A stretch of 37,039 nucleotides of DNA, taken from NCBI GenBank assembly GCA_003563985.1, contig PWSR01000120.1:1-37039 (forward strand), written 5' to 3'. How positions within the stretch are numbered: the stretch's first letter is position 1; every line of letters starts with the position of its first letter. The position numbers were made by a program, and so were the translations under genes. Shown piece by piece: positions 1-37,039 of this stretch. The DNA is from Clostridia bacterium. Its GTDB lineage: Bacteria; Bacillota; Sulfobacillia; SLMV01. Below the pieces are notes generated by a model. The model made no database searches. It saw nothing but the letters and a program-made list of their open reading frames with translations, and was not told where the DNA came from.

Positions 1-51
1 ATCCACGGCGGTGCCGGAAGTGTAGGAACCCAGAATCACTCGATCGGGCAT
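1..51 (-). CDS. Partial CDS, N-terminus only (MPDRVILGSYTSGTAVD...), continues off the window; product unknown
   Basis: ATG at 51-49 overlaps the NuoE-like stop codon (TGATG), suggesting translational coupling. Confidence 0.45.
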   Translation of the reverse strand, partial: MPDRVILGSYTSGTAVD

Positions 52-542
52 CAGAGCTCATCTCCCTTCCGGCGGTAATCGGCTACGATTTCGGCGATGC
101 CCTCCGGCGTCAGGTCACCGTACACGTCGTCGTTGACCAGCATGGCCGGGGGTTGATCGCACATACCGATGCAGTTCGTGAATTCCAGGGAGAATAAACC
201 ATCCTCGGAGGTCTCGCCGAAGGATATTCCCAGGGCGGACTCCAGGGCCCGGCCAACCTCTTCTTTGCCCTTCATCTCGCAGGAGATGGTCTGGCAGAGC
301 CGGAAGACGAACTTGCCCTGGGGCTCGTCGGTCAAAAAGGAATAGAACGAGATGACCTCGGATACGCGGGCGCCCGAAAGATTCAGCGCCTTGGCGATCT
401 CCATCTGGGCCTCCGCCGGTACGTATCCATAACTCAACTGGATGTCCTGTAGAATCGGAATAAGGGCGGTTTGACCGTCACCGCGCGAAGCCACGATGTC
501 GGCCACCACACTGTTCCAATCCATATCGATCCGGGCGCTCAT
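51..542 (-). CDS. NuoE/HydC/HndA-like [2Fe-2S] thioredoxin-fold subunit of an NAD(P)-linked dehydrogenase or hydrogenase
   Basis: 163 aa; NuoE-like architecture with LSYGYVPAEAQMEIAKALNL, ISFYSFL and CQTISC...CIGMCDQPPAMLVN cysteine motifs. Confidence 0.88.
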   Translation of the reverse strand: MSARIDMDWNSVVADIVASRGDGQTALIPILQDIQLSYGYVPAEAQMEIAKALNLSGARVSEVISFYSFLTDEPQGKFVFRLCQTISCEMKGKEEVGRALESALGISFGETSEDGLFSLEFTNCIGMCDQPPAMLVNDDVYGDLTPEGIAEIVADYRRKGDEL

Positions 543-925
543 TCCCCCACCTCCCCGGAAAGTACTTCTTCAATCTTGGCCAAAAGCACCGCGGGCTTGA
601 TCGGTTTCTGGAGGAAGCTCTCCACGGGCACCATGTCGTCATCGGCACCGTAGTCCCAACCGGTGGCCCGGGCAACAGACGTTAGCATAATGATGGGAAC
701 CGGTCGATCGGAGGCCTTGATCTTCTGTGCTACGTAGAATCCCTCGTCGGGTTGAGCCATCATCACATCGAGGATAATTACGTCCGGTGACTCGGTCTCC
801 AGTGTCTCAAGGGCCTCATCACCATTGTTTGCGGTCAGTACCCGGTAACCGGCACCTTTGAGGGACATGCCGACAATTTCCTGGACGTCGACATCGTCGT
901 CTACTACGAGGACGGTCTTGTTCAC
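539..925 (-). CDS. Single-domain response regulator (receiver)
   Basis: GTG at 925 gives VNKTVLVVDDDVDVQEIVGMSLKGAGYRVLTANNGDEAL...VIILDVMMAQPDEGF...PIIMLTS...FLQKPIKP; acidic triad, phospho-Asp, T/S and K present. Track ORF is over-extended upstream. Overlaps the nuoE-like start (ATGA). Confidence 0.88.
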   Translation of the reverse strand: MNKTVLVVDDDVDVQEIVGMSLKGAGYRVLTANNGDEALETLETESPDVIILDVMMAQPDEGFYVAQKIKASDRPVPIIMLTSVARATGWDYGADDDMVPVESFLQKPIKPAVLLAKIEEVLSGEVGE

Positions 926-1323
926 CAGCAACCCCCTATCTCTCCGTTGATTCCGGTGCGGTGCTCTCCATCGGCGCCACCCGCGAAGGGCTCGGTGCGG
1001 ACGGAAAAGCGATCCGCTGATTTTTGCCAAATCCACGGGTATGCTAACAAATCGAGGGGGTAAAGTCCAGTTGTGAAGGCCATAACGAGCGGATTCGAGG
1101 TTGCATTTTATTCGGAAGTTTGTTCTGCATTTCACAAGGATCCGGTTTCCAGTTTGCCCTATCACAAAAGAGAATAATGATATCACACTCATTACGAGTA
1201 TTCCCACGTAATCCTATCGAGATTTCGAAAATCCGCCCGGACAAGCATGTGATATCCGTAACGACCCCGGTGGGATGCGCCGGGGAATGCCAAGGGAACG
1301 TATCGGTCCCGCGCATGACACCT

Positions 1324-2847
1324 CTAGGCGCCCAACGCGTCGTCCGCCTCCCGAATGAGCTGCGCACTGATCCGGCCCGACTCCCATATCGTGGGCAAAC
1401 CGCTCCCGGGATGTGTACCGCCGCCTGCCAGGTAGACGCGCTCCAACTCTTCGAACCGATTGTGCGGACGGAAGTACAACATCTGCCCCAGGTTGTGGCC
1501 GAGGTTGAAGGTGGCCCCCCGATATATGGAGTGCTCCTTTTCCCATCTCTGGGGGTCCAGGATCGCCTCCGTTCGTATCCGGCTGCGCAGATCGGGTAGG
1601 GGAATTCTCTCCTCTAAGACATCGAGCACCCTCTCCCGATAATGGATCCCAAAGGTCTTCCAGTCGATCTCAGCCTCGTTGTTGGGAACGGGCACCAGAA
1701 CGTAGAGGGTAGAGTAACCCTCGGGCGCCAGGCTCGGATCGGTTGCGCTGGCATTCTGCACGTAGACCGAGGGGTCCTCGGATGCGGTGAGCCGCTCGAA
1801 TATGTCATCCGCGCTGGAGCGGGAATCGCGGGCGAAATAGATGCTGTGGTGCGGGATGTCCACCTTGCCCTCGATGCCGAGGTACATCATGAAGGTGGAA
1901 CAGGAGTACCGTTTCCGCGCGAGTTTATGGGGACTGTATTTCTTGAGCACGCCCGGCGCCACCAAGTGTAACATCGCGTGGCCAAAATCGGCATTCACGA
2001 GGATGAAGTCCGCCTCCACCAGCTCTCCAGAAACCAGTTCGACGCCGCGCGCTCTCCTGCCCTCCAGGACGAGTTCCTCCACCTCCGAACCGAGATGTAT
2101 CCGCCCCCCTTCTTCCTCGACGACCCGGGCCATGGCCGCGGGAATTCGATTGAGGCCCCCCATGACGTGGTAGACGCCAAACTTATGCTCAATGAAGGGG
2201 ATGATTGCGAAGGCACCGGGGCAGGCCCAGGGAGACATGCCCAGGTATATCGCCTGAAAAGCAAAGGCCAGCTTCAGCCTGTCATCGGAAAAATAGTCGC
2301 CGAGGACATCGAAGAGAGAGCGGCCGGGAGCCAGTTGCCGAAACGCCTTCAACGCCTCGCGGGACACCAGGTCCCCCAACCGATCGTACGGTCTCTGCAG
2401 AGCGGGCAGGAGTTCTTCGAACCTGCGCCCCTCTCTCCGGTAGAACTTCTCCACGCCCTCGGGCCCTTCGTCAAATACCCGGGCAATCTCGCCGCCCATC
2501 CCCTCGTCGGACCGGTAACTGAGAATGTGATCGTCGCCGTAATCGAGCAGGTACATGGGATCCAGCGGCACCATATCCAGGTAATCCTCGGACGAACGTC
2601 CGGTCGCCGCGAAGAGCTCGTCCAGGACAAACCTCATCATCAGCAAGGTGGGGCCGACGTCAAAGGTGAAACCGTCGCGTCGGAGGGCGGCATTTCGCCC
2701 ACCAACCTGGTCCCCCTTCTCGAATACGTCCACCTCGAAACCCCAATGCGCCAATAACATGGCCGCCGCCAGTCCCCCGGGACCGCCGCCGATAACCGCT
2801 ACCCTCGATTTCCCCAACACAAGCCCCCCATCGAAACTACGAAACAT
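1324..2847 (-). CDS. Phytoene desaturase (CrtI/CrtN)-family FAD-dependent oxidoreductase
   Basis: VAVIGGGPGGLAAAMLLAHWGFEVDVFEKGDQVGGRNAALRRDGFTFDVGPTLLMM N-terminus; C-terminal YLAGGGTHPGSGLPTIWESGRISA. Start uncertain; the ORF extends to 3009. Confidence 0.85.
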   Translation of the reverse strand: MFRSFDGGLVLGKSRVAVIGGGPGGLAAAMLLAHWGFEVDVFEKGDQVGGRNAALRRDGFTFDVGPTLLMMRFVLDELFAATGRSSEDYLDMVPLDPMYLLDYGDDHILSYRSDEGMGGEIARVFDEGPEGVEKFYRREGRRFEELLPALQRPYDRLGDLVSREALKAFRQLAPGRSLFDVLGDYFSDDRLKLAFAFQAIYLGMSPWACPGAFAIIPFIEHKFGVYHVMGGLNRIPAAMARVVEEEGGRIHLGSEVEELVLEGRRARGVELVSGELVEADFILVNADFGHAMLHLVAPGVLKKYSPHKLARKRYSCSTFMMYLGIEGKVDIPHHSIYFARDSRSSADDIFERLTASEDPSVYVQNASATDPSLAPEGYSTLYVLVPVPNNEAEIDWKTFGIHYRERVLDVLEERIPLPDLRSRIRTEAILDPQRWEKEHSIYRGATFNLGHNLGQMLYFRPHNRFEELERVYLAGGGTHPGSGLPTIWESGRISAQLIREADDALGA

Positions 2848-3239
2848 CGCGCCCTCGAGCAATCCGTAATTGGCAAGAAAAGGCCGTATTCCCTGCAAGG
2901 CAAAGGAGAAATCGGCGCTCCGGAGAAGCCCCCGCCCTCCCGGAATCCGTGGGCGAGGAAGTAGCATCTGGAGACCTCCGTGCATTGTTCTCTCAACTAG
3001 ACAATCCATACTACCCTATTCTGCCCCCGGCCCACTCGAACCATAAAAGAACAATTACACACTGACACAGGTAGGCCAGGTCCCCCCGAGTGGGCACACA
3101 CAGTGATATTGCGCTATTCGGAAGGGATGATCGTAAAGCAATCTCTTTATCCGATAATATCATCACTATATTTCCCGTAGCACCCATATACGTCCGAATT
3201 CGGTCTACTTCCAATGGAGACCTCCGTTGTGATATAAAT

Positions 3240-3254
3240 ACTATGTAACATAGT
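3240..3254. promoter_or_regulatory. Palindrome ACTATGTAACATAGT, candidate operator upstream of the betaine/choline transporter operon
   Basis: 7-bp perfect arms around one central base, in an AT-rich island (TATAAATACTATG) about 100 bp upstream of the ABC ATPase start. Confidence 0.4.
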
Positions 3255-3351
3255 TCACCCTCGGTTCGGGAGCTCCTGTTCCCGGGTTCCTATGGCCGGG
3301 GATCCCTGCCGCGAAAGAAAATGAAAATGGACAGAAGGAAAGGGAGTATCT

Positions 3352-4503
3352 GTGGTCGTCTTCGAAGATGTGACGAAGATATACGACGATGAAACCGTCG
3401 CAGTCGACGGTCTCAACCTAACGGTAGAGCACGGAGAATTCATGGTCTTCATCGGCCCCAGTGGTTGCGGTAAGACCACCACGCTCCAGATGACGAATCG
3501 CCTAAAGGAGCCCACCTCCGGTCGCATCTTGGTGGGCGGACGCGACACGAAGGAGATGAAGGCCGTCGATCTCAGGAGGGGCATGGGGTATGTAATCCAG
3601 GAGATCGCCCTATTCCCCCACATGACGGTAGCCGAGAACATATACGTGGTTCCCGAACTCCTGGGCTGGTCCAAGCAACAGAAAGTGGATCGGGCCCGGG
3701 AACTTCTCCATCTAGTCGATCTCGACCCGGACATCTACATGGACCGCTACCCCATGGAATTGAGCGGAGGTCAGCAGCAGCGTATCGGTGTACTCCGGGC
3801 CCTGGCCGTGGATCCCGATGTCCTCTTGATGGACGAACCCTTCGGCGGGCTGGACCCCCTGACGCGGGATCAGCTGCACGAAGAGCTCAAACAGTTGCAA
3901 GACAAGGTAAATAAGACGATCATCTTCGTGACCCACGACATGGATGAGGCCCTGAAACTCGCGGATCGCGTGACACTGATGCGCGACGGGAAGCTCGTCC
4001 AGGTGGACACCCCCGAGGAGATCCTTCGAAACCCCAACGACGAATTCGTAGCCAACTTCATCGGTTCGGAACGGCGTCTCATCAGTCCGCTGGATGTCCA
4101 GGTTCGGGAAGTCATGCTCAAGGGTGTGCCCACCATTGGGCCCGAATCGGGAATGGACGACGCCCTCCGGTTGATGCAGGAAAAGGACACCGACTACCTC
4201 GCCGTCAACGACGGCGATCAGTTCCTGGGTATGCTCTCCGCACATCGGCTCCAGGTCCTCCGCCTCGAGGGTGATCCCGGCGGCCAGGTCAAGGACGCCA
4301 ACCTGATCAATGCCACGGTGGACTCGCGCGAAACCATGATGACCGCCGTGCACCGCCTGGCCGAAAGCCAGGAGCACGTCCTGGGCGTAATCAACCGCAA
4401 GGGACAACTCGTCGGGGCGATCTCGAGGGGTTGGCTGCCCGACATCCTGGCGAAGGAAATGTGGCCCAAGGAAGCCGCCGGATACGAAACGGAGGAGAGC
4501 TGA
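3352..4503 (+). CDS. Glycine betaine/carnitine/choline ABC transporter ATP-binding protein with C-terminal CBS domains (OpuCA/ProV-like)
   Basis: Walker A GPSGCGKTT, LSGGQQQRIGVLRAL, Walker B VLLMDEPFGGLDP; Q-loop followed by DIYMDRYPMELSGG; CBS-like tail; GTG start. Confidence 0.92.
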   Translation: MVVFEDVTKIYDDETVAVDGLNLTVEHGEFMVFIGPSGCGKTTTLQMTNRLKEPTSGRILVGGRDTKEMKAVDLRRGMGYVIQEIALFPHMTVAENIYVVPELLGWSKQQKVDRARELLHLVDLDPDIYMDRYPMELSGGQQQRIGVLRALAVDPDVLLMDEPFGGLDPLTRDQLHEELKQLQDKVNKTIIFVTHDMDEALKLADRVTLMRDGKLVQVDTPEEILRNPNDEFVANFIGSERRLISPLDVQVREVMLKGVPTIGPESGMDDALRLMQEKDTDYLAVNDGDQFLGMLSAHRLQVLRLEGDPGGQVKDANLINATVDSRETMMTAVHRLAESQEHVLGVINRKGQLVGAISRGWLPDILAKEMWPKEAAGYETEES

Positions 4504-4504
4504 A

Positions 4505-5209
4505 TTGTTCCCGCAAGCTCTATACTCTGCACTAACCCTGACCGCAAACCGCACCTTCACTGAATCCTTGATGCGATTCTTTACCCTCGTCGGCACCCGC
4601 GGAGACGACCTGAGGGCTGCCCTCGGCCAGCACATGATGCTGGTATTGATCCCCGTGGGGATCGCCATCGTGGTGTCCATTCCCCTGGGCATCCTGGCGA
4701 CCCGCTATCGGGCCGTCGAGATTCCCGCCCTGGGGCTGGCCAACATCGGGCAGACGATACCCAGCCTGGCGCTAATCGCCCTCATGATACCGCTGGGACT
4801 CGGCATCGGCCGCCGCCCCGCCTACGTCGCCCTGCTGATCTACGCAATCCTGCCGATCCTCCGGAATACCTACACGGGGATCGCGGGAGTCGATCCGTCC
4901 CTGAAACGCGCCGCCCGCGGCATGGGCATGACCGATATGCAAATGCTGCTCAAGGTGGAGCTGCCCCTGGCCTTTCCCACGATCATGGCCGGAATCCGGA
5001 CCTCGACCGTAATCATCATCGGTACCGCGGTCCTGGCGGCCTATATCGGTGGTGGCGGACTGGGCCAATTCATCGTCACGGGATTGGGCCTCGTTCGAGA
5101 TGACCTCATCCTCCTGGGCGCCATACCCAGTGCCCTGTTGGCTATCGTGGCCGACTTGATCCTCGGCCGGGTGGAGGATTGGGTAACCCCGAGGGGCCTC
5201 AAGGTTTAG
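4505..5209 (+). CDS. Glycine betaine/choline ABC transporter permease (OpuCB-like)
   Basis: Hydrophobic; GLANIGQTIPSLALIALMIPLGLGIG, YAILPILRNTYTGIAGVDPSLKRAARGMGMTDMQMLLKVELPLAFPTIMAGIRT (EAA loop). TTG start. Confidence 0.9.
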   Translation: MFPQALYSALTLTANRTFTESLMRFFTLVGTRGDDLRAALGQHMMLVLIPVGIAIVVSIPLGILATRYRAVEIPALGLANIGQTIPSLALIALMIPLGLGIGRRPAYVALLIYAILPILRNTYTGIAGVDPSLKRAARGMGMTDMQMLLKVELPLAFPTIMAGIRTSTVIIIGTAVLAAYIGGGGLGQFIVTGLGLVRDDLILLGAIPSALLAIVADLILGRVEDWVTPRGLKV

Positions 5210-5274
5210 CCCCCGGGATATACAGCGAAGAGAATGAAGAGAGGAACACCCGTTTCCTAGGAGGTTTGTATTCA

Positions 5275-6231
5275 ATGGTAGTAAATAACAAGAAGCTATT
5301 CGCCCTTACGATCGCCTTAGTCATGTTGTCTCTGGCAGCCCTATCCTTCGTCGGATGCGGCGGAGAGGCGGAGGCGCCCGCCAACGGCGACGAGGAGTTT
5401 CCCGCGGGCTCCATCACCATAGGATCCGGCGCCTTTTCGGAGCCCTGGATCCTGGCCGAAATCGCCAAGATCCTCCTGGAGGAGAATGGCAACCTGGAAG
5501 TCGATCATATCAACAACTTCCAGGGATCCAATGTCCTGCACCAGTCCATGATGTCCGGCGATCTCGATCTCTACATTTCCTGGACCGGAACCCAGTTCGC
5601 CGGGATTTTGGAAATGGAAATCACCGAGGAGTGGAGAGATCGGGAGAAGGTCTACAACTACGTCAAAGACGAATTCGACGAGCGATACGACATCCACTGG
5701 TTCCCACCCCTTGGATTTGACAACACCTACGCCGTCTGCGTGAGGCAGGACTTCGCCGAGGAACACGGCCTGGAGACCGTATCGGATCTCCGGGAAATGG
5801 CCCCGGACCTGAAGTGCGCCACCGACGTCACCTTCATGGACCGCGAAGGCGACGGCTACTACGACATGCTGGAACACTACGATATGGAGTTCGGAGAGGG
5901 CGTCCCCATGGACTACGGCCTCCTGTATCGCGCCGTGGCGGCCGGAGACGTAGAGGCGGCCATCGCCTACTCCACCGACGGGCGCGTCGGTGCACTGGAT
6001 CTCGTCATCCTGGAGGACGACCGGAACTTCTTCCCGCCCTACGACGGCGCCGTCATCGCCCGCAATGAGACCCTGGCCGACTACCCGCAGATCGAGGAAG
6101 TCCTCTCGGTCATGTGGGATTCCTTCGATGAAGCAACCATGGCCGCTTTGAACGCCGAGGTCGACGTGGACGAGCGGGATTACCAGGTGGTTGCCCGCGA
6201 CTTCGTCGAGGAGATGGGCTGGATCGACTGA
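5275..6231 (+). CDS. Glycine betaine/choline-type substrate-binding lipoprotein, copy 1
   Basis: AGGAGGT RBS at about 5259; signal peptide with lipobox-like LSFVGCGG; SITIGSGAFSEPWILAEIAKILLEE; OpuC/OsmF-type fold. Confidence 0.88.
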   Translation: MVVNNKKLFALTIALVMLSLAALSFVGCGGEAEAPANGDEEFPAGSITIGSGAFSEPWILAEIAKILLEENGNLEVDHINNFQGSNVLHQSMMSGDLDLYISWTGTQFAGILEMEITEEWRDREKVYNYVKDEFDERYDIHWFPPLGFDNTYAVCVRQDFAEEHGLETVSDLREMAPDLKCATDVTFMDREGDGYYDMLEHYDMEFGEGVPMDYGLLYRAVAAGDVEAAIAYSTDGRVGALDLVILEDDRNFFPPYDGAVIARNETLADYPQIEEVLSVMWDSFDEATMAALNAEVDVDERDYQVVARDFVEEMGWID

Positions 6232-6243
6232 CGACAACGGACC

Positions 6244-6273
6244 ATGGCTGGGGACGGTACCGTCCCCAGCCAT
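6244..6273. repeat. 30-bp perfect palindrome ATGGCTGGGGACGGTACCGTCCCCAGCCAT (REP-like hairpin candidate)
   Basis: Direct reading: 15-bp arms with no spacer, in the 178-bp gap between the two binding-protein genes. Confidence 0.85.
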
Positions 6274-6409
6274 AACCAATTCCCTCCACACCGAATCCCC
6301 TTCCCCGCTTCCCCCATCGGGTACCCAGCCCGCCGGGAGGCCGAGCAGACGCACGGTTCAAAAGACAATATCTCGAACAGCGAGTTCTACCCCGGGAGGT
6401 ATAGATCTC

Positions 6410-7342
6410 ATGTTGAGCGCATCTCGCGTGAAGATTGTCTCGATCGTTCTGGCGACGGCCCTGGCATTTTCGTTGACGGCGTGCTCGGGTGCAGCCGATG
6501 GCGAGGATTCGGAATTTCCTACCCTCGACCTACAGGTCGCATCCTCGACCTTCTCCGAACCGTGGATTCTCAGCGAAATGGTCAAGATCTTCTTGGAGGA
6601 TTTGGGACACAACGTAGAGCACACCATCAACATTCAAGCCGACACTTCCCACGCCCTCATGTCCGCCGGCGAACTGGATTTCTACATGTCCTGGACCGGG
6701 ACCGAGTTCACCGGTCTCCTGGAGATGGACGTCACCGAGGAGTGGCGGGATCGGGAAAGGGTATTCGATTACGTCCACGAGCGTCTCGAGGAAGATTACG
6801 ACCGCACCTTGTTCCCGCCCCTGGGATTCAACAACACCTACGCCCTGGCGGTCCGACAGAGCTTCGCCGAAGAACACGGGCTGGAAAAGGCCAGTGATCT
6901 CATCGATATGGCCCCGGACCTGACGATCGGAACCGATACCACGTTCCAAGAGCGCAGCGGAGACGGTTTCGACGCGATGGCGGAGCACTATGGCTTCGAG
7001 TTCGGCGAAGTCACCGGTATGACCTACGGCATACTCTACCGAGCCGTAGCCAGCGGCGACGTGGACGTCAGCGTGGCCTACTCCACCGACGGGCGAATCC
7101 CCGCCATGGACCTGGTCATCCTCCAGGACGACCGGAACTTCTTCCCTCCCTACGATGGAGTCATCATCGGGAGGAATGAGACCCTGGAAGCCGACCCCCG
7201 CATCGCAGAGACTCTCTCCGTCATGTGGGGGGCCATAGATGAAGCGACCATGGCCCGCCTCAACGCCGAGGTCGACGTGGAAGAACGCGAGTTCGCAGAT
7301 GTCGCACGGGAATTCATGCAAGAAAACGGCTGGATCGAGTAA
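6410..7342 (+). CDS. Glycine betaine/choline-type substrate-binding lipoprotein, copy 2 (tandem paralogue)
   Basis: GGGAGGT RBS then ATG at 6410; LALAFSLTACSG-type lipobox; collinear with copy 1 throughout (FSEPWIL, SWTGTEF, EEWRDRE, FPPLGFNNTYA, VAYSTDGRIPAMDLVILQDDRNFFPPYDG). Confidence 0.88.
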   Translation: MLSASRVKIVSIVLATALAFSLTACSGAADGEDSEFPTLDLQVASSTFSEPWILSEMVKIFLEDLGHNVEHTINIQADTSHALMSAGELDFYMSWTGTEFTGLLEMDVTEEWRDRERVFDYVHERLEEDYDRTLFPPLGFNNTYALAVRQSFAEEHGLEKASDLIDMAPDLTIGTDTTFQERSGDGFDAMAEHYGFEFGEVTGMTYGILYRAVASGDVDVSVAYSTDGRIPAMDLVILQDDRNFFPPYDGVIIGRNETLEADPRIAETLSVMWGAIDEATMARLNAEVDVEEREFADVAREFMQENGWIE

Positions 7343-7354
7343 GATCCTCTCCCT

Positions 7355-7384
7355 CTCCCCGGGAGCACGCTCGCTCCCGGGGAG
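7355..7384 (+). terminator. GC-rich hairpin after the second binding-protein gene
   Basis: CTCCCCGGGAGC-acgctc-GCTCCCGGGGAG, 12-bp perfect stem; no strong T-tract. Confidence 0.5.
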
Positions 7385-7452
7385 GTATCTCCCCCCCTCC
7401 GCGGCTGGTACACTGGAACCATCCAAACTGATCGAAATGAGGGATTCATCCC

Positions 7453-8100
7453 TTGGAACGCTGCCCGCTGTGCCGAGCCGACAACCGGGACACGTTGCAC
7501 GCATCCTCCCCCTCCGGGGGCGGTTACCTCCACTGCAACACCTGCGATTTGATCTACGTGACATTCGACGGAATCCTCTCCCCCGCCGAAGAACAATCTC
7601 GTTACCTAACCCACGACAACACCCACGAGAACGCGGGGTACGTCGATATGCTGACCCGGTTTATCGAGCGAACCGTGACACCTCATATCTCCACCGGAAA
7701 GGCCCTGGAGTTTGGATGCGGTCCCGGCCCGGTTCTGGCGGACCTCCTCGAAGCCCGTGGGTTCTCCGTCTCCCTGTACGATCCCTATTTCGCACCCGAT
7801 CCCGGCCCGCTGGATTGCACCTATGATATCGTCACCTCCACCGAGGTTCTCGAACACGTGACGGACGCACGATCTCTATGGGATCGGCTACGTCAGCTCG
7901 TGAAGCCGGGCGGCTACCTGGCCATCACCACGCGATTCCATCCGGGTCCCGACGCGTTCGCCGAGTGGTGGTATCGCCGGGACCCCACGCATATCCGCTT
8001 TTACTCCCGCAATACGATCCGGTGGGCCGCCGCCGAATACGACTGGGATCTCCTGTTATTGGACGACCGAGACACGGCAACCCTCCGGCGTCCACGGTGA
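7453..8100 (+). CDS. Class I SAM-dependent methyltransferase with N-terminal zinc-ribbon-like CXXC pairs
   Basis: ERCPLCRADN...LHCNTCDLIYV zinc knuckle; ALEFGCGPGPVLADLLEARGFSVSLYDP motif I; TTG start. Confidence 0.8.
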   Translation: MERCPLCRADNRDTLHASSPSGGGYLHCNTCDLIYVTFDGILSPAEEQSRYLTHDNTHENAGYVDMLTRFIERTVTPHISTGKALEFGCGPGPVLADLLEARGFSVSLYDPYFAPDPGPLDCTYDIVTSTEVLEHVTDARSLWDRLRQLVKPGGYLAITTRFHPGPDAFAEWWYRRDPTHIRFYSRNTIRWAAAEYDWDLLLLDDRDTATLRRPR

Positions 8101-8209
8101 ACGGGAACGCCGGCGCGAACCCCACGACCCCAGCGGGGCTGCAACACGGACCGCCCATCTTTCTATGCCGACCAGGGGCGCGACCAGTGCGAATGTTGCA
8201 CCCCCCTTT

Positions 8210-8238
8210 TTGACACCATGCTGTCGCTATGCTATGAT
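8210..8238 (+). promoter_or_regulatory. Near-consensus sigma70-type promoter TTGACA-N17-TATGAT
   Basis: TTGACA at 8210-8215, 17-nt spacer, TATGAT at 8233-8238, RBS GGGAGGT, ATG at 8262. Confidence 0.8.
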
Positions 8239-8261
8239 GCTTTTGCAGGGAGGTTAGGTGC

Positions 8262-8627
8262 ATGAAACACCGACGCCTCGGACTCAGGATTCCAGCGGAC
8301 GTACACGATCACCTGCGCTGGGAGAGCTTTCGAACTCGGCGATCGATCAACAGCATCGTACTGGAAGCCATCGAGACCCGCTTGGGAGGCGATAACGTGT
8401 TACATCAGATATGGAAGCACATGGCCACCGGAAATCGCTACGCGGTTCAGCTTGAGGGTGACGACATCACCGGAGCCAAGGGACCGTTGATGGCGACGAA
8501 GGTACAGGACGACGACCTACCGCGCCTCGACTACACCGAGGACCCGGATCTCGTCGAGTGGATCAAGGCACACAAGCTGGACTTCCAGCAGCTCGAGGAC
8601 GCCAAGGAAGAGATGGAAGAAGAGTAA
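8262..8627 (+). CDS. Ribbon-helix-helix (Arc/HicB-like) N-terminal domain protein with acidic C-terminus
   Basis: LGLRIPADVHDHLRWESFRTRRSINSIVLEAIETRLG resembles the RHH fold; acidic tail EDAKEEMEEE. Confidence 0.65.
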   Translation: MKHRRLGLRIPADVHDHLRWESFRTRRSINSIVLEAIETRLGGDNVLHQIWKHMATGNRYAVQLEGDDITGAKGPLMATKVQDDDLPRLDYTEDPDLVEWIKAHKLDFQQLEDAKEEMEEE

Positions 8628-8655
8628 GTAGCGAATCAATCGGATCTTCACTTTG

Positions 8656-8683
8656 CGGGCCCACCCCCACGGGGATGGGCCCG
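8656..8683 (+). terminator. Hairpin terminator after the RHH gene
   Basis: CGGGCCCA-c-CCCC-ac-GGGG-a-TGGGCCCG followed by TCTTCG. Confidence 0.6.
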
Positions 8684-8774
8684 TCTTCGCGTTACCCCGC
8701 AGCAACCGAGAGGGTATGCTTCCCGGACGGAGTACATCATAGGTAGACTGCTCGCCGGGAAGGATGATGCAACA

Positions 8775-10511
8775 GTGGCTTATGACACGATAATCCGGGG
8801 TGGCACGCTCCTCGATGGAACGGGCGGCCCCGGGGTCACCGGGGACATCGCGATCCAGGGGGATCGAATTGCCGCGGTCGGGGACCTCGAAGCGGCCACC
8901 GCCGCACGAGAGATCGACGCCGCGCGATCCGTCGTCACCCCCGGGCTGATCGATGCCCACACCCACGCCGACAAGACGATGATGCTTTACCCGGGCGCGG
9001 AGAATTACCGGGCCCAGGGCATCACCACCGTCGTGGGCGGCAACTGCGGTTCATCGCCAGCCCCCCTCACCGACTATTACCTGCAGGGCTATTGGGAATG
9101 GAACTGGTGGCACGATATCAATCCCCGGGCCTACTACGATGAAGTGGTGGCGGATCTCCCCCCCGTCATCGATGCCATGAAACGCCACGAGGGCCTGGAC
9201 CTGGACTGGCGGACCTTCGGAGAGTTCTTCGCCAGACTGGCCGAGAGAGAGCCCGGGGTGAACCTGGTCCCCCTGGTCGGACACAATGCGGTGCGGGGCG
9301 CGGTCATGGGTCGCGACTATCGTCGCGCTGCCGACGCCGAAGAAATCGAGCGGATGCGCACCCTGGTCCGGGATGCCATGCAAGACGGCGTCGTCGGGAT
9401 TTCCAACGGCTTGGACTACGCCCCGGGTGGATACGCCGATCGCCGAGAGATGGTAGCCCTGGTGAAAGAAGCGGCGAACCATGACGGCATCTTCACCAGC
9501 CACTGGCGCCGCACCGGCCTCCGCTACGGAATGGGCAACCCGGTATTGATCAAGGGCCTGCGAGAAGCGCTGGAGATCGCGCGCGAAGCCGGCGCTCCCC
9601 TCCTGCAAATATCCCACGTCCTAAATGGTTACTCCATCTTCCCCGAGAGCCCCGATGAACTCCTCCGGGAGGCCGCCCGGCTCACCTTGAACCTGCTGGA
9701 TGAGGCCATCGAAGACGGGTTGAACCTCTACTGGGATGTCATACCCAACACCAACGGGGGCACCCTCAGCGGCCGCTACCTGGCCGCAGGGCTCGCGCCC
9801 TGGCTGAAGATGTCCGGCAGCCTGGAACAGCTGGCCCGCAACCTGGCCGCCCCGGACTACCGGAAGGACGTCCGGGATTACCTCGAGGCGGGGAAATGGT
9901 ATCCCCTGAACCCGCTGGCAAACCCGGGCTGGGCCGCGGGCCTCGTGGTGGCCTCCCACCCCGACGAATCGCTAATCGACCGTTCTGTAGCAGATATCGC
10001 CGCCGCGCGGGGAACGGACTCCCTGGGCACCCTGTTCGACCTCATCGCGGAATACCCCGAGTCCCTGGGATACCCCGCCCCCGGATCGGAGACGGCCCAC
10101 CGCGTGTTCTTCGAACACCCGCGGACGATGGTGGCCCTGGATACCTTCTCCGTGGACGATACATACGAGGTGTACCGCCCACCCTACCTCAGGCCGCACC
10201 CCAACACCTACGGGGGCATGGTCCGATACTTCGAGCGCTTTGGCCGTCCCCTGCTCGGCATGGAAGAGGCCGTCCGCCGCGTAACGGGCCTGCCCGCCGA
10301 GGTATTCGGCCTCCGGGACCGCGGAATTCTACGGGAGGGGAAACGGGCCGATATCGCGGTCTGGAATCCCGACAACTACCGGGATCGCTCCAGCTACACC
10401 GAGCCCCGCCGGTATGCCGAGGGAGTAGAATACCTGTTCGTAAACGGTACGCTTACGCTGTCGGAAGGAAGACTGCTGCCCGAAACGGGTGGACGCATAT
10501 TGACGCGCTGA
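8775..10511 (+). CDS. N-acyl-D-amino-acid deacylase / D-aminoacylase-family amidohydrolase
   Basis: YDTIIRGGTLLDGTGGPGVTGDIAIQGDRIAAVGDL...VVTPGLIDAHTHADK...TTVVGGNCGSSPAP; C-terminal GILREGKRADIAVWNPD. GTG start. Confidence 0.85.
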   Translation: MAYDTIIRGGTLLDGTGGPGVTGDIAIQGDRIAAVGDLEAATAAREIDAARSVVTPGLIDAHTHADKTMMLYPGAENYRAQGITTVVGGNCGSSPAPLTDYYLQGYWEWNWWHDINPRAYYDEVVADLPPVIDAMKRHEGLDLDWRTFGEFFARLAEREPGVNLVPLVGHNAVRGAVMGRDYRRAADAEEIERMRTLVRDAMQDGVVGISNGLDYAPGGYADRREMVALVKEAANHDGIFTSHWRRTGLRYGMGNPVLIKGLREALEIAREAGAPLLQISHVLNGYSIFPESPDELLREAARLTLNLLDEAIEDGLNLYWDVIPNTNGGTLSGRYLAAGLAPWLKMSGSLEQLARNLAAPDYRKDVRDYLEAGKWYPLNPLANPGWAAGLVVASHPDESLIDRSVADIAAARGTDSLGTLFDLIAEYPESLGYPAPGSETAHRVFFEHPRTMVALDTFSVDDTYEVYRPPYLRPHPNTYGGMVRYFERFGRPLLGMEEAVRRVTGLPAEVFGLRDRGILREGKRADIAVWNPDNYRDRSSYTEPRRYAEGVEYLFVNGTLTLSEGRLLPETGGRILTR

Positions 10512-10517
10512 AGGGCA

Positions 10518-10551
10518 CGAGCCCCCGGGAGATGAATCTCCCGGGGGCTCG
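10518..10551 (+). terminator. Strong hairpin terminator between convergent genes
   Basis: CGAGCCCCCGGGAGA-tgaa-TCTCCCGGGGGCTCG, 15-bp perfect stem. Confidence 0.75.
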
Positions 10552-10593
10552 ACTACCCTTTAGATCGTAGATACGCGACCGGACAACCTCCGT

Positions 10594-11451
10594 CTACCCC
10601 GTACCGGTCTCCCGTTGCACGATCTCCCGGAAGGCTCCCAGGAGATCCCGGGCCAGGGGGCCCGGCTCACCCGTACCGATCTCCGCATCGTCAACCCGCA
10701 CTACGGGGAGCACCTCGCAGTAGGTATTCGTAAAGAAGAGCTCCGAAGCGACCCGCAATTCTTCCCGCGTAAAGGCCTCTTCGCGCAGCGGCAGTTCCAG
10801 GTGTTCCGCCGCTTCCACCACGGCCGCCCGCGTCACCCCGGCCAGGATTCGCGGCCCCACCGGATGGGTTCGTATCACGCCATCGATTACCGCGAAGAGG
10901 TTACTCACGGTGCCCTCGGTCACGGTGCCATCGTCTTCCACGAAGACAGCGTCGTATCCACCCTTTTTCTGAACCCGGGTGGCGGCTAGGATATTGGGGA
11001 GCAGGGTGGTCGCCTTTACATCTCGCCTCCCCCAGCGGATGTCGGGTTCCGTGTACGCGGTGGCACCCTTCCGATACAGCCTCTTCGGGAGGCGATCGAA
11101 GGGTCTCACGGTACCGATGATCGTCGGTTCGATTTCGTCCGGCGCCGCGTGAATCCGAGGACAGGCGCCCCGGGTCACCTGCAGGTACACGAAGGCATCG
11201 GCCATTTGCGAACGGCCCGCCAACTCCTCGATCACCGTCGGAAGCCCCGAGAGTGCGTCCGGTGGAAGATCCACCACCTCGGCCCCGGCCCGCATGCGCT
11301 CCAGGTGCTCCCTCGCCCGAAACGGAACTCCGTCGTACAATCGAACGACTTCGTACAGACTATCGCCAAATTGCATCCCGCGATCCTCTACGGATACCTT
11401 GGCCGACTCGATCGGCAAGTACTCTCCATTCAGATACGCCAGCTCCGGCAT
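10594..11451 (-). CDS. Fold-type IV PLP aminotransferase, probably D-amino-acid transaminase
   Basis: ATG at 11451 with GAGGGAGGGG RBS; AYLNGEYLPIESAKVSVEDRGMQFGDSLYEVVRLYDG, DVKATTLLPNILA, EGTVSNLFAV. Track ORF extended upstream. Confidence 0.82.
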   Translation of the reverse strand: MPELAYLNGEYLPIESAKVSVEDRGMQFGDSLYEVVRLYDGVPFRAREHLERMRAGAEVVDLPPDALSGLPTVIEELAGRSQMADAFVYLQVTRGACPRIHAAPDEIEPTIIGTVRPFDRLPKRLYRKGATAYTEPDIRWGRRDVKATTLLPNILAATRVQKKGGYDAVFVEDDGTVTEGTVSNLFAVIDGVIRTHPVGPRILAGVTRAAVVEAAEHLELPLREEAFTREELRVASELFFTNTYCEVLPVVRVDDAEIGTGEPGPLARDLLGAFREIVQRETGTG

Positions 11452-11605
11452 ATCATCCCCTCCCTCTCCAGGACGCTCCTTGGTACTTGCTTCTCTCGAA
11501 GCGCCACCGGTCCCTGCTCGGAACCCGCTCCGAAACCGAGACTTGATTATTCCCGACGGAAGAGGGTAAACCCATAGGTAGACATTTATCGAGAGGAGTC
11601 TCGAC

Positions 11606-14086
11606 TTGGCAACGCAAAGCACGGAACAAAGGGAACGAAGGGAAGTTCGAGTCACGGGAATGACCTGCGCAGCCTGTGCCGCGGCGGTGGAGCGCGCCCT
11701 GGGCGCGCGCGAAGGCGTTTACGAAGCCTCGGTGAACCTGGCGACGAACTCCGCGAAGGTGGAATACGATCCCGATCGGATTTCCCCCCGGGAGATCGAC
11801 GAGGCCATTGAAGGGGCCGGGTACGGCGTCAGGACGCCCTCTGAGCGCGTCCAATTGGGAATCGGTGGTATGACGTGCGTAGCCTGTGCCCAATCCGTAG
11901 AGGCGACGTTGAACCGGGTGTCCGGCGTAGAATCGGCCTCGGTAAACGTATCCTCGGAACGCGCGCTCATCCGGTTCGACCCGTCCCGGGTCCAGTTGGA
12001 GGATCTCGTGGCGGCGGTGGAATCCACCGGATACACCGTTACCTCGCAGTCCTCTCGCCGGACGCGGGAGGACGACGAGGAGGAACGCCTGGCCGTCCAC
12101 AACCGGAACGTGATCGTGGCGTGGGCCCTGACCATACCCATCATCCTCTGGATGGTCCCCGAGATGATCTGGGGCATCATGTGGCCCACTCACTTGGTTC
12201 ACAATATCGGAGTGATCATCCTGGCGGTGGGCGTGGTATTCTACCCCGGTTGGACCACCCTGCGATCGGCACTCAATGCAATCCGGCACGGGACAGCCAA
12301 CATGGACGTATTGATCTTCCTCGGCACTACCATCTCCCTGGTCACGGGTCCCCTCAGCTTCGTAATCGGGATCGCCAACTACGCCGGGGTAGGCGGCATG
12401 ATCATGGCCTTCCACGTAACCGGTCGCGCCATCGAAGCCCGCGCCCGGGGGCGCGCCTCGCAGGCCATCAAGAAACTCCTGGAGTTGGAGGCGAAGACTG
12501 CTCGCGTGTTGGTTGACGGCGAGGAACGCGAGATCCCCATCGAGGAACTGTCCCCCGAGGACATCATGGTAGTCCGCCCCGGCGAGAAGATCCCCACCGA
12601 CGGCATCGTGGTATACGGCAGTACCTCGGTGGACCAGTCCATGGCCACCGGAGAATCGATGCCGGTCCGCCGTGACGAGGGCGAGGAAGTCATCGGAAGC
12701 ACCATGAACCTGGAGGGATACATCCGGGTCCGGGCCACCAAGGTGGGTGATGACACCTTCCTGTCGCAGGTCGTGCGCCTGGTCGAGGAGGCCCAGGGCA
12801 CTCGGGTTCCCATCCAGGCCCTGGCCGACAGGATCACGGCGGTCTTCGTCCCGGCGATCCTGGTCGTGGCCTCGCTGACCTTCCTGGCGTGGGTGCTCTT
12901 CCCGGAGCCCTTCCACGCGGCAGCCCGCTGGGGCGCGGGATTCCTCCCCTGGATCGACCCGACCCTGGATCGCTACACCCTGGCCCTTTCCGCCATGGTG
13001 GCAACCCTCGTAATCGCCTGCCCGTGCGCCCTGGGATTGGCCACCCCGACGGCATTGATGGTCGGATCGGGGAAGGGCGCCGAACACGGCATCCTCATCC
13101 GTCACGGCGAAGCCATCCAGACGATGCGCGAAGTGAAAGCCATCGTCTTCGACAAGACGGGTACCATAACCCGGGGAACCCCGGAGGTCACGGACGCGAT
13201 CCCGGTGGATGGAACCCCGGAGGATGAACTACTACGGGTGGCGGCCTCCGCCGAGGCCGGCTCGGAGCACCCCCTGGGGCAGGCCATCGTGCGCGAGGCC
13301 TCGCGTCGCCATCTGGAATACGAGGAAATCGAGGGGTTTGCCGCCGTCGTGGGTCGGGGCGTTAGGGCCCAGACCGAGACGGGGACTGTACTCGTGGGAA
13401 CGCCGGAACTCCTTCGGGAAAACGGTATCGATCGTATCGATACTCTGACCGAGCGGAAAGAAGCCCTGGAGGATATGGGGCGCACCGTGATGCTGGTCGC
13501 TTCCGCGGGACAACTACTGGGCATGATCGCGGTGGCCGATACACTCAAGGAAGACTCCGTCGCCGCCTTGGAAGAACTGGCTCGCCAAGGATTCCAGCTG
13601 GCGATGATCACCGGCGACAACCGGAGAACGGCCGAGGCCGTGGCGGCGGAGGTAGGCATCCACCGCGTACTGGCGGAAGTACTTCCCGACGGAAAGGTGG
13701 AAGCGCTGAAGCAACTGCAGGATGAATTCGGTAAGGTAGCCATGGTCGGCGACGGCATCAACGATGCCCCCGCCCTGGCCCAGGCCGACGTGGGGATCGC
13801 CATCGGGACGGGAACGGATATCGCCATCGAATCATCGGATATCACCCTCGTGGCCGGGGATCTGTCCTCCGTCGTGGCAGCGATCAACGTCAGTCGTGCC
13901 ACCTTCCGAAAGATCCGGCAAAACCTTTTCTGGGCCTCCATATACAACGTGGTGGCCATCCCCGTGGCCATCGCTGGACTCCTCCATCCGGTCATCGCCG
14001 AGGCGGCCATGGCCTTGAGTTCCGTGTCGGTGGTCACCAACGCAAACCTGCTCCACCGGGTCAAAATCGGGTTCAAGAGGAAATGA
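11606..14086 (+). CDS. copA: Copper-translocating P-type ATPase with two N-terminal heavy-metal-binding domains
   Basis: GMTCAACAAAVE and GMTCVACAQSVE HMA motifs; CPCALGLATPTA; DKTGTITRG; MVGDGINDAPALAQADVGIAIGTGTDIAIE. TTG start. Confidence 0.95.
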   Translation: MATQSTEQRERREVRVTGMTCAACAAAVERALGAREGVYEASVNLATNSAKVEYDPDRISPREIDEAIEGAGYGVRTPSERVQLGIGGMTCVACAQSVEATLNRVSGVESASVNVSSERALIRFDPSRVQLEDLVAAVESTGYTVTSQSSRRTREDDEEERLAVHNRNVIVAWALTIPIILWMVPEMIWGIMWPTHLVHNIGVIILAVGVVFYPGWTTLRSALNAIRHGTANMDVLIFLGTTISLVTGPLSFVIGIANYAGVGGMIMAFHVTGRAIEARARGRASQAIKKLLELEAKTARVLVDGEEREIPIEELSPEDIMVVRPGEKIPTDGIVVYGSTSVDQSMATGESMPVRRDEGEEVIGSTMNLEGYIRVRATKVGDDTFLSQVVRLVEEAQGTRVPIQALADRITAVFVPAILVVASLTFLAWVLFPEPFHAAARWGAGFLPWIDPTLDRYTLALSAMVATLVIACPCALGLATPTALMVGSGKGAEHGILIRHGEAIQTMREVKAIVFDKTGTITRGTPEVTDAIPVDGTPEDELLRVAASAEAGSEHPLGQAIVREASRRHLEYEEIEGFAAVVGRGVRAQTETGTVLVGTPELLRENGIDRIDTLTERKEALEDMGRTVMLVASAGQLLGMIAVADTLKEDSVAALEELARQGFQLAMITGDNRRTAEAVAAEVGIHRVLAEVLPDGKVEALKQLQDEFGKVAMVGDGINDAPALAQADVGIAIGTGTDIAIESSDITLVAGDLSSVVAAINVSRATFRKIRQNLFWASIYNVVAIPVAIAGLLHPVIAEAAMALSSVSVVTNANLLHRVKIGFKRK

Positions 14087-14096
14087 TGGCCAAACC

Positions 14097-14125
14097 CCGT
14101 CCGGGTTGCTAATCCGCCCGGACGG
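14097..14125. terminator. Bidirectional hairpin between copA and the MATE gene
   Basis: CCGTCCGGG...CCCGGACGG, 9-bp perfect stem, overlapping the MATE 3' end. Confidence 0.55.
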
Positions 14126-15527
14126 ACAGATTATTGTCCACCAGGCTCTGCTTCCAATCCCCTCGCCGGAACCAGGCGAGGGCCAGGGTACCTCCGATGA
14201 CGTTGCTGAAGAAGACCCCCCACCAGAGCCCGTCGGTGTGCAGCGCCGTCATCCCGGCCAACGTGTAGGCCAGGGGAATCCGCAGGCCCAGGAGTGCGAT
14301 GATAGAAAAGGCCATCGCCACGGCCGTCTTACCCGCACCCCGGAAGGCACCGTTCACCACGTTCATCACACCGATGAACCCGAAACTGAAGGCGGCCACC
14401 CGCAGGTAGGAGGCGGTGTTGGCCAGGGCCAGGACATCGGTGGCGGGCAAGAATATGCCGCCCACCGATTCCGCCGTTAGATAGATGACCGCCCCGAGCA
14501 GGGTCAAGACCGCCATCATGGAGCCGGCCCCGATCCACGTCGCCCGCTCCGCCCTTTGTGGCAACCCGGCCCCCAGATTCTGCCCCACCATCGCCGTCGT
14601 GGATTCGGCAAACCCCATGCTCGGCATGAACACCACAGAGATCACCCGGTTCCCGATTCCAAAGGCAGCCAACGCCGGCGTACCGTACGCCGCGACCACC
14701 GCGGTCATGGCCGTCATGCCGACGGCCCGGGAGGATTGCTCGATGGCGGCCGGCGCACCGATTGCCAATATCGTTCGTACCGTTTCCCAGCGCGGCCACA
14801 GGTCCTTGAACGTTGCCTTCAGCCCCAGCGTCCCGCGAAACAGGATGATCACCCCGAATATCGTGGCGAGCCCGCGGGAGAAGACCGTCGCCACGGCCGC
14901 CCCGGGGACACCCATGGCGGGGAATGGGCCCCAGCCGAAAATCAGGAAGGGATCCAACACGATGTTCAGGACGGTCGAAGCGATCATCAACCGCATCGGG
15001 CTCACCGTGTTTCCCGAACCCCGGATGAGTGCCTGGAAGACGAAGAAACCGAAAATGAAGGGTACACCAACGAACCATACCTTCAGGTAGGCGGCCGCAG
15101 CGGGGATGATAGCTGGATCGGGACCCAGGAGATGAACCACGGATTCCGAGAGGAAGAACCCCGCCACCGCGAGGACGATGGAGACGATACCGACGAAGCC
15201 GAAGGTCTGCGAAGCGATAAAATCCGCCGTGAGATTATTCCCCGCCCCCACATTCTGCGCCACCAGGGCAGTACCGGCGATGACCAGGCCCCCACCCAGC
15301 GAAATGAAGAGGAATACCACCGGGAATCCCAGTGAAATGGCCGCGACCGCCTCGGCACCCAACCGGCCCACCCAAAAAGTATCCGCCAGATTATAGATGG
15401 TCTGCAGAAAATTGCTCAGGACGATCGGCCACGCCAGCGTAAAGAGCGCCGCCGCGATGGGACCGCTGGTGAGGTCCAGCCGAACCTGGCCGGTCTTGGC
15501 CGGCGGAACCTTCAAAGGACGCGCCAC
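14109..15527 (-). CDS. MATE-family multidrug efflux transporter
   Basis: IAAALFTLAWPIVLSNFLQTIYNLADTFWVGRLGAEAVAAISLGFPV; multiple TM segments; GTG start at 15527 overlaps the marR stop region. Confidence 0.9.
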   Translation of the reverse strand: MARPLKVPPAKTGQVRLDLTSGPIAAALFTLAWPIVLSNFLQTIYNLADTFWVGRLGAEAVAAISLGFPVVFLFISLGGGLVIAGTALVAQNVGAGNNLTADFIASQTFGFVGIVSIVLAVAGFFLSESVVHLLGPDPAIIPAAAAYLKVWFVGVPFIFGFFVFQALIRGSGNTVSPMRLMIASTVLNIVLDPFLIFGWGPFPAMGVPGAAVATVFSRGLATIFGVIILFRGTLGLKATFKDLWPRWETVRTILAIGAPAAIEQSSRAVGMTAMTAVVAAYGTPALAAFGIGNRVISVVFMPSMGFAESTTAMVGQNLGAGLPQRAERATWIGAGSMMAVLTLLGAVIYLTAESVGGIFLPATDVLALANTASYLRVAAFSFGFIGVMNVVNGAFRGAGKTAVAMAFSIIALLGLRIPLAYTLAGMTALHTDGLWWGVFFSNVIGGTLALAWFRRGDWKQSLVDNNLSVRAD

Positions 15528-15528
15528 C

Positions 15529-15978
15529 TCAACTTCCCTCCGACGTGGACTGTTCTTCGAGGGAACGGCGAAGCTTTTCCAATATTCGCAACAGTTCCTC
15601 GAGGTCATCCTCGGTCAGGTGGCTGAACAATCGCCGCATCCGCTCGGTACGATCGGTTTCGATATCCTGCAAGGACCGGAGGCCGGCATCACTGATGGCA
15701 ACCCGCGTGACCCTTCGGTCCCTGGTATCCTTTTCCTTGGCAACGTATCCGCTCTCGTGCAGCGAGAGAACCACGTTGGAAATGGTCGTCTGATTGAGTT
15801 CCATCCGATCCGCCAGTCCCGAAATCGTATCCGGCCCCCCGTCCCGCAGCCGTCGCAAGAGGAAGAATTGCGGTCCGGAAATCTCTCGATCCCGGAAGCC
15901 GCGCCGGGCGTCGGCGAAATGCTTTCCAATCACGGATATCTGCTTATCCAAGGCCTTGATCAGGCATTCTTTATCCAA
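15529..15978 (-). CDS. MarR-family transcriptional regulator
   Basis: GPQFFLLRRLRDGGPDTISGLADRMELNQTTISNVVLSLHESGYVAKEKDTRDRRVTRVAISDAG winged-helix signature; coupled to the MATE gene. Confidence 0.88.
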   Translation of the reverse strand: MDKECLIKALDKQISVIGKHFADARRGFRDREISGPQFFLLRRLRDGGPDTISGLADRMELNQTTISNVVLSLHESGYVAKEKDTRDRRVTRVAISDAGLRSLQDIETDRTERMRRLFSHLTEDDLEELLRILEKLRRSLEEQSTSEGS

Positions 15979-16009
15979 GGGAGAAATTCGCTCCTAACAT
16001 TTGCGGGGA

Positions 16010-16026
16010 ATATTTGTTGCCAATAT
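16010..16026. promoter_or_regulatory. Imperfect palindrome ATATTTGTTGCCAATAT, candidate MarR operator
   Basis: 5-bp outer arms ATATT/AATAT, 32 nt upstream of the marR start, in the marR/M42 divergent intergenic region. Confidence 0.35.
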
Positions 16027-16124
16027 AAAGCATCGGTTCCGGTTGGGCAACCCCTTCGAAGGGTTTGTCCCGGCGAGGGAGAAGGGTTCCCGGGAGACGA
16101 AAACGACACGGAGGGATCGAATCC

Positions 16125-17195
16125 ATGAAGGATAGCCTGCGAGAGAAAACAAAACGACTGATGAAGATACCCGGGATTTCGGGCCAGGAGACCGAGGTCG
16201 TCAGATTCCTGATGGAACAACTGGCACCGGGCGCCGATGATATCTTTGCGGACTCCATGGGAAACCTTTTCGCCCTGCGCCGCGGTTCGCGCCCGGGCCC
16301 GAAATTCATGCTGGCAGCCCACTCGGATCAACTGGGTGCGGTCGTGCGCTACGTGGATCCGTCGGGTTTCCTGCGCTTTGAGAAGGTCGGGGGCATCCTG
16401 GACTCCTTGCTGGTCGGTCGCAAGGTGTGGGTCGGGGGTGTCCCGGGGATCGTGGGACTCAAGCCAGGTCATTACCAGACCGAAGAAGAGAAGCGGCGCG
16501 TACCCCAGGCCGAAGACATGTATATCGACGTCGGCGCCGAAGATGCCGATGGCGTTCGCGCCCTGGGAATCGATATCGGCACGCCGGTAACCTACATGGA
16601 CGAAATGACCGTATTTGCCGACGGCAATCGTTTCGCGGGGGCCGGATTGGACGACCGGGCCGGATGCGCCGTCCTGTGGCAGGTATTCGAGGAACTCTCC
16701 GACGGGGACTTCGGGGGCGAGTTCTGGGGAGTCATCACCGTCCAAGAGGAAGTCGGCCTTCGGGGCGCCGGCGTCGCCGGCACTCGTCTCGCCCCCGATT
16801 TCGCCCTGGCTCTGGACACCATTCCCTGCGGGGGAACTCCGGACGTCCGAACCGATCAGTTGCACACCGACATCGGCCTGGGCCCGGTTTTCGCCCTGGT
16901 AAGCGGTCGGAGGGGTCAATTCACCGCCCACCCGAAGGTGCGCAAGATGCTCACCGCCGCGGCCGAGAAATGCGGGGCCCCGTATCAGCCGATGGTATTC
17001 GCCGGGGGCAATAACGACGCATCCTCCATCCAATTGGCCGGCGAAGGCGTAGCGGCCGCCTCCGTCACCTTGCCCCGGAGGTATTCCCACTCCCCGGTGG
17101 AGATGGGCGATTTCCGCGATATGGTGGCGGCGACCAATATCCTCGAAACCCTGGTGCGGGATATGGAAACGGCCGACGGATTTGACTTCATCTAG
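16125..17195 (+). CDS. M42-family metallopeptidase (aminopeptidase/endoglucanase-like)
   Basis: LMKIPGISGQETEVVRFL, AHSDQLGAVV, GAGLDDRAGCAVLWQV, VQEEVGLRGAGVAG, LALDTIPCGG, RYSHSPVEMGDFRDM. Confidence 0.9.
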   Translation: MKDSLREKTKRLMKIPGISGQETEVVRFLMEQLAPGADDIFADSMGNLFALRRGSRPGPKFMLAAHSDQLGAVVRYVDPSGFLRFEKVGGILDSLLVGRKVWVGGVPGIVGLKPGHYQTEEEKRRVPQAEDMYIDVGAEDADGVRALGIDIGTPVTYMDEMTVFADGNRFAGAGLDDRAGCAVLWQVFEELSDGDFGGEFWGVITVQEEVGLRGAGVAGTRLAPDFALALDTIPCGGTPDVRTDQLHTDIGLGPVFALVSGRRGQFTAHPKVRKMLTAAAEKCGAPYQPMVFAGGNNDASSIQLAGEGVAAASVTLPRRYSHSPVEMGDFRDMVAATNILETLVRDMETADGFDFI

Positions 17196-17206
17196 TCCCA
17201 CGCATG

Positions 17207-17254
17207 GAAAAGGCATCCGATGGAGCATCGCTTCCACCCGTCGGATGCCTTTTC
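17207..17254. terminator. Bidirectional terminator hairpin between M42 and fur-family genes
   Basis: GAAAAGGCATCCGA ... TCGGATGCCTTTTC, 14-bp perfect stem with A- and T-rich outer ends. Confidence 0.75.
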
Positions 17255-17333
17255 ACGTGACTTGCACGATGCCGGGGTTTACCGATTCAACGTACCCGCG
17301 GAATCCCGGAGCGATCCGGGCAAAAAGGGGCCA

Positions 17334-17783
17334 CTATGCATTTTCTCTGCGCGCGTCTACACACTCCGAGCACAGGCCCACCAGGTGCACGTCGATCTGG
17401 TCGACCTCCAGGCACTCCCCGGGGACCGCACCCCGAATGGACTCCGCCACCGCGCCGAAATCCTCGGTGTGTATGTCGGAGACCTTGCCACATTGCCTGC
17501 AGTAGTGGTGAATGTGACCGCGGGTATCAAAATCGTAACGATAGCTGGCTCGATCACCGATGACAAAACGATGAACCAAGCCGACACCCTCGAAAGTATC
17601 GAGGCTCTTGTATATCGTGTTCAAACTGATGGCCGGATGATCGGCCCGCACCATCTCGTGGATCTCTTCGACGGTGGGATGTTGCCGCGATGCACGCAAC
17701 GCATCCAATATCGCCAATCGTTGCGGCGTGACGCGCAAACCGGCCTCTCTCAGTAATTCTTGGCTCGCAGTATCGCATCTCAT
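17334..17783 (-). CDS. Fur-family regulator, PerR-like
   Basis: GLRVTPQRLAILDALRASRQHPTVEEIHEMV, ISLNTIYKSLDTFEGVGLVHRF, CRQCGKVSDI and C-terminal CSEC. Confidence 0.88.
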   Translation of the reverse strand: MRCDTASQELLREAGLRVTPQRLAILDALRASRQHPTVEEIHEMVRADHPAISLNTIYKSLDTFEGVGLVHRFVIGDRASYRYDFDTRGHIHHYCRQCGKVSDIHTEDFGAVAESIRGAVPGECLEVDQIDVHLVGLCSECVDARRENA

Positions 17784-17793
17784 ATAGTCATCA

Positions 17794-17808
17794 CCTTAAT
17801 TAGTATAG
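17794..17808 (-). promoter_or_regulatory. PerR-box-like site in front of the Fur/PerR gene
   Basis: Minus-strand CTATACTAATTAAGG; core TATAcT-A-ATTA resembles TTATAATNATTATAA; includes a TG-N-TATACT extended -10-like element. Confidence 0.4.
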
Positions 17809-17837
17809 CATATCCGCGGAGGGTGCAAAGAAAGAAT

Positions 17838-17863
17838 CTGCGGGAGGGAGATCCCTCCCGCAG
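17838..17863 (-). terminator. Rho-independent terminator of the peroxiredoxin gene
   Basis: CTGCGGGAGGGA-ga-TCCCTCCCGCAG followed on the minus strand by ATTCTTTCTTT. Confidence 0.75.
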
Positions 17864-17882
17864 CCATGAGGAGAGTTCGGAG

Positions 17883-18521
17883 TCAAAGATCCCGGTGGCA
17901 GAACCACCAATCGTAACATTCGTACTGCCCCTGGCGTTCGGCGGCGGTTTCGACATCCTGGGGTGGCGGGATGATGACGCGATCACCGATCAGTTCATTG
18001 TTCGGCCAATCGGCGGGGGTGGCCACGCCCTCGGCGTCCACGACCTGAAGCGCCTTGATCATTCGCAGGATCTCGTCGAAGTTCCGCCCCATTTCCTGGG
18101 GATAGTAGAGAATGGCGCGGATTATGCCCTTCGGGTCGATGATGAAAACCGCCCTGACCGTGTTGCTTCCTTTGCCGGGGTGCACCATGCCGAGGCGCCG
18201 CCCGACCGTTCCGTCGTCGGCGATGATGGGGAATTGGATTTCCACATCGAGGTTGTCACGAATCCACTCTTCCCACTTGATATGGGCGAAGATCTGGTCG
18301 ATGCTGAGACCCATCAGTTCCGTATTGAGGCTCTGAAACTCGTCGAAGCGATTTTGAAAAGCCACGAACTCCGTAGTGCATACGGGTGTAAAGTCGGCGG
18401 GATGGCTAAAAAGCACCAACCATTTTCCCTGGTAGTCCCCCGGTAAGTTCTTGACACCCCGGGTGGTCTTAACCTCCAGTTGCGGCAGTGGTTCCCCGAT
18501 CAGGGGCATTCTCTCTTCCAT
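17883..18521 (-). CDS. Peroxiredoxin (AhpC/TSA, Prx6-like)
   Basis: [19 protein letters not shown] peroxidatic Cys motif; [54 protein letters not shown]. Confidence 0.92.
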
Positions 18522-18575
18522 TTCGGAATCTACCTCCCAGATACTATGTTTAGGCTGGACGGGATTCCCCGGCCC

Positions 18576-18590
18576 TTATAGTAAGTATTA
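18576..18590 (-). promoter_or_regulatory. PerR-box-like site upstream of the peroxiredoxin
   Basis: Minus-strand TAATACTTACTATAA matches 11 of 14 defined positions of TTATAATNATTATAA. Confidence 0.5.
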
Positions 18591-18611
18591 TCACCTGATA
18601 GGGCGGGCCTG

Positions 18612-19847
18612 TCAATCCTCTTGGCCTTCCGCCTCTGCCAGGCTGAGAAGGGTGTGCATCATGACCCGGACGCCGTTGACCAGATGCTCGGGGTCCGTGT
18701 ATTCATCGGGACTGTGGCTAATTCCACCGCGACTGGGGACGAAGATCATGGCCGTCGGAACGTAGGGAGCAAAGCTCTGGGCATCGTGCCCGGCGCCGCT
18801 GGGCATCGCGACGGACTCCACCCCGGATCTCCGCGATCCCCGGGCAATGTGGGACATGAGAACGTCGTCTAGGTACACACCATCTTTCTCGTAGACCGTC
18901 TTCATCAGGGCGGATCGGATATTGTCGTCCAACCAAGTATCCAGTCGATCCCGGACGCGGGCCATATCCTCGGCATCGATGGAGCGAAGCTCAACGGTAA
19001 AGCGACAGTGCCCCGGTATGATATTCATGGCGCCCGGGCTCACGGTTACGTCGCCGATGGTGGCCACCATCTCGTCGGACCGGGCGCGAGCCCACTCCGG
19101 CAGGAGCCCGAACACGGGAGCGGCCGCCACCAGGGCATCCTTCCTGCTGGCCATCGGCGTGGTCCCGGCGTGATTGGCCTGCCCCTCGACTTCGATCACG
19201 TAGCGATATATGCCCACGATCCCGGTCACGATACCGATGTCGATGCCCCGCTCCTCCAGGGTCCCGCCCTGTTCTACGTGCATCTCCAAGTACCCGCGGA
19301 ACTCCGAAGGATCTCGGCGCGCCTCATCGATACGCGTCGGATCCAGCCCTACCCTCTGAAAGGAATCCGCCAGGGAGGGCGCGCCGGTCTCTTTTACCCC
19401 GTACAATTCTTCCCGGGCAGCGCTGCCCATCATCGCCCGGCTTCCAAAGGTCCCGGCAAAATGATGTCCCTCTTCGTCGGTAAAGTTAATGATCTCGAGG
19501 TTCCAGGGTAACTTCACATCGGCTTCGATCAAGTTGCGCGCGCATTCCAGTCCCGAGAGAACACCCAGGGATCCGTCGTACTTCCCGCCCTGGGGTACCG
19601 TGTCGAGGTGCGATCCAATCACCATGGTCTTGCCCGCGGGATCGGCACCCTCCAATCGCCCGATGACATTCCCCGCCGCATCCACGCGAACGTCCAATCC
19701 GGCCTCTTCCATCCTGCCCTGCACCCAATCCCGCGCGCGCACATCCTCATCGGTGAGCGCCAGGCGCGTTATGCCTTGGCCCTCCCGGTACCCGATGGTC
19801 CCCAGTTCGTCTATGTCTGCCAGGAAACGCACACTATCAATTTTCAT
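18612..19847 (-). CDS. M20-family Zn-dependent hydrolase (allantoate amidohydrolase / N-carbamoyl-L-amino-acid hydrolase type)
   Basis: MVIGSHLDTVPQGGKYDGSLGVLSGLE, INFTDEEGHHFAGTFGSRAMMG, LEMHVEQGGTLEERGIDIGIVTGIVG, GQANHAGTTPM. Confidence 0.9.
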   Translation of the reverse strand: MKIDSVRFLADIDELGTIGYREGQGITRLALTDEDVRARDWVQGRMEEAGLDVRVDAAGNVIGRLEGADPAGKTMVIGSHLDTVPQGGKYDGSLGVLSGLECARNLIEADVKLPWNLEIINFTDEEGHHFAGTFGSRAMMGSAAREELYGVKETGAPSLADSFQRVGLDPTRIDEARRDPSEFRGYLEMHVEQGGTLEERGIDIGIVTGIVGIYRYVIEVEGQANHAGTTPMASRKDALVAAAPVFGLLPEWARARSDEMVATIGDVTVSPGAMNIIPGHCRFTVELRSIDAEDMARVRDRLDTWLDDNIRSALMKTVYEKDGVYLDDVLMSHIARGSRRSGVESVAMPSGAGHDAQSFAPYVPTAMIFVPSRGGISHSPDEYTDPEHLVNGVRVMMHTLLSLAEAEGQED

Positions 19848-20157
19848 ATCTACACCATCCCTTCCGGATATTGGATTCGATCTCGATGCTCAGCGACCAA
19901 GTCGGTAATTCGAAGCAGGTTCCCCTCGGCCCGGGTGAATCACACGTCGACGGGAGCGCGATAATCCTTCGACATCCGGAAACCACAGTCCGCAGGAGTT
20001 CGGGGCTTGCACAGTCTATCGTCCTCGTACTCACACCTATTGTATTTCCCCCATCCCCCGCGCTCTCCTTCCCGGGGATATGGAACCTGTTCCCCGCGGC
20101 GTCGTCGATATATGATGGAGACGTAGGATCCGGAAGTACTAAGGGAGGCTGGAGTTC

Positions 20158-21246
20158 TTGAAGATTCGAACCGTCCTGATCGCCCTGGTCATCGCGGCGC
20201 TGCTTTTTCCCAATTATGCCCAAGCACAGCCTTCCTCCGATCGCGTGAGTACCTGGCCGACGGCCGAACAGGTCGTGGCTCTAACCTTTGACGCGGGTTC
20301 GGATCGCGGCATTTCGGAGGAGATCCTAAACATACTGGAAGAACGCGATGTTCTCGCCACGTTTTTCCTCACGGGCCATTGGATAGAAAACTATCCCGAT
20401 GATGCCCTCCGCATCAGCCGGGCAAATCATACCCTGGGCAATCACAGCTATTCCCATCCGGACATGACAACCATATCCTCCGAGCGAATTCGCGAAGAGA
20501 TCACCAGGACGGAGAATTTGGCCCGGGACGTCCTGGGATCCGGCCTCCGCCCCTATTTTCGCCCCCCTCACGGTGCGTACAACGACGAAGTCCTCCGGGT
20601 CATCGCCGAAGAGGGCTACGAGTACACCGTGATGTGGACGGTAGATACCCTCGACTGGGACGGCGCCACGGCGGACCAGATCGTGCGGAGGGTAGAAGAT
20701 GCATTGCGTCCCGGGGCAATCATCCTGATGCACGTGGGGTCCGGAACGGAGACGGCCGATGCGCTACCCCGGATACTGGATCTGCTGGAAGAGCGGGAGT
20801 ACCGTCCCGTCACCCTGCACGAGATGTCCCAGCGAGAGCCCGAGAAGCAAGCATACCAGGTCCAACCGGGCGATACACTGTACGGGATCGCCGAGGCTAC
20901 CGGCGTGGATGCCCAAGAGATCGCCCGGGCCAATCAATTGACGGACCCCTACATTATCCGGGTGGGTGACATCCTGATCATACCCGGCGCTGAACCGGAG
21001 GAAGTTCCCGAGGATGACCCCGAAGAGGCGGAACCGGAGGAGACAGAGCCCGCAGAACGGGAGTCGACGGAGCCCGAAACCGAGGAACCGACGGAGCCCG
21101 AGGAAGAGGAGGATCCACCGCAGGACTCCGAGGATCCCGCACCGTGGTGGGCGTTCCCCGGCCGGATCTTCCGCCTGCTGCTACAAGGGTTTTGGGACCT
21201 GGCGTCCGAAGGAGTGCGCTTCCTCATCGACGTGATCCGCCGCTGA
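20158..21246 (+). CDS. Secreted NodB-type polysaccharide deacetylase with LysM domain, Glu/Pro-rich linker and C-terminal amphipathic segment
   Basis: VVALTFDAGSD, TFFLTGHWIENYP, HTLGNHSYSHPDM, RPPHGAYN; LysM YQVQPGDTLYGIAEATGVDAQEIARANQL; acidic linker; tail WWAFPGRIFRLLLQGFWDLASEGVRFLIDVIRR. Confidence 0.88.
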   Translation: MKIRTVLIALVIAALLFPNYAQAQPSSDRVSTWPTAEQVVALTFDAGSDRGISEEILNILEERDVLATFFLTGHWIENYPDDALRISRANHTLGNHSYSHPDMTTISSERIREEITRTENLARDVLGSGLRPYFRPPHGAYNDEVLRVIAEEGYEYTVMWTVDTLDWDGATADQIVRRVEDALRPGAIILMHVGSGTETADALPRILDLLEEREYRPVTLHEMSQREPEKQAYQVQPGDTLYGIAEATGVDAQEIARANQLTDPYIIRVGDILIIPGAEPEEVPEDDPEEAEPEETEPAERESTEPETEEPTEPEEEEDPPQDSEDPAPWWAFPGRIFRLLLQGFWDLASEGVRFLIDVIRR

Positions 21247-21260
21247 ACCGGGAATATCGG

Positions 21261-24200
21261 TCATTGAACCGATAGCGGCTCCAGGGTTTGGACCACCACG
21301 CTCGCGGCTCCACCCCGACGCCGTATCTCTCCTCGAACCGATAGCGGACCTTTGGCCCGGGGAAAGACCAGGTGACCGTATCGCCGATATGGGCCGGAGA
21401 ACAGTACCACATCAACCAAACCCGTTTCATCCTCCAGGGAAAAGAAAACGACCGTTTTCCCGCTTCGAGTCGGGGGCCTGTGCGGACATATGACCGTACC
21501 GGCTACGGCGACCTCCTCCCCTTCGGGCGCAGATCGAGCCTCGCGCGTCGTCACAAATCCCCTGTCGGTCAGCTCTTCCCGCTTGAGGCCCATCCAGCTG
21601 CCGCCGGCCTCGATACCCAGGATGCGCCTCTCCCAGACGATCTTCTCTTCGGGCGAAAAATCGGGGATATCCCGCGCAAACGACCCCACTCTTTTCCTTC
21701 GCCCCCCGGCGGTCAACATCCAAAGCAGGGAACGCCGATTCGGCTCCAGGGATGCCAGGGCACCGCACAGGATCAGGTTTTCCGCGAGATCCGCTCCGAT
21801 ATCGACCCGCCGCAGAAAATCCCCCGGGGAAGTGAAGAAACCATCGTCCCGGGCCCGGAGCAACCGATCCAGGGCTGCCCCTCCCATCCCCTTGACCTGG
21901 GCCAGGGATATCCGAATATTCCCTTCCTCGATGGTAAAGCGGGACCCGCTCGCATTGACATCCACCGGCAAGATCCCGATCCCCCGGCGCCGGACTTCGG
22001 TGCAGAGGGTATTGGGGGGATAGTAACCCATCGGCCAATTGCTCAGTACCGCGGCGAAAAACGCGGCCGGGTAATGCTGCGCGAGGTAGGCAGTACGATA
22101 GGCCGTGTTTCCGAAGGCCGCCGCGTGGGCTTCGCAGAATCCGTAGGATGCATAACCCCGGAGGTACGAATAGATCTGCTCCGCGATCTCCGCCCCGATA
22201 CCACGCTGGGCAGCCCGCTCGACGAAGAGGCGTCCCAATTCTTCCATCTCTACCCCGGGACGAGACCGACTCATGACCCGACGCAGGCGATCGGCCTCCC
22301 CCGGGCTGAACCCGGCGATCGCCACCGCGATCTCGATGACCTGCTCCTGGAAAAGCACGACCCCGTAAGTCTTGCGCAGTATCGGTTCCAAATCCGGGTG
22401 GATGTAAGTCACCGGCTCCGCCCCGTGGCGCCGGGCAATGTAGGGCTCCACCATATCACCCTTTATGGGGCCGGGGCGAATAAGAGCCACCGATGCGATG
22501 ATGTCCTCGAGATTTGAGGCACCCAGCCGAGATTGGAGCGCCCGCTGGGCCGGGCTCTCCAGTTGAAATACGCCCAGCGTCTCGCCGCGATGGAGCATGG
22601 CATAGGTTTCTTCGTCATCCTCGGGTATGGCCTGGTAATCGAAGGCGCGATCGCGGGTTCGAATATCCATCACGGCATCCTCCACGGCGGATAGCATTCG
22701 GAGCGATAGGAGGTCCAACTTGATCAACCCCAGTTCCTCTACGCCCTCCTTGTCGAATTGGCAAATCAATTCTCCCTTGGCGGAGCGCTGCAGCGGCGTG
22801 ACCTCCTCCAGGGGCCGATCGGAGATGACGAGTCCCCCGCAGTGGGTGGAAATGTGACGGGGAAATCCATCGACCGCCGCGGCGGCGGATAGCAGGCGTT
22901 CGTACCCCTCCCACCCCTCCGGATGGTTCCGGAATTCCGGCAGGATCTCCATAACCTCGGCGATATTGCCCGAACCGCTGCCCCGGGGGATCCGTTTGGC
23001 CAGGTCCCCCAGGACCTCGGGGCGAAATCCCATGGCCTTCCCCAGCTCCCGGACGGCCGAGCGGGCGCGAAAGGTATTGAAGGTGGCGACACCGGCCACG
23101 CGATTTTCCCCGTACTTCGCACGAACGTAATCCGCCACCCGGTCCCGATGACGGGCATCGAAGTCCACATCGATGTCGGGCTTTTCGCCGCGCTCTGGAC
23201 TCATAAACCGCTCGAACAATAGATTTCTCCCCAGGGCATCCACCTCGGTGATTCCCAGGCAATAGGCCACGGCCGAATCCGCCGCGGAACCCCTGCCGGC
23301 ACAACGAATCCCCCGCCCCCGGGCAAATCGGACGACATCCTCGACCAGGAGAAAGTAATCCGCATAGCCCTGGGATATGATCACATCCAGCTCTCGATCC
23401 AGGCGCTTGGCAACTTCACCGTCCGAATGACCGTACCGTTCCAGGGCACCTCGTCGCACCAGGTCCCGCAGGTGGTCCGCAGTCCCCACATCCCGGGGTA
23501 AGGCAAAGGTGGGATATCGCCTGCGGCCCAGGTCAGGAACCGGCTCGCAGGCCTCCGCGATGGCGAGCGTATTCCGTAGGGCATCCGGCAGGTGACGAAA
23601 ATGCCGGGTCATCGCCTCGGCTGATTTCAAGTAGTTCTCGGCATTCAGATGGCGTTCCGGGTTCGTCGCGGACAGGGTGGTGCCGGTGCGAACGCAGGTC
23701 AACAAGTCGTGGACGGGAAAGTCGGCCTTCCTCGCGTAGTGTACATCGGCCGAGGCCACCAGGGGGATGTCCAGTTCTTCACTCAATTCCACCAGGCTGC
23801 GGTGAAGGCCCAGGTCTCCCGGCAAAACGGCGGGTTGCAACTCCAAGTAAAGGGAGTCGCCCACCATCTCCCGGTAGAAAAGGGCCCTTTCCCGGGCTTC
23901 CCGGTAATGCCCGGATAATAGCAGGAAGGGGATCTCCCCCGCCCGACAACCCGACAGGACGAAGAGATCTTGCCCCATGCCAGCCAGCTCGGAGGGATCC
24001 AATCGGGGCCGGCCTCGCTCACCTCGTCGATGCGCCCGGGTCAACAACTTGCATATCCCGGCGTATCCCTCGGCGTTTCTGGCCAGGGCCACCAGGTGGT
24101 ATCCGCCCGGGAGGGTGAACTCCACCCCCTGGATCGGCTTGACCCCATATTTCTCGGCCGTCCGCCGAAAATCCACCGCTCCTCCCACGTTGTCATGGTC

Positions 24201-24317
24201 CGTCAGGGCTAGAGCCCTCATCTCCCCGGCGACTGCCCGTCGGACCAGCTCTCCGACGGAGCTTCCACCGTCGAGAAAAGAGTAGGGAGAATGGCAATGC
24301 AGGTGTACGAACTCCAC
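21261..24317 (-). CDS. dnaE2: DnaE2/ImuC-like error-prone DNA polymerase III alpha subunit
   Basis: PHP domain FVHLHCHSPYSFLDGGSS...LALTDHDNVGG; polymerase motif GEKPDIDVDFDARHRDRV; GSGNIAEVM; C-terminal OB fold VVFFSLEDETGLVDVVLF; 1018 aa; operon with ImuB-like gene. Confidence 0.85.
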   Translation of the reverse strand: MEFVHLHCHSPYSFLDGGSSVGELVRRAVAGEMRALALTDHDNVGGAVDFRRTAEKYGVKPIQGVEFTLPGGYHLVALARNAEGYAGICKLLTRAHRRGERGRPRLDPSELAGMGQDLFVLSGCRAGEIPFLLLSGHYREARERALFYREMVGDSLYLELQPAVLPGDLGLHRSLVELSEELDIPLVASADVHYARKADFPVHDLLTCVRTGTTLSATNPERHLNAENYLKSAEAMTRHFRHLPDALRNTLAIAEACEPVPDLGRRRYPTFALPRDVGTADHLRDLVRRGALERYGHSDGEVAKRLDRELDVIISQGYADYFLLVEDVVRFARGRGIRCAGRGSAADSAVAYCLGITEVDALGRNLLFERFMSPERGEKPDIDVDFDARHRDRVADYVRAKYGENRVAGVATFNTFRARSAVRELGKAMGFRPEVLGDLAKRIPRGSGSGNIAEVMEILPEFRNHPEGWEGYERLLSAAAAVDGFPRHISTHCGGLVISDRPLEEVTPLQRSAKGELICQFDKEGVEELGLIKLDLLSLRMLSAVEDAVMDIRTRDRAFDYQAIPEDDEETYAMLHRGETLGVFQLESPAQRALQSRLGASNLEDIIASVALIRPGPIKGDMVEPYIARRHGAEPVTYIHPDLEPILRKTYGVVLFQEQVIEIAVAIAGFSPGEADRLRRVMSRSRPGVEMEELGRLFVERAAQRGIGAEIAEQIYSYLRGYASYGFCEAHAAAFGNTAYRTAYLAQHYPAAFFAAVLSNWPMGYYPPNTLCTEVRRRGIGILPVDVNASGSRFTIEEGNIRISLAQVKGMGGAALDRLLRARDDGFFTSPGDFLRRVDIGADLAENLILCGALASLEPNRRSLLWMLTAGGRRKRVGSFARDIPDFSPEEKIVWERRILGIEAGGSWMGLKREELTDRGFVTTREARSAPEGEEVAVAGTVICPHRPPTRSGKTVVFFSLEDETGLVDVVLFSGPYRRYGHLVFPRAKGPLSVRGEIRRRGGAASVVVQTLEPLSVQ

Positions 24318-24330
24318 GGGAATTCCCCCG

Positions 24331-24588
24331 TCAATCGTAGATTCGATAAAGCACCCAGGGACCCGGACCCCGAACCTCCCGGCAAATCTCCACGAGACCG
24401 CCGCGGGCTATCCGGAGCCGATAGAACACCTTTTCTCGCTCCCCGGACCACCAACATCCCGTGTCTCGCCATCGTTCCTCGATGGCGACGATCTCAACCC
24501 ATACATCACCCAGGAGTACGGCCTCGGGAGTTCCCCGACATGATGTCCGGACACCCACCCTTCGATTCACCAATCGGCCCATTTCCAT
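24331..24588 (-). CDS. 85-aa small protein between imuB-like and dnaE2; resembles DUF6504-type proteins (from memory, low certainty)
   Basis: ATG at 24588 overlaps the imuB-like stop (TGATG). MEMGRLVNRRVGV...VEIVAIEERWRDTGCWWSGEREKVFYRLRIARGGLVEICREVRGPGPWVLYRIYD. 13 nt before dnaE2 start. Confidence 0.7.
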   Translation of the reverse strand: MEMGRLVNRRVGVRTSCRGTPEAVLLGDVWVEIVAIEERWRDTGCWWSGEREKVFYRLRIARGGLVEICREVRGPGPWVLYRIYD

Positions 24589-25790
24589 CACCTCCCCCGG
24601 AGCGGATCCCATAACTCCAGCATCCGCTCCCGGCGACAGGATCCCGCATCCTCGCCCCACCGGGCAATTTCACCCGGGAATTTTCGATCGAGGTCTTCTA
24701 CCAGTTCCGCCAGTATCTCCCGGCGATTCCGTTTCCCCCCGAGGATGGATACCTGCTCCAGTTCCCCGGGGCGCAACCCCGAAAACTCGATCCGGAAACG
24801 CTTTGGATACATTACGCCTCTGTCGTTCCAAAGGCGTCGCAGGGCGGATATCAAGGCCATCTGGCGTCGCCGGGGTCCGGAGAATTCCCTCTGTCCCCGC
24901 TCCCATCCGCCGTCTTCTCCGGACAACCAAAGGCTCATGCGCTTCGCCACTAGGGACTCGCGGTCCAGTTCCTCTGCGAGATCCCGGCAACACTGGACCA
25001 GGAATCCCTCGATGGCGGTGGACGTCCAATTCTCGACCTCTCCCTCGCGAACCCTTCTCGGGGGCGGATAGTTGCCGGTAACGATGGTACCGTCTCGCCC
25101 CCGGGCCCAACTGACCAATCGCCGTGCCCACCCCGGACCGAATCGCTCCCGCAGCAGCTCCTCGGAAATCCGGGCTACATCACCGAAGCGATCGAGCCCC
25201 AGGTGGGCGAGATCCCTGGAGATGTCCCCGGGGATCAATTGCGAAAAGGCGGGCGAGAGGGAAGCCAGGAGCCCCTCGCTTCCCTCCGCCCTTATCGCCA
25301 CCACCCGGGCCGCACGCCCCTCCAGGTGCCGAACCTCGCCGAACCCCCGCCCCGCAGCACCCAGGGCAACATCCGCCAAAACCTTTCCGGGCCCGTATCC
25401 GATGTGAAGGCTGTGCCCGAGATCCGGGGGGAGGCGGACCAGCAGTTCGCACACGAGGGCCAATGGATCCTCTCCCCGCGCCAGGTCGATCATCAGGTGA
25501 CCCGGCGATATCATCTCCACGCCGGGTGATACATCCGCCGCCGCCGCCGCGAAGATCTCCGCCCTCGGTCCATATCGGACGAGATCGCACTCCACCGCGC
25601 GGATACCGGGGCAGCGCATGGCGGCTTCCGACGATGATATACCGATCTCGATCCCCTCCCCGCGGGCGCGCGGACAAGTATCGACTACCGCGCCCTCCCG
25701 CAACACGATGGTTGGTCTGCACTCATCCCCGGGAACTCCGGCCTCCAGGGCGGCGAGCAGTCCCTCTAAAATGATTCCGAGCGCGGGCAT
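24588..25790 (-). CDS. imuB: ImuB-like Y-family DNA polymerase homologue, apparently lacking catalytic acidic residues
   Basis: Little-finger-like and HhH-like organisation (LGLDRFGDVARISEELLRERFG; PPPRRVREGEVENWTSTAIEGFLVQCCRDLAEEL). Motif I position reads ALGIILEGLLAALEAG and motif III reads ISPGHLMIDLA. ATG at 25790 with AGGGGG RBS. Confidence 0.78.
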   Translation of the reverse strand: MPALGIILEGLLAALEAGVPGDECRPTIVLREGAVVDTCPRARGEGIEIGISSSEAAMRCPGIRAVECDLVRYGPRAEIFAAAAADVSPGVEMISPGHLMIDLARGEDPLALVCELLVRLPPDLGHSLHIGYGPGKVLADVALGAAGRGFGEVRHLEGRAARVVAIRAEGSEGLLASLSPAFSQLIPGDISRDLAHLGLDRFGDVARISEELLRERFGPGWARRLVSWARGRDGTIVTGNYPPPRRVREGEVENWTSTAIEGFLVQCCRDLAEELDRESLVAKRMSLWLSGEDGGWERGQREFSGPRRRQMALISALRRLWNDRGVMYPKRFRIEFSGLRPGELEQVSILGGKRNRREILAELVEDLDRKFPGEIARWGEDAGSCRRERMLELWDPLRGR

Positions 25791-25807
25791 GATCCGACCC
25801 CCTAAAT

Positions 25808-25860
25808 CGAACATTTGTTCTGGTAGGAGCTATCATATTCCCCTCGCCCTCCGGAGTCAA
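25808..25860 (-). promoter_or_regulatory. SOS promoter: TTGACT-N17-TATGAT followed by LexA box AGAACAAATGTTCG
   Basis: Minus strand: -35 at 25860-25855, -10 at 25837-25832, LexA-box-like site at 25821-25808 (CGAAC-ATTT-GTTCT on +), 17 nt before the ATG at 25790. Confidence 0.82.
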
Positions 25861-26037
25861 GAAGGGTCCGGATCCCCCAACGGGGAACCCCGGGAAAGGG
25901 GGCGGCCCATCGTCTGTCCGCGGAGGCGCCCACCGGCGCCCGGGGAACTTTTGTCCCCGGGTCCTCGTCGCAAGTCATAGGTCGCCGAAAACGGGGGCCG
26001 GAGCTTTCGATCCACCGATGAAGGGGTGGCGGTATTC

Positions 26038-26928
26038 ATGACACGAAACGCATACACCATCGTAGCCGCACTCGTGACCGCGGTGCTCCTAATCGCCGGC
26101 TGCAGTGCCGCGCCGCGAGGGATGACGGGATACGATTCTGCCCCCGGGGCCCCTGTGGAGCAGCCGGAAATGGATATGGCAGAGGAACGCGCGGCCCGGG
26201 AAGAGTTCGGGGACACCGGGGGTGTCCCGGGTGAAATCGTAGAGCAACGACAGATCAAGAACGGGGAGATCACCTTGGAGGTACCCTCCCCAGAAGATAC
26301 GATGACGGAAATCGTTGAGATCGTAGAATCCCGGGGTGGATACGTAAGCGATTCCAGCCTGCAACAGCAACAGGATCAGCGGCCGCGGATCAACATGACC
26401 GTCCGCGTACCCGAAGCCGAGTTCGATTCTCTTACGGCCGAACTCCACCGCATGGGTGTCGTGACCCGGAGTAGAACGTGGATCGACGATGTCACCGAGG
26501 AGTACATCGACTTGCGGGCTCGCCTGAACAACCTGGAAAGCGAAGAGGAAGCGCTGCGTCAAATCCTGGAGCGCGCGGAAACGGTGGAGGATATGCTGGC
26601 CGTCCGCAGGCAGCTCAATGATGTGCGGGGTCAAATCGACTCCCTCTCGGGCCGGCTCCGCTACCTGGATGACCGCATATCGTATTCAACCTACAGGATC
26701 AGCATCCAGCCCGAGGGACTGGCCACCACTGCCATAAAGACCACCGGATTTGACGGTTTCGGGTCACGGGTTGTGACGGCATTCATCCGCGGAGCCAACT
26801 GGGTGCTCAACAATATCGCCGCGGCGATATTGGCCCTCACAATCGCCGTACCCGCCCTGGTCGTCATCGCCATCCTGTTTTCCCTGGGACTACTGGTGTA
26901 CCGCCGGTGGGGAAGCAAACTCTTCTGA
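26038..26928 (+). CDS. DUF4349-domain lipoprotein
   Basis: Lipobox VLLIAGCSAA; EIVESRGGYVSDSSLQQQQDQRPRINMTVRVPEAEFDSLTAEL...RLNNLESEEEALRQILERAETVEDMLAVRRQLNDVRGQIDSLSGRLRYLDDRISYSTY; C-terminal TM. Confidence 0.85.
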   Translation: MTRNAYTIVAALVTAVLLIAGCSAAPRGMTGYDSAPGAPVEQPEMDMAEERAAREEFGDTGGVPGEIVEQRQIKNGEITLEVPSPEDTMTEIVEIVESRGGYVSDSSLQQQQDQRPRINMTVRVPEAEFDSLTAELHRMGVVTRSRTWIDDVTEEYIDLRARLNNLESEEEALRQILERAETVEDMLAVRRQLNDVRGQIDSLSGRLRYLDDRISYSTYRISIQPEGLATTAIKTTGFDGFGSRVVTAFIRGANWVLNNIAAAILALTIAVPALVVIAILFSLGLLVYRRWGSKLF

Positions 26929-26937
26929 GCCACCTCC

Positions 26938-26967
26938 CGGGGGAGCCCCTCCTTTCGGGCTCCCCCG
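26938..26967 (+). terminator. Hairpin terminator after the DUF4349 gene
   Basis: CGGGGGAGCCC-ctcctttc-GGGCTCCCCCG, 11-bp perfect stem. Confidence 0.65.
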
Positions 26968-27103
26968 TCCTCCTCGCGGGAAACCCAAGCGCCACCGCGC
27001 CCCCATCCGGGCAGGAATGACCGAAGGCAGGGAGAACAGTAGGTAGGTACTCGACTACCCGGAGTGTCCCCTGGGGGCGCATGCGAATCGAGGAGGGATC
27101 GAG

Positions 27104-27838
27104 ATCTCCGATTTCAAGGCCGCGGTCATCATACCCGCGTACAATGAAGGACCCCGGATCGGTTCGGTAATCGAAGTCGTAACGCGGTCCGGGCTCTTCG
27201 ATGCCATAATCGCAGTGGATGATGGTTCGCGGGATGATACCTGGGAGGCGATCTGCAGTCAACCGGTAACCGGGCTTCGACACCGTGAAAACCGGGGCAA
27301 GGCGGCCGCTCTGCAGACGGGATTGAATGCGATCCCGGGGGCCGACGCCGTAGCCTTCATCGATGCCGACCTCCTGGGAATCACTCCCGAGCACCTACAG
27401 GATCTCCTGGAGCCCATCCGAGCCCATCCCGACAAGCTGATGACGGTGGCCCAGTTCATCCGCGCCCATCCCGGGATCGACGCGGTACAAAACTGGTTCT
27501 CCATCCTCAACGGCCAACGCGTTCTCAGCCGGCGCTTCATCGACGAGTTACCGGACCTGACCCCCCTTCGATTCGGGGTGGAGGTCTTTATGACGCGATA
27601 CGCTCGCGATCTCGGACCTGGGCATATGACCGTTCCGTGGCCGGGCGCAAGCCACGTCCTGAAGGAGACGAAGTATGGATTGATCCCCGGGTTCGTCGAA
27701 CGCATGCGAATGTACAAAGAGGTATTGGGGACCTACTGGTGCCGATATCCTCGCTGGGCGAGGGAGCGTTTTGACATCCGGGAAGGCCGAGAGAACATCC
27801 CGCAGTTATCAGAGCGGGAAACCCGGGGCGATGACTGA
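27104..27838 (+). CDS. Family 2 glycosyltransferase; probable non-canonical start codon
   Basis: In-frame sequence ISDFKAAVIIPAYNEGPRIGSVIEVVTRSGLFDAIIAVDDGSRDDTWEAI...ADAVAFIDADLLG; no ATG/GTG/TTG between the TAG at 27044 and the GTG at 27215, which lies inside the conserved core. Confidence 0.75.
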   Translation: MSDFKAAVIIPAYNEGPRIGSVIEVVTRSGLFDAIIAVDDGSRDDTWEAICSQPVTGLRHRENRGKAAALQTGLNAIPGADAVAFIDADLLGITPEHLQDLLEPIRAHPDKLMTVAQFIRAHPGIDAVQNWFSILNGQRVLSRRFIDELPDLTPLRFGVEVFMTRYARDLGPGHMTVPWPGASHVLKETKYGLIPGFVERMRMYKEVLGTYWCRYPRWARERFDIREGRENIPQLSERETRGDD

Positions 27839-27848
27839 AACCCGGCAG

Positions 27849-27885
27849 CGAGGGGGGAACGGGGAATTACCCTCCGTTCCCCTCG
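27849..27885. terminator. Bidirectional hairpin between GT2 and addA
   Basis: CGAGGGGGGAACGG...CCGTTCCCCTCG, near-perfect stem (2-nt bulge), between convergent genes. Confidence 0.6.
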
Positions 27886-27892
27886 GGTTCCA

Positions 27893-30800
27893 TCAACAAC
27901 TCGAATCGCAGTGAAAGGCGAACCCACACCAGTGACAGCGGGCCCCGCGATGCTTCCGAAAATCCGCCTCGATCGCCGAGTCCTCGATGCTGCGGATCAA
28001 CTGCCGGGCGCGGGCGAATACGTCCTCTCCGCCCTCCTCGCCCGGGGGAAGGCGATGGTGGACACCGGGATGAAGGAAATGCAGGTACGCATCCGTTGCC
28101 GGATAGTAGCTCTTCCCGACCACCCCCAGGTATAGTTCCAACTGGAACCGATAGGATTCCGCCCGCTCGGCGATTCCCCCCGCGGAAACGCGATCGGTCT
28201 TGTAATCGACGACGCGCCAGTCCCCTTCTTCCGCCCGATAGAGGGCATCCACCACGCCGGAAATGTACCGATCCTCCAAACCCGGGACCTCCTCGAGGAA
28301 ACCCCATTCGCTGTACGCATCGCCCGAGCGGTGGGCGGTGCGAAACGCCCGGAAAAAGGTGCTCTCCGCGAAGACACGAACCAGTTCGAGCATCCGTCGA
28401 CGGACACCCGCCATGCCATCGGCTCCCTCCCAGAGGGCTGCCTCGCGCATGGCGGCGATGACCGCACCCTCCACGCTCTCCTCCAACAACAGCTCGCAGG
28501 CTCGATGGACCAGCGTACCGAAGCGCATGGGGTCCAGCGGGGAACGGTCGCGCCCGGGCGCCCCGGGATCGACCTCCGGGGCCAATTCGGGCCAGCCGAG
28601 TCGATGCCGCAGCAGGTAGAGACGGGGGCACTGCAGGTAATCGGTCAGGGCCGTCACGGAATACGTTTGCATGCCCGCCGGCTTCCCCGGGGGCAAGGGA
28701 TCCGGCAACCCGAGATCGGCCACCTTTCCGTAGTGGGCCAGCAGTTCCGCGGCATCTCCGGACGAACGATCCCGATCGCGGGGTGCCCCGGCGTTCTCCA
28801 ACCGCGCCAGGTCCAGGTGCGTCACCCGGATCGCCGGGGCGTGCTGCGGCTCCAACCCCGCGGCGTACCACCCGAAGTACGCGTTTTTCCCAAAGGCATC
28901 GACGGGGGGAATCCCGTCCTCCGCCGATTCCGGTTCCTCGCCGGCACCGCCCACCAGCACGAGCCGGCGTTCCGCGCGGGTGCAGGCGACGTAGAAAATC
29001 CGCATCTCCTCTTCGAGGCTCAGTTCCTTGTCCACGGCCGCCAGGTCCTCGAAGAAAGGGGCCGAATGATCCGGCAGATTCAATCCCAACCCGTGGGAAG
29101 CGTCCAGTACAAAGGATGTATTGGTGCGGGCCTGGGAGGAATCGGCGTCGGGAATGATCACCGTATCGAACTCCAAGCCCTTCGCTCGATGGATGGTGGA
29201 CAGTACCACCTCACCCTCGGGAATCGACCCGGCGGTCCCTTCATCCGCGGCGCCCACGCGAACCAGGGTGTCCAGGTGTCGGGCCAACTGCGCATAACCC
29301 GTTCCCTCTTCTCCTCCCATCTTCTCGGCCAGGGCGATGGCGCGGTCCAGGTTCAACCAGGCGTCTTCCGCCCAGGGATGCCCCGACAACACCTCGCGAT
29401 AGACGCTGTTCTCCAGCACGTGAACTAACAGCTCGTGGGGTGGCAGGAGCCGGCTCCAGGCCCTCCAGGTGGCGAGCGCAGACTGGCAGGCCACCAGCCG
29501 GTGATCCCGGGTTTCCGCGCCCAATGCACACAATCCATCCCAAAGGCTGCCCGCGGCCGCGTCCGATATTTCGAGTAAGATCTCGTCCTCCAGGGAGAAA
29601 AAGGGAGAACGAAGCACCGTGGCGAGGGAGATGTCGTCGGAGGCGTCGGCCAACCAGTGAAGAACGGCCTTGAGATCGGATACCTCCTCGGATTCGAAAA
29701 AACCGCGCCCTCCCGCGACTCGGTACGGGATCCCCCGGGCGGCCAGGGCCCGGCCACAGGGCTCCAGGGAGTTCCCCGATCGACCCAGGATGGCCACGTC
29801 CCCCGGGGATCCACCCGAGGACAGCCACGTCTCGATGCGATCCGCGATCACTTCCCCCTGGCGACGACGAAACTCGCCCCGATCCTTCCCCGTGGAAGGG
29901 CGGGCCAGCATCAGGAATTCTACCGACTGCCCTTCACTCGCCTCGGCCTCCGGGGCCGGCGACAGGGGTACGTACTCGGCGAAGCGCCGGGAAAAGACCG
30001 AGTTGGTCAGATTCACCAGGTCGGGTGCGCTGCGGAAGTTGGTGTCCAGGTGAACATCCTCGGCGCCCCCCCGCCGGAGTTGCTCCGCTGCGGAGCGGAA
30101 TATGCCGACATCGGCGCCCCGGAACCGGTAGATGGATTGATCGGCATCGCCGACCACGAAGACGCCGCCATCTCGCTCCGATCCGACGGGAGATTCCCCG
30201 CGGATGAGTTGAACGATTCTCCATTGGACTTCATCCGTATCCTGGAATTCATCCACGAGCAAGTGGCTGTATCTCCTCTGTAATCGGAGCAAGAACTCCG
30301 GGTGGGATTCCATGGTATTCAATGCCAGCTTCTGCAGATCATCGAAGTCCAGGACACCCCGACGCTCCTTTTCCGTCTCGTAGCGACGATCCATCTCCTC
30401 CACGGCGTGCAGAAACTCCCGGGTGGCGGCCCACTCCCGGCGAAGATCGGTCTTCCGACCGATGGCGTGGAGGGCACCCACCGGCTCCCGGTAATCCTTG
30501 GGGCAACTCTTGGTGGGCAGTGCCCGCCGCAGGTCTTCGAGGGCAGCCTCGGCGTCGCCCGCCTCGAACCGATGGCGAAGATCTCGCCATCGCCCGGCCA
30601 AGGCCTCCACCTTGGGTGGATACACCTTGGACCGGGAGGCCGCGCCGGCCCGGTGCAGTTCCAGTATCCGTTCGACGGTATCGATAACCTCCCGGGTGTC
30701 GCCAGAATCCAACCCTCCGGACGCCCAGGTGCCCGGGGTACCACCGATCCGGTAGTACATGTTCTCAATGGAATCCGATGTGACCCGGACCACGTCTCGC

Positions 30801-31408
30801 CAGCTCATCGTGTGCCGCATGGCGGCATCTCGAACCCGCTGCATCAGTTCCGTGGGAGAGGACCCGAATCGATTTCCGTGTCCCCGCCGATCCGCCATCT
30901 CCCGCAGATGCTCGGCGTCCCAGGGACCCAAGGCCTCGTCCAATACCTCCCGGGATATATCCTCCAGGATCAACCGGCGCTGATACGGATCGATGACGGC
31001 GAACTCCGGATCCAGTCCCGCCAGGTGCGGGTAATCGCGGAGCACGCTCTGGCAAAAACCGTGGATGGTCCCGAGGTATGATGCCTCGATTCGCCAAACC
31101 AGTGACCTCCAGTGGTTTGCCCCGTGGGCATCCCCATCATCACGGGCCGCGATCCATCGCGACGCCAGGCGATGGCGCAACCGCTCCTTCATCTCGGCGG
31201 CGGCGCGATTCGTGAAGGTGATGGCCGCGATTCGCTCGGGGGCGACCCCGGTGGCCAACAGGTGCTCCATCCGGCCGACCAGCACCCGGGTCTTGCCGCT
31301 ACCGGGGCCCGCACCGACGACGACGTCACCGGTTTGGCTCTCGATGGCCCGTCCCTGGGGCTCCGTCGGCTCCGGCAGTGCTCCGCCCGCGAAAGGATAT
31401 CTATTCAT
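27893..31408 (-). CDS. addA: AddA-like UvrD/REP-family helicase with C-terminal PD-(D/E)XK nuclease
   Basis: GAGPGSGKTRVLVGRM, AAITFTNRAAAEMKERL, LLVDEFQDTDEVQW, GDADQSIYRFRGAD, VVLSTIHRAKGLEFDTVII, IFYVACTRAERRLVLVGG; nuclease GVVDALYRAEEGDWRVVDYKTD; CHWCGFAFHC tail. ATG at 31408 overlaps the addB end. Confidence 0.9.
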   Translation of the reverse strand: MNRYPFAGGALPEPTEPQGRAIESQTGDVVVGAGPGSGKTRVLVGRMEHLLATGVAPERIAAITFTNRAAAEMKERLRHRLASRWIAARDDGDAHGANHWRSLVWRIEASYLGTIHGFCQSVLRDYPHLAGLDPEFAVIDPYQRRLILEDISREVLDEALGPWDAEHLREMADRRGHGNRFGSSPTELMQRVRDAAMRHTMSWRDVVRVTSDSIENMYYRIGGTPGTWASGGLDSGDTREVIDTVERILELHRAGAASRSKVYPPKVEALAGRWRDLRHRFEAGDAEAALEDLRRALPTKSCPKDYREPVGALHAIGRKTDLRREWAATREFLHAVEEMDRRYETEKERRGVLDFDDLQKLALNTMESHPEFLLRLQRRYSHLLVDEFQDTDEVQWRIVQLIRGESPVGSERDGGVFVVGDADQSIYRFRGADVGIFRSAAEQLRRGGAEDVHLDTNFRSAPDLVNLTNSVFSRRFAEYVPLSPAPEAEASEGQSVEFLMLARPSTGKDRGEFRRRQGEVIADRIETWLSSGGSPGDVAILGRSGNSLEPCGRALAARGIPYRVAGGRGFFESEEVSDLKAVLHWLADASDDISLATVLRSPFFSLEDEILLEISDAAAGSLWDGLCALGAETRDHRLVACQSALATWRAWSRLLPPHELLVHVLENSVYREVLSGHPWAEDAWLNLDRAIALAEKMGGEEGTGYAQLARHLDTLVRVGAADEGTAGSIPEGEVVLSTIHRAKGLEFDTVIIPDADSSQARTNTSFVLDASHGLGLNLPDHSAPFFEDLAAVDKELSLEEEMRIFYVACTRAERRLVLVGGAGEEPESAEDGIPPVDAFGKNAYFGWYAAGLEPQHAPAIRVTHLDLARLENAGAPRDRDRSSGDAAELLAHYGKVADLGLPDPLPPGKPAGMQTYSVTALTDYLQCPRLYLLRHRLGWPELAPEVDPGAPGRDRSPLDPMRFGTLVHRACELLLEESVEGAVIAAMREAALWEGADGMAGVRRRMLELVRVFAESTFFRAFRTAHRSGDAYSEWGFLEEVPGLEDRYISGVVDALYRAEEGDWRVVDYKTDRVSAGGIAERAESYRFQLELYLGVVGKSYYPATDAYLHFLHPGVHHRLPPGEEGGEDVFARARQLIRSIEDSAIEADFRKHRGARCHWCGFAFHCDSSC

Positions 31409-34400
31409 CGTTCGCCTCCTCCCCACGCGGCGCCCCGGGAACGTATTCCTTGTCGGCCATCCGATCCCGCGAGTACCGGCAAAGGCCCGGGTACGGACAA
31501 TATTCGCAGTCCCCTGAATCAAAGGGGAACATGGGGAATCGACCCTCGTTCATGCCGCGCCAGGATCTCAAGATGTGTCGGGCCGCCGCCGCCAGGAGGG
31601 CATCCATATCCGGGATCGCCCGGGATTCCGGCAATCCGAGGATGGGCAATGCCTCGGGCCGATAGATACCCCGCTCCCAGTTCGCCCCCGAAACGCTGAT
31701 ATACCCCCCGCCCAGCAGGTCCTTGTCCGGGTTCTCGATCCCGGCTGCCATGAGGTACAGGGGCATCTGGGCATCGCCACCCCGCTCGGCCGTATCGGCC
31801 TTGGGGGGATTCGTCCCCAGCTTGTAGTCGAATACCATCAGGCGATCGCGCTCCTCTCCCCCGGGATTCTCCCAGATGTCCAGTCGGTCGATCGTTCCCG
31901 AGATCTTTACATCTTCTCGAACTGCCACCCCGGCTTCACCGAGCAATCGACCCAGGGGATGCTCGAAGCGGTGTTCCAACCGATAGGGTTGCATATCCCT
32001 TCCCGGCACCCGTGAACGACGTTCGTCCTCGGCTTCGAGGAGGTCGCCCAGGGTGGATATTGCACGCCTCGCAACGGACTCCCACCACACGTCGCCGATC
32101 CACCCCAAACCCTCGCGAAGTTCCGCCAACGCCTCTTCCAGGATCTCCTCTAGGATCTCGCGGCGGGCGCCGAAGCGGGTATCATCTCCTTCTCCCAGGG
32201 CCAATAGCGGGATCAGATCGCGATAGTATCTCTCCAAGACGCGATGGTACAGCTGGCCCGCGCGGTGGGCCGCCAGGGATTCCTCGGGGCGAAAGCCATC
32301 ATCGAGTCCAAGGATGTGGGACGCGAAAAAGCGATAGGGACAACGGCCGTAGGCATCCAATCCCGTGACGGCCAAGCGCCCCCGCCGGGCCAGGTAGGAT
32401 GCCACCTTCGACGTCGCGGATTGTCCCAGGATGCCGTCCCAGGGACCGAATTCGCGGGACCAGCGGGCGGACTCGGCGGCGGTGGCGCGCGCCAACTCCC
32501 GGGCACCGGGGTTCGGTAGGGAGCGGATGGAGGGACCGGGAAACCTCTCGCGTCGCCCGCGTTCCAGGGTTTCTCCGGCCAACTCCAGCGTCTCCTCCAG
32601 CAAACCATTATGTCCCCGCACCGCTCCCAAGAGGCGGAGTCGCATCCGGGTCCACGTTCCCGGGGTTCGATCCCGGTCCCGGGACCCGGTGAGGTCTTCG
32701 TACGACTCCGGGTTCTCCATGGCCAACTCTTGGAGGTAGGGGGACACCGTCGTAGTTCTCCCGTCACTCTTGGCCGAATGGATGAGGAGTAGATCGGCCT
32801 CGCAGGCGCGGACCGCCCGGTAGAACCGGCGATTCTGCTCCCGGTAGGATTCCGCATCCGGCGGGTGATCACGCACCAATCGACCGATCCACGAAGACGC
32901 CACCGGACCCGGGTAGGTTCCGGCCGAGATATCGGGCATGGCCACGATTTGATAGGTCTCCCCGGATAATTCCTCGGGCAATGCCAGTCGAACACCCCTG
33001 CCAGCCCCCGGACGTCTATCCAGGAGATCGGGCGTCGCGGGCTCTCCCACGAGAACGCCGGCGAGCATTTCCTCGAAGGCGGCGGAGAAGATCGTTCGAG
33101 AGCACCGGGGATCGGTCTGGCCGAACAATCCACCGAGGGACAGGCGCAAGCCATCGGACATCTTGCGCCAGGCATCCAGATCCCGGAGGGTATCCACCCC
33201 GTATCCCCCGTCGGATTCCAGGACCTCCCGGATGCCCCGGGGCACCCCCAGGGTGTCCAATGCCCGGAGGAAGCCGTCGACCAACGGCTGGCTTCCCCTC
33301 TCGGGCACGCCATCCAGGATGCGATTCAAATCCGAGAGGGCGCCTTCCATGGCGGATATCTCGTCGATCCATCCGCCGAGGGTACCCGTGGATTCCCAGG
33401 CGATGGCCCCGGAACCACCCGTACGGGCCCGAAGGGATCGCTTCACCGTGGCCAGGTGTTCCCGGATGTCCTCGCCTTCCAGCTGGGGCGGCACGAAACG
33501 CGTTAAACGAAGCAGTCGTTCCCACTCCCCCAGGTACGGACCCGAAACCAGGTCGACCAGGTTCTCCGCCGAGGGGGACTCCAGCACCCGCAGGAGGGCC
33601 CGGGCCACCCGTCCCGGCCCGGTCTCGCCCAGGGTGACGGCTGGAGCGGTATCCACGGGAACGCCGGCCCGAACGAGTTGCTTCGCTCCCATCCGAAGGC
33701 GAGCGGAAGAAGAATAGACCACGCAACAGCGGTGGACGGGCGTACCGCCCCGGATCTCCTCCTTGATTCGCGCCGCCAGTTCTTCGACACCCTCTGCATC
33801 ATCGGACACGCGAAAGGCGCTGGTTCGGGGTCCCGTGGTGGGATCCCACCCCGCGGGGTGAAATATGCGCGCGGCGAGTCCCGAGCGGTTCCGGTCGGGA
33901 TCGTAGGCGACGACGTGGGATTCCAAATCTCCCAGGTCCCGTTTCAATTCATCGGTGGTCGGGAAGAGATCGGGACGCTCTCCGTCCCACGCCAGCAGCA
34001 ACAGCGGGTCTCGGGACCGGCAGAAGGCAGCGGTAAGCAATTCGATCGTGGGTTGATCCAGGTGCCAGAATCCCTCCACGGTAAAACGATCCCAGAGGAA
34101 TCCTTCGTCCTCGCCTTCCCGCAACGCCCGGGCTAGCACGTGAAATAGGCGCGGGCCGTCGGCCAAATCGTATTCGGCGAGGAGATCCTCGTACGCGACG
34201 AGCAGGGCCCGGAGTTCCCCGGGGAGGTCTCCCGCATCCGCCAATTCGCCCTCGCGGGTTTCCCTGACGAATCGCGCCAAGGACTCGGCCGTTCCCCGGC
34301 GTCCCCAGATTCCGGCGAGCCCACCCGACGGGGAGGGTTCAATTCGAGCCACCAGTGCGCGGATGAGGGCGTTCTGTTCCCATCCCTGTAGACGCCGGAG

Positions 34401-34631
34401 CCCGATCCCCATCCGGATGGCCAGTTCTCCGATCCATCCACCCATCATCTTCACGGGAATCCGATCTCCGCCCGGTGAGCCGGTCCGTTCCATGTGCATC
34501 CTTCGGCGTTGAATCATGAGATTGCGGTCGGCCACGAGGTAGAGATCCCGGGGGGAGCCTTCATCCCCCCGTGCGCTACCGCCGAGACGCGCTCCGGCCA
34601 ATGCCTTCGCATCGAGATCCGTCGTTTTCAC
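31401..34631 (-). CDS. addB: AddB-like helicase-nuclease subunit with Fe-S-type nuclease domain
   Basis: 1076 aa; DAYGRCPYRFFASHIL; GTIDRLDIWENPGGEERDRLMVFDYKLG; CEYCPYPGLC near the C-terminus; coupled to addA. No Walker A recognised at the N-terminus. Confidence 0.85.
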   Translation of the reverse strand: MKTTDLDAKALAGARLGGSARGDEGSPRDLYLVADRNLMIQRRRMHMERTGSPGGDRIPVKMMGGWIGELAIRMGIGLRRLQGWEQNALIRALVARIEPSPSGGLAGIWGRRGTAESLARFVRETREGELADAGDLPGELRALLVAYEDLLAEYDLADGPRLFHVLARALREGEDEGFLWDRFTVEGFWHLDQPTIELLTAAFCRSRDPLLLLAWDGERPDLFPTTDELKRDLGDLESHVVAYDPDRNRSGLAARIFHPAGWDPTTGPRTSAFRVSDDAEGVEELAARIKEEIRGGTPVHRCCVVYSSSARLRMGAKQLVRAGVPVDTAPAVTLGETGPGRVARALLRVLESPSAENLVDLVSGPYLGEWERLLRLTRFVPPQLEGEDIREHLATVKRSLRARTGGSGAIAWESTGTLGGWIDEISAMEGALSDLNRILDGVPERGSQPLVDGFLRALDTLGVPRGIREVLESDGGYGVDTLRDLDAWRKMSDGLRLSLGGLFGQTDPRCSRTIFSAAFEEMLAGVLVGEPATPDLLDRRPGAGRGVRLALPEELSGETYQIVAMPDISAGTYPGPVASSWIGRLVRDHPPDAESYREQNRRFYRAVRACEADLLLIHSAKSDGRTTTVSPYLQELAMENPESYEDLTGSRDRDRTPGTWTRMRLRLLGAVRGHNGLLEETLELAGETLERGRRERFPGPSIRSLPNPGARELARATAAESARWSREFGPWDGILGQSATSKVASYLARRGRLAVTGLDAYGRCPYRFFASHILGLDDGFRPEESLAAHRAGQLYHRVLERYYRDLIPLLALGEGDDTRFGARREILEEILEEALAELREGLGWIGDVWWESVARRAISTLGDLLEAEDERRSRVPGRDMQPYRLEHRFEHPLGRLLGEAGVAVREDVKISGTIDRLDIWENPGGEERDRLMVFDYKLGTNPPKADTAERGGDAQMPLYLMAAGIENPDKDLLGGGYISVSGANWERGIYRPEALPILGLPESRAIPDMDALLAAAARHILRSWRGMNEGRFPMFPFDSGDCEYCPYPGLCRYSRDRMADKEYVPGAPRGEEANDE

Positions 34632-34659
34632 GGGTTAATCCTCCGTCCACAGCAAAAAT

Positions 34660-34700
34660 GTCGGGGCGATCCTCGACATTACCCCGAGGACCGCCCCGAC
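34660..34700 (-). terminator. Rho-independent terminator of the 63-aa gene
   Basis: GTCGGGGCG-a-TCCTCG...CGAGGA-c-CGCCCCGAC stem, followed on the minus strand by ATTTTTGCTG. Confidence 0.8.
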
Positions 34701-34725
34701 GCGAATCAATCGACGTAGTACCGAT

Positions 34726-34917
34726 CTAGTTATCGCAGGAGCTGGCCGCCTTCTCCGGCTGACAGTCCCTGAGCTGCGCTCGCTGTCGCAGTTTTTCTCG
34801 GTACATGCTCTTCCTGGTCTGCATGATCAGCTCCACGAAGCTATGTTTGCGCTTGCGTAGTTCGCGACGCCTCTCATCCAGTTTCTCCTTGCTGATGCCA
34901 GCGGACATCTGGGACAC
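34726..34917 (-). CDS. Small basic, cysteine-containing hypothetical protein (about 60-63 aa)
   Basis: MSAGISKEKLDERRRELRKRKHSFVELIMQTRKSMYREKLRQRAQLRDCQPEKAASSCDN; upstream AGGGAGGT; own terminator. Start may be ATG at 34908. Confidence 0.6.
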   Translation of the reverse strand: MSQMSAGISKEKLDERRRELRKRKHSFVELIMQTRKSMYREKLRQRAQLRDCQPEKAASSCDN

Positions 34918-34967
34918 GACCTCCCTATGTTGTCGCCAAACCTGCCTACGCTCTATTTACTTCGACA

Positions 34968-34990
34968 TCCGAAGGAAATATCCTTCCGGA
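34968..34990 (-). terminator. Hairpin downstream of selD
   Basis: TCCGAAGGA-aata-TCCTTCcGGA, one bulged base, 20 nt after the selD stop; no clear T-tract. Confidence 0.4.
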
Positions 34991-35009
34991 AAAGCGAGGT
35001 AAATTGGCA

Positions 35010-36077
35010 TCAACGGCCGGCCAATACGCGGACGGCACGGTGATCGCAACGAAAACCGGCCCGCCCAATCACGTAACCCCGGCTTCCCCCGCGCACGAGG
35101 GCATCGAGCAGGCCGTTCTCCCGATCCCCGGAAACCGAGATGAGCAGGCCGCCACTGGTGACGGCATCGGCCAGCAACAGGCGCCGGTGGTCCGGGATCT
35201 CCCCGGCGAATTCCACCGCGCTGCGACCGACCAGGTAGTCGAGGTTGGAGCGGCTCCCCCCCGGGAAGACATCCCGCGATGCCAGGGCCTCGGCACCCTC
35301 GAGGATCGGCACGCGCGATGCATCGATTTCCAGCGTGCAATCCGATGCGTCCGCCATCTCTGCGGCGTGACCCAGGAGGCCAAAACCGGTGACGTCGGTG
35401 GCGGCATTCACGCCCACGGACTCCATCGCCCGGGCCGCGACATCGTTCAATTCCTTCATCGCAAGGAGGGCTGCCTCCAGCGATTGCGGCGATGCGATCC
35501 CGCGCTTCGCCGCCGTGGTGATCACGCCCACACCGATGGGCTTGGTCAACACCAAGGAATCACCGGGACGCGCACCGCCAGTGCGGATGATGCGGTCCGG
35601 ATGAACCAGCCCGGTCACGGCGAGCCCGAACTTGGGCTCCGCATCGTCGATGGAATGTCCACCGAGGAGAACGACCCCCGCCCGATCCAGGACCTCCGCA
35701 CTCCCCCGGAGGATATCCTCCAAGACCCAGAGCGGCAGCAGCTCCTCGGGGAATGCGACCAGGTTCAGGGCCGTCAGGGGCTTGGCTCCCATGGCGTACA
35801 GATCGCTCAATGCGTTGGTCGCCGCGACGGCGCCGAAGTCCGCGGGGTCATCCACCACGGGGGTGAAAAAATCCACGGATTGCACCAGCGCCCTCTCGGC
35901 ATCGAGGCGATATACACCGGCATCATCGGGGAAGTCCAACCCGACGAGGACATCGGAGCCGGACCTCGGCGATTGCATGTGGCGCATGACCTGCGCCAGG
36001 GTCTCGGGACCCAGTTTGCAGCCTCATCCCGCCTTGGAAGTCATCTGGGTCAGGCGAATCTTATCCCGATCGGACAC
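35010..36077 (-). CDS. selD: Selenide, water dikinase; selenocysteine-containing (in-frame TGA at 36026-36024)
   Basis: GTG at 36077 gives MSDRDKIRLTQMTSKAG-U-GCKLGPETLAQVMRHMQSPRSGSDVLVGLDFPDDAGVY..., 355 aa through the TGA. The track ORF (35010..35987) is the post-TGA remnant. RBS GGGGGG upstream; overlaps the selA 3' end. Confidence 0.93.
35999..36026 (-). promoter_or_regulatory. Sec TGA codon and putative bacterial SECIS hairpin
   Basis: TGA at 36026-36024; 11 nt later GGGTC-CCGA-GACCC stem-loop (36012-35999). Confidence 0.6.
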
Positions 36078-37039
36078 CGCTATCACCCCCCAGATCTTCT
36101 CGGGCACGGCAAAATGCATCGGCGATATCGTGGTAGTCTGCGGGCAACAGCGTACGGGGATCTAACAGCAGGGAGTCCGAAGCGATGCGCACCACCACGG
36201 GCACATCCGCCCGTCGCAGCGCCGCGGCCCACGCCTGCGGGCCGGGACAATCCGGCGCACATCGCACCAGGACCGTGGGTAATTTCTGCTCCGGGGCGGA
36301 ACCACCGCCCACGCGGGAGCTTCCCTCCACCAGGTCCACTACACCGGGGAAAACCGGTCGAATATCCCGGGCCAACGCCTCGGCGCGATCCCCGAGCTCC
36401 AGCCGACTCATCGACAACATCCGCAGCGCGGGAATCTCCTCCGTTGCCCTGCCCTCGAGATACGAGGCGAGGGTCGCCGAGAGGGCAGCGAGCGTCATCT
36501 TGTCCACCCGCAGGGCCCGCGCCAACTGGTTCTTCCGCAGGTGAGCGATCAATTTCTTGGACCCGAGGATGATCCCGGCCTGGGGACCCCCCAGGAGCTT
36601 ATCCCCGCTGAAGGTGATGAGATCCATGCCCGAACGCACGGCTTGGACGATGGAAGTCTCCTCTACCCGGTCCGGAAGGCCTCCCGCCGCGAGATACCCG
36701 CTTCCCAGGTCAAACACGCTCAATACACCCAGTTCGCGGGCCATCGCCGCAATCTCCGCCGGGGTCACCTCCGCGGTAAATCCCTCCATCCGGAAATTGC
36801 TGTGATGCACCTTCAAGAACATCGCGGTCGCCTCGCCTACGGCATCCCGGTAATCCCCGGGGTGGGTGCGGTTGGTCGTTCCCACCTCGCGCAGTCGGGC
36901 TCCCCCGCTGCGGAGAACCTCGGGGATGCGAAACGACCCTCCGATCTCCACCAGTTCCCCGCGGGACACCAGCACATCGCGATCTGCGGCGAAAGTATTC
37001 ACGACCAGGAGCAGGGCGGCGGCATTATTATTGACCACG
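36061..37039 (-). CDS. selA: L-seryl-tRNA(Sec) selenium transferase (partial, 5' end off window)
   Basis: NNNAAALLLVVNTFAADRDVLVSRGELVEIGGSFRIPEVLRSGGARLREVGTTNRTHPGDY; PLP-lysine FSGDKLLGGPQAGII. Confidence 0.95.
   Translation of the reverse strand, partial: VVNNNAAALLLVVNTFAADRDVLVSRGELVEIGGSFRIPEVLRSGGARLREVGTTNRTHPGDYRDAVGEATAMFLKVHHSNFRMEGFTAEVTPAEIAAMARELGVLSVFDLGSGYLAAGGLPDRVEETSIVQAVRSGMDLITFSGDKLLGGPQAGIILGSKKLIAHLRKNQLARALRVDKMTLAALSATLASYLEGRATEEIPALRMLSMSRLELGDRAEALARDIRPVFPGVVDLVEGSSRVGGGSAPEQKLPTVLVRCAPDCPGPQAWAAALRRADVPVVVRIASDSLLLDPRTLLPADYHDIADAFCRAREDLGGDSGVRSG

Follow-up and report, generated by a model that had tools for sequence, protein, structure and literature searches.

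The C-terminal domain of ImuB was named ImuB-C by Aravind et al. (2013; PMC3765255), who also noted standalone copies of it with DnaE2 and an inactive DinB. Timinskas and Venclovas (2019; PMC6511836) described an operon of Kyrpidia tusciae composed of an inactive PolY, a standalone ImuB-C and DnaE2; imuA was not found in the genomes with a Kyrpidia-type operon, and RecA was proposed instead. A 2026 survey in NAR (PMC12926913) describes DnaE2X with iPolY, ImuB-C and RecA, and places the β-barrel of tuberculosis ImuB on the PHP domain of DnaE2. We found no bench test of a system of the iPolY/ImuB-C/DnaE2 kind in the literature.

Here we analyse an operon in a 37,039-nucleotide stretch of DNA (the window) from a Clostridia bacterium (contig PWSR01000120.1 of assembly GCA_003563985.1). 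Wherever its features could be read clearly, it agrees with the published iPolY/ImuB-C/DnaE2X kind: the same three proteins, a dead Y-family member and no imuA found. A putative RecA-N-terminus (RecA-NT)-like motif would be a further likeness. No functional difference was found in this comparison with the published descriptions; lexA lies outside the operon in this genome, yet the operon carries a LexA box. An earlier note on this DNA had proposed a variant error-prone machine with a small protein as third subunit. The SOS operon stands, and the small protein is probably a true subunit, but the architecture is already published (2019 and 2026, both computational) and what the window adds is a good further example of a known system.

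Three other described systems share part of this composition. The ImuA–ImuB–DnaE2 mutasome of Mycobacterium, Caulobacter and Pseudomonas has SOS control, a dead Y-family scaffold, an ImuB-C domain and DnaE2 in common with the window, where, however, no ImuA was detected, ImuB-C is a separate gene and DnaE2 falls outside the ImuA-linked DnaE2 branch. The lexA–imuB-C–polY operon of Geobacter sulfurreducens likewise has a standalone ImuB-C beside a Y-family gene in an SOS context, but its Y-family polymerase is apparently active and DnaE2 is absent from the operon (PMC6511836). Streptomyces DnaE2B–iPolY–RecA (scDinB2) combines a dead Y-family member with DnaE2 and no ImuA, as in the window, but without ImuB-C.

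Operon layout and SOS control

The sequence and its open reading frames bear out the three tightly packed minus-strand genes described earlier (Table 1). The iPolY stop TGA (24590–24588) overlaps the ATG of the small gene (24588–24586) in TGATG, and dnaE2 starts with a GTG 13 nt beyond the small-gene stop. The listed iPolY start, ATG 25814, falls within the LexA box; translation is therefore more likely to begin at ATG 25790, which is preceded by a GGGGG run. The small protein may start at ATG 24582, where its relatives begin.

Table 1 Features of the mutasome operon (positions in the window)
Feature	Position	Strand	Remarks
LexA (SOS) box AGAACAAATGTTCG	25808..25821	-	Covers the upstream ATG in the iPolY frame; core 25809-25820
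iPolY, an inactive member of the Y-family polymerases; resembles ImuB but lacks ImuB-C	24588..25790	-	400 aa from the likely start, ATG 25790
β-clamp-binding-like motif QVSIL, iPolY residues 346-350	24741..24755	-	Putative, from sequence
RecA-NT-like motif RREILAELVEDLDRKFPGEIARWGE, iPolY residues 356-380	24651..24725	-	hhalign
Conserved iPolY C-tail RRERMLELWDPLR, residues 386-398	24597..24635	-	Alignment of 24 sequences
Standalone ImuB-C (DUF6504)	24331..24588	-	85 aa; 83 aa if from ATG 24582
DnaE2-type error-prone polymerase	21261..24317	-	1018 aa; PHP + palm/NTPase + finger + HhH + OB

The LexA-like box that had been read at the promoter is real, and is common to the recA and lexA operons. 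The genome has 39 copies of its core, GAAC-N4-GTTC, compared with 4 of a reversed-pattern control. Sites of the narrower form GAAC-RNRY-GTTC precede thpR–recA–recX, a LysM(yneA-like)–lexA pair, uvrB and the gene of a DEAD-box helicase (apart from recA and lexA, these neighbours were named by eye from their translations). LexA itself is encoded on contig C196 of the same assembly. For 43 relatives the region before iPolY is available, and in 31 of them the box lies between −350 and +150 of the frame start, compared with 38 of 860 random windows drawn from the same loci (4%). Two LexA-type boxes of this genome, at L055 (box 1235) and L058 (box 1205), lie in front of a DEAD-box helicase gene and close to ftsZ; the one close to ftsZ may be due to chance.

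About 2 kb upstream of the operon, also on the minus strand, two adjacent large genes (window 27893–34634) form an AddAB-like pair: one encodes a UvrD-like helicase with a PD-(D/E)XK nuclease, the other a further protein of the PD-(D/E)XK type.

An ImuB encoded by two genes

Profile searches agree with the families suggested from the sequence, returning IMS and IMS_C for the ImuB-like protein (iPolY), PRK05672 for DnaE2 and DUF6504 for the small-protein family. The Pfam matches of iPolY are weak (IMS E 7.6e-7, IMS_C 1.4e-4). When its AlphaFold model (pLDDT 88) was compared with the PDB by Foldseek, it matched Y-family polymerases (E 7e-23). The catalytic D, D and E are all replaced: motif I reads GIILEGL compared with HLDMDAF in the genome's own Pol IV, and motif III reads PGH compared with LDE, aligned by eye through a shared VE. 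The motif I Asp is absent also from the other iPolY operon members displayed. Judged by these replacements, iPolY is a catalytically dead Y-family polymerase. In Syntrophomonas-type loci (L087, L089, L094, L095, L098–L100, L102, L103, L108 and L109), the iPolY frame is about 345–370 aa long and wholly lacks the N-terminal motif I region, a further reduced scaffold.

After the little finger, iPolY carries in order a putative QxxLF-like clamp motif, a helix resembling the RecA N terminus and an RRExxLxxWDPxR tail. Many relatives have a QxxLF/QxxLW-like motif at the equivalent site (QLALF, QPDLF, QMELW), from which QVSIL in the window deviates with respect to QxxLF. The RecA-NT-like motif aligns in register with RecA N termini in hhalign (P 0.003; reversed control P 0.7). 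It was not significant in a single-sequence pairwise shuffle test (6%) and HMMER gave no match, so that profile–profile alignment is the one approach in which the resemblance appears. In the C-tail, E388, D395, P396 and R398 are invariant in 24 sequences. iPolY ends after WDPLR with no fused ImuB-C.

ImuB-C is instead encoded by the small gene. By itself, the small protein scores below the Pfam cut-off for DUF6504 (E 0.0076), and in the alignment of its family 19 of 20 members match DUF6504 (best 6e-14). The family profile aligns end to end, over 81 columns, with the C termini of canonical ImuB from Neorhizobium, Chelativorans, Azospirillum and Thermomicrobium (hhalign P 1.3e-6). Invariant residues, read over 41 distant sequences, include P21, G44, W46, W47, E50, K53, F55, R57, E67, W78, Y81 and D85. 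The AlphaFold model is confident (pLDDT 90) and all-β, with seven strands, and searches of the PDB by sequence and by fold found no counterpart, as was reported for ImuB-C in 2026 (PMC12926913). On this profile evidence, we identify the small protein as ImuB's C-terminal domain, carried on a gene of its own; since iPolY lacks that domain, ImuB is split between two genes.

This identity bears on the role that the earlier note had given to the small protein, that of a new adapter in the place of ImuA, making up a minimal three-protein machine with no RecA-like partner. The conservation of the small protein between the two polymerase genes would be in keeping with such a role, as would the failure to find ImuA in the window or the assembly. 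However, the small protein is homologous to the C-terminal domain of ImuB and not to ImuA, which rules it out as an ImuA substitute, and iPolY keeps a putative RecA-NT-like motif, which would point to a RecA-type partner. We consider the adapter reading improbable. With ImuB split in this way, it is probably RecA, and not the small protein, that stands in for the missing ImuA.

The polymerases and the search for ImuA

The window DnaE contains the Pfam domains PHP, DNA_pol3_alpha, finger, HhH and OB, and its catalytic Asp motifs, PDIDVDF and KLDLL, are retained. Among NCBIfam models it scores best with that of the error-prone polymerase subfamily PRK05672, where its 882 bits fall slightly short of the 939 cut-off. 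A search of the genome found a second DnaE on contig C115, which exceeds the cut-offs of two equivalog models for DNA polymerase III alpha and is, by its sequence, most likely the replicative enzyme (DnaE1). The window DnaE is therefore not the sole replicative polymerase, a reading that the earlier note had named as fatal to its proposal. The genome also encodes an active Pol IV.

In a phylogenetic tree that also took in ImuA-linked DnaE2, Streptomyces and DnaE1 sequences, the window DnaE clusters with its counterparts from other Bacillota iPolY/ImuB-C operons; it may belong to the DnaE2X branch. The ImuA-linked DnaE2 encoded on rhizobial, Azospirillum and Thermomicrobium plasmids lie outside, in a separate clade (support 100/99); the rooting of the tree is unreliable, as are the long Streptomyces and DnaE1 branches. 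Taking domains, motifs and grouping together, we assign the window DnaE as a DnaE2-type error-prone polymerase, distinct from the replicative DnaE.

The window contains no imuA, as first noticed, and none was detected elsewhere in the assembly, which is 90.9% complete and in which the model NF033429 and two ImuA protein queries gave only RecA or nothing. These searches are of limited sensitivity, NF033429 having exceeded its cut-off in no control genome. One RecA-family protein in the assembly exceeds the cut-off, RecA itself. Could the system nevertheless be a canonical ImuA–ImuB–DnaE2, with ImuA hidden in an unassembled contig? The state of the assembly (90.9% complete, in 211 contigs) would allow for it, but the ImuB of this operon is split, which that of the ImuA-bearing loci we read is not, and no imuA was found in the genomes with a Kyrpidia-type operon (PMC6511836). 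The chance of a hidden ImuA is slim, slightly below that of the adapter reading. Finally, it is scarcely credible that the operon is a relic of functionless ImuB and DnaE2 remnants with a decaying pseudogene for its Y-family protein: the loss of all iPolY catalytic residues, and of the N-terminal motif I region in Syntrophomonas loci, would suit decay, but the frames are open, ImuB-C residues are invariant over 41 distant sequences, the iPolY C-tail and SOS box are conserved, and the catalytic motifs of DnaE2 are intact.

On a Thermomicrobium roseum plasmid (L074:1703–7168), a RecA/ImuA-like gene, a hypothetical protein and dnaE2 lie in a row; the hypothetical protein, annotated only as such, aligns as an ImuB with fused ImuB-C.

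Proposed mutasome and its distribution

We propose that the operon encodes a translesion mutasome which is induced in the SOS response and belongs to the published iPolY/ImuB-C/DnaE2X (plus RecA) kind, a reading to which we give a probability of about 0.86. By analogy with the described systems, we infer its subunit contacts, the part of RecA in place of ImuA and its mutagenic activity as follows. DNA damage would lead to RecA filaments, these to LexA cleavage, and this to transcription of the operon. The dead iPolY would act as a scaffold, holding the β-clamp through its QxxLF-like motif, while its RecA-NT-like helix would bind the exposed end of a RecA filament, taking the role of ImuA-binding in canonical ImuB. 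ImuB-C would link iPolY to DnaE2, the presumed mutagenic polymerase, which would perform lesion bypass.

The tail of UmuC is the docking site for UmuD'. The conserved C-tail of iPolY is a candidate for a similar site, at which ImuB-C may dock. More tentatively, and with the odds somewhat against it, the RRExxLxxWDPxR tail would dock the detached ImuB-C, canonical ImuB would be a fusion of the pair, and ImuB-C would join the RecA-bound scaffold to DnaE2 as a link that can be exchanged and is dosed separately.

A profile search of genome contigs yielded 53 named loci, all in Bacillota, with hosts that include clostridial metagenome-assembled genomes, Syntrophomonas, Thermincola and Symbiobacterium. 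Elsewhere, too, the small protein keeps its place next to iPolY and DnaE2, as the earlier note required of a third subunit: iPolY lies upstream and DnaE downstream of ImuB-C on the same strand in 37 of 42 Bacillota loci, a count restricted to named loci with sufficient sequence on either side. Of 154 genomes of the class, 135 have ImuB-C, which is thus nearly universal there. On this distribution, the organism of the window is most likely an uncultured clostridium related closely to sediment metagenome-assembled genomes that appear among these loci and in the DnaE tree.

Some loci are arranged differently. In L121 (326–1405, minus strand), iPolY is divergent from ImuB-C–DnaE, and in L115 (3305–5896, minus strand) an 864-aa minus-strand gene lies between iPolY and ImuB-C. 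Peptococcaceae bacterium CEB3 has a standalone ImuB-C gene (L130:5974–6204) with neither PolY nor DnaE adjoining.

The survey adds many Bacillota examples of the iPolY/ImuB-C/DnaE2 system, in which SOS control is conserved. The cultured genera Syntrophomonas, Symbiobacterium and Thermincola are ones in which the system could be tried.

Follow-up and report, generated by a model that had tools for sequence, protein, structure and literature searches.

A small protein encoded between a Y-family polymerase gene and dnaE2 in a Sulfobacillia genome is a predicted standalone ImuB-C (DUF6504) domain

The analysed stretch of DNA, called the window below, comprises 37,039 nucleotides of contig PWSR01000120.1 of a Clostridia bacterium from the class Sulfobacillia. 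The first-pass annotation had placed an ORF of 85 aa between an imuB-like gene and dnaE2, and this ORF was found there, on the minus strand, which had not been given. In the following, the small protein is designated W, its Y-family neighbour Y and the DnaE2 protein E. The cassette contains these features:

25832–25860, minus strand: sigma-A type promoter TTGACT-17-TATGAT (mean of 0.0 in shuffles of the region)
25809–25820, palindromic: LexA-type SOS box GAACAAATGTTC (operon strand), upstream of Y, conserved
24588–25814, minus strand: Y, predicted inactive Y-family polymerase (Pfam IMS/IMS_C), equivalent to ImuB minus its C-terminal domain
24741–24755, minus strand: clamp-binding-like motif QVSIL of the Q-x-x-L type in the Y tail (Q in 71 of 95 relatives)
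24654–24722, minus strand: RecA-NT-like motif of Y (REILAELVEDLDRKFPGEIARWG), aligned by hhalign to the RecA N-terminus, helix 364–378 in the model
24331–24588, minus strand: W, predicted standalone ImuB-C/DUF6504 protein, 85 aa, alternative start at 24582
21261–24317, minus strand: dnaE2, error-prone C-family polymerase of 1018 aa, grouping with reference DnaE2s
23739–24305, minus strand: PHP stretch of DnaE2 with all nine metal-ligand positions (intact HHDHEHCDH)

The W frame runs from the ATG at 24588 to the stop at 24331 and includes exactly the peptide quoted in the first-pass annotation. The stop codon of the ImuB-like gene (TGA, 24590–24588) shares one base with this ATG (TGATG), and 13 bases separate the W stop from the GTG of dnaE2 at 24317. 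A ribosome-binding site, GGGGAGG, lies 5' of W; as the ATG at 24582 stands at a more favourable distance from this site, translation may start six bases further in.

In a single-sequence search (E ≤ 0.01), homologues of W were detected in 121 of the 151 genomes of the class. A single tryptophan, a WW pair and an arginine are shared by the 101 aligned copies without exception, and 95 of these copies end in aspartate. The conserved-residue test gave tryptophan in 95/101, arginine in 101/101 and arginine or lysine in 96/101 copies. Moreover, same-genus copies, which are 54–60% identical, keep the frame intact. W is short, overlaps the neighbouring gene and, taken alone, scores under the Pfam cut-off, all of which would suit a non-coding or degenerate ORF kept through chance overlap. 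Against this stand the 101 copies with invariant residues and intact frames and the confident predicted fold of W, so that this explanation is refuted by conservation and keeps a negligible probability. The wide distribution of homologues, the invariant residues and the intact same-genus frames thus confirm, at the sequence level, that W is not a chance ORF.

The resemblance to DUF6504, put forward in the first-pass annotation, was correct. W of the window matches Pfam DUF6504 (PF20114) with 16.9 bits (E 0.0076), which is divergent and below the gathering score of 24.2 bits, a curation threshold and not a biological feature. The same profile matches 40 of 41 diverse members of the W family (E ≤ 0.01), and a copy above the cut-off occurs in 20 of 31 relative genomes, mostly the copy in the operon of W. 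The W alignment also matched the C-terminal tails of ImuB (hhalign 95.2%, E 2.6e-8, 76 columns), and a profile search with W found ImuB C-termini. In the opposite direction, the Pfam model matches residues 428–501 of a 504-aa Rhizobium ImuB (E 8e-5), and a weak DUF6504 match lies at the extreme C-terminus of three of the five canonical ImuBs scanned in plasmid records. In Thermus brockianus, a fusion protein of 443 aa is PolY-like at residues 17–344 (E 6e-28) and W-like at residues 380–443 (E 4e-10), and its gene is flanked by those of an S24 peptidase and dnaE. Since the W profile matches the ImuB C-terminus and the domain is fused to PolY in Thermus brockianus, W is, by homology, a standalone ImuB-C, the tail domain that ImuB bears elsewhere.

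The ImuB-C domain was named by Aravind et al. 2013 (PMC3765255). It has in common with W a length of about 80 residues, an all-beta make-up, a conserved C-terminal tryptophan, basic residues and no catalytic pattern. It mostly forms the tail of ImuB, whereas W is a separate gene; the W-type domain is found beside mutagenic polymerase genes or, in Thermus brockianus, fused. The earlier statement that the function is undescribed holds only in part, as predictions have been published under the name ImuB-C (PMC3765255, PMC6511836, PMC12926913). In the literature we found no experiment on the standalone protein, except for the DNA-damage induction of a Geobacter operon that holds a standalone ImuB-C (as cited in PMC6511836). 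The link between DUF6504 and ImuB-C appears to be new. The name DUF6504 is absent from the main texts of the module papers.

The AlphaFold model of W consists of seven strands and no helix (mean pLDDT 88.7), which bears out the small beta-rich module expected from the sequence pattern. A search of PDB sequences with the W profile gave no match, and Foldseek with the W model gave a best E of 0.6 and no convincing solved relative, which agrees with the report that ImuB-C has no close relative in the PDB (PMC12926913). A cystatin-like fold was considered and rejected: the best VIA-align hit, to the cystatin-like Adhirons (Z 6.3), does not rise above what common arrangements give. We therefore claim no fold relation for W and make no case for either an SH3-like or a novel fold.

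The label imuB-like given earlier to Y is right as to the Y-family (Pfam IMS/IMS_C), but the ImuB C-terminal domain is absent from Y, being the 85-aa protein itself. A profile comparison with solved Pol IV (HVDMDAFF, DEAYLD) showed that Y lacks both catalytic acidic motifs in the window and in relatives, by which it is predicted to be catalytically dead. In seven loci (L161, L163, L182 and L186–L189), Y is without about the first 80 profile residues, the region that bears the first catalytic motif. The AlphaFold model of Y has a Y-family-like order of elements and a tail helix at 364–378. Within the tail, the clamp-like motif is followed by the RecA-NT-like segment, which scored 17.6 in hhalign against the RecA N-terminus (best of 100 column-shuffled controls, 14.4); this match is short, with an hhalign probability of only 20%. 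RecA is present in the genome, and a search of this draft (91% complete) with an ImuA profile returned only a frame of RecA length, 343 aa, below the cut-off.

The phylogenetic tree of E places it, with a node support of 1.0, with nine of the ten references taken from plasmids (the exception resembles E. coli DnaE1) and leaves the DnaE1s of the class outside. The genome carries a separate DnaE1, and a search of eight genomes of the host family turned up no PolC. The window shares its complete set of nine PHP positions with a same-genus relative and with Alicyclobacillus; most sisters deviate from it at the catalytic aspartate alone. Among 77 loci of the class, 12 (window included) have intact ligands and 44 differ by one D-to-N change only, whereas the plasmid-borne reference DnaE2s partnered with ImuA/ImuB have lost most ligand positions. 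The commonest D-to-N change aligns with D226 of M. tuberculosis DnaE1, where D226N abolishes the exonuclease (PMC5636811). According to the 2026 survey, the PHP sites of DnaE2 are substituted with few exceptions (PMC12926913). A DnaE2 with a predicted intact or near-intact PHP exonuclease site is apparently a new detail. The PHP site in a row of genes on a Thermomicrobium roseum plasmid (RecA-like gene, PolY-like gene with a faint WW-containing tail, dnaE2; L149:1703–7168) reads EHDHEHCNH.

The SOS box lies just downstream of the consensus promoter and ahead of Y. The palindrome by itself is not significantly rare in the window, so the argument for the box is built on position and conservation: 70 of 92 relatives have a box upstream of Y, compared with 0.5% of the control segments drawn from these loci. 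The consensus of the boxes upstream of Y in relatives is close to CGAACANATGTTCG, which we take to be the Gram-positive type of LexA box. The genome encodes LexA, which was present in 20 of the 21 genomes searched. The Y frame opens at the ATG at 25814, which lies inside the box; as the box covers this first ATG, translation probably starts at the ATG at 25790. Another palindrome of the type GAACN4GTTC is located inside an ORF at 7283–7294 of the window, two per window being within chance. Elsewhere in the window, two large overlapping genes occupy 27893–34631 (minus strand); the product of the first combines a UvrD-type helicase and a PD-(D/E)XK nuclease domain, and the pair looks like AddA/AddB.

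The linkage of the three genes was assessed in 101 loci (the window and 100 W hits with up to about 10 kb around each). As these were picked by W alone, linkage to Y and E was not built in. By profile search, 98/101 loci have Y and 89/101 have E on the strand of W, several misses being contig ends, and the association with Y-family and dnaE2 genes noted before is thereby upheld. The order in the loci of the class is Y-W-E with mostly short gaps. W and Y occupy separate reading frames in all class loci with both, and a fusion was never seen; Y-W fusions suggested by long open frames around W were discarded, as PolY was in another frame each time. In three loci of one family (L114, L116 and L126), Y and W are present without an adjacent dnaE2, a DnaE2-type gene lying elsewhere, and the C-terminus of W is altered and extended.

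A DnaE2 search of the 151 genomes, in which DnaE2-type genes were told from lower-scoring DnaE1 by identity and score, identified a DnaE2-type gene in 11 genomes in which W had not been detected. Five of these 11 carry a divergent W, missed by the first search, directly upstream of dnaE2, and both W and DnaE2 are absent from about 19 genomes, so that W tracks DnaE2 across the class. The link between the three parts is not absolute, because six genomes have a DnaE2-type gene with no W detected nearby, and a plasmid of Thermaerobacter sp. FW80 carries a lone W, annotated as DUF6504, among toxin-antitoxin and transposase genes without polymerase neighbours (L217:4914–5165).

The Y-W-E order also occurs in Candidatus Manganitrophus and Alicyclobacillus, and Deinococcus aetherius has the order lexA-polY-DUF6504-dnaE, with a DUF6504 gene annotated in the record between polY and dnaE. 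On the Candidatus Manganitrophus plasmid (CP114554.1), an 85-aa W-like protein undetected by Pfam (L155:3691–3948) is encoded between polY and dnaE2. Upstream of polY on this plasmid (L155:1456–2460), an S24 (LexA/UmuD-like) peptidase is fused to a RecA-like domain, which may represent a repressor and ImuA joined in a single polypeptide. At L131:1444–2343 and L132:1393–1938, DUF6504 was matched a second time and more strongly (66 bits), within longer proteins that adjoin amidohydrolase/L,D-transpeptidase or tRNA synthetase genes and not polymerases. None of the phage records carries a W protein. For the contig scan, the 41-row W alignment was too variable and ten closer rows were used instead; with the PolY protein of the window as the query, the scan found no relative.

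A module of inactive PolY, ImuB-C, DnaE2 and RecA was proposed in 2019 by Timinskas and Venclovas, with Kyrpidia tusciae as its type and a polymerase called DnaE2X (PMC6511836). The window cassette fits this module, and its layout had already been predicted: three genes, a dead PolY with a RecA-NT motif, RecA present and ImuA not found are shared, and no difference in composition was found. The W profile also retrieved loci of Alicyclobacillus, from the family of Kyrpidia. To this the present analysis adds the occurrence of the cassette across the class, its SOS box and the state of the PHP site; a predicted SOS-controlled cassette found class-wide in Firmicutes is apparently a new detail. With the ImuA-ImuB-DnaE2 mutasome (e.g., of Mycobacterium and Caulobacter), the cassette shares building blocks and SOS control; it differs from this canonical form in that ImuB is split into two genes, PolY and ImuB-C, in that ImuA was not found and in that the PHP site is intact or nearly so.

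We consider it likely that W is the standalone ImuB-C (DUF6504) subunit of a damage-induced split-ImuB mutasome, which docks DnaE2 for translesion synthesis. From what was computed here (ImuB-C homology, the arrangement of the operon, the lost catalytic acids, the motifs, the SOS box and the finding of RecA and LexA in the genome), we infer induction, physical contacts and a mutagenic outcome. DNA damage would activate RecA and lead to cleavage of LexA, which would release the operon of inactive PolY, ImuB-C and dnaE2. The dead PolY would serve as a platform that holds the sliding clamp via its Q-motif and RecA via the RecA-NT-like motif. The beta-domain of W would complete the ImuB equivalent and dock DnaE2, most likely on the PHP domain, a contact taken from the AlphaFold models of ImuB complexes by Timinskas et al. 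2026, in which ImuB-C contacts this domain of DnaE2 (PMC12926913). The docked DnaE2 would then carry out translesion synthesis at the stalled fork.

Aravind et al. 2013 proposed for ImuB-C, from its small all-beta make-up and its contexts with several repair systems, a DNA-binding domain that senses damaged DNA and guides polymerases there (PMC3765255). The conserved tryptophan and arginine of W and its one lone copy away from polymerases would agree with such a role. The net charge (+0.4 as the family mean, +3 in the window, about 0 in the ImuB tails checked) is, however, atypical of a DNA binder, the close genetic association with a single pair of polymerases speaks rather for a protein–protein role, and the published models place ImuB-C on the PHP domain of DnaE2 (PMC12926913); we therefore regard DNA sensing as rather unlikely. 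Somewhat less probable still is that W regulates and does not bridge, sitting on the PHP site of DnaE2 where it would control exonuclease or fidelity, or hold the polymerase inactive until RecA and PolY arrive. The ligands of its partner DnaE2, intact (12/77) or one D-to-N off (44/77), unlike those of ImuA/ImuB-partnered references, speak for this, but the commonest change, aligned to D226, kills the exonuclease in M. tuberculosis DnaE1 (PMC5636811), and W is retained even where the PHP site is degenerate. That E is a translesion polymerase with working PHP proofreading, whose fidelity is switched by ImuB-C docked on the PHP domain, is a similarly long shot; if true, PHP-docked ImuB-C would give a mutasome of adjustable mutagenicity.

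Under the preferred reading of W as the docking subunit of a split-ImuB mutasome, DUF6504 gains a name and a likely role through its identification with ImuB-C. With ImuB split, the contact of ImuB-C with DnaE2 becomes easy to probe using separate proteins, and the PHP sites, intact or nearly so, offer a natural variant series for testing proofreading by a translesion DnaE2. The split-ImuB module, described as "small" in the published survey, proves to be the usual DnaE2 cassette of a mostly uncultured class of Firmicutes, where it bears LexA-type control sites.
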